Virus record (IMG/VR): IMGVR_UViG_3300049617_000267
Coordinates: 1 to 58,864 of that record
DNA length: 58,864 nt
Reading direction: 5' to 3' (one strand)
Origin: a virus
Shown here in pieces: positions 1-58,864 of this stretch. A model generated the notes under the pieces. It ran no database searches, was not told where the DNA came from, and was given only the letters and a program-made list of their open reading frames with translations. The position numbers and the translations under genes are program-made. Numbering within the stretch: position 1 is the first letter of the stretch; the number at the start of each line of letters is the position of its first letter.

Positions 1-182
1 GCCACCGCAGCGATGGATATCGTGTCGTTGGGCACATCAAAGACGGCACCTTGATGATTCTCGCCGGCTGCCGGTATTTCACCATTTGGGAGGCGCGCGA
101 GCACTGGACGAACTCGCGCGGCGGAACACCGCTCGGGGACGAGACGATGGCGATTCTCGACCACATCGAGCGCGTGGCATGA
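1..182 (+). CDS. C-terminal end of a probable pentapeptide-repeat-type phage protein (5' partial)
   Basis: The reading frame enters from outside the window at base 3 and ends at TGA 180-182, leaving about 59 residues. The visible part has a GYRVVGHIKDG strand, an AGCRYFTIWEAREHW segment and a GDET...ILDHIERVA end. I recall this arrangement (AGCR-FT followed by EA--HW and a final helix) from the tails of phage pentapeptide-repeat proteins. The repeat part itself would lie upstream and is not visible. A gene with a matching head begins at 58799 and runs off the right end. Function unknown; family call is by recollection. Confidence 0.5.
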   Translation, partial: HRSDGYRVVGHIKDGTLMILAGCRYFTIWEAREHWTNSRGGTPLGDETMAILDHIERVA

Positions 183-265
183 CGCCCGCACGAGAGGAGG
201 CCGTTTCCCTGATCCGCGCCGCCCGGGACTGGCTCGCCGTCGCGCGGCTGGAGTCCGTCGCATGA
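179..265 (+). CDS. Very small hypothetical ORF (28 aa)
   Basis: The ATG at 179 overlaps the stop of the upstream frame (ATGA), and the TGA at 263-265 overlaps the next ATG at 262. This double coupling is the main reason to think it is translated. It encodes a short Arg/Ala-rich helix beginning MTPAREEAVSL and ending ESVA. No domain is recognised. It is too short to be sure it is more than a spacer in a translationally coupled array. Confidence 0.35.
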   Translation: MTPAREEAVSLIRAARDWLAVARLESVA

Positions 266-453
266 TTCCGTCGGTCGCCGTCATCCGTCGCGAGACGATG
301 CGCGAGGCGCTGGCGCTGGGGGCCGACGCCCTCGCGTTGATCGCCAGCCGCGACCCGCCGTTGCTGGCGCTGGAGGCGCACCGTCGCGTCGCCGAAGCGC
401 GCCGGCTGGCGCAGAGCCTAGACACCACCACCACCATCAACCTGGAGGACTGA
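262..453 (+). CDS. Small hypothetical protein (63 aa)
   Basis: A 63-residue, helical, Ala/Arg-rich protein starting MIPSVAVIRRETMREAL. Its start overlaps the preceding stop (ATGA at 262). It ends with a DTTTTINLED tail encoded by ACC-type triplet repeats that sit just before the ribosome binding site of the next gene. No domain recognised. The array position suggests an early accessory phage protein. Confidence 0.5.
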   Translation: MIPSVAVIRRETMREALALGADALALIASRDPPLLALEAHRRVAEARRLAQSLDTTTTINLED

Positions 454-457
454 CACC

Positions 458-997
458 ATGGACACCACCGCGACTCCGTCGCAGCCCATCCATTTCCTCA
501 CTTTCAAGCCCAAGCGTGATCTGGAATTTCTCGCGCGCCACCCGGCGCCGTGGACCGTCGAGCAGATGGGCCGCAACTTGTGGCTGGTGCGCGACGCCAC
601 CGGCTCACAGGTCGCCGCCACGTGCGCCGCCGTTTTGGCGCACGCCATCGCCGCCCTTCCGTCGCTCGCCGTCGAGACTGGTGCCGTCATGCGCGGCGCT
701 TGCGCGGTTGGCTATTGGGTGGACGTGGACGGCCACGAGATCGACGGAAGTATCCCGGACGACAGGATTGTTCCCGACGGATTCCACGTCGAAACGATGG
801 GCATAAGCCCCACCCCGGCGCCGGAGGCGGAATTTTTCTACTACGACGAGGAAATCCAGGCGGCCTATTTACAGTCAATCCCGGGGCAGCTTGGCGCCGT
901 CGTCGCCACGATGCAGCCCGGCCTGGTGCTGACTGGCGACGCGGCTGCGCTGGCGGCTTCCGTCGCTCCCGTTCCCGCGTCGGAGTCCGTCGCATGA
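458..997 (+). CDS. Hypothetical protein (179 aa)
   Basis: The ATG at 458 has a GGAGGA site about a dozen bases upstream. The N-terminal half reads as a compact alpha/beta domain (PIHFLTFKPKRDLEFL, then PWTVEQMGRNLWLVRDATG). A middle section carries acidic YWVDVDGHEIDGSIPDD, and the C-terminal 60 residues are Ala/Pro-rich. It ends in ESVA with the same TCCGTCGCATGA stop/start junction seen at 254-265. Not recognised; probably a phage accessory protein. Confidence 0.6.
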   Translation: MDTTATPSQPIHFLTFKPKRDLEFLARHPAPWTVEQMGRNLWLVRDATGSQVAATCAAVLAHAIAALPSLAVETGAVMRGACAVGYWVDVDGHEIDGSIPDDRIVPDGFHVETMGISPTPAPEAEFFYYDEEIQAAYLQSIPGQLGAVVATMQPGLVLTGDAAALAASVAPVPASESVA

Positions 998-1236
998 GCA
1001 CCGAAAAAATGGCGCGCGCGGCGCTGGTCGAGCCGGCGGACGGCGAACCTGTATGGCGTCACGCCCTGCGGCTCTATTTGCGCGAGAACCCAGCCGAGGC
1101 GCTCGCGGACGTTGCCGCCATCATTGAGGGCATCATCGAGGATTGCGAGATCGCGGGCCGTCGGTCCCTTGGGACCGCGCTTGACGACGCCTGGTCAGGT
1201 TGCAGAAGCGCGGCGCTGATGGTGCGACTCTCATGA
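994..1236 (+). CDS. Small hypothetical protein (80 aa)
   Basis: Starts at ATG 994, overlapping the previous stop (ATGA), and ends at 1236 overlapping the next start. The protein is acidic and helical (ALRLYLRENPAEALADVAAII, then IEDCEIAGRRSLGTALDDAW). No motif is recognised. The stop/start overlaps on both sides support it as a member of the coupled operon. Confidence 0.5.
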   Translation: MSTEKMARAALVEPADGEPVWRHALRLYLRENPAEALADVAAIIEGIIEDCEIAGRRSLGTALDDAWSGCRSAALMVRLS

Positions 1237-1466
1237 AAACGCCCCGTCAGCGCTACAGAATCGCGCGCCGCGCGATCCGCGCATGCGATGGCGTTACCGC
1301 CAACAACGCTCACCACGACTGGCCCGCGGAGTTTGAGGCCGCTTGGGCTGCCGAGCGGGCGCTGGTGGAGATGCGCGACCGGCCGGCCGGCCGGCGACGC
1401 GGGCGCCACGTCCACACCCTCTTGGACGGCGCTTTCGCCGTCGGGCCGAAGGGGAGACTCCCATGA
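1233..1466 (+). CDS. Small basic hypothetical protein (77 aa)
   Basis: Starts at ATG 1233 inside the end of the previous gene (ATGA) and ends at the next start at 1463. It is strongly basic (MKTPRQRYRIARRAIRACD, later RPAGRRRGRHVH), which could suit nucleic-acid binding, but no fold is recognised. A longer reading with an upstream GTG/TTG is possible; the coupled ATG is preferred. Confidence 0.45.
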   Translation: MKTPRQRYRIARRAIRACDGVTANNAHHDWPAEFEAAWAAERALVEMRDRPAGRRRGRHVHTLLDGAFAVGPKGRLP

Positions 1467-1963
1467 GCGCCGTCCTGCTTCACTGGCTCGAATCGCACCC
1501 CGCCGCGTATTGGTCGCGGCGCCTCGGCACCTACGACCCGGCCAAGAAAGCGGCCCGCTATCGCCTGGCCGGCGTTCCGCTGATGGACGAGGCGGACCGC
1601 CTGCGCTACCGCGCCGACCATCGCGGGGCCACGCCTTCGGACGTCGAGACGTGGCGGGCGGTGGCTGCCATCGTGCATGCGCAGCTCCGAATTGAGCGCC
1701 GCCGCGCCCTCGCAGACGAAAGGGAAATGAAATTCTGCATTGCGTTGGCGGAGCAATTCGGTGAGCGCGCGCCGATGTTTCGGGCGATGTCGCCGTCCGA
1801 AATGCCAACGAAACGACTCGCCGGCATGGCGACCGCCTGCCTGGATTGCCGATTGAGAGACCAAATCGACCGAGACGAGATCGTGCGGGGGTTCGCCAAG
1901 ATTTTGGCGGCGCTCGATGTCGCCGACTGCGCGCGGAGCGATCAATTGGTTTCCGTCGCATGA
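1463..1963 (+). CDS. Hypothetical protein (166 aa)
   Basis: Starts at ATG 1463 with a GGGGAGA site 6-7 bases upstream, overlapping the previous stop. It is mostly helical, with WSRRLGTYDPAKKAARYRLAG near the start and LADEREMKFCIALAEQFGER in the centre. It ends in LVSVA, the third gene in 2 kb whose end is encoded by TCCGTCGCATGA. No domain recognised. Confidence 0.55.
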   Translation: MSAVLLHWLESHPAAYWSRRLGTYDPAKKAARYRLAGVPLMDEADRLRYRADHRGATPSDVETWRAVAAIVHAQLRIERRRALADEREMKFCIALAEQFGERAPMFRAMSPSEMPTKRLAGMATACLDCRLRDQIDRDEIVRGFAKILAALDVADCARSDQLVSVA

Positions 1964-2037
1964 TCGAGATTTTTGCGATTTTCGTCCTCATCGTCATCGT
2001 CGCCCTCTGGTCGTCGTGGTTTTTCGACGGGCATTAA
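1960..2037 (+). CDS. Single-pass small membrane protein (25 aa)
   Basis: A 25-codon ORF from ATG 1960 (overlapping the upstream TGA) to TAA 2035-2037. Nearly the whole peptide is one hydrophobic segment (IFAIFVLIVIVALW) followed by SSWFFDGH, as in tiny phage membrane peptides. Its coupling to the upstream gene supports translation. Role unknown. It is far from the lysozyme, so a lysis role is only one option. Confidence 0.5.
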   Translation: MIEIFAIFVLIVIVALWSSWFFDGH

Positions 2038-2073
2038 GCGTTTCTTCACCACCACCGCAACAAGGAGGCTCCC

Positions 2074-2427
2074 ATGGCCAGCGACTATAGACCCAGCTTG
2101 CAACCCCACGAGATCGAGGCGGAACTTCGGTCAGCTCTGGCTGCCGGATCGCTTACCGGTGCGGAGATTAGCGCCATCCTGGCGGACGTTCCGGCGCCAC
2201 AGCCTTCTGTCACCATTGAGGTTCGGAACGGCGTTGTCGCGCGCGTGCACATCTGGAAACCGCCGCTCTTTGAAGGAGAGGTCGTCGTTCATGTGCGCGA
2301 CTACGACATCGAAGGAACCGACGAAGGCGAACAGTTTGAGGATGAGACCGGCGACCGATTCATTGTGGGCGGTTTCGAGAGGTTTCACGGATCGGGGCCG
2401 ACGTGCGAACCCGTCGAACCCGTCTAG
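2074..2427 (+). CDS. Hypothetical protein (117 aa), amber stop
   Basis: A strong AAGGAGG site lies 6-7 bases before ATG 2074, preceded by a CACCACCACC run that recurs before other starts. The N-terminal third is helical (HEIEAELRSALAAGSLTGAEI). The rest is beta-rich and acidic (VTIEVRNGVVARVHIWKPP, then EGTDEGEQFEDETGDRF). It ends in TAG 2425-2427, after which the same frame stays open for 44 codons encoding a zinc ribbon. No family recognised. Confidence 0.6.
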   Translation: MASDYRPSLQPHEIEAELRSALAAGSLTGAEISAILADVPAPQPSVTIEVRNGVVARVHIWKPPLFEGEVVVHVRDYDIEGTDEGEQFEDETGDRFIVGGFERFHGSGPTCEPVEPV

Positions 2428-2562
2428 AGGTTATTCCTAAACCGTTACAAATGCCCAAACTGCGGGCACAAATGGACGGACACATGGTCGGCGCAATGCG
2501 ATGATGATTGCCCGTCATGCGGGCATCGACACGTTTCGCCGTGGCGCAGCGATGATGCCTGA
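2428..2562 (+). pseudogene. In-frame zinc-ribbon segment after an amber codon, no clear start
   Basis: Immediately after TAG 2425-2427 the frame stays open for 44 codons to TGA 2560-2562. It reads YKCPNCGHKW, then CDDDCPSCGHRHVSPW, with two CxxC knuckles typical of small phage zinc-ribbon proteins. No ATG, GTG, TTG or CTG lies in frame before the first Cys. Either the original start has been lost, or the segment is made as a readthrough extension of the 2074 gene, or a frameshift is used. The coding pattern is convincing; the way it is expressed is not known. Confidence 0.5.
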
Positions 2563-2779
2563 AATGAAGCCGGAACTCCGTCGAGTAACGACCAATTTTT
2601 ACGGCGAGGTGCTGGTGGCTGTGGCCGACCTGGAGAATCCCTCGAAGGTGCTGCTTCCGATCTACACCGAGGCAGGCCATCGACTGCGCGATGACCCGGC
2701 TTTCATCGCCCGCCAGCGCCTCGGCACGCTGCCCGTTCTGATTTTCGACAACACCGCAACGAAGGAACCTACCCCATGA
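2552..2779 (+). CDS. Small hypothetical protein (75 aa)
   Basis: The preferred start is ATG 2552 (two ATGs at 2552 and 2555, a third at 2564), overlapping the zinc-ribbon stop. The peptide (TTNFYGEVLVAVADLENPSK, then LLPIYTEAGHRLRDDPAFIA) looks like a compact alpha/beta protein. Its end overlaps ATG 2776 of the DUF3560 gene (ATGA). Not recognised; an upstream start at 2501 is open but lacks a ribosome binding site. Confidence 0.5.
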   Translation: MMPEMKPELRRVTTNFYGEVLVAVADLENPSKVLLPIYTEAGHRLRDDPAFIARQRLGTLPVLIFDNTATKEPTP

Positions 2780-3570
2780 GCATGACCTACGACGAGCGCC
2801 GCGAGGCGCGACAGGCGAGGCTGGATGCACGCCGCGAGAAAATGACGGCCGAGGGAAAACAGCGCTACGACGCTGCCATCGAACGACTCCGTCGGTATCC
2901 GATGGGGCAGCCGGTCCTGGTTGGGCACCACAGCGAGCGCCGGCACCGCCGCGACCTGGCTCGCGTGGACGCGGACATGGGAAAGGCAGCCGAGGCGTTC
3001 CGCGCCGCCGCTGCCGTTCCGCCTGAGGCGACTTCCGCCATTCTCGCCAGCGATGCCGACGCCCTGCCGAAGCTGCGCGAGCAGCTCGCCCTGCATGAGC
3101 GCTGGCAGGCCCGCATGGTCGCCGCCAACGCGCTGGTGCGCGCCGATGATCGCGCCGGCCTGGCGGCTATGAACTTCACGCCCGGGGAAATCGAGCAACT
3201 CTTCCGGCCCGATTACATGGGCCGCACGGGGTTCTCGTCATTCTCCCTGGCCAGCAACGGCGCGAACATCCGGCGCATACGATCGCGCATCGCCGAGCTG
3301 ACTGCGATCAAGGAAAGGCCGCCCGTCACCCGCACGCTGCCGCTGGGGGTGGAGCTGGAGGAAGACGCGGAGGACATGCGCCTGCGTTTGCGCTTCCCAG
3401 CGAAGCCCGACGAGCCGCTGCGCGCGGAGCTCAAGCGGTGCGGCTTTCGGTGGGCGCCCAGCACGGGAGCGTGGCAATCGCACCTGAACAACCGCGCCCG
3501 GTGGCAGGCGCAACGGATCGAGCGCTACCTGGAGGACCGCACAGCCATCGCCGCGTCGGTGCCAGCATGA
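2776..3570 (+). CDS. DUF3560 family protein (264 aa)
   Basis: The N-terminal 70 residues are a charged helix (TYDERREARQARLDARREKM) leading into GQPVLVGHHSERRHRRDL, the hallmark of DUF3560 proteins in phages and plasmids. The C-terminal 60 residues contain LKRCGFRWAPSTGAWQSHL, also usual in this family. The biochemical role of the family is not established. It overlaps ATGA with its neighbours on both sides and is expected to be expressed early with them. Confidence 0.75.
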   Translation: MSMTYDERREARQARLDARREKMTAEGKQRYDAAIERLRRYPMGQPVLVGHHSERRHRRDLARVDADMGKAAEAFRAAAAVPPEATSAILASDADALPKLREQLALHERWQARMVAANALVRADDRAGLAAMNFTPGEIEQLFRPDYMGRTGFSSFSLASNGANIRRIRSRIAELTAIKERPPVTRTLPLGVELEEDAEDMRLRLRFPAKPDEPLRAELKRCGFRWAPSTGAWQSHLNNRARWQAQRIERYLEDRTAIAASVPA

Positions 3571-4022
3571 GCGGCGCCGGGGCGCCCGTTCGCCGTTTGT
3601 TTCACGTGAAGCAAGGCGACGCCCTCGCGGATTGGGAGTGTTTCATCAACCTCGCGGCGTCGTGGCTTGCGGCGCAGACCTATTGGCTGCGCGCCCGCTT
3701 TCCTGTCGCGCTCCCCTATTACGCAGCGTTGGAGATGCCGGCCGGCCCCCAGCAGGCTCCCGCCATCCACACGTCGCGCGGGCAGCAGGTCGGGCCGCGC
3801 ACGTGGCCGGTGCTGACGGAGGATAAGCGGTGCCATTTCCTCTTCCAGATCGACTCCACCGCCGAGGAGATCATCGAGCGGTGCACCGCGTCCTGGCGTC
3901 CGGCTGAAAGGGAGCCCGGCCGCGGTCTCAGCCCGGCGTGGCGCCGGCTTGTCGGTTTTTGGCGCCACGAGATCGCGTCTGTCGAAGCGCATTTCGCTGA
4001 ATTTCCCGAGGAACTGAAATGA
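3567..4022 (+). CDS. Hypothetical protein (151 aa)
   Basis: Starts at ATG 3567 overlapping the DUF3560 stop and ends overlapping ATG 4019. It has aromatic helices (WECFINLAASWLAAQTYWL) and a central CHFLFQIDSTAEEIIERCTA segment. No family recognised. Operon position suggests an early accessory role. Confidence 0.5.
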   Translation: MSGAGAPVRRLFHVKQGDALADWECFINLAASWLAAQTYWLRARFPVALPYYAALEMPAGPQQAPAIHTSRGQQVGPRTWPVLTEDKRCHFLFQIDSTAEEIIERCTASWRPAEREPGRGLSPAWRRLVGFWRHEIASVEAHFAEFPEELK

Positions 4023-4303
4023 CGGCCCTCTCCGACGCCCCCAGCCGAGAGGCGACGATGCGCCACGTCGTCCGTTTCGCGCGTCACGTCGGCGCGCAGC
4101 CGCTGCGGATGCTGGTGGCGCTGGCGGCCGAGGACGCTGCCCGGGGCTGCTTGGCCGTCGCTCGCGCCAACCCCTCGCGCGCGCCGATCCTGGACATCCG
4201 CGCCCGCGAGCTCTGGCGCCTGGCCGGCGAGCTGCGTGCTGGAATTACGTCGCTTCCGTCGTCGCCATCACCACCGAAAGGAGCCGAAAATGCCCCGGTA
4301 TGA
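4019..4303 (+). CDS. Small hypothetical helical protein (94 aa)
   Basis: ATG 4019 overlaps the previous stop. The protein is an Ala/Arg-rich helical chain (TMRHVVRFARHVGAQPLRML, then ELWRLAGELRAGITSL). The last 14 codons overlap the ribosome binding site and start of the 4290 gene, so the extreme C-terminus may be incidental. No domain recognised. Confidence 0.45.
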   Translation: MTALSDAPSREATMRHVVRFARHVGAQPLRMLVALAAEDAARGCLAVARANPSRAPILDIRARELWRLAGELRAGITSLPSSPSPPKGAENAPV

Positions 4304-4679
4304 CGTTCTGGTTTGCTACCCGGTTTGGGCCTCGCGCATCACCGAGATCGAGGCGCCGGACCCCGCGCGCGCGGCCGAGTGGGCGATGGATGAAGCTTCC
4401 GTCGCCCGAGACTGGAAGACCGGCGAGGCCGGCGAGAGCCACGTCGAATCGATCTGGACCGTCGATGCCGCCGGCGATCCCGACAAGGCATGTCCGATTC
4501 CTCCCTGTTTCCGGGATACCATGGAAGGGGATTTGGCGGATTCGCTGCGCTTCGTGGTCTCGGCGCTGGAAGCAATTAATCCGTCGCTCGAAGCCGTCAA
4601 AGCCGGACGGGCCGCGCTCGCCGACTACAGCGCCCGGATGCGGCGCGAGCCCGTCATCACCCCAGGAGGAAGGCCATGA
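4290..4679 (+). CDS. Hypothetical protein (129 aa)
   Basis: ATG 4290 is chosen because AAAGGAG lies 7 bases upstream, itself preceded by the ATCACCACCG leader seen before other starts. The N-terminus (MPRYDVLVCYPVWASRITEI) resembles small phage proteins with a ferredoxin-like beta-alpha fold. It continues as an acidic domain ending in a helix (LEAVKAGRAALADYSARM). Function unknown. Confidence 0.6.
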   Translation: MPRYDVLVCYPVWASRITEIEAPDPARAAEWAMDEASVARDWKTGEAGESHVESIWTVDAAGDPDKACPIPPCFRDTMEGDLADSLRFVVSALEAINPSLEAVKAGRAALADYSARMRREPVITPGGRP

Positions 4680-4924
4680 TGCGCCGCGCCCGAGATCTCC
4701 AATCGACCGACTCACTTCTGCAGATGGCGCGAATTCCGTCGGAGCGCGGGCATATGGCTGTGCTATGCCAGGGCAGCTTGTTCGCGGTGGCGTGCAACAT
4801 CACCGGCCGTTGGGTTGTCATGCGCGGATCGACCAGGCTGGCGACCGGCGTGCTGGCGGAGGCGCAAAGCGCCTTTCGTGTCGCGGCCGAGCATGTCCGT
4901 CGCTTCGCTCAGCACAAGCCATGA
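4676..4924 (+). CDS. Small hypothetical protein (82 aa)
   Basis: The ATG at 4676 follows an AGGAGG site (4667-4673 region) and overlaps the previous stop; a second ATG lies one codon later. The peptide is beta-rich (MAVLCQGSLFAVACNITGRW) and ends in a helix. Its stop overlaps the ATG of the HTH gene at 4921. Not recognised. Confidence 0.5.
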   Translation: MMRRARDLQSTDSLLQMARIPSERGHMAVLCQGSLFAVACNITGRWVVMRGSTRLATGVLAEAQSAFRVAAEHVRRFAQHKP

Positions 4925-5238
4925 CCGGGCTGGAATTCGCCGAAGCCCTGGAGAAGCTGGGATGGAGCCGCGAGGAAGCGGCGCGCCGGTTCGGTTTCGA
5001 CCGTCGGCAGATCACGCGCTTCATCCGGGAAGGTGCGTCGATTCCTCGTGCCGTGTCGGATTGGCTGGAAGCAGCGGCCGGCTGGATTGGCCGGAACCCG
5101 CCGCCGAAGGGGCGAGGGCTTCCGCCTTACCCCAGCGGACACCTTGGGGTGTCGCGTTCCCAAACCTGGGATACGCGACTCGGCAATGTCCCAGGCAGTA
5201 AGGCTTCCCCTGTATCGCGGGTTCGCCGCAAAATTTGA
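4921..5238 (+). CDS. Helix-turn-helix protein (105 aa, core about 50 aa)
   Basis: Starts at ATG 4921 overlapping the previous stop. Residues 5-50 form an HTH of phage-regulator type: EALEKLGWSREEAARRFGFD, turn, RRQITRFIREG, IPRAVSDWLEAA. The C-terminal half (PPPKGRGLPPYPSG onward) lies opposite the 3' end of the minus-strand gcrA-like gene for 218 bp and is low in complexity. The true functional product may be mainly the HTH core. It could regulate the adjacent control region. Confidence 0.55.
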   Translation: MTGLEFAEALEKLGWSREEAARRFGFDRRQITRFIREGASIPRAVSDWLEAAAGWIGRNPPPKGRGLPPYPSGHLGVSRSQTWDTRLGNVPGSKASPVSRVRRKI

Positions 5239-5662
5239 GAGTCCCGGCGCGCGCGTCGCCGAGCGGCCAGTTGCACTCTCCCCGCATCACGTGGGGCTTC
5301 GTTGAGAGACGCACCGCGGGGGCGATCTCTTTTTCAGGTTCCGGCGCGAGGGCCGCGGGGGCCGGCGAAGGGGTGGGCGCTGCCCGGGCGGTTTCCACCT
5401 GCGTCGTGAGCGGTGGCAAAGTGTGGTCCGACGGCTTGATCCTTTTCGGCGTGGGCGGCTTCCGCTGCCGCCCTTCGACGCGCTTGATCGGGCTGGCCCT
5501 GCCCGGAAGGTTGAGGCGATGCGCCTTGCTCACCACCGAGTTCTTGGAGATCCCCATGCGGCGCCCGATCTCGGCCGTCGAATAGCCCTCGGCCCAGAAT
5601 CCCTCCAGTCGAAGGATGGAGGCCCTGTCCCAAGAGAAGTATTCTTCGGGGCGCACGCTCAC
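5021..5662 (-). CDS. gcrA-like: GcrA-family cell cycle regulator homologue (213 aa)
   Basis: The N-terminal 50 residues form an HTH (LEGFWAEGYSTAEIGRRMGI, SKNSVVSKAHRLNLPGR) of the type used by GcrA. After a Pro-rich linker comes CNWPLGDARAGTLKFCG, then GKPYCLGHCRVAYPR, the Cys/His-containing C-terminal GcrA signature. In Caulobacter GcrA binds sigma-70 holoenzyme and activates promoters carrying methylated GANTC. A phage copy could redirect host transcription. The last 45 residues beyond the family core overlap the opposite-strand HTH gene. Its start overlaps the stop of the 5659 gene (ATGA), so the two are co-transcribed. Confidence 0.8.
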   Translation of the reverse strand: MSVRPEEYFSWDRASILRLEGFWAEGYSTAEIGRRMGISKNSVVSKAHRLNLPGRASPIKRVEGRQRKPPTPKRIKPSDHTLPPLTTQVETARAAPTPSPAPAALAPEPEKEIAPAVRLSTKPHVMRGECNWPLGDARAGTLKFCGEPAIQGKPYCLGHCRVAYPRFGNATPQGVRWGKAEALAPSAAGSGQSSRPLLPANPTRHEESTHLPG

Positions 5663-6360
5663 CCCAAGAACGGCTGGCGCGGCGTCGCGCTCGCGGCCGG
5701 CACTGGCGGTGGCGCCGCCTTGATGGCGGCCTGGATATTAACCGTCACCTCATCGACGAGATCGAGCATCTCGGCAACAGCCGCCAGCGCGTCTTGCGGC
5801 GCGCCCTCGGGCACGTCCATGTAAACCGCCGCGAGCGCCGCAGCGGTGCGCTGCCGAAACGCCCTGATCGCCGACCGTTCCTTTTGCACAGCGGTCGGCG
5901 CGAATTCCGTCGGGAGGGGAACGGAGGCGACCATTGCGGCAACCGTGGCCAGGTAGTGTTCCTGCGCCGGGGTCAACGAGACGTCCCCGCGCATCAGCTT
6001 CGTGAGTTCGAGCTGGGTCATGCCGAGGCGCATGCCGATCGTCGGCCAAGACCACCCGACGAGCTCCTTGTTCACGCGCAGCGGCGTGGCGTCGGGCGTG
6101 AGGTCCACATCGTCCACCGGGTCGCCGTCTGAATCGCCGGCCGCGGCCGGGTCTTCGGAGGTGATGCCCATTTCTTTCTCCCTTTTTTCAATCACGCGCA
6201 CGATACGCCGAACGAAACTGAGCCGCGGATCACGCCTGCCCTTGGACCACTGCCAGAACCAATCGGTCGAAAGGCCGGCGTCCCGACACGCCTGCGAGAC
6301 TGAGAGTCCGCAGATGGCCATCCTCTCGCGCAACAGGTCCGGGTCGGGCATCTCCGCCAT
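5659..6360 (-). CDS. Repressor-like protein with two HTH-type regions (233 aa)
   Basis: Residues 8-60 read as an XRE-like HTH (RMAICGLSVSQACRDAGLST, then WKG-type turn in QWSKGRRDPRLSF). A second HTH-like stretch is at about 100-150 (WSWPTIGMRLGMTQLELTKL, MRGDVSLTPAQEHYL). It is the first gene leftward from the 6392-6417 palindrome and is cotranscribed with the gcrA-like gene. This is the classic placement for an autoregulated phage control protein. No peptidase (LexA/CI) domain is visible. Confidence 0.6.
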   Translation of the reverse strand: MAEMPDPDLLRERMAICGLSVSQACRDAGLSTDWFWQWSKGRRDPRLSFVRRIVRVIEKREKEMGITSEDPAAAGDSDGDPVDDVDLTPDATPLRVNKELVGWSWPTIGMRLGMTQLELTKLMRGDVSLTPAQEHYLATVAAMVASVPLPTEFAPTAVQKERSAIRAFRQRTAAALAAVYMDVPEGAPQDALAAVAEMLDLVDEVTVNIQAAIKAAPPPVPAASATPRQPFLG

Positions 6361-6391
6361 GGCGCGGACGCTAGGCGGCGCTGCGAGCCCC

Positions 6392-6417
6392 GGTCAACCG
6401 TCATTTGACGGTTGACC
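6392..6417. promoter_or_regulatory. Perfect palindromic operator in the divergent promoter region
   Basis: GGTCAACCGTCA at 6392-6403, TT, then the exact reverse complement TGACGGTTGACC at 6406-6417: 12-bp arms without a mismatch. It lies between the minus-strand HTH/gcrA-like pair and the plus-strand recombination operon. Each arm contains TTGAC, so it could cover the -35 elements in both directions. Leftward, TTGACC is followed 18 bases on by TAGCGT. A dimeric repressor, probably the 5659-6360 product, is the likely ligand. Confidence 0.7.
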
Positions 6418-6459
6418 ATTGCTCCAGGTCAAGCCATCGTTGCCAAGAAGGAGCCCAGC

Positions 6460-7410
6460 ATGGCTTTGTCGCCACCACCGCCCGACCGCGCCGCCTGGCT
6501 GGCGCTGCGCAACCGCTCTGTCGGCTCGTCCGAGCAAGCCACCCTCTGGGGGGTTGAGGCGGATTATGCGCCGTCCCTTTTCAAGCTGTGGCACATCAAG
6601 GCGGGCCTCGCGTCCGACACATTCGCCGGCAACCGGCTCACGAAGTGGGGGCTGCTGCTGGAGGAGGTTATCGCCACTGCGGTCGCGGAGGAGAAGGGCT
6701 GGACGGTAAGGAAGGGTCGTTACGCCGTCGCCGACGACACGCCCGGGATGGCCGCGACGCTGGATTTTGAGATCGACCGCGACCCCACCGGTCAGCATCT
6801 GGGGCCCGGAATCCTCGAGACCAAGAACGTGCAATGGCTGATCGCCCGCCGCTATTGGACGGAGGAGGAGCCGCCGCCTCACATCATCCTGCAGCTCCAG
6901 CACCAATTTGCCTGCACAGGCTATTCGTGGGGCGCGATCGGCGCCCTGGTAGGCGGTAACGAGCTGCGCATCCTTCCGTTCACCGCGGACCCGGACATCA
7001 TCGCGTCGTCGAAACAGCGTGTGACTGATTTCTGGCGGTCAATCGCCGAGAATCGGCCGCCTCCGGCCGACGGAGGCGCCGGCGTGCCCGAGGTGCTTCG
7101 GCAAATGTATCCCGAGGTCGGAGACCCAGCGATCGACCTGTCGGGCGACAACGAGTTTTCCACGCAGATCGACGAGCTCATCGAGGCCAGCGCAGCGCGG
7201 AAGGCGGCTGAGAAGCGCTACCACGCGGCGTCAAACGCCCTCATGGCCAAGCTCGGCCCGCACCGGCGCGGGTTCACGCGGGACGGGTTCAGCGCGTCCA
7301 TCGTCGTCGTGAAGGAGAGGCCGACGCGACCGGCGCGAATTGGCGACATGATTCCCGGTCGGGCGGAAAGCCGGAGCGTCCGCGTGCAATCAGCCAGCGG
7401 CATTTTGTGA
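6460..7410 (+). CDS. YqaJ-type recombinase exonuclease (316 aa)
   Basis: Predicted 5'-3' double-strand DNA exonuclease of the YqaJ/lambda Exo fold. GSSEQATLWGVEADYAPSLF is the family N-terminal motif. Catalytic acids appear in LLLEEVIATAV (about residue 67), AATLDFEI (about 102) and the ILETKNVQW E-x-K motif (about 119-123). ATG 6460 is chosen because AAGGAG precedes it by 6 bases; ATG 6412 lies inside the operator. The next two genes are a DnaQ-like exonuclease and a probable annealing protein, so this is a phage homologous recombination module. Confidence 0.85.
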   Translation: MALSPPPPDRAAWLALRNRSVGSSEQATLWGVEADYAPSLFKLWHIKAGLASDTFAGNRLTKWGLLLEEVIATAVAEEKGWTVRKGRYAVADDTPGMAATLDFEIDRDPTGQHLGPGILETKNVQWLIARRYWTEEEPPPHIILQLQHQFACTGYSWGAIGALVGGNELRILPFTADPDIIASSKQRVTDFWRSIAENRPPPADGGAGVPEVLRQMYPEVGDPAIDLSGDNEFSTQIDELIEASAARKAAEKRYHAASNALMAKLGPHRRGFTRDGFSASIVVVKERPTRPARIGDMIPGRAESRSVRVQSASGIL

Positions 7411-7421
7411 AGGAAACACTG

Positions 7422-8018
7422 ATGATCCTGATTTTCGACACCGAGACGACCGGCCTCCCCAACTGGAAGGTGCCGTCCGAGGATCCAACCCAGCCGCATC
7501 TCGTGCAGCTTGCTTGCGGCCTTTTCACGGACGAGGGGCGCGAGGTCGGCACCTTCATGCGGATCGTCTTGCCAACGAAATTCACAATCCCGGCCGAGGC
7601 AACGGCGATCCACGGCATCAACGACACTCTCGCGCGTGATTGCGGCACATCCCTCGATTCGGTGGTTGTGGCCTACACCAAAATGGCTTCTGTCGCGGAA
7701 TTGCGCGTCGCCCACAACACCCCCTTCGACGACCGCGTCATGCGCATCGCGCTTCTGCGGTGCGGCTTTAGCCGGGCGGAAATCGAAATGACCCAGCGTG
7801 GCCCGAGCGCGGACACGTGCGCGATGGCGCGGCACGTGATGAAGAACGAGCGCGAGCTGGGACGAAAGGATGCGCTCGAAAAAGCGGACCTTGCGTCCTG
7901 CATGGCGCACTTCTTCAACGACGCCCACGACGGCGCCCACGATGCGCTGGCTGACATGCGGGCGTGTGCCCGCCTTTATTTCCATTTCCGCAACGAGATG
8001 AAGGTCACCGCCCCATGA
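7422..8018 (+). CDS. DnaQ-like 3'-5' exonuclease, DEDDh type (198 aa)
   Basis: The exonuclease motifs are visible in order: DTETTGL at residues 6-12 (D6, E8), HNTPFDD near 97-103, and AHDALADMRA near 173-182 (H and D). ATG 7422 follows GAAGGAA by 6-7 bases. A GTG at 7407 overlapping the yqaJ stop is the alternative. It could proofread for a host polymerase or trim recombination intermediates. The stop overlaps the ATG of the next gene at 8015. Confidence 0.85.
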   Translation: MILIFDTETTGLPNWKVPSEDPTQPHLVQLACGLFTDEGREVGTFMRIVLPTKFTIPAEATAIHGINDTLARDCGTSLDSVVVAYTKMASVAELRVAHNTPFDDRVMRIALLRCGFSRAEIEMTQRGPSADTCAMARHVMKNERELGRKDALEKADLASCMAHFFNDAHDGAHDALADMRACARLYFHFRNEMKVTAP

Positions 8019-9346
8019 GCGATTCCCCAATCCCCTACGAAGGTGAGCTGATCGCCAGCCCGCAAGGCACCGTCGTCGGGCAGACGCCCAGCAACCCCTT
8101 CGAGCGAAGCGCGTCGCAGGTCACTGCGGCCGGCGCGGTGGAGGTCGAAAGCCAGCGCGCCGTCGCCGAGGTGCAGGCTCAGATTCTTGTCGCCAAGCGG
8201 TTTCCGCGCGACCAGGCCGCGGCGTGGAACGCGATCATGGCCGCGTGCCGGCGCCCAGGCTTGGCCGAGGACTCGGAATATCGGTTCAAGCGCGGCGGCG
8301 AGGCGGTGGTTGGGCCGACCATTCGTCTCGCGGAGGAGATGGCGCGGTGCTGGGGCAACATCCAGTTTGGCGTCCGGGAGCTGTCGCGCCGCGACGGCGT
8401 TTCGGAGATGGAGGTCTTCGCCTGGGATACCGAGACCAACAACCGGTCGGTGCAGACGTTCCAGGTGAAGCACCTTCGGGACACGAAGCATGGCGCGGTG
8501 CGGGTATCATCGGAGCGCGACATCTACGAGATAACCGCGAACATGGGCGCGCGCCGCTTGCGCGCCCGCATCCTTTCCGTGCTGCCAGCCGACCTTGTGG
8601 ATGCCGCGGTCAATATGTGCGCCGTCACGCGACAGAAGAACCTGCCGCCCCTGCCGCAGGCCATCGAGGCGTGCGTGGCCGCGTTCGGCAAGATCGGCGT
8701 CCCCAAGAGCGCCATCGAGAAGCGGCTCGGGAAGCCGGCCGAAGCCATGTCGCCGGCCGAGGTGGACGAGCTGCGCGGGATTTTTGCCGCGCTGCGCGAT
8801 GACATGAGCTCGGCCGCCGAGTATTTCCCGGAGGTCGAAGCACCGACGGAAGCGGGACAGACGCGAACCGGGCGCCTCCGGGCAGCGACGAAGCCGGACG
8901 CGTCGAAGGAAAAGCCTGGCGCCGAGACCGCGCAACCGAAACCCGCGGACGATCGCGGGGCGGCGACGCAACCGCAGCCCGAAGACGACGCGCCGCGCCG
9001 GGCCGCGGGCGACGACGGAGCCGAAACGCGGCAGCCGTCCGAGGATGACGGCGGCCGGGATGACGGCGACCGGGACGGAGGCGAGGAGGCGAGCGCGGAG
9101 CCCGGCCAGCAGGGACCGTCCGATTCCGACGTTCGCCGGTCCGACTACATCGCGAAACGCACAACGGAGATCATCAGACAGCTCGACAAGACCAAGCAGG
9201 GGGACAACGGGCGACTGCAGGTTCTGCGCGACGAAGCGATCGGGCTGATGAGGGAGGCGAGCGACGCGAAGCTGCCCGCGATGCGCAGCATGATTGAGGT
9301 TGCGCTGGTGAAGGCGAGAACCCGCGTCGAGGCGCGGAGCGCATAG
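8015..9346 (+). CDS. Probable ssDNA-annealing recombination protein (443 aa)
   Basis: Residues about 45-210 match, from memory, a large family of phage proteins found next to YqaJ exonucleases: AVAEVQAQILVAKRFPRDQA, GGEAVVGPTIRLAEEMARCW, then DIYEITANMGARRLRARIL. Context implies single-strand annealing. After residue about 290 comes a 100-residue acidic disordered linker (DDRGAATQPQPEDDAPRR-type), then a C-terminal helical domain (KRTTEIIRQLDKTKQGDNG). The ATG overlaps the exonuclease stop. The family assignment is fairly sure; the activity is inferred from context. Confidence 0.65.
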   Translation: MSDSPIPYEGELIASPQGTVVGQTPSNPFERSASQVTAAGAVEVESQRAVAEVQAQILVAKRFPRDQAAAWNAIMAACRRPGLAEDSEYRFKRGGEAVVGPTIRLAEEMARCWGNIQFGVRELSRRDGVSEMEVFAWDTETNNRSVQTFQVKHLRDTKHGAVRVSSERDIYEITANMGARRLRARILSVLPADLVDAAVNMCAVTRQKNLPPLPQAIEACVAAFGKIGVPKSAIEKRLGKPAEAMSPAEVDELRGIFAALRDDMSSAAEYFPEVEAPTEAGQTRTGRLRAATKPDASKEKPGAETAQPKPADDRGAATQPQPEDDAPRRAAGDDGAETRQPSEDDGGRDDGDRDGGEEASAEPGQQGPSDSDVRRSDYIAKRTTEIIRQLDKTKQGDNGRLQVLRDEAIGLMREASDAKLPAMRSMIEVALVKARTRVEARSA

Positions 9347-9348
9347 AG

Positions 9349-10224
9349 ATGGCCCGGGGCGATAGCTTCCTCGGCGACAAGAGCGCCGCCGACGTCTTCG
9401 AGAGCAAGGACGAGCTGAACGCGCTTCTCGACGAAGTGAAGAAGGCCCAGGAAGAAGCTGGGTCCGACATCAGCACAGAGGACGCCCGGAAGGCGCTTGT
9501 GTCGCTCGCAGCGAAGGTTACGCGCACCAAGACCGCCCTGGACGAGGCTGGGAAAGCATCCACCGAGACAGCCCGAAAACTGGTGGAGACGGTCAACGCG
9601 CGAAGGCGCGTCGTTCGCGAGCGATTGGAACACGCCGCCGAGGCAATCCGCGCGCCCGTCACGAAATTCGAGCTGGACGAGCAGGAGCGGCAGACGCGGT
9701 TCCAGAAATTGCTGGACCAAGTGGTCGGCGCGCGCACGGTGCTGATCGGCACATCGGCCGACGAGGTCGAACGGCGCATCAACGAGCTGCGCGACCTGCC
9801 GACGCCAAACGACGTGACGGAGGAAGAGCGCGAGAAGCTCACCGACGAGAGGATCACGACCTTGTCGATGCTCGAAACGATGCTGCCATCCATGCGCGCG
9901 GAGGAGGACAAGGCTGCGCGCTTGGCGACAATGGAAGCTGAAAGGGACCGGATGGCCACAGAGCTTCGGCAGATCGAGCGTCAGCAACAGGAGACGGAAC
10001 GGCAGCTCGCGGCGGCCCGCGGGCAGGTGGACGCCGCCAAGCAGCAGGTCCAGGAGGCCGAGGTTGCATCGGCCCGGTTCGCCGACCAGGACAGGCGGAT
10101 GCAGGTGCGGCGCGAGATCATCGACGCGCTCGGCCAAGAGGCGAGGATCAACACCCAGCTCGCCGAGCGCGTGGCGACGGCGCTGATCGCTGGCGTGATT
10201 CCCCACGTTCGGGTAGAGTTTTGA
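9349..10224 (+). CDS. Coiled-coil protein of the recombination operon (291 aa)
   Basis: Starts 2 bases after the previous stop. It is charged and helical throughout, with a long predicted coiled coil at about residues 185-240 (MEAERDRMATELRQIERQQQ and following). A more globular N-terminal part contains KFELDEQERQTRFQKLLDQV. It is placed like DUF1351- or GET-type phage recombination accessory proteins, but I do not recognise the family. A structural or scaffolding role in recombination is a guess. Confidence 0.55.
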   Translation: MARGDSFLGDKSAADVFESKDELNALLDEVKKAQEEAGSDISTEDARKALVSLAAKVTRTKTALDEAGKASTETARKLVETVNARRRVVRERLEHAAEAIRAPVTKFELDEQERQTRFQKLLDQVVGARTVLIGTSADEVERRINELRDLPTPNDVTEEEREKLTDERITTLSMLETMLPSMRAEEDKAARLATMEAERDRMATELRQIERQQQETERQLAAARGQVDAAKQQVQEAEVASARFADQDRRMQVRREIIDALGQEARINTQLAERVATALIAGVIPHVRVEF

Positions 10225-10390
10225 CGGTCGTTTCCTTCCGACCAGCGCGGTATGCGTCCTCCCGCGTGCCGCGCAGGCCGGCGTCTCTCGTGGTGGGGGG
10301 GCGCCGGCCACCCCCGAGGGCCTGATCCGAGCCAACTTGGATGTCGGACAGACGCGATAGGCGCGGCGGACGGTGGAAACCCGCGTCGGA
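10225..10390. other. Gene-free spacer before the tRNA
   Basis: Between the coiled-coil gene and the tRNA lie 166 bases without a convincing ORF. A G-rich/C-rich stretch near 10290-10315 (GGGGGGGCGCCGGCC then CCCCGAG) could fold. No U-run follows, so a terminator is not asserted. No clear promoter was seen. Confidence 0.4.
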
Positions 10391-10462
10391 TGCGGGATAG
10401 AGGAGCGGCCACCTCGGCGGTCTCATAAGCCGCAGACCCGGGTTCGAGTCCCGGTCCCGCTA
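10391..10462 (+). tRNA. tRNA with CAT anticodon (Met or Ile2)
   Basis: A full cloverleaf can be drawn. The acceptor is TGCGGGA/TCCCGCT with a T:T mismatch at 1:72, followed by T8 A9. The D stem is GAGG/CCTC. The anticodon stem is GCGGT/GCCGC with loop CTCATAA (anticodon CAT). The variable loop is AGAC, and the T arm is CCGGG TTCGAGT CCCGG. A73 is followed by CC then G, so CCA is not fully encoded. The three G:C anticodon-stem pairs of initiators are absent, so elongator Met or lysidine-type Ile is more likely. Confidence 0.75.
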
Positions 10463-10469
10463 CCGTCGC

Positions 10470-12545
10470 CTATGCCGTCAGCTCCGCCTGTGGCGGGAAG
10501 AAGATCTCCAGCAAATACCGCGCCGCCCGCCCACGCTCCGATGACAGCGTTGGGTCAGCGCGCAACAGCCGAACAGCATCCTCGGACGCGATCTCGATGA
10601 GTTCATGGTCGCGCTCGAAATCCGCCACCCGCCAAGCGGGAAGGCCTGCCTGCCGCACGCCGAGGACGTCGCCGTAGCCCCGGAATTTCATGTCCATCTC
10701 GGCGATCTCGAAGCCATCGTTTGTGCTGCGAAGCGCCTTCAAACGCTTCCATGGCATCCCGTATTTGTCGCCGAGGTCCGTCAGCAGCATGCAATAGCTT
10801 TGCTCGTCGCCGCGGCCCACGCGGCCGCGAATCTGGTGAAGCTGCGCGAGACCGAAGTGCTGGGCGTTCTCGATCACCACGACGGTCGCCGCCGGAACGT
10901 CCACGCCAACTTCGATCACCGTTGTCGCCACCAACAAGCGCGTATCGCCGGCGGCGAACTTCTGGAGCGCTGCATCGCGCTGCGCGGCCGGCATAGCGCC
11001 GTGCACGAGCCCGACGGCGTCGTCGCCGAAGACCCGGCGCATGCCGCGCGCTCGCATTTCCGCGGCCGTCAGCGCCAGCGCCTCACTTTCGTTCACCAGC
11101 GGGCAGATCCAATAGACCGAGGCGCCGGCGTCGATCCGGCGCTTGATCCCCGCGACCAACGCTTCGAATTGGATCATCTGGTGAATGGTCGTGATGACGT
11201 CCGACCGGCGGCCGGGCCGCTCGCGCAGCCGCGAGACGTCCACGTCGCCCCACTTCGTCAGGACGAGGCTGCGCGGGATCGGCGTAGCCGACATCATCAA
11301 GAGGTGCGTGCCGGTCCCCTTCGCGGTGAGCGCGCTGCGCTGCACAACACCGAAGCGGTGTTGCTCATCGACGATCGCAAGCGCCAGATTATGGAAGTGC
11401 ACGCGTTGGCCGAACAGCGAATGAGTGCCCACCACCAGCTTGAGCGAGCCACCGGCCAGCTTCACCTGTGTCTCGAGCTCTTGGGCATCGGCCGTGTTCC
11501 CCGACAGGAATCCCACCTCGATCGGGCTGATGCGCTGGAGCAGCGCGTGGTGCTGCTTGGCCAGCACTTCGGTCGGGGCCATGAGCGCGGCCTGGAATCC
11601 GGCCTCGGCACACCCCAGCATGGCCAGGATCGCCACCATCGTCTTGCCGGTCCCCACGTCGCCGTGGAGCATGCGCGTCATCCGGGAGCCGGACCACATA
11701 TCGGCGTCGATCTCGCGCAGCGCGAGCGCCTGTCCGTCGGTCAGGGAATAGCCCCAGCGGCGCACCGCTTCCTCGCGCATCACGCAAGTTGGGCGCACGA
11801 TATGGCCGGGAGCGTCGCGCTCGCGGTGTCGCCGCTGCAACAGCCAGAGCTGATGCGCGAGCAATTCATCGTAGGCGAGGCGGTCGCGCGGCGCATCGGC
11901 GGGGATTGCGGCTGGCTGGTGCAAAGCCAGCAGTGCATCGGCGAACGAGGGCCAGGAATGGTCCTCCAGCGTCGCCGGCGTTTGCCATTCCGGGATGTTC
12001 GAGGGAATCCGCGAGGTGGCGCCGGCGATCGCGCGGCGCAGGACGCTCTTCGGGAGGGTCGTCGGCGTCGAATAGAGCGGGCTGATTCCTTGGACCGACG
12101 CCTCCCGGTCGACCGGCAAGCAAAACTCGGGATTCACCATTCTCCCTTCGTCCGCGACCTTCCCGCCGAAGAGTAGCTCGGCGCCGATTTTTATTTGAGG
12201 CGGAAAAAACCTGCCGAAATAGAGGATTGTCGCCCTGGATTTGCGCTCGCAGCTCAGGCTGATGATGTGCGGCATCTTGGCCCGCTGTGCCCGCTTGATC
12301 CCGGCTACGGTGCCTTTCCAGACGGCATATTCGCCCGGCTTGTTGAGATCCGGCGCGCTGGCGCGCGTGCGATCAACATAGCCGCGCGGGATGTGCAGCA
12401 GCAGGTCCGCGATCCGGTCGCCGCCAACCGCTTCGGCCAGCGGCGGCGCGAACATTGGGCCGACGCCGCGGAGGGTCGCCAGCTTTTCGGTGAACGGGTT
12501 GGGATCCAAAGGAAGATAGGATCCAAGCGGCGGATTCGTGTCCAT
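10470..12545 (-). CDS. recG-like: RecG-type ATP-dependent DNA helicase (691 aa)
   Basis: Full-length RecG architecture. An N-terminal wedge begins LATLRGVGPMFAPPLAEAVG, then an OB-like region (YAVWKGTVAGIKRAQRAKM), then a superfamily 2 helicase core. That core has GDVGTGKT (Walker A, about residues 295-302), DEQHRFGV (393-400), SATPIPRS (419-426) and QIRGRVGRG (571-579). RecG remodels stalled forks and branched DNA. ATG 12545 is chosen because the protein from there matches the usual RecG N-terminus. It lies on the strand opposite both neighbours. No disabling change is visible. Confidence 0.9.
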   Translation of the reverse strand: MDTNPPLGSYLPLDPNPFTEKLATLRGVGPMFAPPLAEAVGGDRIADLLLHIPRGYVDRTRASAPDLNKPGEYAVWKGTVAGIKRAQRAKMPHIISLSCERKSRATILYFGRFFPPQIKIGAELLFGGKVADEGRMVNPEFCLPVDREASVQGISPLYSTPTTLPKSVLRRAIAGATSRIPSNIPEWQTPATLEDHSWPSFADALLALHQPAAIPADAPRDRLAYDELLAHQLWLLQRRHRERDAPGHIVRPTCVMREEAVRRWGYSLTDGQALALREIDADMWSGSRMTRMLHGDVGTGKTMVAILAMLGCAEAGFQAALMAPTEVLAKQHHALLQRISPIEVGFLSGNTADAQELETQVKLAGGSLKLVVGTHSLFGQRVHFHNLALAIVDEQHRFGVVQRSALTAKGTGTHLLMMSATPIPRSLVLTKWGDVDVSRLRERPGRRSDVITTIHQMIQFEALVAGIKRRIDAGASVYWICPLVNESEALALTAAEMRARGMRRVFGDDAVGLVHGAMPAAQRDAALQKFAAGDTRLLVATTVIEVGVDVPAATVVVIENAQHFGLAQLHQIRGRVGRGDEQSYCMLLTDLGDKYGMPWKRLKALRSTNDGFEIAEMDMKFRGYGDVLGVRQAGLPAWRVADFERDHELIEIASEDAVRLLRADPTLSSERGRAARYLLEIFFPPQAELTA

Positions 12546-12615
12546 GTTGAGGCTTTTCCCTGCGTTGTATAGCATCGTGGTGGCGCGGCAGCACCGACGC
12601 TTCCCAGAGGATGCC

Positions 12616-13536
12616 ATGGGGAAAACCCAATTCTACTCCGCCACCCACAGGCAGTTCCCGAAAATCCCTCCGGGTGCCAGCTTGTCCTATCGAAACACGG
12701 CGCCGAGCGGGGACGCCTATGGCCCGATCATCTTGGACCCGCGGGTGACGCCGGGGCGCTTCGCCGGGACGTGGGGCGCATGCGGCTGGTGGAACCAGGG
12801 CGCTATTGCGATCTCGGCGCAGACGAGCAACATTGGTGACGTATTCGGAACAGGCAAGGCGGTCGCTGGAACCTATCTGACAATCGCAGGGACCGGGGTT
12901 CAAACCGTTCTTCTTCCTGGCAACTACACGTCGTCGGCTTCCGATTTTTGGATGAACGAATACGGCAGTTACCCGACGGTTTGGGGGAGCGACGACAGCG
13001 TCACCACCTACGACCCGAACGCGCTACTCGGCCAGAATGTCAATATCGTTTCGGCGGGCAACGACTCCGGTGGCACGTTTACTGTCACCGGCGTCGACAT
13101 CTACGGCGTCGCGCTCGTCGAGATCATCACCGGCGCCAACATTGGGACTGCGGCTGGGAAAAAATCATTCGCGGTGGTGCAGTCGATCCTGCCGGGCGGA
13201 ACGCTGTCGGGCGCTTCGGTACAAGCAGAGATCGGCGGCGGCTACGGGCTGCCTCTTCTGCTTGACCAAACATCGCAAGGGCAATCATTTTACACGACAA
13301 TGATATTTCTCTCAGACGGAACAATAACGACGATTAATAACTCTTTGACTGGATCGTTCACTGGTGCGAATGGCTCTCAGATACCATCGCCAACCTCTCA
13401 TGACGTGCGCGGCTTGTTTACCCCTTCGGGCGGCAAAACCGTGTGGGCGATCTCCCAGCCGGTCGACGTTCAGCAGATCACCTCCTACGGGTCCGTGGTC
13501 GGCATGATCGGGGCCCCGCAATACCCGGGCGGCTGA
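12616..13536 (+). CDS. Virion protein, first of a paralogous pair (306 aa)
   Basis: ATG 12616 follows AGAGGA by about 5 bases, close behind the divergent recG start. Residues about 145-210 (VSAGNDSGGTFTVTGVDIYG, ITGANIGTAAGKKSF, SILPGGTLSGA) match the same region of the next gene almost position by position. It is beta-rich, Gly/Ser/Thr-rich and lacks Cys-based enzymatic motifs, as expected for a head or tail surface protein. Compared with its neighbours the 3' part (13260-13360) is locally AT-rich. Exact role unknown. Confidence 0.6.
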   Translation: MGKTQFYSATHRQFPKIPPGASLSYRNTAPSGDAYGPIILDPRVTPGRFAGTWGACGWWNQGAIAISAQTSNIGDVFGTGKAVAGTYLTIAGTGVQTVLLPGNYTSSASDFWMNEYGSYPTVWGSDDSVTTYDPNALLGQNVNIVSAGNDSGGTFTVTGVDIYGVALVEIITGANIGTAAGKKSFAVVQSILPGGTLSGASVQAEIGGGYGLPLLLDQTSQGQSFYTTMIFLSDGTITTINNSLTGSFTGANGSQIPSPTSHDVRGLFTPSGGKTVWAISQPVDVQQITSYGSVVGMIGAPQYPGG

Positions 13537-13628
13537 TGACGGCCGTTGCGCAGTTCGGCGCAGGTGGTTAGGATCAAAGAACGCGCCAGCAGCCGCGTCC
13601 CCGCCAGACCCCAAAGTCCGAGGACAGC

Positions 13629-14540
13629 ATGGCCCGCACCGCGTTCTACGCTCCCGCCCATCGCATCAACAACAAGCAGCCGCCGGGCCAGGCCGGCCTG
13701 CCGCCGGACCTTGCGCCGAGCTTGGACTTCGACGGCTCCGGCATCCAGGACTCGCGCTGGCCATACAATCAGTATGGCGCCAATGGCGGTGTCTGCGGCT
13801 GGTATAGCGAGGGGCCACTGATCGACGCGGTGCCATCCACTCTGACGACGACCGCGCTGGCCGCCGCCCAAGCCGCCACGGCTGGCACCGCGTTGACGCT
13901 GGTGAGCGCAACGGGCGCCGGCATCACCGTCCTCGCCGCGGCGACCCGGCTCTTTCCCACGCTGAGCGTCGCGCCGGTCGGCTCGCTGGCGATCGACGGG
14001 CTGCCGGGCCAGGTGACGTTCGGCTCGGAATTCGTCACGGCCTTCTATGACCCGACGAAGGCGCTCGCGCGGAACATCCAGATTGCCTCCGCCGGCAACG
14101 ATTCCGGTGGCTATTTCACCGTTTCCGGCTTCGACTTCTACGGCTACCCAATGACGGAGAGGATCACGGGCGCGAACGTCGGCACCGCCGCCGGGAGAAA
14201 GGCCTTCAAGATCGTCACCTCGATTGTGCCAGGCGGGACCATCTCCGGGTCCAACGTCTCCGCCGGCCAGGGCGACACCTACGGCCTTCCGATCGCGTGC
14301 AACGGCACGAACTACGTCACCGGCGTCTGGAATGCACTCAACATCGTGGGCACCGGCACCGTGACGGCGGCGGACACCACCAGCCCCGCCACCAGCACCA
14401 CCGGCGACGTCCGAGGCACTTACCTCGTCGCCTCGGCCTCCAACGCCACCAAGCGGCTCACGGTCTTCGTTGCGCCCTCAATCAACCTGCTGGCTGCGCA
14501 GGGCGTAATCGCGGGCATGTGGGGCCAGACGCCGGCGTAA
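13629..14540 (+). CDS. Virion protein, second of a paralogous pair (303 aa)
   Basis: Paralogue of the 12616 gene, sharing IASAGNDSGGYFTVSGFDFYG, ITGANVGTAAGRKAFK and SIVPGGTISGSNV. It differs in its N-terminus (MARTAFYAPAHRINNKQPPG) and has an Ala/Thr-rich insert at about 70-110. It precedes three further structural genes leading to the gp4-like tail protein, so a surface or decoration role is likely. The duplication is judged from sequence; function is inferred. Confidence 0.6.
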   Translation: MARTAFYAPAHRINNKQPPGQAGLPPDLAPSLDFDGSGIQDSRWPYNQYGANGGVCGWYSEGPLIDAVPSTLTTTALAAAQAATAGTALTLVSATGAGITVLAAATRLFPTLSVAPVGSLAIDGLPGQVTFGSEFVTAFYDPTKALARNIQIASAGNDSGGYFTVSGFDFYGYPMTERITGANVGTAAGRKAFKIVTSIVPGGTISGSNVSAGQGDTYGLPIACNGTNYVTGVWNALNIVGTGTVTAADTTSPATSTTGDVRGTYLVASASNATKRLTVFVAPSINLLAAQGVIAGMWGQTPA

Positions 14541-14543
14541 CCC

Positions 14544-14978
14544 ATGGCGGACTCGGTCACCACCAACATCCTGGAGAACGGGCCGCGCCGGGTCGTAATG
14601 TCGTTCACGAACCTGTCCGATGGGACGGGGGAAACCGGCGTCACCAAGGTCGACGGGTCCGCCACCGGGCCGCTCGGCGTGACGATCGCGGGAAACACCG
14701 TCTATCCGCTCGGCAACCTGAAGGTCGTCGACGCTTGGTTCAATGTTTACGGTGGAATGGTGGAGATCGCCTGGGGCGGCACGTCCAACCAGGACTTCCT
14801 GAATCTCACCGGCTTCGGGCACTTTAAGGCGCTCGACAAGCGCGGCGGCTTCCAGGGCTGGTTCCCGCCCGCCAGCATCACGCCCAACGGCAAGATCCTG
14901 TTTACCACCCACGGCTTCGTAGCCAATTCGAGCTACACCATCGTCCTTGAAATGACAAAGGGCATCCCGCAGTCGTAG
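14544..14978 (+). CDS. Small structural protein (144 aa)
   Basis: Starts 3 bases after the preceding stop. It is beta-rich (GPRRVVMSFTNLSDGTGETG, GNLKVVDAWFNVYGGMVEI) with an aromatic C-terminus. I recall comparable 140-150-aa proteins beside head-to-tail connector genes in podoviruses. No enzymatic motif. Probable minor virion protein. Confidence 0.55.
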   Translation: MADSVTTNILENGPRRVVMSFTNLSDGTGETGVTKVDGSATGPLGVTIAGNTVYPLGNLKVVDAWFNVYGGMVEIAWGGTSNQDFLNLTGFGHFKALDKRGGFQGWFPPASITPNGKILFTTHGFVANSSYTIVLEMTKGIPQS

Positions 14979-14988
14979 GAGGCCGCGC

Positions 14989-15474
14989 ATGACGGACGAC
15001 CTCCATTACGTCCCGGGCGACAATTACCTGATCGACGACATCTCGGGCTTCAAAGTGCGCGCGTCGAAAGCGCGCATGCAATGGGACGGGCTGATGGCGG
15101 CCGGCTCGCGCTTCTCGCCGCGGCAACCGCAGGACCTTGTCACCGGCGTCCCGGACGACCAGACGGTCGCCATTGCCCGGCCGCGCCAGGTCAACCAGTT
15201 CACCGCCCTCGCCACCTTCATCAACGCGCCGTGCGCGGCGGGGACCAACGTGCTGAACGTGGACAGCACGGTCGGCTGGCAGGTCGGTTACAAGGCCATG
15301 GTCATGCTCGACAGCGGCGTGAATTTCACCGCCGCCGTCTCGTCGATCGGCGCTGGCACCCTGCAGATCGCATCGCCGCTGCCCGGCAACGCTGGCGTGA
15401 CGTTCGGCGACCCGCTCGAGAACACGGTCGTCGGGCTTCTCAGCACCGGCCAGATCGCGCCGGGCCCGGGGTAA
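14989..15474 (+). CDS. Structural protein (161 aa)
   Basis: Preceded by TAGGAGG about 8 bases before ATG 14989. It begins HYVPGDNYLIDDISGFKVRA and continues KARMQWDGLMAAGSRFSPRQ, a pattern I know from phage proteins encoded between decoration and connector genes. The C-terminal half is a small beta domain (TNVLNVDSTVGWQVGYKAMV). Likely virion component at the head-tail junction. Confidence 0.6.
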   Translation: MTDDLHYVPGDNYLIDDISGFKVRASKARMQWDGLMAAGSRFSPRQPQDLVTGVPDDQTVAIARPRQVNQFTALATFINAPCAAGTNVLNVDSTVGWQVGYKAMVMLDSGVNFTAAVSSIGAGTLQIASPLPGNAGVTFGDPLENTVVGLLSTGQIAPGPG

Positions 15475-15477
15475 GCC

Positions 15478-16491
15478 ATGGCAGTCCTCACCACCTCCGG
15501 CACTTACAACGGTTGGAGCCAATCGGCGGTTCAGCTCATCACCAGCGCCCTGCGCCTCTGCCAGGTCGTCGGCGAGGACGAGACCCCAACCGGCTTCCAG
15601 CTCGAATCCGGGCTCGACGCGATGAACGCGATGTTGCTGGGATGGAGCGCGAGCGGAATCCACGTTTGGGCCGAGACCGAGGCAATAATCTTCTGCCAAC
15701 CGAGCCAGTACCTTTATCAGCTCGGCGGGACGAGCACCGACGCGGTCGCGCCGTTCAACTCGACCGTCCTGACGACGCTGGCGGCGCCGGTCGCGATGGG
15801 GGGCAACGCGGCAACGCTCACCAGCACCGCGGGGGTCAACGCCGGCGACACCATCGGCTTCAACATCTCCGGCGCGCCCAACTACGTCACCACCGTTAGC
15901 GCCGTCGCGGGCGACGTGGTGACGATCACCGGCACGATGCCGGTCGCAGCGCCATCCGGCACCGTCGTCTTCGATTATCCGATCGCCATGCCGCGGCCGC
16001 TGCGAGTCTACGGGGGGCGGCGCTTCCTGCTTTCCTCCCAGCAGGACACGCCGATGATCGAGATGGCGCGGCTGGATTACCAGAACCAGCCGGCGAAGAC
16101 GTCCACCGGCATCATCACGCAGTATTTCTTCGACCCGCAGACCGCCGGGAAATCGGTGGGCGCCTATGCCTCCAACAACGCCACGGCCCTCGTCTATTTG
16201 TGGCCGAGTCCGCAAGACAACACCTATGCCTTTCGCTTCAGCGCCCAGCGCCCGATGCAGGACATCAGCAACCTCGCGAACCTGCCGGACCTGCCGCGGG
16301 AATGGAACGCGGCGATCAAATGGAATTTGGCGGTGGAGCTCGCCCCTGAATACGGCGTCCCCTCGCAGACCGACACCATGCAGGTCATCACGTCGCGCGC
16401 CGGCTATTGGTTCAACCTCGTTTCGTCCTGGGACAAGGAACCGCAATCAATCCTGTTCGGCGTGGCGACGCGCCCTGGCTACAGGCGATAA
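15478..16491 (+). CDS. P22 gp4-like tail accessory / packaged-DNA stabilisation protein (337 aa)
   Basis: The N-terminal helical region (LITSALRLCQVVGEDETPTG, then LDAMNAMLLGWSASGIHVW) is the hallmark of the gp4 family that binds the portal and closes the filled head. The central part carries a beta-rich insert (about residues 95-165). The C-terminal RPLRVYGGRRFLLSSQ and LPREWNAAIKWNLAVEL segments are also typical. It is followed directly by the gp10-like gene, as in P22-type tail modules. Confidence 0.75.
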   Translation: MAVLTTSGTYNGWSQSAVQLITSALRLCQVVGEDETPTGFQLESGLDAMNAMLLGWSASGIHVWAETEAIIFCQPSQYLYQLGGTSTDAVAPFNSTVLTTLAAPVAMGGNAATLTSTAGVNAGDTIGFNISGAPNYVTTVSAVAGDVVTITGTMPVAAPSGTVVFDYPIAMPRPLRVYGGRRFLLSSQQDTPMIEMARLDYQNQPAKTSTGIITQYFFDPQTAGKSVGAYASNNATALVYLWPSPQDNTYAFRFSAQRPMQDISNLANLPDLPREWNAAIKWNLAVELAPEYGVPSQTDTMQVITSRAGYWFNLVSSWDKEPQSILFGVATRPGYRR

Positions 16492-16494
16492 TGG

Positions 16495-17682
16495 ATGCCG
16501 CCCCTTCTGTTCGCAGCGCAGGCTTACACCGCGCGCTCCCCGCAGCTCATATCGCAACAGGCGATCAACTGCTTCGTTGAGACGACGCCGAAAGATGCGG
16601 TGACGGCCGTTCCGGTTTACGGCACGCCGGGGCTGAAGATCTTTTCGAGGGTCGGGAACGGGCCGATCAACGGCCTCCATGTGTTCGGCAACTATCTCTA
16701 TGCCCTTTCCGCTGGGGCGCTCTTCAAGATCGACCTGCAGGGGAACAGCACCCTTATCGGTCAGACGTCGCTCGGCAATATCGTTTCGATGGCCGACAAC
16801 GGATCGCAGATGGTCATGGTCGACGGCAGCGGCGGCTGGATCTACCAGCCGAACGGGCTGAACATCGTCACCACCGCGACAGCGGCCGCCGGCGCAACGG
16901 TTATCGACTGCAATATCACGGGAACGGTCACGAACGGCGACGCCCTGAGTATCGCGCTTGACTCTGGCGCGACCTTCGCCACGACGGCCGCCGCGACGTC
17001 AGACAGCTCGGCCGTCACGATCACGCTCGCCGCGGGCCTTCCGTCCCAGGTAACCGCCGGGGCGATCATCACCGACGCGGCAAACGTCCTCGCGCCGATC
17101 ACCGCGCCCGCGTTTCAAGCCGCGTCGACCGTGACCTTTTTCGACTCTTATTTCGTGTTTGACGCTGTTGGAACCAGGCAGTTCTTCATCTCTGGCGCCA
17201 ATGACGGAACCCAATACTCAGCCTTGGATTTTGCGACGGCGTCAGCGTCGACGAAGGATGTGGTCGCGGTTCGCGCATACCACGAACAGCTCCTTGTCTT
17301 CACAGGCGGCAGCGTCGAGGTCTGGTGGGATACCGGCCAGGTCGCTTTCCCGTTCCAGCGGTATGATGCTGCGTTCATCGAGCGCGGTTGCGCGGCCCCG
17401 CAGAGCGTTTGCAGCGAGGACAATACCGTCTTCTGGATGGGGGACGACGGCATCTTCTACCGCCTCGAAGGCTTCCTCCCCGTCCGTGTCAGCACCTTTG
17501 CTATGGAGACGGCATGGGACGGATACCCGAACAAGTACTTCGATTGTAACGCCTTCGTCCTGAACCAGCAGGGGCATAAATTCATCTGCGTCAACTTCCC
17601 TTCCGGGGAAGCGACGTGGTGCTACGATATTTCAACCGGCCTTTGGCACCAGCGCGAGAGCGTTGGATCGGCCTGGGTGTAA
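16495..17682 (+). CDS. P22 gp10-like packaged-DNA stabilisation protein, N-terminal part (395 aa)
   Basis: Starts at ATG 16495 three bases after the previous stop. The opening AQAYTARSPQLISQQAINCF, VPVYGTPGLKIFSRV and NGPINGLHVFGNYLYAL are signature segments of gp10-type tail hub proteins. A later AYHEQLLVFTGGSVEVWWDT and NTVFWMGDDGIFYRLEGF fit the beta-propeller part. It stops after GLWHQRESVGSAWV, where homologues normally continue. The missing C-terminal portion is encoded by the next gene, so the hub protein appears split in two. Confidence 0.75.
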   Translation: MPPLLFAAQAYTARSPQLISQQAINCFVETTPKDAVTAVPVYGTPGLKIFSRVGNGPINGLHVFGNYLYALSAGALFKIDLQGNSTLIGQTSLGNIVSMADNGSQMVMVDGSGGWIYQPNGLNIVTTATAAAGATVIDCNITGTVTNGDALSIALDSGATFATTAAATSDSSAVTITLAAGLPSQVTAGAIITDAANVLAPITAPAFQAASTVTFFDSYFVFDAVGTRQFFISGANDGTQYSALDFATASASTKDVVAVRAYHEQLLVFTGGSVEVWWDTGQVAFPFQRYDAAFIERGCAAPQSVCSEDNTVFWMGDDGIFYRLEGFLPVRVSTFAMETAWDGYPNKYFDCNAFVLNQQGHKFICVNFPSGEATWCYDISTGLWHQRESVGSAWV

Positions 17683-17685
17683 GCC

Positions 17686-18330
17686 GTGACGAACGCCGTC
17701 GTTGGACAGGCATTTGTCGAGGTTCTGGCGAAGGGGGCGCCCGCCGCACAGGTCGCTCAGGCTTTCGTCGAGGTTTTGATTTCCGCAGTTCCCAACGCGG
17801 ACGTGGCGCAGGCGTTCGCCGAAATTGTGCTGCCAACCACGTCGCCACCGACTCCAGCACCGATTATCCCGCCATCGCTAAATCGCTGGAGAGGAAACGT
17901 CGGGGTGAATTGGAACGGAGTCGCGATCGTCGGGGATGCCTTCTCCGGCGTCGTCGGTCAGTCCGATTTTGACACCTTCATGGAATACACGAATCCCATG
18001 GTCATGGTGGTGACGGCGCCACCGCTGCAGGATGACCGCAAGCGCATCTTCGTTCCGCGACTGGAAGTTCAAGTGCAGGCCGGGGACGGCCTGCCAGGAT
18101 CGCCCAGCGTCGGCGCGACGATGATGCTCGATTACTCGAAGGACGGGGGGATGACGTGGTCGACGCTCCAGAAGTGGCGAAGCATGGGGGCGGCCGGCCA
18201 GTTCGCGAAACGCCTTCGCTGGCTGAACCTGGGACACTCCAGGGAATGGGTTTTCCGCCTCACCTGTTCGGACCCGGTTCGCCGCGCGATCATCGGCGCC
18301 TGGGTTGATTTTTTCAAAGGCAACGGCTGA
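17686..18330 (+). CDS. gp10-like C-terminal part preceded by VAQAFVEVL repeats (214 aa)
   Basis: GTG 17686 follows the previous TAA by 3 bases. The first 45 residues contain three spaced copies of a nonapeptide of the form V-[GA]-Q-A-F-[VA]-E-[VI]-[LV]. From about residue 110 the sequence ([60 protein letters not shown]) matches the C-terminal domain expected at the end of gp10-type proteins. Either the two chains assemble together or a frameshift joins them. The repeats recur at 20644. Confidence 0.65.
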
Positions 18331-19079
18331 TGGCCAACGCCGCGCCGAACAAGCTCCTCACGATTTTGGGCGACCAGCCGATCGGTATGGTGAAGGGCGA
18401 CGCGGTCTATCCGCAGATGACATTCGTGCAGTTTTTGCAGCGCATCGTCAGCCAACTTGGGCAGCCGGACGGATCCGGCGCTACCCTGCAGGAGCAGACG
18501 ACGACCGCGGCGGCAACGGCCAGCACAGCCGCCGCCCAGGCGCCCCCCATCGCCGTCCCCATCCTGCCGCCTTTCGGCGAGCTCGTCGGGCAGGCCGCCG
18601 ACGACGTCGCTGCGCTGATCGGCCACATCGGCGCGCCGCCGGCCGGCCACGATCCGACGGCAGGATGGAGCGGTTTTCCCCCGAACGGCTCCGGGGCGGC
18701 GTTGGCTTGGGCCCAGCTCCCCCTCGAGGCCCAGGAGCTGCCGATTTCCTTCGTGCTGCCATCCAACCCCGGCGCCGGACAGGTTTACAACGTCCCGATG
18801 GCGATGGCAGCGACGATCGCCGCGGGCCTGGCTGGCACCGTCGCCTATTTCAGCGCCGCCGCCGCCGGCAGCCCGGTCTTCACCGTGAACAAGATCAGCG
18901 GCGGCACGAGAACGGCGCTTGGCACGATCACGGTAACATCGGGGTCGCATACCGGCGTCACCCTGGCGGGCGCAGGAGGCTCGCTGGCAATCGGGGACGT
19001 GCTACAACTCGTCGCGCCATCGCCGCAGGACGGCACCCTGGCGGACATCGGCATCACCATTCTCGGGGCGAAGGTCTGA
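18330..19079 (+). CDS. Structural protein, probably tail-associated (249 aa)
   Basis: ATG 18330 overlaps the preceding TGA (TGATG). The N-terminus ([35 protein letters not shown]) is followed by an Ala/Pro-rich coiled or disordered stretch. A C-terminal beta domain ([36 protein letters not shown]) resembles a fibre tip or carbohydrate-binding fold. No specific family recognised. Confidence 0.5.
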
Positions 19080-19080
19080 A

Positions 19081-19548
19081 ATGGCACGCGGGCGCGTCTA
19101 TACGGTCAGTTTCAACGCGGTGGCGATCACCGCCGTTCAGGATCTTTTCTCCCTGAAGGCGTCGTCGACGGTGCCCTTCGAGATCCACTCGATCACGCTG
19201 GGGCAGGTCAGCCTTACGTCGGTCGCAGGCCTGAAGCTGCACCTCCAGCGAGGCACCATCACCCAGGGTTCCGGTGGGTCGGTTCCCACTCCGCAGCCAT
19301 TGTTGCCGAACGACGCGGCTTCGGTGGTGACGGCGCACGCCAACGACACGTCCCAAGCGTCATTTTCTGGTGGCGGCGTTCTGATGATGGCGGATGCCTG
19401 GGAGATTTTGAACGGCTACCTCTACATGCCATTTCCTGATGACCGCCCAGTGATACCGGCAGGGGGCGGCATTGCGCTTTCCCTGGACACGGCCCCGTCG
19501 GCGTCCATGACTGCATCCGGCACCATGACGTTCGGCGAACTCTCATAG
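19081..19548 (+). CDS. Structural protein of a conserved phage type (155 aa)
   Basis: Begins one base after the previous stop. ARGRVYTVSFNAVAITAVQD, VPFEIHSITLGQVSLTS and DAWEILNGYLYMPFPDDRP are segments I associate with a common small beta-sandwich virion protein of unknown role in podovirus tail modules. No catalytic residues stand out. Confidence 0.55.
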   Translation: MARGRVYTVSFNAVAITAVQDLFSLKASSTVPFEIHSITLGQVSLTSVAGLKLHLQRGTITQGSGGSVPTPQPLLPNDAASVVTAHANDTSQASFSGGGVLMMADAWEILNGYLYMPFPDDRPVIPAGGGIALSLDTAPSASMTASGTMTFGELS

Positions 19549-19557
19549 GAGGACCGG

Positions 19558-20640
19558 ATGGCTCTTCTCACCAGCGAAGGTTTCGGATGGACAACGGTGT
19601 TTGCGGACCTGCAAACCTACGGGGCCTGGAGCGCTGACACCTCGCAGAGGGATGGGACCCCGACTGGGACGATCGGCACCGCCGGCCCATCCGGGGACAA
19701 TTACCTGACGCTCACGACCGGCACGGGGCTCAACGCGCTTGTCAGATACACCCCAATCCCGATCTCAACTTTCTTCTTCGGTTGCCGAGTCAATCCGCAC
19801 ACTCTCGCCAACCAGCCATTCATATTTTTCGACAGCGCGGGCGGCCGACAGCTGGGCTTCGTCATCACGCCGAGCGGCGCGATCCAAGCGATTCTTGGCC
19901 CGGGCAGCACCGGCTATTGGTATGATGGCGGCACCGTGCTCGGAACCAGCACGGCCGGGGCCGTGGCGGCGGGATCGTGGACCTACCTCGAGATCGGCGG
20001 CACGATCGCGACCGGAACCGGCGGGTCGCTTACTATTCGTTCGGCCGGCACCAGCGTCCTCTCCTTGACCGGCATCACCACTCAGCAAACGGCGAACGCC
20101 AACGTGCAGGGGTTCGGCCTCGCCGCAAGCACCTATGGTTCGCCGTCTTCCGCGGACAGCGTCTCACTGGCTCATGTCAGCGTTTGCGACAACACGACGG
20201 CCTTGAATAATACTTTCCTGGGCGACACCCGTGTTTATACGAAGATGATGACGGCGAACTCGACTGTTCAGTTTACCCCGAATGGGAACGTGAACAATTA
20301 CCAGAACGCCGCTCAGGTCCCGCCCAATCCAACCACCGATTACAATTCCGATTCGACGGTCGGAAACCAGGATACCTTCACCGGCGCAGCTCTTCCGGCT
20401 GGCTACAACTACGTCGCCGGTGTGGTCCTGAAGACGGTGTCAAAGGAAGACACGGCCGGAACGAGGGCGCTCAAATCGGTGGTGGTTTCCGGCGCGACGA
20501 CGGCCTATGGCACCTCGCGGGGCCTCGGGACGTCGGCGACACAGACAATGGACGTCTTCCAGGCCGATCCGAACACCAACGCGCTCTGGACCGTCGCGGC
20601 GGTCAACGCTTCGCAGACCGGATACAATGTCTCGGCGTAA
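19558..20640 (+). CDS. Tail protein with concanavalin-like (LamG-type) beta domain (360 aa)
   Basis: AGGAGG lies 4-5 bases before ATG 19558. The first 220 residues alternate short strands and loops (TPIPISTFFFGCRVNPHTLA, FIFFDSAGGRQLGFVITPSG, AGSWTYLEIGGTIATGTGG) in the manner of LamG/concanavalin lectin folds. The C-terminal 130 residues (NYQNAAQVPPNPTTDYNSD, ATQTMDVFQADPNTNALWTV) are typical of phage proteins that follow such domains. A surface or glycan-contact role is likely. Confidence 0.55.
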   Translation: MALLTSEGFGWTTVFADLQTYGAWSADTSQRDGTPTGTIGTAGPSGDNYLTLTTGTGLNALVRYTPIPISTFFFGCRVNPHTLANQPFIFFDSAGGRQLGFVITPSGAIQAILGPGSTGYWYDGGTVLGTSTAGAVAAGSWTYLEIGGTIATGTGGSLTIRSAGTSVLSLTGITTQQTANANVQGFGLAASTYGSPSSADSVSLAHVSVCDNTTALNNTFLGDTRVYTKMMTANSTVQFTPNGNVNNYQNAAQVPPNPTTDYNSDSTVGNQDTFTGAALPAGYNYVAGVVLKTVSKEDTAGTRALKSVVVSGATTAYGTSRGLGTSATQTMDVFQADPNTNALWTVAAVNASQTGYNVSA

Positions 20641-20643
20641 CCG

Positions 20644-20883
20644 GTGACCAACGCCCTCGTCGCCCAGGCCGTCGCCGAGGCGCTGGTCCAGGCCAATCCG
20701 CACGCACAGGTTGGCCAAGCCATCGCCGAGGTTCTGATGCGCGCCGCGGGGGCGCCCCCAGCGCCCTTTTCTCGGCGCCCACGAATGCTTTCGGAGGCCC
20801 ACGTTTTCCCGGTCGCCGTGCTGGCGCGCCGGCGCCTCGCAGGGGGCGCCCGCACCCGCGCCTTCGTGGTCGTGATGGCTTAG
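20644..20883 (+). CDS. Small protein starting with V[AG]QA-x-AE-x-L repeats (79 aa)
   Basis: GTG 20644 sits 4 bases after the previous stop. The first 30 residues (TNALVAQAVAEALVQANPH, AQVGQAIAEVLMRAAG) repeat the nonapeptide unit that opens the 17686 gene, also directly after a stop codon and with the same VTNA-V start. The remainder is basic. It may be a duplicated repeat module or an expressed linker peptide. Confidence 0.5.
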   Translation: MTNALVAQAVAEALVQANPHAQVGQAIAEVLMRAAGAPPAPFSRRPRMLSEAHVFPVAVLARRRLAGGARTRAFVVVMA

Positions 20884-20961
20884 GCTGACACGGCCGGTTC
20901 AGCTCGCTATGCTGGCACAGCAGCGGCCCAGCAGCGCCGCCCAGGGCCCCAGAGCGCTGCG

Positions 20962-21300
20962 ATGGCATCAAACATCCGCGAGATCATCGAAGGCCAGCTT
21001 CTCGGCAATTCGGCCGCGACGCTTTACACGTCGCCGACAGGCGTGTTCACGCAGATCCTGAAGCTGACGTGCTGCAACATCGACACCGCCTCGCACGCGG
21101 TCACGATCTACCTCGTCACGTCCGGCAGCTCGGTCGGAAACGCCTTCTACACCACCCGCGGTCAGGCCATTCAGCCGGGTCAGACCTGGAACAGCCCGAA
21201 CGAATACGGCCTCGTGTTGGCCCCGGGCGACTTCCTCGCCGCGCTGGCGGACACCGGCAACGTCGTCAACATCGCCGCGTCCGGCGTGCAGCTCACCTAA
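20962..21300 (+). CDS. Small structural protein (112 aa)
   Basis: A beta-rich protein (AATLYTSPTGVFTQILKLTC, HAVTIYLVTSGSSVGNAFYT, EYGLVLAPGDFLAALADTGN) of a type I recall as common minor virion proteins near tail fibres. It is separated by 78 noncoding bases from the previous gene. The stop (TAA) overlaps the next ATG. Confidence 0.55.
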   Translation: MASNIREIIEGQLLGNSAATLYTSPTGVFTQILKLTCCNIDTASHAVTIYLVTSGSSVGNAFYTTRGQAIQPGQTWNSPNEYGLVLAPGDFLAALADTGNVVNIAASGVQLT

Positions 21301-21809
21301 TGCCATTCGATCCCGCAGCGCCGGAGATCGCCTTCGCACGCGAGACGTGGGCTCGCGCGGTCAAGGAGATGTGGCCCCTTTGGCACGCCCACTGGCGCGA
21401 AGTGGGGCTCGACCACGACGTCGCGCCGCTCGCCATGGACATCGAGACCTATGAACGGATGGAGGCCGCGGGAAACCTGCATGTGGTGACGGCGCGCGGC
21501 CCGGGCGGCGCGATGGTCGGCTATGTGGTCGCCATCGTTCAACAGGGGCTTCATTACCGAACGACGGTTTTTGCGAACCTCGACCTCTACTACCTCACGC
21601 CCGCGGTGCGTCGCTGGCGGAACGGCGTTCGCCTCTTCCGCTTCGCCGAGGAGTCGCTGAAGGAGCGCGGCGCGAAGATCATGAACGCAGGCACGAAGGT
21701 TCACATTTCGCCGGTGACCGGCAAGCGTCTCGACATCTCGCCGATCCTGCGGCGCCTCGGCTGGCGCGAGATCGAGCGCGTGCACAGGAAGGTGATCGAG
21801 TGGCAATAA
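21300..21809 (+). CDS. GNAT-like acetyltransferase-fold protein (169 aa)
   Basis: ATG 21300 overlaps the preceding TAA. The order of elements fits a GNAT fold: N-terminal helices (ARETWARAVKEMWPLWHAHW), a strand (NLHVVTARGPGGAMVGYVVA), YYLTPAVRRW, and a helix (NGVRLFRFAEESLKERGAK). A C-terminal ILRRLGWREIERVHRKV strand completes it. The classical Q/RxxGxG/A loop is not obvious. Proteins of this kind are common in podovirus ejection regions; substrate unknown. Confidence 0.6.
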   Translation: MPFDPAAPEIAFARETWARAVKEMWPLWHAHWREVGLDHDVAPLAMDIETYERMEAAGNLHVVTARGPGGAMVGYVVAIVQQGLHYRTTVFANLDLYYLTPAVRRWRNGVRLFRFAEESLKERGAKIMNAGTKVHISPVTGKRLDISPILRRLGWREIERVHRKVIEWQ

Positions 21810-22537
21810 CCGTAGGGGTCGCGGCCGCCGGAAGCGCTATCGCCGGCGGCGTCATGAGCTCCAACGCCGCGTCCGCCGCCTCCAAGGCGCAGCAGGGCGC
21901 GCTGACAAACGCGCTCGACTTCCAGCGCGGCGTCTATGCAACGGCTCAGGGCGACCTGAACCCCTACATCTCAGGGGGCCAGAGCGCGCTTTCGGCGCTC
22001 CTTGGGGCCTATGGTCTGAACGGCAACCAGGGCGTTTCCAACGCCTTCAGCCAGTTCCAGCAGACGCCGGCCTACCAGTTTGCGCTCGGCCAGGGGAACC
22101 TTGCGCTCACCCGGCAGCTCGCCTCCATGGGGCTGAACGATTCCGGCGCCGCGCTGAAAGAAGGGGTCTCCTACAATCAAGGCTACGCCTCGCAAAACTA
22201 TGGGAATTTCTTGTCCGGCATCGGCGGAATCGCCAACACCGGCCTGTCGGCGGCCGGCACGCTTGGCGGCATCGGGACCGGCACCGGCTCCCAGGTCGGC
22301 CAGACTTCAAACAACCTCGGCGCCGCGGCCGCGAGCGGCATCATCGGATCCAACAACGCGCTGAACACGGGGATCGGGAACGCTCTCGGCGCGCTGCAGG
22401 CCCCGAACACGAACAGCTCGAGCTCGGCCTTGAGCGGTCTCACCTCCCTGCTTCAGGGCCTCGGGCAGACCTCCTACGGGCCGACGCAGTATTCGCAGCT
22501 TCAGGGATCGGTGCCTGCCGGGACCTACCTGCCATGA
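21800..22537 (+). CDS. gp7-like DNA ejection protein (245 aa)
   Basis: GTG 21800 lies inside the end of the previous gene. The N-terminus (GVAAAGSAIAGGVMSSNAAS) is hydrophobic. Then come DLNPYISGGQSALSALLGA, FQQTPAYQFALGQGNLALTR and MGLNDSGAALKEGVSYNQG, the typical run of P22 gp7-family internal proteins that leave the head with the DNA. The C-terminus is Gly/Ser/Asn-rich. It overlaps ATGA with the next ejection gene. Confidence 0.7.
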   Translation: MAITVGVAAAGSAIAGGVMSSNAASAASKAQQGALTNALDFQRGVYATAQGDLNPYISGGQSALSALLGAYGLNGNQGVSNAFSQFQQTPAYQFALGQGNLALTRQLASMGLNDSGAALKEGVSYNQGYASQNYGNFLSGIGGIANTGLSAAGTLGGIGTGTGSQVGQTSNNLGAAAASGIIGSNNALNTGIGNALGALQAPNTNSSSSALSGLTSLLQGLGQTSYGPTQYSQLQGSVPAGTYLP

Positions 22538-25035
22538 GCGACACTATCGCCCTGCAGGCCACCGGAATTAACCCGCTACCTTACGAGGCGCAGGCGAACC
22601 AGCTCGCGCTCCTGCAGCAGCAGCAATCGCAGGCGCAGCAGGCGGCCGCCCTCACCCACGAACAGGCGGTCGGCGCCGACATACAGAACCGGCTTGCCGC
22701 GCTGCGCGTTGGGGCGGTCGGCGGCGCGCTCGGACAGATGGGTTGGGGTGGCGGAGCTGGCGCCCCAGGCGCGCCAGGCGCCCCCAGCGCGATGCCGGCT
22801 GATGTCGGCCCCCCTCCTCTATCGGCGCTCGGCGGCCCGGCGCCCCCCGCTGCCGCGCCGTCCGAGCTTTCGCAGACGCTTCCGGCCGCGGGCCCTGCAT
22901 TGCCGCCGCCGGTCAGCCCTTACGGCGCGGTGCGCAGCCCGTTCGGCGTCGCGGTGCCGGGGTACGCGGCGGCAATGGCGATCACGTCGAGCGACCCGAC
23001 GAAAGCGTGGGAAGGTGTCGTCAGGACCCGGGCCTCTACGCTCGCGCAGATGGTGGGTGGCGCAACGGACCTTCCGTCCTGGAACGGCGCCGTCATGCAG
23101 GCGTACACCTCCGGCTGGCTCTCGCCGGATGACGTTCATCACCTCTACGGCCACCCAGAGCTCTACCAGACGGTCATGAACTCGCTGGCGGACCCCGACG
23201 CCCATATGTCGCTGCTTGGGACTCTCGCCGGCAAAGGTCTCGCGCCGTCGCCCGTGACCGGGCAGGCCGTTGGCTCGCCCGACGCGCAGGCCGGCTTGGC
23301 GGCCACCGCCGGCGCCGTGAAAACGGCAGAGGCGCCCGGAACGGCCGAGGCCGCTATCCTCACAAAGAAGGGGGTCGCTCCAATCAACATCGCCGAAAAG
23401 GATCTCGCGCCGCAGAAGGTGCCGGGCGGCATCGTCATCCCCGCGGTCCCGAAGAGCCTTCAGCTTCCAGGGGTTCAATATCCCGAATCCGCGGCGCCGG
23501 CGAACACCACAGTCGGCAACATGATGAACCCCAACCGCGTTATGTCGGCATCCGACTGGATGCACACGAGCGCGACGTTCGAGACGGGCAGCGAACCGAA
23601 GGCAGCCGCGACCAACCCGCAGTCGATGAGCGATCCGACTTGGCTCGAAGCGATGCACGGCTACATCGCGCACGCTCGCGCCACCGGGCAAACGCTTCCC
23701 GACGGGCTTCTCAATTTGAACGACAGCGGCCTGCTTCAGCTTCGCGCGAACCCGGATTGGGCGAACGCCGTCACCGGCTACTACGTGCGGTCCAACGCTC
23801 CCGTGCTCCAGCGCGCCGGGGTGCCGTTCGACGCCACGACCGCGAAGATGATGACGTTCATCGGGCCCGCAGGCACCGCGGCCGTGATGGGGGCCAAGCC
23901 GAACACGCCGCTGACGCAGCTCCTTTCGCCGGCCGCGATTCAGGAAAACCCGTGGCTGCGCGGCCTGACAAACTCGCAGTTCGCCGGGCGCATGTATTCC
24001 GTGTTCACTGCCGGCCAAGTCCCGGGCGTCACGGTCCCTGCCGATTGGCAGCCGCCCGGTCAGGCGCAAGCGGGCGCCGGGAACGGACAGGGAACGGCGC
24101 CGGGGACGCAACCCGCGCCGACCACCTCGGGCGCCGGCGCACCCGCGACCGGGCAGGGAACGGCGCCTCCGCCGCCGGCGCCTGGCGCCGCGTCGGGCGT
24201 TACCACTCCGTCGCAATGGAACCCGCAGCCGCTTCCCCCCGGCGTGCAGGTCGACAACGGCCAGACCTTCACCCCGACGGTGACGAAGGACGCGGCGGGA
24301 AACACCATCATCGGGGCCGGCATCAACCCGAACACCGAAGACCTGCAGAAGATGCGGGAGGAGGCGGCGGCCGAGTCGCAGAGTGCCAACCTGCAGAACC
24401 AGTCGATCGAGGACGCCGTCGCGTCCCTATCCCGCATCACGCCGGGCACTTGGTCGAGTGAAAAGGCCGGCTTCCAGGCGACCGTGAACTCGATGGTGAA
24501 CAACATCAATGCGGCGGCCGGACACCAGATCATCAACCCCGCCTTCGCGAACAACCTGGGCGATTACCAGAACGCCACCAAGGTCCTCTCGCAGATGTTG
24601 CGGCAGGCGGTGAAAGAGACGTCGCCGCGGGCGGCGGTCCAGGAATTTCCGCTGATCCAGAAGGGGTTGATCTCGACCGACACGAGCCCCACCGGCATCC
24701 GCATGATCGGCGCTCAGCTTCTCGGGATGAACGACTACACCATGGCGAGGAATCAATTCCTCGCCACCCACGCGGGACCGACGGCGCTTCTTCAGTCGAC
24801 CTTCGAGAAGCGCTATCCGGCCTACAGCTTCGTGCTGCACCGCATGGCAACGCAGGACGCCACCGCGCTCTACAACACGATCACCGGCGGCAAGCCCGGG
24901 ACGCCGCAATTTGCCAGCGGAATCCAGGAATGGAACCGGATGATGAACGGCGCCCGCCAAGCCCAAGCCGACGGCCTTTGGCCGCATGGCGTCGTCACCA
25001 TGGATAATTTCCCGTCCCTCAGCGGGAATCAGTGA
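22534..25035 (+). CDS. Internal virion / ejection protein (833 aa)
   Basis: Long Ala/Pro/Gly-rich protein with a Gln-rich N-terminal coiled coil (ANQLALLQQQQSQAQQAAAL). A globular middle domain at about residues 370-500 (LQLRANPDWANAVTGYYVRS, MMTFIGPAGTAAVMG) resembles the helical segment found beside transglycosylase domains in ejection proteins. A Pro/Gly linker (about 500-580) and a helical C-terminal domain follow. It sits between the gp7-like and the giant ejection gene, matching the three-protein ejection set of P22-like phages. No catalytic Glu was assigned. Confidence 0.6.
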   Translation: MSDTIALQATGINPLPYEAQANQLALLQQQQSQAQQAAALTHEQAVGADIQNRLAALRVGAVGGALGQMGWGGGAGAPGAPGAPSAMPADVGPPPLSALGGPAPPAAAPSELSQTLPAAGPALPPPVSPYGAVRSPFGVAVPGYAAAMAITSSDPTKAWEGVVRTRASTLAQMVGGATDLPSWNGAVMQAYTSGWLSPDDVHHLYGHPELYQTVMNSLADPDAHMSLLGTLAGKGLAPSPVTGQAVGSPDAQAGLAATAGAVKTAEAPGTAEAAILTKKGVAPINIAEKDLAPQKVPGGIVIPAVPKSLQLPGVQYPESAAPANTTVGNMMNPNRVMSASDWMHTSATFETGSEPKAAATNPQSMSDPTWLEAMHGYIAHARATGQTLPDGLLNLNDSGLLQLRANPDWANAVTGYYVRSNAPVLQRAGVPFDATTAKMMTFIGPAGTAAVMGAKPNTPLTQLLSPAAIQENPWLRGLTNSQFAGRMYSVFTAGQVPGVTVPADWQPPGQAQAGAGNGQGTAPGTQPAPTTSGAGAPATGQGTAPPPPAPGAASGVTTPSQWNPQPLPPGVQVDNGQTFTPTVTKDAAGNTIIGAGINPNTEDLQKMREEAAAESQSANLQNQSIEDAVASLSRITPGTWSSEKAGFQATVNSMVNNINAAAGHQIINPAFANNLGDYQNATKVLSQMLRQAVKETSPRAAVQEFPLIQKGLISTDTSPTGIRMIGAQLLGMNDYTMARNQFLATHAGPTALLQSTFEKRYPAYSFVLHRMATQDATALYNTITGGKPGTPQFASGIQEWNRMMNGARQAQADGLWPHGVVTMDNFPSLSGNQ

Positions 25036-25038
25036 TCC

Positions 25039-28000
25039 GTGCCTGATCTCGCCACCCTCGATCGGATCGGTCCGGGTGGATTCGCCCCGCCGCCCGATAA
25101 CCTTGCGGCTCCGGCCGGCGCGACGCTCCCGCCAGGGGCGACCCTCGGCATGTCAGCGCCGCAGATCGCGGGCGCCCCCCAAGGGGGAGCCCCGCAGGCG
25201 GGCGCGAATTACGCGCCGGCCGCGACTGTCGCGCCAGGGACACCGTTGGCGGCCGACGCCTTCTTCGTGAACCCTTACCTGATTCCAGGTGGCGGCGGCG
25301 CAATGACGAACCTGCCGCCGGCGGGCGCGACCGGCAACCCGGCGAATCCGCAAGGGTTCACGATGCCGGGCACGCCCTCCAGCGCCCATATCTTCGTCGG
25401 CCACGCGGCGCCTGTCCCTCCAGCACCCGCGCAGGCGCCAGCTTCGGCCCCAGCCCCCGCGCCGGTCCCCGACGACCCGTTCAACGGTCGCTTCGGGCCG
25501 GATATGTCGTTCGGCTCGACCGTGCCGCCCCCGCCGGGGATGACGCCGGAGCAGCAGCAATCGGCGCTGCGCAAGCTGCAGCAGCAGCCGGGCCTCACTG
25601 GCTGGGTCGCCAGGCGGTTCAACAACCCCGCGGACGCGCTTTCGTTCGCCCAGAATTACGGGCTCCCGGTCGCGCGCCAGCTCCAGCTCATCGGCGCGGC
25701 GGGGATGCACGCCGTCACGAACACGCTCGGCCTGCCGGTGGACCTCGCCACCGGCGCGATCAACCTCGGCCTGCGCGGGCTCGGACTGAACCCGATCGGC
25801 CCACTGCCAGGCGGCGCGGCGTCGCTGAACAGCGGGCTCGGAGCGGTCGGGAACCTGGTGGGCGAACCGGAACTCAACCCCGACACCTTTCAGCCGCAAG
25901 GATTCGGTGAAAATGCTGAGGACCAAGCGATCCAGGGCGTGATCGGGATGATGCTGCCGGGAGGGATCGCCGGAAAGATCGCCAGGGATGGCGCGCTGGC
26001 GGGCCGCGTCGTCAGCCCGGTCGTCCGAGCCATCGCATCCGGCAACAGCCTCGTTGGGGCGGCCTCCGGCGCGCTGGGGGGCGCTGGCGGGGAACTGGCG
26101 TCCGAGATGGCACCCGACGGATGGAAGGGCGCCGCGCGTTTCGCGGGGAACCTGGGATTCGGAGCCATTCCCGCGCTCGCGGAAGCCGGCGTGGGGGCTG
26201 CCGCCCGCGCGGTGGGGGCGACCAAACAAGCCGCGCTCGACCCGCTTTCGTTGGGCGACATGCAGCCGGTGCTGCACCCGGACACCGGGCAACCGGTCAT
26301 GAACCCGCGCACCGGCGCCCCGCTGATGGCAACGCCGGCGCAGCAGGCGGTCGCTGGACGCAGCCTGGCTCGCGCCGCCGGCACCACGCCGACGGGAATG
26401 GCGGCTATTGCCGACAAGGCTGCGCAGACTCAGCGCGACGCGATCGGCGAACCGACGCTGGCGGAATCGACGCAGAACCCCGGACTTGCCCAGCGGCAAC
26501 GCACCCTGCGCAACGCTGGCGCCGCGGCAGCGTTCAACCAGCGATCGGCCGAGAACAACACCGCCCGCGCGGCCAAGCTTGTCGCCATGGCTGGACCGGA
26601 GGAAGCGAGAAGCTCCGCCGCGTCCTTCGTCTCGCAGCGCTTGCGCGAGATCGACGCGACGTCCGAGCACGAGGCAGCGTCCCAAGGGACGATCGACCGG
26701 GAGACGGGTGCGCTCCCCCGCCAGGACGCCGCTGCCAGCGGCGCGGCGCTGCGCGGCCGGGTTGATGCTGCGCAGCAGCCTGCCGTCGCCCAGGCGGCCG
26801 CAGCGGAGGACGCCGCCCGGCAGGCAGCGGAAGGCGCGACCGCTGGGCTTCCTGGGGGGCAGGGCACGCGGCTGTCGTCCGAAGGCGCGACGATCCAAAA
26901 CGCGGCCAACACGATCGACCAGGCGCACAAGGACGAGATCTCGCGCGTCTTCAACGCGATTGATCCGACCCGCGACGCGACGGCGAATATCACCGTGCAA
27001 CAGGGGAGGATGCGCGACTACATCAAAGGTCTCGGCCAGTATTCTGAGGTTATGGAAGGGAAGACGGGAAAGGTAATCAGCGACTTCATCAATCATCCGT
27101 CCGATGAAATAAAATTTACCACCGACCTAAAGAACCTTCGCAGCCGTGCGACCGAGGAACTCCGCAACAATACGGCGAGCGGGCCGTCCAACGAACAGCG
27201 CGCCGCGCTGCGCACCTTGGTCGAAAACATAGACGACGCCGTGACGAAGATGGCGGGCGAACGAAATGCCGCCGACGCCGTCGCGGTGGAGAGCGGCCAC
27301 ATTCCGCCGACGCAATCGACCGGCGCGCGCCTCGCAGAGACGTCGCCCCAGACCGGCCAGGTCGTCATCCCCGTCAACAACACGGTGAAGATCGGCAAGC
27401 GCGTTGTGCCGATCAAATACAAACTCGTGGAGGGCTCGGGCCTCCAGACGTCGCACGACCTCGACGGGAATGTGAATCCGAAGTTCGGGATGCGTAACAG
27501 CCTGGACCGCAGCCGCAAGGCGTCGCGCTCGCAGGTCGCGAGCTACGCGAACGCCCCTGATTTTTCCCGCCTCGGCGCATCATCGCTGGCCAACGATGGT
27601 GCGCCGATTATCGAGCACAACGGCAACCGCGTCATCTCCGGCAACGCGCGAACCATGACGCTGAAGGCGATCTACGCGGAGGGCGGCGACAAGGTGGCGG
27701 CCTACCACGACATGATCCGGCAGCACGGCCTTGATCCGTCCGGCTTCAAACAGCCAGTGATGGTGCGCCAGATCGACGAGCCGATTCCTGAGTCGGAACT
27801 CCCGCGCCTCATGGCGGATGCGAACAACCCCATCGGCCTCCAGGCATCGGACCCCGAAGCGGCGATCAGAAACGCGGCGCGCATCACCCACGCCACGACC
27901 GGGCTCTACAAGGGCGGCGACATCGCGTCGCGGGCGAACGCGCCCTTCGTCCGGGCATTTCTCGACGAGGCGGCCCCGGTGGAGGAGAGGGGGACCTATC

Positions 28001-30447
28001 TCACCAACGAGGGGCAGCTTTCAGAGAAAGGCCGCGCGGCGATCGAGAGCGCGCTCACCGCCAAGGCGTTCCCGGACCCCTATCTTCAGTCGGCACTCTC
28101 GACCGAAGGCGACGAGGAGATCAAATCGCTTCGCAATGGAATCCGGGCCGCCTCGCCGTCGATGGCGAAGATGCGGACTGCGATGGATACCGGCCGCATC
28201 CCAGCGGAAGCCGACCTGACGGGGCCGCTGTCGGAGGCCGTCCAAACCATCGTCACTGCGCGCGTGAAGCGACTCGCGGTGAAAGACCTCACGAACCAGC
28301 TCGAAATGTTCGGTTCCGGCGGTGTGAGCGGCGAGGCGAAGACGATCCTCGAGGCGCTCTTGAACCCCGACATGAAGGGGCGCATCTCAGCGGAGAAGGT
28401 CCAGAATCTTCTCGAGACCTATGCGGCCCGTGCCGAACAAGCCGGCCAGGGCGATATGCTCGGCAGGCCCGGAAACCTCGGCCCGAGGGGCCTCAAGGAG
28501 ATCGCGGATGAGAATCGAGCAGCCGACGAAACTCGGAAGCCCACCGGAAGCGGTGACCTTTTCAAACCCGCTGGCAACAAAACTCCTGGGGCAAACGCTC
28601 CGGGACCTGGGCCAAAAGTGGAATCGCCCGCATCTGGTGGTGACGGGAAACCGGCTGGTGTCGGAGGCGAAATTCCAGCGACCGAGCAAGTGGGGGGCCA
28701 AGGGGGGGCCGCGGTAGGAGGCGCCCAGAAACAACTCCCACCCGGACGGCAGGCGGCCGCGGACGCGGAGCGGCCGAATATCCTGAAGACCACGCGCCCG
28801 CTGACCCCGCAGGAAGCTGCCGCCCAAGCCACCGCACGCGCCGCCCATGCCGTGCGGATGCAGACTTTCCACGAAGGCTTGATCGGAAAGGTGCTGGCGC
28901 GCGGCAAGCGGGCGGGCGAATTCGCCACGGACGCGCAGAAGGTCGCGGAGCAGATGGCGAGCTCGAAGGCGATGACGAAGGCCGAGACGCAGCGCATCGT
29001 GTCCGCGCTCGGCGGCGCGACCGACGCGGAGGCGGAGGCGATGTTCCGCGAGGTTGTGCCTACCGATCCCGCGACCGGCGCACCCGACGAAGCGAAGGTC
29101 GCCGAGCTGATGGGCGCCCGGCGCGACGCGCTGCAGTCAATCCGCAATTCGCTGGGGTTCTCTCTCCGGCGCGCAGCGGAGGAAAACGGCACGATAAATG
29201 TGGCCAAGGCCAATCGTTGGCTCGCCGACCACGCCGAGACGCTCGATTCGTTTCCCGAGCTGCGCCAACAGTTCAAGAACGCCGCCGACGCGCGCGGGGT
29301 GCTGGACGATTTGCGAGCCCAGCGCGCACAGATCGACAAGAATTACCCCATCGCCTCCGGCACGTCCGACGTTGGGGTGACCGCGAAATACTGGCGCCCC
29401 GGCCCGGGCGGCATCGACGGCGTGGAATCCTTCCTCCGTGACAGCGGCGGCGGTGCGGAAGCGCAGAAGACGATTGAGGACGCGGCCGCATCGAGCCTTG
29501 CTGACGCAGCCTTCAAGAACGGCAAGTGGAGCGACGCCGGATACCAAGCGTGGATGAAGCGGTTTTCCGGCGCCCTCTCGCGCTTGCCGGACCTCGCGGG
29601 ACGCCTCGGCCAGATCGGTGACGCTCAGGCGTACCTCGAGCGATTCGCCACGGAGCGCCAAGCTGCCAGGGACCAGTTCGAGCAAGACGCGGCCCGCTTC
29701 TTCATGAACAAAAATGGCCAGCAACTCGGGCCTCTGGAGTCGATGAATAGGCTGATGGGGTCGCCCACCAGCACCGACGACGTCCAGGCCCTCACGCGCG
29801 AAATGTCGAAAGACCCGGCGGCCGCGGCCGGCTTGAAGCGAATGGCCGTCGACTGGTTCATGCACAAGGTCGAGACGACGCAGGTTCCCGCGTTCTCGAA
29901 GACGCGCCAGCTCAGCACCGCGAAGGTTCAGCAAATCCTCGGCAACCCACGGCAGGAACAGACGTTGCGCGCCATCATCGGCGACGACGGCATGAGGGTC
30001 ATCGAAAAGGTCGCGCAAGAGAAAGTGCTCGAGCAGCAGGCACAGCAAATGGGCGCCATCCCCGGCAGCCCGGGCACCGCGGCGGACCAACACGCCCTTG
30101 ACGCGGAAGGCGCCCACAGCAGCCTGATCGGGCAGCTCGTCGTGGGCGAAGGCCTCAGCAAAGGCATGTCGGCGCTCGGCGCCGCGAAGGGCATCGTCGG
30201 CATGGCGGCGCACACCGCCGGCCTGATCGCGCCCGCTATCATGGCGGTCGCACGTTCCGCCGGCTTCCAGAATGTGCGCGACCTTGAGACCGCGGCGATG
30301 CTGGACGCGCCGATCGCGAAGATGCTGGCCGGAAAAGCCATCACTGATCCAAAGGCGCCGATCATCCAACTGTTGGGCCAAAGGCTACGCGCGTTGGCTT
30401 TCGCGTCGTCGACGGCAATGCGAGCCAATCCGAATGGAGAACGATAA
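25039..30447 (+). CDS. Giant ejection protein with DdrB/ParB-like domain (1802 aa)
   Basis: GTG 25039. The first 180 residues are Pro/Ala-rich. Glycine-rich hydrophobic helices lie at about 215-390. A helical section follows, then at about 850-1000 a ParB-like domain (APIIEHNGNRVISGNARTMT, LKAIYAEGGDKVAAYHDMIR, FKQPVMVRQIDEPIPESELP) of the kind seen in polyvalent phage proteins. Long helical regions and a C-terminal hydrophobic stretch (GMAAHTAGLIAPAIMAVARS) complete it. Most likely the largest protein delivered into the cell with the DNA, where the ParB-like part could act on DNA or protect it. Confidence 0.7.
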   Translation: MPDLATLDRIGPGGFAPPPDNLAAPAGATLPPGATLGMSAPQIAGAPQGGAPQAGANYAPAATVAPGTPLAADAFFVNPYLIPGGGGAMTNLPPAGATGNPANPQGFTMPGTPSSAHIFVGHAAPVPPAPAQAPASAPAPAPVPDDPFNGRFGPDMSFGSTVPPPPGMTPEQQQSALRKLQQQPGLTGWVARRFNNPADALSFAQNYGLPVARQLQLIGAAGMHAVTNTLGLPVDLATGAINLGLRGLGLNPIGPLPGGAASLNSGLGAVGNLVGEPELNPDTFQPQGFGENAEDQAIQGVIGMMLPGGIAGKIARDGALAGRVVSPVVRAIASGNSLVGAASGALGGAGGELASEMAPDGWKGAARFAGNLGFGAIPALAEAGVGAAARAVGATKQAALDPLSLGDMQPVLHPDTGQPVMNPRTGAPLMATPAQQAVAGRSLARAAGTTPTGMAAIADKAAQTQRDAIGEPTLAESTQNPGLAQRQRTLRNAGAAAAFNQRSAENNTARAAKLVAMAGPEEARSSAASFVSQRLREIDATSEHEAASQGTIDRETGALPRQDAAASGAALRGRVDAAQQPAVAQAAAAEDAARQAAEGATAGLPGGQGTRLSSEGATIQNAANTIDQAHKDEISRVFNAIDPTRDATANITVQQGRMRDYIKGLGQYSEVMEGKTGKVISDFINHPSDEIKFTTDLKNLRSRATEELRNNTASGPSNEQRAALRTLVENIDDAVTKMAGERNAADAVAVESGHIPPTQSTGARLAETSPQTGQVVIPVNNTVKIGKRVVPIKYKLVEGSGLQTSHDLDGNVNPKFGMRNSLDRSRKASRSQVASYANAPDFSRLGASSLANDGAPIIEHNGNRVISGNARTMTLKAIYAEGGDKVAAYHDMIRQHGLDPSGFKQPVMVRQIDEPIPESELPRLMADANNPIGLQASDPEAAIRNAARITHATTGLYKGGDIASRANAPFVRAFLDEAAPVEERGTYLTNEGQLSEKGRAAIESALTAKAFPDPYLQSALSTEGDEEIKSLRNGIRAASPSMAKMRTAMDTGRIPAEADLTGPLSEAVQTIVTARVKRLAVKDLTNQLEMFGSGGVSGEAKTILEALLNPDMKGRISAEKVQNLLETYAARAEQAGQGDMLGRPGNLGPRGLKEIADENRAADETRKPTGSGDLFKPAGNKTPGANAPGPGPKVESPASGGDGKPAGVGGEIPATEQVGGQGGAAVGGAQKQLPPGRQAAADAERPNILKTTRPLTPQEAAAQATARAAHAVRMQTFHEGLIGKVLARGKRAGEFATDAQKVAEQMASSKAMTKAETQRIVSALGGATDAEAEAMFREVVPTDPATGAPDEAKVAELMGARRDALQSIRNSLGFSLRRAAEENGTINVAKANRWLADHAETLDSFPELRQQFKNAADARGVLDDLRAQRAQIDKNYPIASGTSDVGVTAKYWRPGPGGIDGVESFLRDSGGGAEAQKTIEDAAASSLADAAFKNGKWSDAGYQAWMKRFSGALSRLPDLAGRLGQIGDAQAYLERFATERQAARDQFEQDAARFFMNKNGQQLGPLESMNRLMGSPTSTDDVQALTREMSKDPAAAAGLKRMAVDWFMHKVETTQVPAFSKTRQLSTAKVQQILGNPRQEQTLRAIIGDDGMRVIEKVAQEKVLEQQAQQMGAIPGSPGTAADQHALDAEGAHSSLIGQLVVGEGLSKGMSALGAAKGIVGMAAHTAGLIAPAIMAVARSAGFQNVRDLETAAMLDAPIAKMLAGKAITDPKAPIIQLLGQRLRALAFASSTAMRANPNGER

Positions 30448-31361
30448 TGGCCAGCGTCGGACAGCGCTATTACACGCCGAACCCGTTTGAAATAGATGTG
30501 AACGGCGTACCTCTTGGGGGCGCTCAGCTCTTTTTCTACGTCACAGGCACGTCGACTCCCGCATCCACCTATTCGGATGTGAACCTGACGATCGCGAACA
30601 CCAATCCGATCATTGCTGATGCGAACGGAAGGTTTGGAAGTATTTTTCTTTCACCATCCGTTTCCTACAAGGTTTCGCTTTGGACTGCGGTGACGACCGA
30701 CAACCCGACCGGCACGCAAATCTGGACGATGGACCCCGTCGGTCCCGGCGCCGGCGGCGCGCAGCAGAACACCGCCGGCATCATCGGCGAGGTGCGAGTC
30801 TTCGCCGGACCGTCAACACAGACCCCCGCTGGGTGGGCACTCTGCTACGGCCAGGCAGTCAGCCGGTCCACCTATGCGGCAGCCTTTGCCGTGATCGGGA
30901 CCACCTATGGCGCGGGCGACGGTTCCACGACCTTCAATCTCCCCGACCTGCGGGGACGCGCGATCTTCGGCCTCGACAACATGGGCGGCGTGGCGGCGAG
31001 CAGGGTGACATCCGGCGTTTCCGGCATCCAAGGCGCAACGCTCGGAGGCGCCGGCGGCGACCAACGAATCCCCGAGCACATCCACAACATCACCGATCCC
31101 GGGCACGTCCACACAGTCACCGACCCCGGGCACGTCCACACCCTTTCGGCTGGGTACAACTACGACAACGCCCCCGGCGCGGGATCCTGCGCGACATCGA
31201 CCACCGTTTTCGGTACTGTCACCACCAACTCGGCCGTGACCGGCATCTCGATCGTCACCGCCTCGACCGGAATCACGGTCCTCGCCGCGCCGCAGACCGG
31301 CACCGGCGCGAACATGCCACCAGCTATGATGATGAACGCGATAATTTACCTTGGGGCATGA
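30447..31361 (+). CDS. Tail fibre protein with phage tail-collar domain (304 aa)
   Basis: ATG 30447 overlaps the previous TAA. The N-terminal 100 residues (YYTPNPFEIDVNGVPLGGAQ, IIADANGRFGSIFLSPSVSY) form the virion-binding head. Residues 105-180 (GEVRVFAGPSTQTPAGWALC, GAGDGSTTFNLPDLRGRAIF) are the collar domain. A His-rich repeat (DPGHVHTVTDPGHVHTL) and a terminal NMPPAMMMNAIIYLGA complete a short fibre. It probably contacts the host surface. Confidence 0.8.
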   Translation: MASVGQRYYTPNPFEIDVNGVPLGGAQLFFYVTGTSTPASTYSDVNLTIANTNPIIADANGRFGSIFLSPSVSYKVSLWTAVTTDNPTGTQIWTMDPVGPGAGGAQQNTAGIIGEVRVFAGPSTQTPAGWALCYGQAVSRSTYAAAFAVIGTTYGAGDGSTTFNLPDLRGRAIFGLDNMGGVAASRVTSGVSGIQGATLGGAGGDQRIPEHIHNITDPGHVHTVTDPGHVHTLSAGYNYDNAPGAGSCATSTTVFGTVTTNSAVTGISIVTASTGITVLAAPQTGTGANMPPAMMMNAIIYLGA

Positions 31362-31470
31362 TGGTATCATGACGCGCGAATACCGATTTGTTGACGCACC
31401 CCATGCCGAATCACTCACCCGCCTCGCGCCCATGGCGCCCGCACGACGGCAAACGCGAAGGATCAACCCT

Positions 31471-31731
31471 ATGGCGCTTCTCGACACGATCGTTGGCGTC
31501 GGCGCGGCGGTCACGATGTCGGTCTTCGGGTATACGCACGCCAGGATAGGCTTCTTTGCGCGAACCGCCCAAGCGGGCGACGACAAGCTCTGGAACGCCG
31601 TGAACGAGAACAAGAAGGAAGCCGACACGCGCTGGTCCGCGCTCATCGAAAGCAGATTCACGAAATCGGATGCCGCAGAAATGGAGCGACGAATCATGGA
31701 AGCGATCCGCCGCACCGGGAGGCGAAACTGA
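31471..31731 (+). CDS. Small membrane-anchored protein beside the lysozyme (86 aa)
   Basis: ATG 31471 follows GAAGGA by 8 bases. An upstream ATG at 31369 in the same frame lacks a good ribosome binding site. Residues 1-25 (MALLDTIVGVGAAVTMSVFG) are one hydrophobic segment; the rest is a charged helix (NENKKEADTRWSALIESRFT). This layout fits small lysis-cassette proteins such as inner spanins or pinholin-like proteins. The position just before the endolysin is the only functional clue. Confidence 0.5.
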   Translation: MALLDTIVGVGAAVTMSVFGYTHARIGFFARTAQAGDDKLWNAVNENKKEADTRWSALIESRFTKSDAAEMERRIMEAIRRTGRRN

Positions 31732-32300
31732 CGAACGGCACAAGCTGGGACCGCCAATCGGTCCCGATCGAGGCGGTAATCGCCGTCATGCGTTTCGAGG
31801 GAACTTCCCTCACCCCGTACCAGGACCAAAAGGGGATCTGGACGATCGCCACCGGGGCCATCGTCGACCTGGCAGGCAATGCCGTGACGGCGGATACGCC
31901 GCCAATCACCGCCGCCGTTGCTCAGTCGCTTCTGGAGCGAGATCTGGCGTCCGCCGCCGCCGCGGTCATCCAGGCGCTCTATGTCGATGTGTCCCCGCTC
32001 GGCGCCGGAGGCTGGATCTCCCTGGCCTTCAACATCGGGAATCGTGGAATGGCCGGCAGCGATGCGCTGCGCCTGTTCAACGGCGGCGACACAGCACGCG
32101 CTTGCGCCGCCTTCGCCAATTGGGATCACATCACCGTCGACGGCGTTCTGAAGCCGGACCTCGGACTCCGGCGCCGCCGCTGGACCGAAGCAGCAATGGT
32201 CGCCGGCCGCGACCTTGATTCCGCCTACGGCGCCGCTTGGGCGCTGATCGACACAGTGACCGCTTGGCCGTCCTTCGACGTCGTTCTCCCCTCTACCTGA
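31728..32300 (+). CDS. Phage lysozyme (endolysin), probable CTG start (190 aa)
   Basis: Glycoside hydrolase family 24 (T4-type) muramidase. FEGTSLTPYQDQKGIWTIAT carries E24, D33 and T39 with exactly the 9- and 6-residue spacing of the T4 lysozyme E11-D20-T26 triad. The first ATG (31788) would leave only three residues before the catalytic Glu. CTG 31728 has GGGAGG 6 bases upstream, overlaps the previous TGA and restores the N-terminal helix, so I prefer it. No signal peptide, so a holin or similar is needed for export. Confidence 0.8.
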   Translation: MTNGTSWDRQSVPIEAVIAVMRFEGTSLTPYQDQKGIWTIATGAIVDLAGNAVTADTPPITAAVAQSLLERDLASAAAAVIQALYVDVSPLGAGGWISLAFNIGNRGMAGSDALRLFNGGDTARACAAFANWDHITVDGVLKPDLGLRRRRWTEAAMVAGRDLDSAYGAAWALIDTVTAWPSFDVVLPST

Positions 32301-32311
32301 AAGGAAAAAAC

Positions 32312-32638
32312 GTGGTCGACATCTACAAATACTGGACGACGATTCAGACCGGCGTTTCGCACTTGCTCACGCTCGCAGCGACCGAGGCGCAGTCCATCCA
32401 GACGATCGAGCAGGACAATCCGATCGTGCGCCAGGCGATCCTCCTTGCAAAAGACGAGGCCGAGAGCCTCGGCGTCCCGGTCGCGCAGATCGAGGCGATC
32501 GGCCCCGTGATCCTCGCCGGCGCCAAGGCGTTCGCCACCGTGATCGCCAACGCGGGCGCGGCGGCCGCCGGCCAGCCTGTCCCGACGCAGGAGACGGCGC
32601 CGGCGACGGCCCCCGCGCCCGCAGCGGCCGGTTCGTGA
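32312..32638 (+). CDS. Small helical hypothetical protein in the lysis region (108 aa)
   Basis: GTG 32312 follows AAAGGAA by 5-6 bases. It is an Ala-rich helical protein (VSHLLTLAATEAQSIQTIEQ, IVRQAILLAKDEAESLGVPV) ending in an Ala/Pro tail. No clear membrane segment. It lies between lysozyme and lipoprotein genes and overlaps the latter. Function unknown. Confidence 0.5.
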   Translation: MVDIYKYWTTIQTGVSHLLTLAATEAQSIQTIEQDNPIVRQAILLAKDEAESLGVPVAQIEAIGPVILAGAKAFATVIANAGAAAAGQPVPTQETAPATAPAPAAAGS

Positions 32639-33132
32639 TGCGCCGCCGGGAGTTTGGGCGGCTGGCGCTCGCCAGCGCCGCCCTGACCGCGGGCTGCGTG
32701 CCGAGCTCAGCGGCGGTCGCGGTCTCTGTCACGCTCGCCGTGGCACAGGCCGAGGCCCAGGCGGTGAAGGCGGCGCTGGATGCTGGCGCACCGGCCCTGA
32801 TCGCGGCGATCCCCGCCGCCCAGCAGGCGCAGGCCACGGCGGCGCTCCTTGGCGTGAACGAAGCAATCGGCGCCTTCGAGACGCTTCAGGCGCCTACGAC
32901 GCCGGCGGCCGCCTCGGCCTTGGTCGTGTCGGCCGTGAAGCAGGTGGTGACGTTCCTGCCGCTCGGCTCCCAAGCAAAGCTCCAGATCGACGCCGCCGTG
33001 GCGATTATCGGCGCGGTCGCCGCGGGCCTCAGTACCGTGACCGTTCCCGCGTCCACAGTCACGCCGGCCGCCCCCACCGCCGCCGCGGAGCCGAACGCAG
33101 CGCCGGTGCGAATCGGGCCGCTCTCGAGCTGA
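32635..33132 (+). CDS. Putative lipoprotein (about 165 aa)
   Basis: GTG 32635 or the adjacent ATG 32638 start it, overlapping the previous stop. The N-terminus is an RRREF twin-arginine-like n-region, a hydrophobic core (LALASAALTAGC), and a lipobox LTAGC giving Cys as the acylated residue. The mature part is Ala/Val-rich and helical with an Ala/Pro tail. A lipoprotein next to a lysozyme suggests an outer-spanin-like or host-envelope role, but length and composition are not typical of known spanins. Confidence 0.55.
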   Translation: MMRRREFGRLALASAALTAGCVPSSAAVAVSVTLAVAQAEAQAVKAALDAGAPALIAAIPAAQQAQATAALLGVNEAIGAFETLQAPTTPAAASALVVSAVKQVVTFLPLGSQAKLQIDAAVAIIGAVAAGLSTVTVPASTVTPAAPTAAAEPNAAPVRIGPLSS

Positions 33133-33899
33133 TGGCGACCGGCCTTCTCGCCCACGACCCGGCGGCCCTGGCAGCGATGCCGGCGGTCGCCGAGTTCATC
33201 GCTCCCGCGCAAGCTGACATCGAGCTCGATCGCAGCAGCGTCGATTTCCAGCCGGCAGCCAACGACAACGTCGACTATCCTGACTGCACCGTCGCATCGC
33301 TGACCGAGTGCGCGCGCGGCACCGCGGCGCTGCAAGGGTGGCAGCTCAATGTCGCCGCCGGGGCGCCCCTCGCCTTCTTCGCGAACTGCGTCGGAATCCA
33401 GCTCGGCAACGACGCAGCCCTTCGCGCGTGCCCGGGCGCGCGGTTGGCCGACATCGCGGCCGCGCAATGCGCCTTGGGCTACGACATTGGCCCCCAGCGG
33501 ATCAGCGGCGCGGTGGCGACGATCCCTCTGAATCGCCACGCGCTGGGCACGCGCATGAAGCTCGCGCCCCTCTGGGTCGGCGCCCTTCTGACTCAGTCCG
33601 AGTCAAGCGGCCCAACGACTTGGTCGCTCGAGGCCGCGCGCGGCGACGCGCGCGATGGGCACGCCTTCATGCTCTGGGATTACGCCGGCTTGGCGGACAG
33701 CGACTTTGTCCGCATCAGCACCTGGGGGATGTGGTATCGCGCGACCTGGGGATGGATCATGGCCAGGCTGCAGGAGGCGCACCTCCTATGGCTACCCCAG
33801 ATCGAGGACGGTCCAGCGGTCAAAGAAATGGCCCAGGTTTCGTCCGCCTGGGCCACCAGCCACCTTCAGTCGCTTCCTGGGGCGGTAGCCGCCCGCTAA
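33132..33899 (+). CDS. Papain-like cysteine-protease-fold protein (255 aa)
   Basis: ATG 33132 overlaps the previous TGA. VDYPDCTVASLTECARGTAA has the Cys at the start of a helix, and DGHAFMLWDYAGLADSDFV carries a His followed by a strand. This resembles phage and prophage proteins with a papain/C39-like fold (GDCT-A ... GHA). A terminal aromatic region (WGMWYRATWGWIM) follows. The active-site assignment is by pattern only. It could process a virion protein or act on the envelope. Its stop overlaps that of the minus-strand neighbour (CTAA). Confidence 0.55.
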   Translation: MATGLLAHDPAALAAMPAVAEFIAPAQADIELDRSSVDFQPAANDNVDYPDCTVASLTECARGTAALQGWQLNVAAGAPLAFFANCVGIQLGNDAALRACPGARLADIAAAQCALGYDIGPQRISGAVATIPLNRHALGTRMKLAPLWVGALLTQSESSGPTTWSLEAARGDARDGHAFMLWDYAGLADSDFVRISTWGMWYRATWGWIMARLQEAHLLWLPQIEDGPAVKEMAQVSSAWATSHLQSLPGAVAAR

Positions 33900-34372
33900 G
33901 CGGCCGTCTCGTTCTGTTGGGCGTCGCCGCCGGCGGCCGCCCGCTCACCGCCCCCCACAGGAGGCGCCACGGGATCCGTGCCGCGTGGCCCGTCGATACT
34001 GGCGCCGCCGACCGGCCCAAGGTCGCCGCCGGCAACGTCGGTCGGATCGGGCGCGCTGCTTACCGACCGATAATCATCGAGCGCGTGCGTCCCATCTGCG
34101 ATCAGCCGATCGAAGCTGGAAATATCGACGTACCCTCCCAAGTCGAGGTCGTCGCCCACATGAGCGGCTTCGGTGTTCGTCCAAACCCCGCCGAGCGGCG
34201 AGAACACCGCCAGCGTCGGCGCATTCGCTTCGGACACGGCCACAACGATCGCCGCGCGCGCGCGGCCGCGGAGCGATTGGTCCGGATGCCCGAGCTTTTT
34301 CGCTTCGCTGCGCGGGAACAGGTACACGCACGGCATACCGAGAAGAGGCGCAGGCGGGGCGATTTTGGTCAT
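33896..34372 (-). CDS. Hypothetical virion-module protein (158 aa)
   Basis: Last gene of the leftward head operon, convergent with the cysteine-protease-like gene. The first 100 residues (MPCVYLFPRSEAKKLG, RARAAIVVAVSEANAPTLAV, SPLGGVWTNTEAAHVGDD) look like a folded beta domain; the C-terminal 55 are Gly/Ala/Pro-rich. No family recognised. Confidence 0.5.
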   Translation of the reverse strand: MTKIAPPAPLLGMPCVYLFPRSEAKKLGHPDQSLRGRARAAIVVAVSEANAPTLAVFSPLGGVWTNTEAAHVGDDLDLGGYVDISSFDRLIADGTHALDDYRSVSSAPDPTDVAGGDLGPVGGASIDGPRGTDPVAPPVGGGERAAAGGDAQQNETAA

Positions 34373-34390
34373 ACGCTCCTCCAGGTTGAA

Positions 34391-34705
34391 TCAGGAAAGT
34401 GCATTGCCGTTGACGGCGCCGCTGGCGTGGGTGGCCCGGTTCAGGCCGGCCTCGCGCATGATGCGGGTCATCTCGCCCGTAAAGGCGAGGCGCTCTTGCT
34501 CGAGGAGGAAGTTCACTTTCGTCGCGCCGATGACGGCCGCGCCGTCGAAAGCGATCTCGCGGCCGGCATCGCCGCTCATGCGCACGAGGCCGACGACGTC
34601 CTTCGAGGCGACGATGGATGAAAGCGCGTCGGTCGCGTCGGACTCGCGCTCGAAACTCAGATCGAGGAAGGCGCCGGTGCGCAGCAGGATTTGGACGAGA
34701 TACAT
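34391..34705 (-). CDS. Small protein downstream of the capsid gene (104 aa)
   Basis: GAAGGAGC lies 7-8 bases before the ATG at 34705. Alpha/beta composition (MYLVQILLRTGAFLDLSFER, EIAFDGAAVIGATKVNFLLE). Not recognised; its place after the capsid gene suggests a minor head role. Confidence 0.5.
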   Translation of the reverse strand: MYLVQILLRTGAFLDLSFERESDATDALSSIVASKDVVGLVRMSGDAGREIAFDGAAVIGATKVNFLLEQERLAFTGEMTRIMREAGLNRATHASGAVNGNALS

Positions 34706-34756
34706 GGGTGGGCTCCTTCGAGCCCATCCTATGCCAGCGCGTCGCCAGCGGCAACG

Positions 34757-34870
34757 CTACTCTTTTTCGTGTTCGCGCCGTTTCTTGCGGACGGCCTTCT
34801 TTGCGGCCGTCTTGCGCTTGGCTTTGCTCTTCGGCTCGGCCTTCTTCTTCTTCGCTTCCGCCTTGGCCAT
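34757..34870 (-). CDS. Very basic Lys/Ala-rich peptide (37 aa)
   Basis: ATG 34870, AAAGGGA about 9 bases upstream. Of 37 residues more than half are Lys, Arg or Ala (MAKAEAKKKKAEPKSKAKRK and on), resembling histone H1-like tails. It lies directly after the capsid gene, so a DNA-condensing or capsid-interior role is possible. Coding is supported by the start signal and by repeated AAG/GCC codon use rather than by homology. Confidence 0.5.
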   Translation of the reverse strand: MAKAEAKKKKAEPKSKAKRKTAAKKAVRKKRREHEKE

Positions 34871-34889
34871 CAATTTGATCCCTTTTTCG

Positions 34890-35798
34890 TCAGACGCCGG
34901 GGGTGCCGAACACGCCGCGCCAATCCGACCAGCCGGCGCTGTAGCGCTCATAGCAGGCCGCCTTCGCGTTCTTCGTGTCGAAGTCGTTGTCCTGATCGAA
35001 GGTCAGCTTGTCGCGCTCGAAATACTGCGCGCCGCGCGGAATGTTCGTCCGAATGAACCAGGCCGTCGCGCTCGTGAAGTAGTGGTTGACGCGGATCCCC
35101 TTCGGGAAAATCGTCACCGCCTTCAGCACGTTGACCGCGTTGTTGCTGGTGTCGTTCTGCAGCACCGACCGGTAGATCCGGTTGGCCTCGAAATAGAGCT
35201 GCGTCGGAACGTGAAGCGACTGCGGGATGGCCGAGATCTTGAGGCCGCGGTTGTTCGTCACCTGCATGATCTGGATCGCGAGATCTTCGACTGCGGCCTC
35301 GGAAAGATCGGCCGCCGTGTTCAGGACGTTCGACTGATTCCCGGACAGCGTGGGGTGCGACGCGCTGATGAACGCCGCGCCGTCGGCGCCCGCATAGCTG
35401 GAGTTGAACGCCTGATTGTAGATGCCCGCCAGCACGTTCTCTTTGGTCTGGTGCATCGAGAAGGCGAGCTGTTGCGCGCGCCGCTTGGACACGACTTCGT
35501 AGAGATCATCCCGGCGCTCTTCATAGGTCACGATGTAGCCGAGCGCATAGGCCGTGTGGACGTACCGGCTGACCGGCCCCTGGACCTCCGTGTCGTAGAA
35601 GATCTGCGAGCCCTGCGGCTTGACGGGCGCCATGCCGAAGCCGGTGATCTCCGGCTCTTCCTCATAGGCCTTGTCCGAGGTGTCTTCCTCGAAAAGGTCG
35701 GGGTATTCCTTGATATGCTCGTCGTAGGAACGCCCCCACCAGGCCTTGATGCCGGGCCAGAGCGCCTTTGGGTGCGTGCCGGTTGTGATGACTGCCAT
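34890..35798 (-). CDS. Major capsid protein, HK97-fold type (302 aa)
   Basis: GGAG 7 bases before ATG 35798. THPKALWPGIKAWWGRSYDE, AEEPEITGFGMAP-like EVTGFGxAPVK, GPVSRYVHTAYALGYIVTYE, RRAQQLAFSMHQTKENVLAG and DFDTKNAKAACYERYSAGWS are features I know from a large group of phage major head proteins. It forms the icosahedral shell. Scaffold and decoration-like genes lie immediately upstream in the operon, as usual. Confidence 0.85.
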   Translation of the reverse strand: MAVITTGTHPKALWPGIKAWWGRSYDEHIKEYPDLFEEDTSDKAYEEEPEITGFGMAPVKPQGSQIFYDTEVQGPVSRYVHTAYALGYIVTYEERRDDLYEVVSKRRAQQLAFSMHQTKENVLAGIYNQAFNSSYAGADGAAFISASHPTLSGNQSNVLNTAADLSEAAVEDLAIQIMQVTNNRGLKISAIPQSLHVPTQLYFEANRIYRSVLQNDTSNNAVNVLKAVTIFPKGIRVNHYFTSATAWFIRTNIPRGAQYFERDKLTFDQDNDFDTKNAKAACYERYSAGWSDWRGVFGTPGV

Positions 35799-35810
35799 TG
35801 GAGCGCTCCG

Positions 35811-36413
35811 TTAGACGCCGGTGAGATTCGTGATCGAGTGCAGATTGATGCGGCAGAGCCACTTCGCGTAGTTGCCGATCGCGTTGTCCACCGACTGGTA
35901 GGCACGCAGAATACGCATCTGCAGGGTGTTCGTGGTGGCGAGCGAGGACGACTGGAGCTGGACGCTCGAGAAGCCCGAATAGGTGGAACCGCCGCTGCCC
36001 GCCGACAGGTTGATGTTGCGCGAGGCCGCGCCCGCCGCGAGCGCGCCGCCGTTCGAGTCTTCCTGGACCTTGAAGAGAAGGTTCGGGTCGTCGGCGACCG
36101 CGATATAGCCGCCGACGCTGGCGGGCAGGTACACGGGCGAGCTCTGCAGAACCGGCGTCACCAGCAGGCCCGCGTTGTTCACGATGCCGATGAAGGCGCC
36201 CGTGATGAAATTGCTGGAGCCGAGCGTGGCCTTGTTGACCGCGGGGACGCCGTTGGCGTCAGCCGAGTTGTCGACGACGATGACGGGGTCGCCGATGAAC
36301 AGCGCGGTCCCGTAGGAGGGCGGCACGTAATACGTCTGAAAGGCGCCGTTGTAAGGCGCGCCCGAGGCATACGCCTCCGGCATCAACCCAAACGGGGAAT
36401 TAGCATTGGCCAT
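35811..36413 (-). CDS. Head decoration-like structural protein (200 aa)
   Basis: AAGGAT 7 bases before ATG 36413. NANSPFGLMPEAYASGAPYN, GTALFIGDPVIVVDNSADAN and SVGGYIAVADDPNLLFKVQE are typical of a beta-rich protein encoded just before the capsid gene in many podoviruses. It probably stabilises or decorates the capsid. It is separated from the capsid gene by 12 bases and should be produced in similar amounts. Confidence 0.65.
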   Translation of the reverse strand: MANANSPFGLMPEAYASGAPYNGAFQTYYVPPSYGTALFIGDPVIVVDNSADANGVPAVNKATLGSSNFITGAFIGIVNNAGLLVTPVLQSSPVYLPASVGGYIAVADDPNLLFKVQEDSNGGALAAGAASRNINLSAGSGGSTYSGFSSVQLQSSSLATTNTLQMRILRAYQSVDNAIGNYAKWLCRINLHSITNLTGV

Positions 36414-36500
36414 GAGCAGAATCCTTGCGGAAGGTGCAGCGCTGTGGGGCGGCGCCGACGCTCATGAGGGGAGGATCCTGCCCTGCGGGGGCGCCCGCTT

Positions 36501-37112
36501 CTAGCGGCGCCCCACTCCCTGTCTGATCGTGATTCCCTGCTTGGGAACGTATTGGTTCGCGTCAGCGATTAGATCGACTCCGCGGCCCTGTGAAATCTCA
36601 CGAAGGCGGCTTTCGTCCGCGGCCTGCTGGGTCGCTTGGTCCTCTTCATACCACTGCATCGGAATTTTCATCAAGTAGGATCTAATCGGCCTATTCGAGT
36701 CATCCCGGCCCGTAACTCGAGCGACCGGCTCGCCGGTCGGGGACCGAACGTGGTCATAGCCGGCGGCGATAGCGCGCTCGATTTTCCCGGGCGTGTCGTT
36801 GAACCAGTAGATGCGAAACCCTGGAATTGGGGGGTAAAAGAGGCGTTGCGTCAGCGTGCCGAAGGGGACGCGCTGCCGCTCCGCGCCGGCGACGCGGGCC
36901 GGCCCGGCGGCACGGTAATTCTCGACGGGCGAATCGGGCTCGGGGTGCGCCTCGGCCAGCGCCCCAAGCGGCGAAACACGCGTGCCGGCGATGGGATCGA
37001 TTCGCTCTTCCCGGTTCGAGAAGCCGGTCAGCGAGCGCCCCGCCGCCGCCAACGCCGCGGCGTTTTCGGCATCAGCCATCTCGCCGCGCAGTCTTTCCGC
37101 AATGGAATTCAT
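36501..37112 (-). CDS. Head-module hypothetical protein (203 aa)
   Basis: AGGAG 7-8 bases before ATG 37112. The C-terminal half (GFRIYWFNDTPGKIERAIAA, GYDHVRSPTGEPVARVTGRD, YLMKIPMQWYEEDQATQQAA) is a conserved-looking segment that I recall next to scaffold genes. The N-terminal half is disordered-like. Role unknown; possible assembly factor. Confidence 0.55.
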   Translation of the reverse strand: MNSIAERLRGEMADAENAAALAAAGRSLTGFSNREERIDPIAGTRVSPLGALAEAHPEPDSPVENYRAAGPARVAGAERQRVPFGTLTQRLFYPPIPGFRIYWFNDTPGKIERAIAAGYDHVRSPTGEPVARVTGRDDSNRPIRSYLMKIPMQWYEEDQATQQAADESRLREISQGRGVDLIADANQYVPKQGITIRQGVGRR

Positions 37113-37122
37113 GTTTCGGCTC

Positions 37123-38043
37123 CTACTCTTCTTGTTCCCAATAATTATCAGCGAACTCTTGCTTTGTCAGCGGCTTACCCTTCGCACCGACCATCTTCGC
37201 CCAGCGTTCGAATTGGTCTTTCGCCTCTTTCGGAAGCGCCTCGAAGGACTTGGGCGACGGCCGCCGGGTGGACGACGTCCCCTCGGTTGCGGCCGCCACG
37301 GCCGCAACGGCAGGTTGATGGGGACGGCTGGCGACTGGCGCGGCCGCGCCGCGGAACTCATCGGGGAAGGCGCGCATGGTCGCTTCCGTCACGCGCTCCA
37401 GGTTTTCCTGCAACGACAGCTCCGGGTTCGAGCGGTTGAGACGAAGGTGCTGCGATTCAGCGAAGGCCCTCATATCCGGGTCGCTCATGAACCAGGGATT
37501 TTTCGCGCTCCACGCGATGACCTCGGGGGCGGGCTGCGGCGCGCCAGGCGCCGCGGCCGCCGGCGCTCTCGTCGCGCTCTCGGGCTGCCTCGCAGGCGGC
37601 GCATCCTTGTTGGCCTCCGCTATCTCTCGTTCGACGCGATCGAAGGCCTCGGTGTCGCCTTGCTGGACCGCCAGCTTCCTCTGTTCGGTCAGCTCCCGCA
37701 TGACGCGCTCCCGCGCGCGCTGATCGGACCTGCGCAGCATGTCGGCCATCTCGGAGACCGTGCGCTGCGACTGGACGAAATTGTCGTTGAGCTTGGCAAA
37801 CCGCGCGTCAAGAACGCGGTATCGCTCGGCCATCACCGCGGGAGATTCCTGGGTACGCCGGACGAAGGTTGCCGCGTCGACCCAATTGGCAGCGTCGCCC
37901 TTGTATTCCTCCTTCGGCTTCCACCCCATGCGGCGGGCGGCATCGTCCGTCGCGGCGTCCCAATCGCGTTCCGCCGCCGTGGGCGCGCCGCCGCCCTCAT
38001 CGGGCGCGTCGCTGGCCCCATGTTGGGTGTTCGCTCCGCTCAA
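37123..38043 (-). CDS. Scaffold-like head assembly protein (306 aa), TTG start
   Basis: TTG 38043 with GGAGG 7 bases upstream, overlapping the GroES-like gene stop (TTGA). The protein is acidic at the N-terminus, then WKPKEEYKGDAANWVDAATF. A long helix follows (RYRVLDARFAKLNDNFVQSQ, RERVMRELTEQRKLAVQQGD), then an Ala/Pro hinge and a helical C-terminus (KSFEALPKEAKDQFERWAKM). This charge and helix pattern, and the position between portal and capsid genes, are those of internal scaffolds. Confidence 0.7.
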   Translation of the reverse strand: MSGANTQHGASDAPDEGGGAPTAAERDWDAATDDAARRMGWKPKEEYKGDAANWVDAATFVRRTQESPAVMAERYRVLDARFAKLNDNFVQSQRTVSEMADMLRRSDQRARERVMRELTEQRKLAVQQGDTEAFDRVEREIAEANKDAPPARQPESATRAPAAAAPGAPQPAPEVIAWSAKNPWFMSDPDMRAFAESQHLRLNRSNPELSLQENLERVTEATMRAFPDEFRGAAAPVASRPHQPAVAAVAAATEGTSSTRRPSPKSFEALPKEAKDQFERWAKMVGAKGKPLTKQEFADNYWEQEE

Positions 38044-38453
38044 GATACAGCCTCCTTTTCAACTTGATCGGCGACCGAATAGCCGCCGATCGAGGTGTCC
38101 TGCATGATCCGGTAGAGGTTGCCGTCGCTTCCGTTGTAATCCTGGCCGGCATAGCGCTCGAAGAAGACGCGCATGCCGCGCTTCGGCCGTTCCCCCTCCC
38201 AATGGGTCAGCCGCCGGGAGTCATAGGCGAACGCTTGCGGGCCGACCGCGACGAGAAGCCCCGTGGTGCTGGCCAACGTCTGTTGCTCGTTCACGGTCTC
38301 GGTCATGATGATGCCGCCCGAGGTTTTAGCCGCCGCTGGGTCCACGAGAACCAGGACCTTGTCGCAGACCGGCTCGATGCCGGAGCGGTTGTGGCCGTCC
38401 CATTCCCGCATCACGAATTGGCCGTGTAGCGTTTTGAGGAGGCGTTCCCTCAT
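38040..38453 (-). CDS. groES-like: GroES-like co-chaperonin (137 aa)
   Basis: Residues about 25-125 follow the GroES fold. There is a first strand (EPVCDKVLVLVDPAAAKT), then a mobile-loop candidate SGGIIMTETVNEQQTLAS ahead of TGLLVAVGPQAF. PKRGMRVFFERYAGQDYNGS and LYRIMQDTSIGGYSV complete it. GroES family proteins cap GroEL through an IVL-type loop; the GGIIMTE segment is in the right place. The gene lies inside the head operon between portal and scaffold. It probably helps fold the capsid protein, as T4 gp31 does. Confidence 0.7.
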   Translation of the reverse strand: MRERLLKTLHGQFVMREWDGHNRSGIEPVCDKVLVLVDPAAAKTSGGIIMTETVNEQQTLASTTGLLVAVGPQAFAYDSRRLTHWEGERPKRGMRVFFERYAGQDYNGSDGNLYRIMQDTSIGGYSVADQVEKEAVS

Positions 38454-38863
38454 CCTTTCTCTTCCTTCGGTTGTTCAGAGGCAAATTCGGAGTCGACGAA
38501 GACCAGGCGCAAAGCGGCGCAGGAATGAAGCGAGATGTCGTTGAGCGCGGCCTGTTGATCGACGGCAACCACGGAGATCTCGACCAAGCGCGGGCGGTGC
38601 CGCCAGAAGATCACACTGCCGGCCGGGCAAGCCCGGTTTGCCGCGTCCAGCCAAGAATCGATCGCCAGATCGTCGTCGGTGAAAAGCGCGGCGGGCGCGC
38701 GACCGGCTGTTTCGACGCCGCTGCTTGTGATCCGTTCGTAGGGTAGCCCCGTCGCGCAGAAGGCCATGTCGCGGCCGCCCGCCTTTCCGAAGACCTCGCC
38801 CGGCGGCCGCTTGTCTTCGGTGCGAAGCGCGACGAAGGCCGCGACGGCCTCGGCGAGCGTCAC
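38450..38863 (-). CDS. Hypothetical head-module protein (137 aa)
   Basis: Overlaps ATGA with both neighbours. ALFTDDDLAIDSWLDAANRA, GSVIFWRHRPRLVEISVVAV and SLHSCAALRLVFVDSEFASE give an alpha/beta protein without a recognised family. Coupled to the portal-linked gene upstream and to the GroES-like gene downstream. Confidence 0.5.
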   Translation of the reverse strand: MTLAEAVAAFVALRTEDKRPPGEVFGKAGGRDMAFCATGLPYERITSSGVETAGRAPAALFTDDDLAIDSWLDAANRACPAGSVIFWRHRPRLVEISVVAVDQQAALNDISLHSCAALRLVFVDSEFASEQPKEEKG

Positions 38864-39180
38864 GGAACCCTCGCCGGGGGCTCGGCCCCGTAGAACGATC
38901 GGATCGAATGAAGACTGACCGTGCTCATCTCGTCCAGCGCGACGATGCGGCCACGGGCTTCGTTTTCAGTGGCGAGGTTCGCGTGGCCGGCGAGCCATGC
39001 GCGGGTCATGGCCTCGACAAGCGACTGGCGGAAATCAGGGAGGAACCGGTCCAGGAAGAGGTGCGTTACCGGGTGGTGGCGCCATAGGTTGAATTGGTCC
39101 GGGCCCAGCTCCGCCAGGAGCGGGGGGGGCGCCTTGGGCTCCGGTGTTGCCGGCGGCCTGCTGGGCGCCTGAGTTTGCAT
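38860..39180 (-). CDS. Small protein overlapping the portal gene end (up to 106 aa)
   Basis: The core LAELGPDQFNLWRHHPVTHL, FLDRFLPDFRQSLVEAMTRA and WLAGHANLATENEARGRIVA resembles small proteins that follow portal genes in podoviruses (WRHHPVT motif). With ATG 39180 it overlaps the portal C-terminal codons by 146 bp in another frame. The Pro-rich first 20 residues lie entirely in the overlap. A later non-ATG start is possible but none has a better signal. Confidence 0.55.
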   Translation of the reverse strand: MQTQAPSRPPATPEPKAPPPLLAELGPDQFNLWRHHPVTHLFLDRFLPDFRQSLVEAMTRAWLAGHANLATENEARGRIVALDEMSTVSLHSIRSFYGAEPPARVP

Positions 39181-41233
39181 AGATCTCTGCCTCCGCTTTC
39201 ATCCGTTCGAGCTGGTGCTCGACCCACGAAAGATCCAGGTCGCTATCTAGCTTTCGAGCTTGAGCCAGAAACAGCGTGGCCTGCGCAATATCCCTGATTC
39301 GCGAGCTCTCCATCCGGTGCATGTCCGTCACCGCCGCCGCGACCTCGCGGGACTGCCGAATATCGAGCTCGCGCCCCTTCAGCATGAGCGCGGGGTTCGG
39401 CGGAGGCTGCGGCGCGAGGAAGCGCTCGGCGTTCGGAATCATCGCCGCCTTCAGGACCTCGAGACGGATCGCCAGCGGGTCGAAAAGCGGATCGTCCTTA
39501 AACTGCATCAAGAACTGGGCCCGCCCCAGGCGCTGCATGTCGGTGACCATGCGCGGATCGGAGATCGGCTCGACCCCCATGCCCTTTTCGTAATCGGTCC
39601 TGGAAATCCCCTGCCATGCCTCGTCGGCCCCCTTTTTCTTCGAGGGTTCGAGGTGAAGGCGGTTCAGCCGATAGAGCTTCGCGAACTCGTACTTCAGGCT
39701 GCGATGGATGCGCTTGTATATCGCGGAGAAGACCTGAAGCCCTTGTTCGATCACCGCGAGCGTCGTGATGCCGGCCGTGTTGTCGCCTGGCATGTCGCCG
39801 ACCATGACGTCCTTGACCGACGCCACGCGCTCGCCCGACTCCACGAGGAACTGAAGAAGCTGGAACAGCACGAGGGGCGGCCCCTGGAAGGGAAGCGGCA
39901 AGACGGAGTCCCGGATCGACTGCCCCATGGCGTTGACCTGGACATACTCCCCGACCTGGAACCTGATTTGGCCGGCATTGAGGGACAAACTTTGCGAGAC
40001 GAAGCCACCGCCGGCGTTGGCGAGGTGGCCGGCGTCAAACATCTGATTGAGCGAGGAGTTGACCGCCTCGTTGATCGGGAAAAGTAGATGGCCGAAGCCA
40101 ATGTCATAGACGTTAGACTCCGGGTTCGGAATGAACCCGTATTTTGTGAAATAAGCGACGGGTTTGGCGATGATGACCTTGTCGTCATCGCCCCAATCAA
40201 TCGACTCCTCATCGTAATCCGCAACGATCCTCGCGACCTTGCGGGTGTCGCGCGAGACGGTGACGATATAGGGTTCGGCATAGCCGTCGCCGTCGAGATC
40301 CCAGCGCCGGTGTTGCTCAATGAACGTGACCGGGAGATCCTCGTCGTCGCCGCTGCCATCGCCCTGCAGGTCGGTGCCGTAATCTTGGTCGAGCCAGACC
40401 TCAGCCCGGACGTGTGACTCAATCTCCCAAGGATAGAAATTCAAAATGTCTGAAACCCGAGGCGCCACCTCGAAACTCTTTGCTTTGTAGTCGACCACGA
40501 TATTGAGTGCGTCGCGCGTCTCCGAGACGTTCCGCTTTTCGACCGGGTTGAAATACGTCTTGCGGAACATGGTGCCCACAATCGGCAGAACGATGAGCAA
40601 GCGGTCGGTCTGCGGCTCCCATTCTTCTTGCTCCGTGAGGAGTTGCCAGCTCATGTGCCGCCCGATCTTGTCGGCCAGCTTCTGCTTTTCGCCCGGCTGG
40701 AACTTCATGACCGGGCCGTTCGAGGAGACGATCGGCTTGCCGTTCGGGTCGAGAACCGGCTCGCCGTTGTCGTCGCCGACGACGGACCCCTTCACGACGC
40801 TACTGTCCCGGATGATCGCTGGGTACGCTCGAGCACCAAATTGTATCGCCGCCACCGTGAGAAGCGGGTAAATCACGTTGCTGGCGCCGGGCCACGGGTA
40901 GGTTTTCTCCTCCGCCACCTGCATGGCGAAATCGAGCCACTTCTTGTATTTGTCCTTCCACTCGGAGCGACTTTGATCGTCGCGCTCGAAATCGTCGATG
41001 ACGCGCTGACCCAGCTCGGAAAGCTCTTCGTCGCTGATGTCGCCGCTTTCGGCGATGTTGACCATTCGCATCCAGCGCTCGAGTTTTTCCCGGAGGGGCG
41101 CCTTTTCCACCGCGGGCTCGGGAAGCGACGCCGGCGTTCCGGGCGACATCTCCCCAACGCCAGGCGGCGGCGGATTGGAGAGATTCGGAAGGGACGCTGG
41201 AAGGGTGAGCGGCCCCGCTGCCGACTGCGACAT
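39035..41233 (-). CDS. Portal protein (732 aa)
   Basis: Dodecameric portal through which DNA is packaged and ejected. YKKWLDFAMQVAEEKTYPWP, GASNVIYPLLTVAAIQFGAR, HMSWQLLTEQEEWEPQTDRL, KTYFNPVEKRNVSETRDALN and ESGERVASVKDVMVGDMPGD are typical of large P22-like portals. A Pro/Gly/Ala-rich tail (last 45 residues) ends the protein. ATG 41233 has an AGGAA-type site. Downstream of terL and a Cys-rich protein, upstream of scaffold, in canonical head-gene order. Confidence 0.85.
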   Translation of the reverse strand: MSQSAAGPLTLPASLPNLSNPPPPGVGEMSPGTPASLPEPAVEKAPLREKLERWMRMVNIAESGDISDEELSELGQRVIDDFERDDQSRSEWKDKYKKWLDFAMQVAEEKTYPWPGASNVIYPLLTVAAIQFGARAYPAIIRDSSVVKGSVVGDDNGEPVLDPNGKPIVSSNGPVMKFQPGEKQKLADKIGRHMSWQLLTEQEEWEPQTDRLLIVLPIVGTMFRKTYFNPVEKRNVSETRDALNIVVDYKAKSFEVAPRVSDILNFYPWEIESHVRAEVWLDQDYGTDLQGDGSGDDEDLPVTFIEQHRRWDLDGDGYAEPYIVTVSRDTRKVARIVADYDEESIDWGDDDKVIIAKPVAYFTKYGFIPNPESNVYDIGFGHLLFPINEAVNSSLNQMFDAGHLANAGGGFVSQSLSLNAGQIRFQVGEYVQVNAMGQSIRDSVLPLPFQGPPLVLFQLLQFLVESGERVASVKDVMVGDMPGDNTAGITTLAVIEQGLQVFSAIYKRIHRSLKYEFAKLYRLNRLHLEPSKKKGADEAWQGISRTDYEKGMGVEPISDPRMVTDMQRLGRAQFLMQFKDDPLFDPLAIRLEVLKAAMIPNAERFLAPQPPPNPALMLKGRELDIRQSREVAAAVTDMHRMESSRIRDIAQATLFLAQARKLDSDLDLSWVEHQLERMKAEAEIYANSGAQQAAGNTGAQGAPPAPGGAGPGPIQPMAPPPGNAPLPGPVPP

Positions 41234-41241
41234 TTCCTACC

Positions 41242-41535
41242 TCACGGAGCTTCGGGTTGCGCGGCCGGGAGCGCCTCGACCTCGCCGACGTCGCGACGGG
41301 CCCGGAACTCGCCGCACCACTCGCTGGGCTGCACGATGGGCCAATGCGACTGCACGTTGAGCTGAACATCGTTGATGCGCGGCGGCGGCGCGGGCGAAAG
41401 AAAGACCTGGACCTGCGGCGGATTCCGCCGGCAGACCAAGTGCGGCGCCATCGTCGCCGAAAAGGAACAGCGCCGGCACGTCCCTTTGGCGCCCGCGAGG
41501 GCGTTGGCGAGAATCAGGTTTTGTTCACCGTTCAT
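41242..41535 (-). CDS. Small Cys-rich protein between terL and portal (97 aa)
   Basis: ATG 41535 overlaps the terL TGA (TGATG), which is why I choose it over a longer reading. GAKGTCRRCSFSATMAPHLV then CRRNPPQVQVFLSPAP gives a C-x2-C ... C pattern like a small zinc-binding or metal-binding phage protein; the second half is aromatic/Pro-rich. I recall such proteins between terL and portal in related phages, without a known function. Confidence 0.6.
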   Translation of the reverse strand: MNGEQNLILANALAGAKGTCRRCSFSATMAPHLVCRRNPPQVQVFLSPAPPPRINDVQLNVQSHWPIVQPSEWCGEFRARRDVGEVEALPAAQPEAP

Positions 41536-43022
41536 CAGTACCCCGTGACCTTGCTTCTGGTTCGGTCGTCGATCCTGTGACCAACAGAAATCGAGCGCGG
41601 ACGTTCGACCTTTTGCTCGAAGAGCGCCGCGCCGAAAATCTTTGTTCCGCCGTACCCGAGAGCATCCGCCACGTGCGAATACCCATTTTTTTCCGGCTTC
41701 TCGGCATATCGTTCGCCGCTCACGCGCAGGCGCCGCCAATGATAGCCACCCATCAGAGCGCGCCGCAACTTCGTGCACCGCGGATGAATCTGAAACCTCG
41801 GCTTACCGTCTATCATCCTGGTGAGCGCGCGCTCGACGCTGCCAAGGCGCACAGTCATCGACTGGATGGCAGGTTCAATGAGGATGTCCATGGCGTGAAG
41901 GATCTGGAAGCAGGTCTTCTCGTCGGATTGGGACCGCTGCGCGCCCGCTGGATCGCCGACGTCTTCGAATTCGAAGCCCGGATACCGCGCCGCCGAATGA
42001 TCCAGTACCAGCTCGGCAGCGCGCTCGGCGCCCATGTTTTCGCAGGTGATCTCGTCAAACACGATCCATTGTCCGCGCGGAGTGAGCTGGCTGAACACGA
42101 TGGCCGGCGTCAGACCGAAATCCCACGACCGCAAGATCGGCCGCGAGGCGATCGGCTTCGGAACCGCCTTGGGATCGGTTGGGCAATGCACCGCGTCGTT
42201 GTAGTCGCCCCAGACCGGCTTCCCTTCCATCAGGAACCCGTATTGGCCGTCGATATAAACCTTGATCCACTCAGGGGATTTGCCGATCGCGAGGCGCTGG
42301 TAATAGCCGCGCTCGAGGTTCGGTAGGTTTTCCGCGTGGGGCCCGCGGCCGGAGGGCTGCTTGAAAAGACGGCAGAAATTCTCGACGGTCAGCCCGGGGA
42401 TGATCTTTGCGAGCTCGGCCACGGCCTCGGAGTGGTCCATTTCCTCGAAGAACTTGAACCAATCGGACTCGGTGTCCGGCGGGTTCGTGTCCATGATGAG
42501 ACCGCGCCAGGTCGGGCCGCCGCTGCGCATCGCAGGATAGCGGCCGAGGCGCCCGGTCAGCGCCTCGATGATCGACCATTCGACCTCTCGCGCCTCGTTC
42601 ACCCAGCCGCCCGTCAGATCCAGCGATAGCAGGTCCGACGCCTGTTCCGGGCGATCGAGGGCGCGGAAGACGACCTCAATCTCGGTGCGCACGTCCGGCC
42701 GGTCGCCGGGCGCCCGCAGCCCCTTGATCGTGTAGGAGTGTTTCGATGCCTTCCATTCCCCGTATTGGTAGGGGGGGAACCACTCGAAGAAAGTCTTTTC
42801 GGTGGTGTCTTCTAGCTGCTTCGTGGTGTTGCGGATCGCTGCCCAGCGGGTCCGGCGCACGCCGTCGGGCCCCACCGCCTGGCGGATCCCCCGATTCGCA
42901 ATCTCCATGATCGCGCCGCTGGATTTTCCCGAACCGAACGGCCCCATCAGCCCGCGAATGAAGGCGTCGCAGTCGAAAAACGCCTCGATCGTGGGGACCG
43001 AGCGGGCGTCGTAAGTGGGCAT
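41535..43022 (-). CDS. terL: Terminase large subunit (495 aa)
   Basis: ATPase-nuclease that drives DNA packaging. Walker A is GPFGSGKS at residues 27-34; the N-terminal ATPase continues with RTRWAAIRNTTKQLEDTTEK. The Walker B-like LLSLDLTGGWVNEAREVEWS lies at about 130-150. TWRGLIMDTNPPDTESDWF is a coupling motif. The nuclease part starts near RPILRSWDFGLTPAIVFSQL (first Asp), with VGDPAG and YSHVADALGYG carrying later acids. The small subunit is not adjacent; a candidate lies at 55043-55669. Confidence 0.9.
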   Translation of the reverse strand: MPTYDARSVPTIEAFFDCDAFIRGLMGPFGSGKSSGAIMEIANRGIRQAVGPDGVRRTRWAAIRNTTKQLEDTTEKTFFEWFPPYQYGEWKASKHSYTIKGLRAPGDRPDVRTEIEVVFRALDRPEQASDLLSLDLTGGWVNEAREVEWSIIEALTGRLGRYPAMRSGGPTWRGLIMDTNPPDTESDWFKFFEEMDHSEAVAELAKIIPGLTVENFCRLFKQPSGRGPHAENLPNLERGYYQRLAIGKSPEWIKVYIDGQYGFLMEGKPVWGDYNDAVHCPTDPKAVPKPIASRPILRSWDFGLTPAIVFSQLTPRGQWIVFDEITCENMGAERAAELVLDHSAARYPGFEFEDVGDPAGAQRSQSDEKTCFQILHAMDILIEPAIQSMTVRLGSVERALTRMIDGKPRFQIHPRCTKLRRALMGGYHWRRLRVSGERYAEKPEKNGYSHVADALGYGGTKIFGAALFEQKVERPRSISVGHRIDDRTRSKVTGY

Positions 43023-43027
43023 CCGGC

Positions 43028-43318
43028 TTAGTAGTGGGCGGCGTCGCGCCCGTCATGATGCGCGTGCGCGTGCCCTTCATGGTGGGCGGCGCCCTTGATC
43101 TTGATGCCCGGGAACTTCCGGTGCACCGCGCGCTTGATGGTCGCCAGCTCGCCGGACGAAGCGTGCTGCGCGCCGCGCGCCAGAGCGTCGCGGGCGTGGG
43201 CCTTGTCCGGGATGGGGTAGGAACCCGAGCCCTTGCCGCTCTTGCCTTTGCCGCGGCCGGGCAGCGCGAAGTCGGAGGACGGCATCTTGTTCCGCTTGGC
43301 GCCGGTCAGCTTGCCCAT
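43028..43318 (-). CDS. Small His/Lys-rich phage protein (96 aa)
   Basis: GGAGG 7 bases before ATG 43318 decides the start. NKMPSSDFALPGRGKGKSGK, YPIPDKAHARDALARGAQHA and ELATIKRAVHRKFPGIKIKG form a conserved small phage protein type I recognise but cannot name. The His-rich end (HHEGHAHAHHDGRDAAHY) could bind metal. Confidence 0.6.
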   Translation of the reverse strand: MGKLTGAKRNKMPSSDFALPGRGKGKSGKGSGSYPIPDKAHARDALARGAQHASSGELATIKRAVHRKFPGIKIKGAAHHEGHAHAHHDGRDAAHY

Positions 43319-43371
43319 GCCAGAACCTCCCTGGAGTGCTTCGGGATTGCTCCCCGTCATTATCACGCCCA

Positions 43372-43620
43372 TCAGCGCCCCCGGCCAGCGCCGCGCGGCG
43401 CTTTGCCGCTCGGAGCGAGAACCGGGCGCTTCGCCTCGAAGCGCTCGGTCTCGGTGTATTTGCCGTTCCGGGTCGAGCTGTGGGTCACGAGAAAGCCGTT
43501 CGAGATCTTGCGCATCGTGACCGTCTCGCGTTCCTCCGTCGGCGCCGCAAGCATCGGCAGTCCGCGCAGCGAGTTCGAGGGCTTACGCTTCGACCTGGCC
43601 CCGGAAGCTTTCTTCCTCAC
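43372..43620 (-). CDS. Small basic hypothetical protein (82 aa), GTG start
   Basis: GTG 43620 overlaps the upstream TGA. After a basic N-terminus, EERETVTMRKISNGFLVTHS and STRNGKYTETERFEAKRPVL is a pattern I recall from small phage proteins near terL. The remainder is Lys/Arg/Gly-rich. Function unknown. Confidence 0.55.
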   Translation of the reverse strand: MRKKASGARSKRKPSNSLRGLPMLAAPTEERETVTMRKISNGFLVTHSSTRNGKYTETERFEAKRPVLAPSGKAPRGAGRGR

Positions 43621-44120
43621 GCCCGCTTGTGGCCGCCGACGTGATGCGGGCGGTGCCCCTCGCGGGCCTTGTGTTCCTTGCCATGGTGGTGCGGCCCATG
43701 GTCGGAATGGGCCTCCGCCGCCATCATGTCGCCGCCGCGCTCGATGCCTGGCGGGCTCATGCGGTGCTTGTCGTGCAGCATCACGCCGTCGTGCGGCATA
43801 TGGTCGCCGTGACCGCGACCGGAGACGCGGCCCGGATAGGGCGAGACGCCGAAATCGCCGGCCGCCATCGGCCCCTTGCCTTCGCCCATCGCGTGTCGCT
43901 GGCGAACAGCGCCGTCGCCGTCGCTGATGTCGGTGCCCGGGCCGTGCATACGATTTTCCGCCATCGGAGATGTTCCCTTGTGAGAGCGCTTGTGGGCGGT
44001 GTCCTCACGCTGCTGGCGGTAGGATGCGGCCGCAGCTTGAGCCGGTGGGTGCCCGGCCGCAATCATCTCTTTGATGTTGCGGTTCCTTGTAGCTTTCGAG
44101 GAGCCGTGAAGGAGAGGCAT
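43617..44120 (-). CDS. His-rich hypothetical protein, first gene of the head operon (167 aa)
   Basis: ATG 44120 is preferred because MPLLHGSSKATRNRNIKEMI and AAGHPPAQAAAASYRQQRED match the usual start of a small phage protein type. A longer start at 44177 is open. The second half is Gly/His/Met/Asp-rich (GHGDHMPHDGVMLHDKHRMS, HSDHGPHHHGKEHKAREGHR), suggestive of metal binding. It is the first gene leftward from the divergent promoter region near 44.2 kb. Confidence 0.5.
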   Translation of the reverse strand: MPLLHGSSKATRNRNIKEMIAAGHPPAQAAAASYRQQREDTAHKRSHKGTSPMAENRMHGPGTDISDGDGAVRQRHAMGEGKGPMAAGDFGVSPYPGRVSGRGHGDHMPHDGVMLHDKHRMSPPGIERGGDMMAAEAHSDHGPHHHGKEHKAREGHRPHHVGGHKRA

Positions 44121-44192
44121 CGCATCGTTCCCGGCCGTGTCCGCGGCACCATGCCACACGATTCGCGGGTCGCGCAACCGCCCCGAACGGCG

Positions 44193-44221
44193 TTGACCAG
44201 GTAATCCCCCCTAGGTAACTA
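44193..44221 (+). promoter_or_regulatory. Probable sigma-70 promoter for the MarR-like operon
   Basis: TTGACC at 44193-44198, 17-base spacer, TAACTA at 44216-44221. The preceding base makes a GTTGACC half-site (44192-44198) identical to one arm end of the 6392-6417 operator. The spacer contains CCTAGG. The downstream gene starts at 44239 with GGAGG. Confidence 0.5.
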
Positions 44222-44238
44222 TACTCATGGAGGCGCAC

Positions 44239-44574
44239 ATGACGGTGACGGAACACCCCCTGATTCAGACCGTGGCTAAGGGGGGCGGCCTGACGCTCAC
44301 CGACATAGCAGTCCTGTTGCTTTCCGATAAGCGCCGGGTGCCCGCGGAACAGCGCCAGCTCGCCGAGATCGCCGAGACGCTGGCCGTGTTCCGGTCCATG
44401 GTCACTCGGGTCGCCGAGCGCCTGGAGCGCCACGGCTACGCCGAGCGGGTGCGCCATCCCGACGACCGGCGCCGCTTCATCATGTGCGCCACGATCATCG
44501 GCGAGGAATTCATCGACGGAATGGAGGGGACGCGGCACGCTCCCCAGCAAACCCGCCTGCCCAAAGCCGCATAA
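44239..44574 (+). CDS. MarR-like winged-helix regulator (111 aa)
   Basis: ATG 44239 has GGAGG 6 bases upstream; the ATG at 44227 lies within the promoter and would be nearly leaderless. LTLTDIAVLLLSDKRRVPAE, LAVFRSMVTRVAERLERHGY and AERVRHPDDRRRFIMCATII are the recognition helix and wing of MarR-type regulators. It is divergent from the head operon and may control the switch between them. No effector-binding features could be judged. Confidence 0.65.
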   Translation: MTVTEHPLIQTVAKGGGLTLTDIAVLLLSDKRRVPAEQRQLAEIAETLAVFRSMVTRVAERLERHGYAERVRHPDDRRRFIMCATIIGEEFIDGMEGTRHAPQQTRLPKAA

Positions 44575-44598
44575 ATCCCAGAAGGAGCCACCCAGCTT

Positions 44599-44931
44599 AT
44601 GAGACCCTTTGCCGACTTTCTCCGCGATCACCGCGGCGGCCGGACGATGGACGAAGCGACCGACATTCTCAGCGAGGCGGTCGCGACCGTCGCAGAGAGC
44701 GGGGGCACCGCGACCGTCACGCTCAGCTTCAAGATCAAGCAGGGGGCCAAACACGACGGCACCCTCGAGATCGACGCCGACTTGAAGCTGAAGCTGCCCG
44801 ACGGGAAGGGCGGCACTCAGACGTTCTTCCTCACGCCCGAGAACGACCTGACGCGCCAGGACCCGCGCCAGGAGAATTTCGACATCGGGCCGGGTCTCCC
44901 TAGCAGCGTCCACCGGGGGCTGGCGGGATGA
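44599..44931 (+). CDS. Conserved phage hypothetical protein (110 aa)
   Basis: AAGGAG precedes ATG 44599 by about 12 bases. FADFLRDHRGGRTMDEATDI, ESGGTATVTLSFKIKQGAKH and DLTRQDPRQENFDI are features of a small phage protein often encoded just before DUF2303 genes. Its function is not known. It overlaps the next gene (ATGA). Confidence 0.6.
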   Translation: MRPFADFLRDHRGGRTMDEATDILSEAVATVAESGGTATVTLSFKIKQGAKHDGTLEIDADLKLKLPDGKGGTQTFFLTPENDLTRQDPRQENFDIGPGLPSSVHRGLAG

Positions 44932-45779
44932 GCACCACCGAACATTCGGTCAAAGAGATCGCCGAGCTTGCCGACAAAGGCGCCACCCGCAAGATTTTTT
45001 ACGTGAGGCCGCGCTCCCAACAGGTCGTCACCCCCAGCGCGGAGGCGGGAAAGAGCCACGTCCTCACGGTCGACACGGAAAGGGACGCACTCGTCCCGAG
45101 CGTGCGGCGCGGAAACACCACCTTCCATGAGGTGGCGAGTTTCCTTCGTTACATAATCGCAAACCATTCCGCCGGAGACGGAACTGTGTACGTCGACGCC
45201 CGGGACGTCACGCCAACGCTCGTCGCGGTCTTGAACGATCACGGCCCCAACGGTCCCGGGTTCCGGGACTTCCGTGCCTCGCTCTCGTTCGTCGCCACGA
45301 AGTCGTGGAAAGCCTGGAACCAGGTCGACAACAACCTGTTGGACCAGCACGACTTCGCTGAATTCATCGAGGAAAACGTCCGCGACATCGTCGACCATCC
45401 CGGCTCGGATATGCTCGACATCGTGACCAAGCTGGAGGCGTCGCAAACCCTCGCCTTCAAATCCGGCATCCGCCTTCAGTCGGGGCATGTTCGGCTCAAG
45501 TTTGAGGAGAACGGCACGGCGAAGGTTGGGCGTAACGACATTGACGTTCCGGCGACCCTTACGCTGCGCGTTCGCCCCTTCATCGGCTCGCGCGCCTACG
45601 ATGTGGTCGCGCGATTCCGGTGGCGCATCCAGGGCGGCACTTTGAAACTTGGGTTCCTGCTTCAAAGGACCGAGGACTTGATGGAGCAGATTATCAAGGA
45701 CACCATCGAAGTTCTCGAAAAGGCGCTTCCCGAAAACGTCAGCATCGCGGTCGGCGTTGCCCCGGACGCTTTGAGGTAG
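44928..45779 (+). CDS. DUF2303 (YfdQ-like) protein (283 aa)
   Basis: VDARDVTPTLVAVLNDHGPN, GPGFRDFRASLSFVATKSWK, LLDQHDFAEFIEENVRDIVD and AFKSGIRLQSGHVRLKFEEN follow the DUF2303 family from start to end. DUF2303 proteins are widespread in phages next to early genes; the role is not established. Start overlaps the upstream stop. Confidence 0.75.
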   Translation: MSTTEHSVKEIAELADKGATRKIFYVRPRSQQVVTPSAEAGKSHVLTVDTERDALVPSVRRGNTTFHEVASFLRYIIANHSAGDGTVYVDARDVTPTLVAVLNDHGPNGPGFRDFRASLSFVATKSWKAWNQVDNNLLDQHDFAEFIEENVRDIVDHPGSDMLDIVTKLEASQTLAFKSGIRLQSGHVRLKFEENGTAKVGRNDIDVPATLTLRVRPFIGSRAYDVVARFRWRIQGGTLKLGFLLQRTEDLMEQIIKDTIEVLEKALPENVSIAVGVAPDALR

Positions 45780-45798
45780 CCGGCGAAGGATCGGAGAC

Positions 45799-46206
45799 GT
45801 GCGGCCCGAGGATAGACTCCGTTCTCGGTGCCGCATGTTTTTGAACGAGTGCATGCTTCCGCCTTCATTTTTTTCGGCGATAGAGCACGGTCGTTTGCAC
45901 ACCGGATCGAAACTAAGACGTCAAATCGAATGGCGACGGCTTGCTGCGCAGGGAGTGAAAACAGGCTTGGCAGACCTATTCATTTGGGGACCGAATCTGT
46001 TTGCGGCGATCGAGCTGAAAAAGGGGACCACGCTTTCGGTGGCGCAGGAGGATTTTCGAGATCTCCTTGTTGCCACAGGGCACCTTTGGGGTTTCGCGCG
46101 CACCGTTATCCAAGTTCACGATCTTTTGACGGGCTGGGGGATCAAGATGGTCAGCGACGCGGAAGGGATCGCACGACTTCACGACATCGCGATTGCGTCG
46201 AAATGA
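45799..46206 (+). CDS. VRR-NUC domain nuclease (135 aa)
   Basis: GTG 45799 follows AAGGA by 8 bases. GVKTGLADLFIWGPNLFAAI then ELKKGTTLSVAQEDFRDLLV carries the D-x(n)-E-x-K core of the PD-(D/E)XK VRR-NUC family, seen in phage nucleases and resolvase-like proteins. It could cleave branched replication or packaging intermediates. ATGA overlap with the next gene. Confidence 0.75.
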   Translation: MRPEDRLRSRCRMFLNECMLPPSFFSAIEHGRLHTGSKLRRQIEWRRLAAQGVKTGLADLFIWGPNLFAAIELKKGTTLSVAQEDFRDLLVATGHLWGFARTVIQVHDLLTGWGIKMVSDAEGIARLHDIAIASK

Positions 46207-46658
46207 GCTTCGCCGATTTCGACATCTACGGACCATGGCAACCGAGCCGCATCGGCCAGATGCTTGCGGGCATGGTGGTGGACTTTCCCGCGGTTTACGG
46301 AGCCGTGGAGCCCTACCAGCCGACGGACATTGTGGACAGTTTCACCGACGACGTGGTGCTTGCCGTTCCGCGCTTTTGGCGGTGGGAGGCCGAGCGCCTT
46401 GCGACCTGGAAGATGCGTTGCCACCACGCCTTCCACGACACACTCGCGAGGCTCTACCGCGACTCGGGGTACGACCAAGGCGCCGTTCGCCGGATCGCCT
46501 ACGAGGGCATCCAGAACGGAACAGCTCCGGAATTGCTGATCGACCAGGCGCTCCGCGCGACGCGCGGAACACTGCGCGAGCGCGACGTCCGTTCGATACT
46601 CTCGGAGGTTTGGCAGCGACAGCATCCACCGCGGCGACTGAAGCGCCGCTTCCGGTGA
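46203..46658 (+). CDS. Hypothetical replication-region protein (151 aa)
   Basis: ATG 46203 overlaps the nuclease stop. GPWQPSRIGQMLAGMVVDFP and HHAFHDTLARLYRDSGYDQG, VRRIAYEGIQNGTAPELLID suggest a helical protein. The C-terminal RGTLRERDVRSILSEVWQ and a basic tail could bind DNA. It lies between a nuclease and a RepA-like helicase gene. Confidence 0.5.
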   Translation: MSFADFDIYGPWQPSRIGQMLAGMVVDFPAVYGAVEPYQPTDIVDSFTDDVVLAVPRFWRWEAERLATWKMRCHHAFHDTLARLYRDSGYDQGAVRRIAYEGIQNGTAPELLIDQALRATRGTLRERDVRSILSEVWQRQHPPRRLKRRFR

Positions 46659-46786
46659 GCGCGCCCTTCCTCATCAACGCGCCGGCGGTCATCAGTGTGT
46701 CCGGCGGTCGCACGAGTGCTTATGTGCTTTGGCGAATCCTGCAAGCGGATGGCGGCGAGCTTCGCGATGGAAGGGATGGGACGTGA
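46655..46786 (+). pseudogene. N-terminal stub of a PAPS-reductase-like (PP-loop) gene (43 aa)
   Basis: GTG 46655 overlaps the previous TGA. The peptide INAPAVISVSGGRTSAYVLW then RILQADGGELRD is the start of phage phosphoadenosine-phosphosulfate-reductase-type proteins, including the SGGRTSA PP-loop. Homologues run to over 200 residues; here the frame ends at TGA 46784-46786 at the start of the helicase gene. The gene body appears deleted, leaving a coupled leader ORF that may still help translate the helicase. Confidence 0.6.
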
Positions 46787-47898
46787 GCGTTCCTTTCCGC
46801 AGCGCGGACCCGTTCCAGTTCCCTGGGAAGAACCAGAGGGAGCCATTCGAGCTCCTTCACTTCGACGCGATCACGCCGCGCCTCGACGCCCACGACTTCG
46901 TCCAGGGGTTGCTTGTCGACCGGAGCGCCGTGGTCATCTACGGGGCGTCGGGCTCCGGCAAGACCTTCTTCACCACGGATTTATGCCTGCACATCGCCGC
47001 CGGCATGACCTGGCAGGGCAGGCGGGTGGAGCAGCGCGGGGTCATCTATTGCGTTCTCGAGGGCACGGTGGGGTTCGCCAACCGTGTCGCGGCGTGGCGC
47101 GAGCGGTATGCCCCGAGCGGCAGCGTCAACTTCGCCGCCATCGAATCGCCGATCAACATGCTCGACGCCGAGGCCGACGTGGAGGCCCTCTGCAACTCGC
47201 TCGACGACGCGAAGCAGCTCTTCGGCATGCCGGTCGGCCTCGTGGTGCTCGACACGCTCTCACGCGCCATGGCGGGGGGCGATGAGAACAATCCAGAGGC
47301 GATGGGGACGCTGGTGCGAAACATCGACTACCTGCGCGACCGGACGGGCGCCGCGGTCGCCAGCGTGCACCATACCGGCAAGGACGCCAGCCGCGGCGCG
47401 CGCGGGCACAGCCTACTCCGCGCGGCGATCGACACCGAGATCGAGGTGGCTTTCGACGAAGACATGAACGTCCGCACGGCGACCGTGGTGAAGCAGCGGG
47501 AAATGTCGAAGAGCGCGGCGATCACCTTCGGGCTGGAGGTCATCGAGCTCGGAGAAAACCGGCATGGCGAGGTGGTGACCACGTGCATCGTGACGGACGG
47601 GGCATCGACGCCGGCGCCGCGCCGGAAGGCGAAGCCGGTTCGCAATCCGGCGGCCGCCAGGGCTTACGAGATCCTCGAGGAGCTGGTGCGCGACAAGGGC
47701 GAACGCGGCGTCGCCGACATCACCACCGCCGTCGCCACCGTGCCGATGGCGGCATGGTTCAAGGCGTACAGCGCCAATCCGCTGCCGGGCTCAAACCCCA
47801 AGACGATGGGGACGTCGTTCAAGCGGTCGATGGAAATTCTGCTTCAGTCCAAGCACGTCGCCATGGTCGGCGACCGCGTGTGGCCGGTCAGTCAATAG
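46783..47898 (+). CDS. RepA-like replicative helicase / AAA ATPase (371 aa)
   Basis: GTG 46783 overlaps the preceding stop, with AAGGGA upstream. VVIYGASGSGKTFFTTDLCL carries Walker A near residue 55. IAAGMTWQGRRVEQRGVIYC and VLEGTVGFANRVAAWRERYA follow, and Walker B LVVLDTLSRAMAGGDEN lies near 152. VASVHHTGKDASRGARGHSL is the sensor-type motif of the hexameric RepA/RSF1010-type family. The C-terminal 90 residues are a separate helical domain. It is the only replication motor seen here. Confidence 0.8.
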   Translation: MSVPFRSADPFQFPGKNQREPFELLHFDAITPRLDAHDFVQGLLVDRSAVVIYGASGSGKTFFTTDLCLHIAAGMTWQGRRVEQRGVIYCVLEGTVGFANRVAAWRERYAPSGSVNFAAIESPINMLDAEADVEALCNSLDDAKQLFGMPVGLVVLDTLSRAMAGGDENNPEAMGTLVRNIDYLRDRTGAAVASVHHTGKDASRGARGHSLLRAAIDTEIEVAFDEDMNVRTATVVKQREMSKSAAITFGLEVIELGENRHGEVVTTCIVTDGASTPAPRRKAKPVRNPAAARAYEILEELVRDKGERGVADITTAVATVPMAAWFKAYSANPLPGSNPKTMGTSFKRSMEILLQSKHVAMVGDRVWPVSQ

Positions 47899-48017
47899 GC
47901 TGGATCGTCGGCACGCTGGATGGCGAATGGCGCACATCCTGCCAGGGACGGAAGGCGAGCAGCGCACTCACATCCCAATTTCTCGCGTGCCAGTTGCCAT
48001 CGAAGCGAAGCGACCGG
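47888..48017 (-). pseudogene. C-terminal fragment of a small ORF apparently split by the IS
   Basis: Reading leftward from the IS edge, an open frame encodes RFDGNWHARNWDVSALLAFR and PWQDVRHSPSSVPTIQPID, then TGA 47890-47888, overlapping the end of the helicase gene. It looks like the natural C-terminus of a small protein. A start with no body (MTTL, ATG 49753) lies at the other IS edge, overlapping the HTH gene. Removing the IS could give one ORF of about 45 aa. The exact edge near 48017 is my estimate. Confidence 0.45.
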
Positions 48018-48029
48018 TCCTGACATGCT

Positions 48030-48049
48030 CTCGGCCCTGAAGGACCGAG
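48030..48049 (-). ncRNA. tnpB-side IS end hairpin, part of a likely omega (guide) RNA
   Basis: CTCGGCCCTGAAGGACCGAG folds with one C-A mismatch and a TGAA loop, and closely matches the hairpin at 49710-49729. In this IS family the omega RNA covers the tnpB 3' end and the right IS end, and the guide is the flanking DNA. Here the minus-strand transcript would run from the tnpB 3' end through this hairpin into the 47.9-48.0 kb flank. RNA limits are not determined from sequence. Confidence 0.45.
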
Positions 48050-48065
48050 GTTCTGAAGGACAGCA

Positions 48066-49274
48066 TTAATCCGCCCTCCGGATGCTTCCTGCGTCGTCGG
48101 GCCGCTGGTTGCGGTGCCCCTCAACAGGCTTCAAGGACTTATCCAGCCCCCGTTGTAGAATGACGATCGCCGCGTTTGTGTCGGCATTGGCTTCGTGGTT
48201 GCAGCCCGTGCAGACGAACCGCGCCTGATCTTGTCGGCTTCGCGCATCCACCACGCCGCATTCGGCGCATGTCTGGCTGGTGTATGCGGCTGGCACTTCG
48301 ATCAGCCTGCCCCCCCGATCCGCCAGCTTGTAGCCGAGCATGATCCGGAACGCGCCCCATCCCTGATCCAGAATGGCCCGGTTCAGCCCCGCCTTTTGCC
48401 GGACCATTTTGCCCGGTTCGGAGGCGGTGCCCTTCGCGGATGCGGACATATTCCGCACCTTCAGCGCCTCCAAAACGACCGTGCCGTGGTTATTGGCGAT
48501 GGCCGTAGTCTGCTCATGGAGGAAGTTCTTGCGGGCATTGGCGACCCGCATATGCATCTTAGCCACGCGGCGGATAGCCTTGCGGCGGTTGGACGAACCG
48601 CGCTTCTTGCGGCTCAGGCTGCGTTGCGCCTTCCGCAGCGCCCGCATCGCCTTCTTACCGTGGTTGACAGGGGCGATGTTGGTGCCGTTGGACAGCGCGG
48701 CGAACACCGCAACGCCCCGGTCGATACCCACCGCCGGCAGGATGGATGGCCTCGGCTCGACTACCTCTCGCTGCCACTGGACGGCGACATGCCATTGCCC
48801 AGCGCGACGTGAGACGGTCGCGTTGCAGATGGTGCCGGGGATGGCATACCAGCCACGAAGCCGCACCCATCCAACCTTCGGAAGCTTGATCCGTCCTGAC
48901 GAATTGCCCGTACGTTCAACCTTGATCGAAACCGGATCGGGAAAGCGGAAACTATCGCGCAGTCCCTTCTTGCGCGGCGTCGGGTAGTGTGCGCGAGCTG
49001 CCCACCAGTTCTGATATGCGCGGTCGAGGTCTTTCAATGCCTGTTGCAGCGTGTGAACAGGGGCTGCTTTCAGCCAATCCACTTCGGCCCGAAGCATGGT
49101 GATTTCGCGGCATTGGCTGGCGAAGCTGAACTTCCGCCCAGGCCGATACCAGTCGCGCCGTTGCTCCAACGCCAGATTGAACACATACCGGCACGCCCCC
49201 GCGATCTGCGCCATTTGCTGCGCTTGCTCTGGCGTCGGGTAGAGCCGGTATTTGTTGGCCTTGCGGAGAAGCAT
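48066..49274 (-). CDS. tnpB: TnpB, IS605-type RNA-guided nuclease (402 aa)
   Basis: ATG 49274 (MLLRKANKYRLYPTPEQAQQ) is the usual TnpB start; the longer upstream frame overlaps tnpA. The RuvC acids are visible: D185 in GIDRGVAVF, E269 in VVLEALKVRNM, D365 in ANADTNAAI. The zinc finger is C336-x2-C339 and C355-x2-C358. Full length and apparently active. TnpB cuts DNA next to the target-adjacent motif under omega RNA guidance and favours IS retention. Confidence 0.9.
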   Translation of the reverse strand: MLLRKANKYRLYPTPEQAQQMAQIAGACRYVFNLALEQRRDWYRPGRKFSFASQCREITMLRAEVDWLKAAPVHTLQQALKDLDRAYQNWWAARAHYPTPRKKGLRDSFRFPDPVSIKVERTGNSSGRIKLPKVGWVRLRGWYAIPGTICNATVSRRAGQWHVAVQWQREVVEPRPSILPAVGIDRGVAVFAALSNGTNIAPVNHGKKAMRALRKAQRSLSRKKRGSSNRRKAIRRVAKMHMRVANARKNFLHEQTTAIANNHGTVVLEALKVRNMSASAKGTASEPGKMVRQKAGLNRAILDQGWGAFRIMLGYKLADRGGRLIEVPAAYTSQTCAECGVVDARSRQDQARFVCTGCNHEANADTNAAIVILQRGLDKSLKPVEGHRNQRPDDAGSIRRAD

Positions 49275-49295
49275 GACCCTTGATACACTTGGTCT

Positions 49296-49709
49296 ATGGA
49301 TGATGCAAGCGATTATAGGCGCGGAAGATCTGTAGTTTATGCCCTTCACGTCCATTTGGTCTTTGTGACAAAATATCGACGAAGGGTTTTGGACGAAGCC
49401 GCTACCGCTACGCTCCGAACTATCTTCGCGCGGGTCTGCGAAGATTTCGGATCGGAACTGAGGGCGTGCGACGGTGAGGATGACCATGTCCACCTGTTGG
49501 TGGAATACCCACCCACGGTGCGGCTTCCGACGCTAGTGAACAGCCTCAAAGGCGTGTCCTCCCGGCTGCTTCGCCAACAGCGGCCAGACATCGTGCGACG
49601 CTATTGGAAGGACGTGCTGTGGTCGCCTTCGTATTTCGCGGCATCTTGTGGCGGCGCCCCTCTGGATATCATCCGGCGCTACGTGGAGCAGCAAAGGAAG
49701 ACGGGCTAA
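49296..49709 (+). CDS. tnpA: TnpA, IS200-type Y1 HUH transposase (137 aa)
   Basis: VVYALHVHLVFVTKYRRRVL opens the fold. The HUH metal site is HVHLL in GEDDHVHLLVEYPP. LKGVSSRLLRQQ and the catalytic Tyr in PLDIIRRYVEQQRKTG complete the family motifs. Length is typical and no frameshift is visible, so the element may still be mobile. It is divergent from tnpB. Confidence 0.9.
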   Translation: MDDASDYRRGRSVVYALHVHLVFVTKYRRRVLDEAATATLRTIFARVCEDFGSELRACDGEDDHVHLLVEYPPTVRLPTLVNSLKGVSSRLLRQQRPDIVRRYWKDVLWSPSYFAASCGGAPLDIIRRYVEQQRKTG

Positions 49710-49729
49710 CCCGGCCCTGAACGGCCGGG
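49710..49729. repeat. tnpA-side subterminal hairpin of the IS
   Basis: CCCGGCC, loop CTGAAC, GGCCGGG: a perfect 7-bp stem directly after the tnpA stop (49707-49709). It matches the hairpin at the opposite end in its first ten bases, as expected for TnpA recognition hairpins of IS200/IS605 elements. Confidence 0.7.
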
Positions 49730-49739
49730 CTTGCGCCCT

Positions 49740-50018
49740 TCAAGAGTGGTCATGAGCGGCCTCGAGCGCCATCTCGCGCCCCTTCGCGGTGATGCGGTAG
49801 CCGGCGCCGGCGAAACGGCCGTCGATGTCGCAAAGGGCCTTGGCGTATTCGGCGAGACCCTTGCGTGCCAGGGCCCGGACGGCGCGGCGGACGGTGGCGC
49901 GGTCGAGCCCGGTGCCGTCCGCGATTCGCGCGAAGCTGTAATAGGCGTCCTCGTCCCAGTGGTCGTTAAACGGCAGGATGGCGAGACGCGCGAGGCAGGT
50001 TTTCATGGCCGGGCTCAT
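49740..50018 (-). CDS. Small winged-helix DNA-binding protein (92 aa)
   Basis: ATG 50018 overlaps the TGA of the short ORF upstream. SFARIADGTGLDRATVRRAV, RALARKGLAEYAKALCDIDG and FAGAGYRITAKGREM form an HTH plus wing like small MarR-type or replication-initiator-type phage regulators. The last residues (AAHDHS) and the stop lie at the IS edge, so the original C-terminus may have been altered by the insertion. Confidence 0.6.
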   Translation of the reverse strand: MSPAMKTCLARLAILPFNDHWDEDAYYSFARIADGTGLDRATVRRAVRALARKGLAEYAKALCDIDGRFAGAGYRITAKGREMALEAAHDHS

Positions 50019-50092
50019 GCCGCGAACTCCCGATGCTCGCGGCCGTCGAGAAGGTGGCCGGCAGAGCGCTTGCCGACGCGGTCAGCCATCAT
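50015..50092 (-). pseudogene. C-terminal stub resembling phage Gp37/DUF5131 proteins (25 aa)
   Basis: A 25-codon frame from ATG 50092 (inside the end of the upstream gene) to TGA 50017-50015. DRVGKRSAGHLLDGREHREF closely resembles the conserved end (VGKKAAGRLLDGREWNEFP-like) of DUF5131 family proteins, which are normally over 200 residues. The rest of the gene is absent, so this looks like a deletion scar still coupled to its neighbours. Family match is from memory. Confidence 0.4.
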
Positions 50093-50537
50093 TCCCCTCC
50101 GGCGCTGCGTCGCTGCGATGCACCATGTGCCATCCAGCCCTCTTCATGGCGGCAACATAGGTTTGGACCGCAGCTTTCGCTGGGCTGCCGCCGTCGCTCG
50201 CAAATGCGGCGAACTCGGCTTCATCGCAAGCTCGCGCGAGCGCGGCCTGGTGGGCGCGTTCGAAATGCGAACGGGACTCCCGCGGCGACGGCCCACGCTC
50301 CCAGGTCCGTCCATGGTCCGAGACCCGAAGCATCAATTTGGTCTCCCCGTGGCGTCCGATGGGGGCACCAAAACTGGACACGTGGAGTATGCGCTCCGTG
50401 CCGTTACCCCCGCTGACGTCGAACACCATGGCGGCCGTTTTTATTGCTCCCACCAGAAACTTTTTGCGCAGAACGTAAATTACGTCCCCAATGCCCACGG
50501 GTCGCGCAATGGGCATGGGCAGCGGCGAGTCCGCCAT
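50082..50537 (-). CDS. Hypothetical early protein (151 aa)
   Basis: ATG 50537 has a GGTGGA stretch 4-9 bases upstream; the longer start at 50597 lies inside the previous gene. The N-terminal part is beta-rich (VGIGDVIYVLRKKFLVGAIK, TAAMVFDVSGGNGTERILHV). The C-terminus is helical (RSHFERAHQAALARACDEAE, AAVQTYVAAMKRAGWHMVHR). No family recognised. Confidence 0.5.
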   Translation of the reverse strand: MADSPLPMPIARPVGIGDVIYVLRKKFLVGAIKTAAMVFDVSGGNGTERILHVSSFGAPIGRHGETKLMLRVSDHGRTWERGPSPRESRSHFERAHQAALARACDEAEFAAFASDGGSPAKAAVQTYVAAMKRAGWHMVHRSDAAPEGNDG

Positions 50538-50538
50538 T

Positions 50539-50712
50539 TCATCCACCGAAATGATCCTTCCAATGAGTAGGGGCCCGGTCGATGACCATAGCCTCAAGGG
50601 AGATTGTCGCGCCGGGAGGCGGCAGCATCCGAACCGCGCGGATTCTGATGTTGCGTTCGGCGACCACCCGAATAGAGGCCCAGCCGGCGAACCAAGTAAG
50701 GCGCCCGCTCAC
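50539..50712 (-). CDS. Small ORF with GTG start (57 aa)
   Basis: GTG 50712 overlaps the TGA of the upstream gene (GTGA) and the frame runs to TGA 50541-50539. RLTWFAGWASIRVVAERNIR and IRAVRMLPPPGATISLEAMV read as a small beta-rich domain. Supported by gap-free packing between two genes; no family known. Confidence 0.45.
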   Translation of the reverse strand: MSGRLTWFAGWASIRVVAERNIRIRAVRMLPPPGATISLEAMVIDRAPTHWKDHFGG

Positions 50713-50951
50713 GACTTTTCCACGTGTGCACGGAGGATCTTGGTGACCGTCTCGTAGGCGAGTAGCGCTTTGTCATCGGTCGGATCCCTCGATATACACT
50801 GACCAATGAGCGCCAAAGCGGCATAGAGATAGGCGTTCGGCGGCATCTCATTCTGCGCGAAGATAATGCACCCAATACGGCCGCCCTCCGGGACGAACTG
50901 TATAACGATCGCCGCGTCTCGGGGCCCCAGGACTGGCCATTCGGTGCTCAC
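50709..50951 (-). CDS. Small hypothetical protein (80 aa)
   Basis: ATG 50951 overlaps the upstream stop. PRDAAIVIQFVPEGGRIGCI, FAQNEMPPNAYLYAALALIG and KALLAYETVTKILRAH give a compact alpha/beta fold. Not recognised. Confidence 0.5.
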   Translation of the reverse strand: MSTEWPVLGPRDAAIVIQFVPEGGRIGCIIFAQNEMPPNAYLYAALALIGQCISRDPTDDKALLAYETVTKILRAHVEKS

Positions 50952-51454
50952 CGCGCGTCCTCGCCGCGCGCCTGTTCCGCGCGCGGCGCCTCGGCCACCA
51001 CAACATCGTTCAGGTGACGACGCAGGCGCGCCCGACCGTGCGCCGACAGCGTCACGCGCCGCTCGGGGCCGGTGGGCTGCAGCAGGTAGCCGCCGCGCCG
51101 CAGGCGATGAAGGAGGGCCCCGGGCATCACCGACGTCGACACGCTGCCCTCACGCTCGATCCGCGCCAGCATCGCCAAGGCCCTTTCCGACAGCGGCGGC
51201 GTCTCGATGTGTTCGAGATATTTGTGCCCGAGCGGCGTGATGACCAAATGGCCGAAACGAGCGCGGGCGCCAGGGGGATCGTCGGCTTGCGTGGGGAGGA
51301 TCATCACCAGCCCGAGCTGCGTCAGCCGCTTCCGCACAACGGTCGCGACGGCGGAGATGGCAACCGGTTTGTCGGCCGCCCGGCGAAGGATGCTGAGCGC
51401 GATAGCCGTGATGCGCTCGATCGGCGGCAATCCTGGGATATAGACCTCGTTCAT
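50948..51454 (-). CDS. DNA-binding-like protein with winged-helix features (168 aa)
   Basis: ATG 51454 (MNEVYIPGLPPIERITAIAL) is preferred over the GTG at 51463 because of AAAGGG spacing. Two HTH-like regions can be seen: ISAVATVVRKRLTQLGLVMI and LERALAMLARIER-like RALAMLARIEREGSVSTSVM, with wing-like RRVTLSAHGRARLRRHL. A regulator is plausible. It ends with a TGA overlapping the next ATG. Confidence 0.5.
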   Translation of the reverse strand: MNEVYIPGLPPIERITAIALSILRRAADKPVAISAVATVVRKRLTQLGLVMILPTQADDPPGARARFGHLVITPLGHKYLEHIETPPLSERALAMLARIEREGSVSTSVMPGALLHRLRRGGYLLQPTGPERRVTLSAHGRARLRRHLNDVVVAEAPRAEQARGEDAR

Positions 51455-51459
51455 GCCGA

Positions 51460-51744
51460 TCACCCTTTTTTGGTAATCAACCGAAGTATGGAAAAAAACA
51501 GGCTGACCGTTACCTCCATACCGTCGGCATATTTTTCTTGGTCAGACCGCTTCAAATACATCATCACAATGACGATCGCGCCGATCCACGACATGGTGAC
51601 CGTTTGATAATCCTCATGCGCCAGCCTTTCGATCTGCGACAGGATTCCTTGTTTGGCGTCGCTGACCGCGGGCACCAATTTTGCCAAGCGCCGCAGCTCT
51701 TCCATATCGAAATACGGGGCCAGCTCGATGGGGGCTTTGCTCAC
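51460..51744 (-). CDS. Small membrane protein (94 aa)
   Basis: APYFDMEELRRLAKLVPAVS and GILSQIERLAHEDYQTVTMS form a soluble N-terminal part. WIGAIVIVMMYL is one membrane segment, followed by a charged KRSDQEKYAD and a second hydrophobic stretch (VTVSLFFSILRL). Overlaps the next gene by 4 bases. Role unknown. Confidence 0.5.
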   Translation of the reverse strand: MSKAPIELAPYFDMEELRRLAKLVPAVSDAKQGILSQIERLAHEDYQTVTMSWIGAIVIVMMYLKRSDQEKYADGMEVTVSLFFSILRLITKKG

Positions 51745-51760
51745 GGCTGTCCTTTCCTTC

Positions 51761-52063
51761 TCAAACCAAGATCGGCGGCGGCCTCGGAATCTCGCGCCAA
51801 TCGTTCGGGCGCCAGAGATGCAAGACGAACGGATGGCAATTGACGTGGTCGTCAGGCGGCACGTGGAGCTGCATCGCGGTTTCGCCCGGCAGAAAGAACA
51901 GCCGCTTCACGAACTCCATGTCCGCCCAGGTCGGGCAACGCCTCTTCGTCGAGACGCTGACGTGGTCCCATCCCATCCCGTTCGACGCGAGGACCTTCAG
52001 CACGACGCCTTGCGGGCCGCGGCGAACCCGTACTCGTCCATCAGAAGGGGAGATCCACCCCAT
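51761..52063 (-). CDS. DUF7694-type phage protein (100 aa)
   Basis: GWDHVSVSTKRRCPTWADME, FVKRLFFLPGETAMQLHVPP and NCHPFVLHLWRPNDWREIPR, PPPILV follow closely a small, widespread phage family (DUF7694 as I recall it). Its function is unknown. It sits in the leftward early operon and overlaps the upstream gene end by 23 bases. Confidence 0.7.
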   Translation of the reverse strand: MGWISPSDGRVRVRRGPQGVVLKVLASNGMGWDHVSVSTKRRCPTWADMEFVKRLFFLPGETAMQLHVPPDDHVNCHPFVLHLWRPNDWREIPRPPPILV

Positions 52064-52259
52064 TAAACCGCACGCGCACCATGTCGGTCACCTGCCGCGA
52101 GGAAACCGTCCCGAGAACGAAGAATTCCATTCCTGGGTTCAATCGCGCCAGCCGCTCGGCTTCGTGTTCCGCGAGCGCGAGCGTGGCATGACGAAAAATC
52201 GGCGCCGATTTTTTGGGGCACCAGACGACGAAAAACGGCTTTTTGGTTTCTTCACGCAT
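52041..52259 (-). CDS. Small hypothetical phage protein (72 aa)
   Basis: ATG 52259 follows GGGGA by about 5 bases and overlaps the stop of the short ORF upstream. KKPFFVVWCPKKSAPIFRHA and LALAEHEAERLARLNPGMEF, FVLGTVSSRQVTD match a small phage protein family (FVVWSP... RLARxNPGxxFFVL) known to me without a function. ATG 52271 is an alternative. Confidence 0.6.
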   Translation of the reverse strand: MREETKKPFFVVWCPKKSAPIFRHATLALAEHEAERLARLNPGMEFFVLGTVSSRQVTDMVRVRFNGVDLPF

Positions 52260-52380
52260 CGTTTTCCCCATTGCATGGCCGCGTGGTGAGGGCGGTGTCG
52301 CAGGCCCAGACGGCCAGCAGGAAGCTGGCGACGCAGAGCGCGTCGTCGATGAACGCCAGGGTGCCGGGGTCAAATCGCAT
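52252..52380 (-). CDS. Short membrane-type ORF (42 aa)
   Basis: ATG 52380 overlaps the end of the upstream gene, and TGA 52254-52252 overlaps the ATG of the next. MRFDPGTLAFIDDALCVASF and LLAVWACDTAL give one hydrophobic helix. Packing between two genes with overlaps on both sides supports it; no homologue in mind. Confidence 0.4.
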   Translation of the reverse strand: MRFDPGTLAFIDDALCVASFLLAVWACDTALTTRPCNGENDA

Positions 52381-52816
52381 TGGCACCCGACGACTGCATC
52401 CCCTCCCATTGCACCTTCGCGGTTTCCGGGTCTGGGAACCGATTGGTCTGCGCGTGGCACTCTTCGCAGCGCACGAAGAAGTCCATGGGTGTGGCTGTCC
52501 CCCAGAGCAGGGTTGAATGGCGGCTGCCGCAGCGGCAGGGGTGGAGATGCTGGCCCGCGGCGTGGGCCCCCCGCTGCGCGTCGGTACGCACTTCGATCCC
52601 TTCCGATCGCGCCAGCAGCCGGTCGCCTTCGTCCTCGTGCAAGCGGGCGTAGGCCCGGCGCTTCGCGATCTCGCTGAACCGGCGGCCCGCGTAGAGGGCT
52701 TCGAGCTCGCGGTAGATCAGGGCGGCCTTGGCGAGATGGTACGCTGCCTGTTCGGCGTTCTGGGCCCGCTCGGCCGCATCATCGGCACTTCCGATGCTCG
52801 AGCGCTCGCCGGTCAC
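52370..52816 (-). CDS. Lar-like zinc-ribbon protein (148 aa), GTG start
   Basis: GTG 52816 overlaps the upstream TGA. The N-terminal helical half (ERAQNAEQAAYHLAKAALIY, ELEALYAGRRFSEIAKRRAY) precedes a zinc ribbon: HPCRCGSRHSTLL, then VRCEECHAQTNRFPDPETAK and VQWEGM, the layout of Lar-type restriction alleviation domains. Lar of Rac modulates a type I system; whether this protein does is unknown. Confidence 0.55.
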   Translation of the reverse strand: MTGERSSIGSADDAAERAQNAEQAAYHLAKAALIYRELEALYAGRRFSEIAKRRAYARLHEDEGDRLLARSEGIEVRTDAQRGAHAAGQHLHPCRCGSRHSTLLWGTATPMDFFVRCEECHAQTNRFPDPETAKVQWEGMQSSGANAI

Positions 52817-53076
52817 TTCACCCGCCAGATCGTCACGATCCGTTCGCCCATCGGCCCGATCCGCCTCGTCGTGAACTCCGGCACCACACCCTCCCCGTTT
52901 TTCGCCGCAAACCGCTTCACCCGGATCATCTCGGTCTCGATCTTTCGATCGAGTGACGCCGGGTAGCTCTTGCACTCCCCGACCTCGAGATCGTCCAGCA
53001 CCACTTCTCGCACCGCCCGGCCCCCGAGCCGCCGCGGCGGGATCGGCACGCCGGCCTGTTTTACCCCAAACTGCAT
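52813..53076 (-). CDS. Small phage protein, first gene of the leftward operon (87 aa)
   Basis: ATG 53076 with GAAAGG 5-6 bases upstream. VVLDDLEVGECKSYPASLDR, FAAKNGEGVVPEFTTRRIGP and MGERIVTIWRVK resemble small DUF7303-like phage proteins (LEVGES ... RxWRV). The operon promoter lies just upstream at 53114-53142. Confidence 0.55.
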   Translation of the reverse strand: MQFGVKQAGVPIPPRRLGGRAVREVVLDDLEVGECKSYPASLDRKIETEMIRVKRFAAKNGEGVVPEFTTRRIGPMGERIVTIWRVK

Positions 53077-53113
53077 CAGCCTTTCCCCACGTCGTACTGG
53101 ACCATTTCCGAAG

Positions 53114-53142
53114 ATTTATCGACAATTAAAGCCCACAGTCAA
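53114..53142 (-). promoter_or_regulatory. Leftward sigma-70-type promoter
   Basis: On the minus strand: TTGACT (53142-53137), 17-base spacer, ATAAAT (53119-53114); GATAAA with a 16-base spacer is an equivalent reading. It is placed 40 bases upstream of the first gene of the leftward operon and next to the inverted-repeat cluster, which starts at 53158. Confidence 0.6.
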
Positions 53143-53157
53143 GCCACCCTATCCACG

Positions 53158-53363
53158 TTTCGATCCATGGCTGGATCCAGCAGACGCCACTTTTCACATT
53201 TTGGATCCAGAACCCTACAAATCCAATCCATGGCTGGATCCAGAAAATTCAACCATCACAATCATTCCACAGGCGAAAATGGATACAGCCATGGACTATA
53301 ATTGTGAACTTCTGGATCGAAACCTACGAAAATGCACTTTCTGGATCCAGCCATGGATCGAAA
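53158..53363. repeat. Cluster of 18-23 bp repeats in both orientations, origin or control candidate
   Basis: Copy A is 53158-53180 (TTTCGATCCATGGCTGGATC plus CAG). Copy B, direct, is 53226-53243 (18 bp exact). An imperfect inverted copy is at 53279-53296. Copy D, the exact 23-bp reverse complement of A, is at 53341-53363. Partial TTGGATCCAG and TCTGGATCGAAA pieces lie at 53201 and 53311. Each unit joins CCATGG and GGATCC palindromes. The stretch is AT-rich compared with the genome and lies between divergent operons. Confidence 0.75.
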
Positions 53364-53975
53364 ATGAAAATGCATGGTCTCAAACGTTTTCAACAGTCTC
53401 TCCCTCTGTCTCCCCCCCCCTTTAGGGCCCCCTCTTAAGGGGGGCCCAAGGGGGGACTCTGGGGGGACTACTCCAAAAAAATTCAGGATGTCATAGAAAA
53501 CGGGACGGGGCCCCCAAAAACACCCAACAGCCAGAAAGCGGGGGGACCCATGCGCTGGAGCCGAGCCCGCGGCCTTGGGGGTCCGGGGGGGGGCTCGGGG
53601 CGCGCCGGCAGCCAGGAACCGGCCGGCCGGCGACTGGACTGGACGCCTAGGCCGCACACCCCCGCCAGACGCGCCAGGTTGCGCCAGGAGGCGCCCCCGC
53701 GGGAAGGGGCGCTGGGTCAGCCCGTGACTCCTCCCTCCCGGCCTCCAGGCCCCGAAAAACGGGGTTGCCGGGCATGCTCGCGGTTTTCCGCCGCTTCCGG
53801 AGCGAGCGCTGGGCTGCCAGGGATTAGGACTGGAATCAGCGTTTGCGGACCTAATCCGTTGATAAGTCTATAGTTTCACAATCTCAGAAGTCTCATTATG
53901 TAAAGTCGCGGGGGGGGAGACAGAATCCCACCCCATGGGGCGCTAGCTGGTGGACTTCCAGCGCGCAGAATACGC
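53364..53975. other. Long gene-free region with G/C tracts and an inverted repeat
   Basis: No credible gene. 53400-53480 carries runs of C and G (CCCCCCCCC, GGGGGG repeated, GGGGGGACT twice). 53540-53760 is very GC-rich. At 53821-53828 and 53850-53857 GGATTAGG and CCTAATCC form 8-bp inverted arms, followed by an AT-rich stretch (53857-53905). Together with the repeats at 53158 this could hold the origin or a packaging site; the small terminase gene lies 1 kb to the right. Confidence 0.5.
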
Positions 53976-54003
53976 TAGACACCATACACGAGGCGTGTAT
54001 ACT
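53976..54003 (+). promoter_or_regulatory. Rightward promoter with embedded palindromic operator
   Basis: TAGACA (53976-53981), 16-base spacer, TATACT (53998-54003). Inside it, ATACACG-AGG-CGTGTAT (53984-54000) is a perfect 7-bp inverted repeat overlapping the -10 box, so a bound dimer would block the promoter. It serves the operon that starts with the 54176 gene. Confidence 0.6.
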
Positions 54004-54175
54004 GCCGCTCATACCCGGTGGGATTGGCCCGCTGGACAGAGGAGTGCCTCAGATGGAAGACCAGATCACACAGAAGTCAGTCGCTCGCATCCTGGACCGG
54101 GCCGCCGAGCATCCCGCGTCCTCGAAGCAGGTTGGGTGCGGGGGGCGCCTCGGGCGTCAGGGGCAGGAGAAGACG

Positions 54176-54541
54176 ATGACGACCTACACGGTTTTCGATG
54201 CCAACGACTCCAGCAGAATTTATGGCCGCAGCCTGACCGCTTTTGAGGCGATGAGTAAAATACTGACCTATGACGGATATCGTTACGAAATTAGGAAGTC
54301 TGACTTCCAGGGGTCGGTGTGCTGGGACTTATATCACAGCGATGGGTCGGTCTATTCCACGCGCGGCGCGGATCACATGGTCAAAACGGTGATCTTCTCT
54401 TTGATCGGTGATGAAGCCCACGCTGAGCAAGAAATCGCGGAGCACGTTATTGCAGCTGGCTGGGATGGCCTGCCGGAGGTGATGACGGATGAAGATTTTG
54501 ACGCCATGCTCGCGGAAATCGCAGCAGATGAGGCGGAGTGA
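54176..54541 (+). CDS. Hypothetical early protein (121 aa)
   Basis: ATG 54176 has AGGAGA 5-6 bases upstream. TTYTVFDANDSSRIYGRSLT, DLYHSDGSVYSTRGADHMVK and EVMTDEDFDAMLAEIAADEA give an alpha/beta acidic protein. In the same frame 44 further codons are open back to 54044 but lack a comparable ribosome site. First gene after the operator-containing promoter; function unknown. Confidence 0.55.
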   Translation: MTTYTVFDANDSSRIYGRSLTAFEAMSKILTYDGYRYEIRKSDFQGSVCWDLYHSDGSVYSTRGADHMVKTVIFSLIGDEAHAEQEIAEHVIAAGWDGLPEVMTDEDFDAMLAEIAADEAE

Positions 54542-54559
54542 CAAATCATCCGAATAGGA

Positions 54560-54582
54560 GTCGCCGGGATAGACCCGGCGAC
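54560..54582 (+). terminator. Perfect hairpin between genes, possible terminator or RNA processing site
   Basis: GTCGCCGGG, loop ATAGA, CCCGGCGAC: a 9-bp perfect stem in the 73-base gap between two genes. No T-run follows, so intrinsic termination is uncertain. Confidence 0.4.
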
Positions 54583-54614
54583 CGCCTGCGCAGCCGATTC
54601 GTCACGCGACTTCA

Positions 54615-55007
54615 GTGACCACTCTCGCCGCCCTGCTGATCGCGCGCTGCGGTCTCTCGCAACGGGAGGCCGCAGACGTGCTCGGCGTCCGCATCGACAC
54701 CGTAAAATCGTGGTGTGTCGGCCGGAACCGGACGCCGCCCGGCGTCATCGAGGAGCTGCGCGCGCTCTACCGCCGTATCGAGGTCGCCGCCGACGAGGCG
54801 CTTGGTGTCTTCGCACGCGAGGGCGGCGGCGTCGATGTCATTGAGATCGGTGTCGCCGCCACCGACGCCGAGGCCCAGGCGCTCGGCTGCCCGTGTGTCG
54901 GCGCGCACGAGGCGCTAATTGGCCTGATCGCCGCCCGGGCTCGCGTGCCGGTGCGGGTGGTGCCGCGCGGCTCCACCCCAGCGACAGCCGCCGCGACAAT
55001 CGTTTAG
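54615..55007 (+). CDS. Helix-turn-helix protein (130 aa), GTG start
   Basis: GTG 54615. ALLIARCGLSQREAADVLGV then RIDTVKSWCVGRNRTPPGVI is a clear HTH of XRE/regulator type at residues 5-45. The C-terminal part (GVDVIEIGVAATDAEAQALG, CPCVGAHEALIGLIAARARV) is an alpha/beta region. It is a candidate ligand for the palindrome at 53984. The GCCCGGGCTCGCGTG string near its end recurs at 56560. Confidence 0.6.
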   Translation: MTTLAALLIARCGLSQREAADVLGVRIDTVKSWCVGRNRTPPGVIEELRALYRRIEVAADEALGVFAREGGGVDVIEIGVAATDAEAQALGCPCVGAHEALIGLIAARARVPVRVVPRGSTPATAAATIV

Positions 55008-55042
55008 GCGCCCCCACCAGCTTCCCGACCGCTCCCCGCTGT

Positions 55043-55669
55043 TCAGCAGCTGCCGCTGCCACTGTCGCGCCCGCCGCCTCCGGACCGGATCACCTGGAAC
55101 GCCACGGCAGGGAGCTCCGCCGCCTCAGTCGACCGCACGTAGCCGCGTAGCCGCGCAATCGACATCAAAGCGGCGATCTTGTCGTGCAGCTCCACCGACA
55201 CGGCCCCATCCTTCGAGACCCGCAACTTCGAGATCGCTGCGTGCCGGTCGTGCTCGATCTCATGGGGATCTCGGACGCGAACATACCCGACACGCTCGAA
55301 AGACTCCGCGCCTTCGGCATCGACGTGGCGCCGGACATCATGACCCCATTCCGCGATATCGACCATAGACGTGAAGCCGATCCGCGCCAGCTCCCGCACG
55401 ATGCGGTCAGCATCCACGCCGAGGCGCTGGAAGAAGTCAGCGGCGGAAACGTTTGCCGCTTCGCGAGCCTTCGCCAGGGCTTCCCTGATGACCTTCCGTT
55501 GGACGTAGCCGGCTTTCACTCGGTCGCACTGTTTCGGATCTGGGAAATCATGAGCGAAAACAGCGCGGAAGGAGGCGGCGATATCGAAACCGGAGCGCAT
55601 GCACTCCCGGATGAACTCTCGATCTTTTGCGGTTATTTCAGAGGGTTGCACGCGTTTTTTGTTTGCCAT
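55043..55669 (-). CDS. terS: Probable terminase small subunit (208 aa)
   Basis: ITAKDREFIRECMRSGFDIA is the DNA-binding HTH; KAGYVQRKVIREALAKAREA continues it. Residues 85-110 (ADRIVRELARIGFTSMVDIA) and 145-175 (KLRVSKDGAVSVELHDKIAA) are Terminase_2-type signature segments. The last 40 residues end in a Gly/Ser tail. The small subunit recognises the packaging site, often near its own gene. It stands alone on the minus strand 12 kb from terL and faces the early plus-strand genes. Confidence 0.75.
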   Translation of the reverse strand: MANKKRVQPSEITAKDREFIRECMRSGFDIAASFRAVFAHDFPDPKQCDRVKAGYVQRKVIREALAKAREAANVSAADFFQRLGVDADRIVRELARIGFTSMVDIAEWGHDVRRHVDAEGAESFERVGYVRVRDPHEIEHDRHAAISKLRVSKDGAVSVELHDKIAALMSIARLRGYVRSTEAAELPAVAFQVIRSGGGGRDSGSGSC

Positions 55670-55829
55670 GGCGAAAGTTTACGGGAAATGATGGAATTTG
55701 CGCAATAGTTCGATATCTAATCATTCGATAACGAAACTCATATGTGGGCTCTTGACAATGTCCCGATTTCTATGACACGGGGGGGGCTGCCGATGACGGC
55801 AGAACAACCGCTAGGGAAGGATCCCACCG
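55670..55829. promoter_or_regulatory. Divergent intergenic region with direct repeats and a -35 box
   Basis: An AT-rich 160-base gap between the terS-like gene and the rightward 55830 gene. TTCGATA occurs twice (about 55709 and 55725) as a direct repeat, a possible operator. TTGACA at 55752-55757 is a good rightward -35, but no convincing -10 at 16-18 bases follows. Confidence 0.4.
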
Positions 55830-56153
55830 ATGCGCGAACCCTACCTTGAGACCCGGCAGACCTACGCAGAGGCGCCGAGCGAGGCGTGCGCCGCCTCATC
55901 CACCACGACAGGGGAAACCCCGATGAGCGCGCCCTCCTCGACCCTGTCCAGCCTGATTAAGCGCCGCGACCACGCGCTGCGCTGCCAGGCCGCTGCCCTG
56001 CGTGCCGCCGCTAGCGCGCCCCGTGGGGGCGAGCGGAACTATTGGGCCGCCCGCGCCGACCACTGGGAGGAGCGCGCGGACGACTGGAACGAGGCGATTA
56101 TGGCGGAGCGCCGCCGGCTGGGACGGCGCTGGACTGAGGGGGGGGACCGGTGA
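55830..56153 (+). CDS. Small hypothetical protein (107 aa, or 76 aa from 55923)
   Basis: ATG 55830 has AAGGA 8 bases upstream; ATG 55923 has GGGGAAA. The second part (LSSLIKRRDHALRCQAAALR, GGERNYWAARADHWEERADD) is a charged helical domain and is the likely core. The start cannot be settled by eye. Overlaps the next gene (ATGA). Confidence 0.5.
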   Translation: MREPYLETRQTYAEAPSEACAASSTTTGETPMSAPSSTLSSLIKRRDHALRCQAAALRAAASAPRGGERNYWAARADHWEERADDWNEAIMAERRRLGRRWTEGGDR

Positions 56154-56527
56154 TGACCATCCACACCACCGCCACCGGCGCGATTACCCTTCTGGACACG
56201 TGGGGCCACGGCGTTTCGCCGCGCTCGCGGAACTGGTGGGCGAACGCCCCCGCAGTCATTCGTGGCGACGACGGGGACGGCCATTTCTCCGCCTGGAAGG
56301 TCGACGGCAGCATGGCGGACGCCGCCGCGAAACTCGGCGAACTGCTGCTGTTCCGGCGGCCGGGGATCGCCGTGTGGGACGGCGCGCGCGACGTCACGCG
56401 GATTAGCGATAACGACGAGGCCGCGCGCGACTTCTTCACGGATATCCTCGACGACGAGGGCGAAGTGCTGGAGTCGATCGCGATCCGCACGCCACTCGCC
56501 GACGGCAGCCGCCTGGTGGCCGAGTGA
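56150..56527 (+). CDS. Hypothetical protein (125 aa)
   Basis: ATG 56150 overlaps the previous TGA. TIHTTATGAITLLDTWGHGV, APAVIRGDDGDGHFSAWKVD and FTDILDDEGEVLESIAIRTP form an acidic beta-rich domain. Not recognised. Confidence 0.5.
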   Translation: MMTIHTTATGAITLLDTWGHGVSPRSRNWWANAPAVIRGDDGDGHFSAWKVDGSMADAAAKLGELLLFRRPGIAVWDGARDVTRISDNDEAARDFFTDILDDEGEVLESIAIRTPLADGSRLVAE

Positions 56528-56591
56528 CCAGTCTTGCAGGCCTGCTCATCGTGTTTGCCGCCCGGGCTCGCGTGGCCCGGGCGGACGCCCG
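56524..56591 (+). repeat. Short coupled ORF containing a perfect 10-bp hairpin
   Basis: Between the 56150 and 56592 genes a GTG-started 23-codon frame (GTG 56524) ends at the next start. It contains CCGCCCGGGC, a 7-base loop TCGCGTG, and GCCCGGGCGG at 56558-56584, a perfect stem. The peptide (TSLAGLLIVFAARARVARA) echoes the first and last parts of the 54615 protein, so this may be a collapsed copy of that gene or a dispersed repeat. Confidence 0.4.
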
Positions 56592-57065
56592 ATGAGCCCG
56601 CGCGACATCGCCGTGCGGCTGGACCGCTACGGCCCGGCGTGGCTGCGGGAGGTGCCTCCCGCCGTGCTGGCGCGACTCACGCTGGCCACCGTGATTGAGG
56701 GGCCGGGCGATTACACGGACGAGACCGTGCGCACCCTGGCGAGCCCTCAAGAAGGCTTGCGCGCCCTCGCGGAAGCCCGTGCCGACCTGGACGCGAGGCG
56801 GGCCCAGGCAGCCGCCTATCTCGCGGACGCCCTCGCGGACGTTCCCCGCGACCGAGATTGGCAGAGCGTGGCGACCACACGCGCGCTGCAGAACGAGAAG
56901 CTCGCCGACGCTTGGCGGACTCTCACGCTTGCGGTCCGCCTGGAGATCGTGACCGGCCCGGACTACGCCCGGATCCGCGGCATAGCGGATGCCGCGGCCC
57001 GGGCTTGCGTGACTACCCCCGCGGCCGGGGTTCGCGTCGCTACCACCACCACCGAAGGAATGTGA
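56592..57065 (+). CDS. Hypothetical helical protein (157 aa)
   Basis: ATG 56592 (MSPRDIAVRLDRYGPAWLRE) is favoured over a much longer upstream frame that is antisense-like in composition. EVPPAVLARLTLATVIEGPG, DARRAQAAAYLADALADVPR and ALQNEKLADAWRTLTLAVRL suggest an all-helical protein. Its last codons encode an ACC-repeat (VATTTTEGM) that doubles as the leader of the next ribosome binding site. Confidence 0.5.
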   Translation: MSPRDIAVRLDRYGPAWLREVPPAVLARLTLATVIEGPGDYTDETVRTLASPQEGLRALAEARADLDARRAQAAAYLADALADVPRDRDWQSVATTRALQNEKLADAWRTLTLAVRLEIVTGPDYARIRGIADAAARACVTTPAAGVRVATTTTEGM

Positions 57066-57069
57066 AACG

Positions 57070-58185
57070 ATGGCCCACCGTATCGACTTTTCTCGCGGAT
57101 TCGCGGCGCTGGCATACCGTGGCGAAACGCCCTGGCACGGGCTTGGCCAGAGGATGCAGCCGGGCGCGAGCCTGGACGACTGGCAGACCGCTGCCGGGAT
57201 GGATTACCGCATTTGTCGTGCCGTTGTCCGCTTTGCGACCGCGCGCGATGGGGCCGGCAACCCCATGGATCTGCGGACGATGGCCGACCGCATTGTGAAT
57301 TTCCGGTCCGACACGAAGGCGCCGCTCGCCGTGGTGTCGGATGAATACGAGCCCGTGCAGCCGCGCGAGTGCCTGGAGTTTTTCCGCGACCTTTCCGAGG
57401 CGATGGGGTTTCAGCTTGAGACCGCCGGGGTTCTGTTCGGCGGGCGGCGCTATTGGGCACTCGCGCGGGTGACTTCAGACGTTGCGATCAGGGATCCCGC
57501 CGACAAGGTTGGCGGGTTTTGCCTGATCTCGACTTCGGCGGATGGCAGCCTTGCGACGTCGGCCCGGTTTACGACCGTTCGCGTCGTTTGTAATAACACC
57601 CTCAGCCTGGCGGCCGGCAAGAATGCGAAGCGCGCGGAATTCACCCTCACGCACCGCGCTAAATTCGACGCGGACGCCGCGAAGGCGGCGCTTGGCATCC
57701 TGCGGCCCGATGAGACCCGAGAGCAGTTCGCCGCCTCCATGGAGTTGTTCCGCCGGATGGCAGCGACGCCGCTCGGAGGGTTTGATATGGCGGACCTCAC
57801 GCTGCGGGCCTTCGGCTACAAGCCCGAGGAGATGAGCGCGAAAGAACTCACGGAGGCCGCCGACCGGCGGGCAGTCAAGGCCGTGGGCACGATGGCCGCG
57901 ACCGGTCGCGGCTTGGCTGGCGGGAGGCTGGCGGGGGCGGGCGCCACCGCGTGGGGATGGCTGAATTCGGTAACCCAATACGTGGATCACCACGCCCAGG
58001 CCCGCAGCCGGGATAACCGCCTCGACTCGGCTTGGAACGGCAAGGGTGACAACCTGAAGCGGCGCGCGCTGGAACTTGTGACCGAGCGGGTTGGCGCCGC
58101 GCCGGTCATTTCGACGACCTACCAAAACGAGGTCGCCGACTCTGGCGTTCTCAGTTCGGTGCTGGCCTCGACGCTGACAGCGTAG
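57070..58185 (+). CDS. DUF932 protein (371 aa)
   Basis: GAAGGAA about 12 bases before ATG 57070. The signature run FAALAYRGETPWHGLGQRM, then KAPLAVVSDEYEPVQPRECL, RYWALARVTSDVAIRDPADK and TTVRVVCNNTLSLAA fits DUF932 (phage/plasmid-like protein family). The C-terminal third contains YVDHHAQARSRDNRLDSAW and KRRALELVTE. The family is common in early phage regions; its biochemical role is not established. Confidence 0.8.
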   Translation: MAHRIDFSRGFAALAYRGETPWHGLGQRMQPGASLDDWQTAAGMDYRICRAVVRFATARDGAGNPMDLRTMADRIVNFRSDTKAPLAVVSDEYEPVQPRECLEFFRDLSEAMGFQLETAGVLFGGRRYWALARVTSDVAIRDPADKVGGFCLISTSADGSLATSARFTTVRVVCNNTLSLAAGKNAKRAEFTLTHRAKFDADAAKAALGILRPDETREQFAASMELFRRMAATPLGGFDMADLTLRAFGYKPEEMSAKELTEAADRRAVKAVGTMAATGRGLAGGRLAGAGATAWGWLNSVTQYVDHHAQARSRDNRLDSAWNGKGDNLKRRALELVTERVGAAPVISTTYQNEVADSGVLSSVLASTLTA

Positions 58186-58187
58186 GG

Positions 58188-58216
58188 CCCCGCCTGGAGG
58201 CGGGTTTGCGCCCGCC
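58188..58216 (+). terminator. Two competing hairpins after the DUF932 gene
   Basis: CCCGCC (about 58189-58194), GGCGGG (58199-58204) and CCCGCC (58211-58216) allow either of two mutually exclusive stems, the second followed by CCCCTTT. This could be a weak terminator or an attenuator. Confidence 0.35.
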
Positions 58217-58251
58217 CCCTTTCGTGACCCCACGCAGAAGGAACCCCACGG

Positions 58252-58578
58252 ATGCCCTACTCACTAGTCCGCCTGGCCTGCACTGATGATCGCGCCTGGA
58301 TCATCACCGCCCCGTGGTTTGACGACCACGACGACGGAACGGAAGCGCGGCTCGAAATCACACGTTACCGAGACGCCGATTTTGGCGGGCAAAACCAAGC
58401 CTACCAGGTGGCGCACGACCGGTGCGCTTGGTTGAACGCGAAGAATTTCACGCCGGCGCCCAGCGCCAGCAGCTTTGGCGCGTCTATCAGGGCGGCTTTG
58501 ACGCCGTCGGCGACAGGCGGCGCCGCAGAGCGCGGCACCACCGCGCCGCCCGCGAAACAGGAAGGAACCCACCAATGA
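58252..58578 (+). CDS. Small hypothetical protein (108 aa)
   Basis: AAGGAA about 10 bases before ATG 58252. SLVRLACTDDRAWIITAPWF and LEITRYRDADFGGQNQAYQV, DRCAWLNAKNF form a compact domain followed by an Ala/Pro tail. Its stop overlaps ATG 58575. Not recognised. Confidence 0.5.
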   Translation: MPYSLVRLACTDDRAWIITAPWFDDHDDGTEARLEITRYRDADFGGQNQAYQVAHDRCAWLNAKNFTPAPSASSFGASIRAALTPSATGGAAERGTTAPPAKQEGTHQ

Positions 58579-58799
58579 CCTGGATTACAATCCTTCGGCA
58601 CCGCCTCCGGACCGATCCCCGCTATACCGCCCGCCGCTTGGCTGGCGTCATTCGGCAGGCCGCCCTTGTCGCCCCCGCGCCCGAGGACCGTGCCCTTTTG
58701 GCGGAAATCGCCGACCGGATAGAGGGAACCTTGCGCGCCCGCCCCGAGCGCCTCGCCGTGATTCGTGGGCTGCTACCGGTGACGAAGGAGGCCGTGTGA
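58575..58799 (+). CDS. Small helical hypothetical protein (74 aa)
   Basis: ATG 58575 overlaps the preceding stop, with a GGAAGGAAC site about 10 bases upstream. WITILRHRLRTDPRYTARRL, EDRALLAEIADRIEGTLRAR suggests a helical bundle. Ends at TGA 58797-58799 overlapping the next ATG. Confidence 0.5.
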   Translation: MTWITILRHRLRTDPRYTARRLAGVIRQAALVAPAPEDRALLAEIADRIEGTLRARPERLAVIRGLLPVTKEAV

Positions 58800-58864
58800 T
58801 GGCGGTGTTCCAAATTCCCCACCGCTTCACCAGCGCCGTCGTTTTCGAGTGCGAGATCGGCGCC
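58799..58864 (+). CDS. N-terminal start of a probable pentapeptide-repeat-type protein (3' partial)
   Basis: ATG 58799 overlaps the previous TGA; 22 codons are visible before the window ends (MAVFQIPHRFTSAVVFECEI). The RFT-AV-FECEI opening is how phage pentapeptide-repeat proteins commonly start. The tail of such a gene enters the window at base 1, but the two pieces are not in the same frame if simply joined. Confidence 0.5.
   Translation, partial: MAVFQIPHRFTSAVVFECEIGA

Follow-up and report, generated by a model that had tools for sequence, protein, structure and literature searches.

A candidate packaging site and a symmetric, phage-specific repeat array in the longest gene-free stretch of an uncultivated phage genome

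Introduction

Each lambda operator consists of three 17-bp sites, and the herpes simplex origin oriL is a symmetric viral origin to which the array described here can be likened, with its symmetric boxes in AT-rich DNA. For DNA packaging, terminase-binding arrays of the lambda cosB type provide the comparison system (PMC4856287). In many pac phages, the small terminase (TerS) binds DNA weakly and without sequence preference (PMC9611059).

Here, we analyzed the full 58,864 bases of an uncultivated virus record (the window), in which the gene-free stretch 53077–54052 is most likely a compound region of two neighbouring cis signals: a candidate packaging site and a phage-specific repeat array. 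A preliminary description had treated this gap as one thing and missed a conserved terminase-linked element in its other half.

The phage and its longest gene-free stretch

The minus-strand genes of the window encode portal, large terminase, major head and GroES-like proteins, and its early genes include a RecE-type exonuclease and a RepA-family helicase. Structural-gene homologues occur in Acetobacteraceae prophages (e.g. Gluconacetobacter diazotrophicus) at identities from ∼50% (portal) to 76% (major head protein), from which we infer that the host is probably an alphaproteobacterium of that kind. Other uncultivated phages have major head proteins with up to 84% identity to that of the window. 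An IS200/IS605-type insertion occupies 48066–49709 (Y1 transposase 49296–49709, plus strand; TnpB 48066–49493, minus strand), and a tRNA was the single class found in an RNA family search.

At 976 bp, the gap is the longest gene-free stretch in our gene set. It had been presented as the only one above 300 bases, but several others of 300–480 bp exist, their count depending on gene calls. The gap and its surroundings, apart from the array and the conserved element listed further below, contain the following features:

52813–53076, minus strand: first gene of the leftward operon, 87 aa, with GGGGAAAGG before its ATG; no family matches
53115–53142, minus strand: candidate leftward promoter TTGACT-16-GATAAA, read from the sequence; weak match (9/12)
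53405–53419, no strand: left arm of an exact 15-bp inverted repeat, TCTGTCTCCCCCCCC, from the repeat search
53425–53447, no strand: near-palindrome GGGCCCCCTCTTAAGGGGGGCCC within a longer C/G-tract hairpin
53821–53857, no strand: short inverted repeat GGATTAGG...CCTAATCC (arms 53821–53828 and 53850–53857)
53910–53924, no strand: right arm of the 15-bp inverted repeat TCTGTCTCCCCCCCC, from the repeat search
53976–54003, plus strand: rightward promoter TAGACA-16-TATACT
53984–54000, no strand: palindrome ATACACGAGGCGTGTAT, which overlaps the rightward promoter and may be a simple operator distinct from the array
54053–54541, plus strand: first rightward gene (gene call), 162 aa, with AGAGGAG before its ATG
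55043–55669, minus strand: small terminase subunit gene, terS (Terminase_2, weak match), on the same strand as the conserved element

Both promoters had been proposed before. The rightward one was picked up by a promoter scan, whereas the leftward pair of boxes is present in the sequence but weaker, and the scan did not list it. The −35 box of this leftward candidate is 16 bp from the end of the array, and a ribosome-binding site and ATG come next. Single-sequence structure prediction of the 87-aa protein was uninformative (pLDDT 50).

The G/C tracts and the short inverted repeat at 53821–53857, both already pointed out in the preliminary description, are present, and one pair of tracts forms the exact 15-bp inverted repeat. 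Its arms enclose the G/C-rich part that holds the conserved element, and no target duplication was seen. A DNA hairpin in the G/C tracts was rejected as a notable feature (fold z = −0.8).

Anatomy of the repeat array

The array forms a single imperfect dyad and is more ordered than previously described:

53158–53363, no strand: whole array, a 206-bp imperfect dyad centred at ∼53261
53158–53180, no strand: outer left unit TTTCGATCCATGGCTGGATCCAG, exact inverted copy of 53341–53363
53200–53211, no strand: lone palindromic site TTTGGATCCAGA, flanked by the left outer and inner composite units
53226–53243, no strand: inner left unit ATCCATGGCTGGATCCAG, an 18-mer direct copy
53279–53296, no strand: inner right unit TGGATACAGCCATGGA with flanks, three mismatches to the inverted 18-mer
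53311–53322, no strand: lone site TCTGGATCGAAA, mirror partner of 53200–53211
53341–53363, no strand: outer right unit CTGGATCCAGCCATGGATCGAAA, exact inverted copy of 53158–53180

The exact 23-bp inverted pair, the direct 18-mer and the imperfect inverted copy of the preliminary description are thus all in place, and its two partial units correspond to the lone sites at 53200 and 53311. Its claim of AT-richness also held, as the AT-richest 200 bp of the genome fall inside the array (40.5% GC at 53191).

Four CCATGG units (53165, 53228, 53289, and 53351) are spaced by 63, 61, and 62 bp. Eight TGGATCCA-type half-palindromes, centred at 53163.5, 53175.5, 53205.5, 53238.5, 53283.5, 53316.5, 53345.5, and 53357.5, follow the mirror spacing 12-30-33-45-33-29-12, and all four exact copies of TGGATCCA in the 58.9-kb genome lie within the array. 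The array contains 8-bp perfect palindromes, a form suited to reading by dimers, and its units are mainly mirror-arranged; head-to-tail repeats at regular spacing were not found in the array. Spacings of ∼62 and 30–33 bp correspond to roughly six and three helical turns, so the sites would lie on the same face of the helix.

The repeats are far beyond chance. The best 250-bp segment contains 95 repeated 8-mer pairs, compared with ∼2 after dinucleotide shuffling (none of 1000 shuffles reached 95); this is by far the highest repeat density in the genome, with no other region of the 58,864-base record coming near. The array has a gapped dyad score of 29, whereas 2000 shuffles averaged −16.5 and peaked at 3.5, and its self-fold has z = −10.6.

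A conserved element linked to the small-terminase gene

The other half of the gap contains two features with counterparts in related phages:

53535–53590, minus strand: conserved terS-linked element (model match), core CCCCCAAGG-N23-GGGTCCCCCC, a candidate cos or pac
53473–53484, minus strand: A7/T7 tract box GAATTTTTTTGG; similar GAATTTT boxes occur ∼90–110 bp past the core in several relatives

In six related uncultivated phages, the small-terminase gene has this C-box element immediately downstream. In G399, G403, G406, L220, and L241, a Terminase_2 gene is followed ∼120–310 bp on by the same-strand C-box pair, and the pair by AT-rich DNA with GAATTTT-type boxes. G404 carries an out-of-sample copy, found 175 bp past terS by a model built without G404. 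Another model, based on the six relatives with the window left out, matched the window at a single place (threshold E 10), namely 53535–53590 on the minus strand (E = 3.6e-5; E-values of such short element models are rough). The element is low in complexity, with C-tracts; beyond sequence score, the case for it is built on its recurrence next to terS and on the out-of-sample matches. In the window, it lies on the strand of terS, with two rightward genes in between. It was found neither in the Acetobacteraceae prophages searched nor in more distant named phages.

Two further sequences, L242 and L243, matched the C-box pattern but were not found by a model built without both, and are not counted as carriers; the match in L242 lies just before a terL-linked gene. 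In G406, a serine recombinase gene (L191:7024–7704) directly follows the terS-linked element.

Conservation of this non-coding element beside terS in the same orientation, seen in six relatives and recovered by the window-free model, indicates that 53535–53590 most likely serves as the packaging start, a cos or a pac. Judging from that conservation, the element and the A-tract at 53473–53484 would together act as a terminase-linked packaging start, probably inherited with the capsid module. If so, a group of uncultivated phages that is related to acetic acid bacterial prophages gains a candidate packaging start; none of the related records that could be read carries a packaging site annotation.

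Searches for the array in other genomes

Relatives share structural genes with the window, not the genes around the array, which have no relative in the fetched prophages and phages, with the sole exception of terS. A search for relatives through early genes (DUF932, RepA helicase, TerS, and the 87-aa gene) found none.

The array is not shared with the element-carrying relatives, and across 39 related viral records TGGATCCA occurs as scattered single copies and nothing more. Downstream of the element, eight other sequences showed no significant repeats, and the best dyad fold in relatives at that place reached z = −3.5, compared with −6.8 for the window in the same scan. No copies were found in known phages, plasmids gave short matches of E 0.3 at best, and 397 Acetobacteraceae genomes gave no convincing match. 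Four matches to the array's 16-mer core in viral_contigs, not clustered and one of them inside an FtsK-like gene, were dismissed as chance, as was a 31-bp match inside a gene of one Acetobacteraceae genome.

The next gene in G399, G403, and G406 has its start or end ∼140–230 bp past the element, short of the distance at which the array ends in the window. Because of this, the array looks like extra DNA on the leftward-gene side, belonging to the leftward genes rather than to the packaging site.

Possible functions of the array

Since the array is phage-specific, occupies the place where relatives have their next gene and ends 16 bp from the candidate leftward promoter, we favour its reading as a multi-site operator for the leftward operon over an origin or a terminase-binding array, tentatively and at somewhat below even chances. 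The array would then be a phage-specific symmetric set of dimer-type protein sites: several dimers of a phage DNA-binding protein may bind the TGGATCSA palindromes on similar helix faces (spacings of 30–33 and ∼62 bp), associate across the dyad cooperatively or through looping, and thereby switch the nearby promoter. Several near-identical, dimer-type palindromes with helical spacing do stand beside a candidate promoter, itself a weak match, and exact and imperfect repeat copies are confined to the array. A PWM scan of the window found no convincing site outside the array and no second set at another promoter; not every operator need have such a set. Most phage operators are shorter than this 206-bp array.

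Candidate DNA-binding proteins encoded in the window are:

4300–5238: HTH-type protein gene
5021–5662: GcrA cell-cycle regulator homologue (Pfam E = 5.5e-24); several relatives have related sequences
5659–6360, minus strand: HTH repressor-like gene, divergent to the RecE-type gene
44239–44574: HTH-type protein gene
54615–55007: HTH-type protein gene

A perfect 26-bp palindrome, GGTCAACCGTCATTTGACGGTTGACC, lies at 6392–6417 between the HTH repressor-like gene and the RecE-type gene and is an operator candidate in its own right. Both it and the palindrome at 53984–54000 differ in sequence from the array.

The preliminary description had offered an origin, a partition site or an operator, of which the operator fits best. 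A replication origin is less likely: an initiator would bind the repeats on either side of the centre, open the DNA and load the RepA-family helicase (46729–47898), whose gene lies 5.3 kb from the array. The AT-richest place in the genome, a dyad of repeated boxes between diverging genes, the helicase itself and the lack of another clear initiator-origin pair all agree with this, as does the raw cumulative GC-skew minimum at 53434. Cumulative skew had been named beforehand as a check, however, and once the mean skew is removed the minimum, now start-independent, moves to 34253 and the site is not singled out. The array centre (53246–53278, 39% GC) has no strong unwinding element, the repeats are mainly inverted rather than head-to-tail iterons, and no Rep or O-type initiator was recognised. 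The relative G406 instead has direct repeats, GGGTGCCAACTGGTCCATTTA, inside a replisome-organiser-like gene (L190:15421–15500), a possible in-gene origin of that phage. A partition site (parS) is unlikely because no partition genes were found: ParA and ParB had no match among the proteins scanned, some small ORFs lying outside that set.

Slightly less likely than an origin is that the array is the small-terminase binding part of a lambda cosB-like packaging site, in which the C-box element would be cut and the A-tract would form a bend between the two. The shared intergenic region argues for it, as does the AT-rich DNA with GAATTTT boxes that comes after the element in relatives. Those relatives, however, show neither significant repeats nor a comparable dyad fold downstream of the same element; ∼170 bp separate the array from the element, a much greater distance than that between cosN and cosB in lambda, and the array lies beyond the start of the next gene in relatives; and in many pac phages TerS binding is weak and shows no sequence preference (PMC9611059). 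A variant in which array and element form one packaging centre, with the small-terminase ring wrapping round a symmetric, helix-phased TerS array specific to this phage's terminase, seems improbable; if true, it would offer a natural system for testing sequence-specific DNA wrapping by TerS. Least probable of the four main readings is a mobile or structural remnant, such as a miniature inverted-repeat element, a recombination site or a hairpin acting as a single strand. Exact 23-bp terminal inverted repeats, AT-rich gene-free DNA, the strong self-fold and spacers that partly mirror one another (19/37) would suit it. Yet miniature elements are recognised by multiple copies with target-site duplications, and here the window has a single copy, with no target duplication seen at its ends, and the collections searched gave none beyond short plasmid matches; no integrase was seen among the proteins scanned, and the regular 62-bp spacing would be unexpected.

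The array is an unusually clean symmetric region of the protein-binding type. Because every exact copy of TGGATCCA in the genome, four in all, lies within it, it should be easy to footprint and to distinguish as a switch, an origin or a terminase site.

Comparison with known systems

With iteron origins, the array shares repeated initiator-type boxes set symmetrically in AT-rich DNA, but it differs from these and from oriL-type origins in having no very AT-rich centre. A likeness to SPP1-type pac lies in a terminase site outside a simple short word and in AT-rich bent DNA (PMC4856287); SPP1 pac flanks its cut on both sides, whereas the repeats in the window are on one side of the element alone.

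The region resembles lambda cos (cosN-I2-cosB) in its conserved element beside a small-terminase gene, with an A/T tract downstream and repeated sites further on. The order of terS and element in the relatives differs from that of lambda, the window has two genes between them, and its array is ∼170 bp away and not conserved. Like lambda OL and OR, the array places several dimer-type palindromic sites, spaced by whole helical turns, by an early promoter between diverging units, but it does so on a larger scale, with about eight to twelve half-sites in one dyad of 206 bp.
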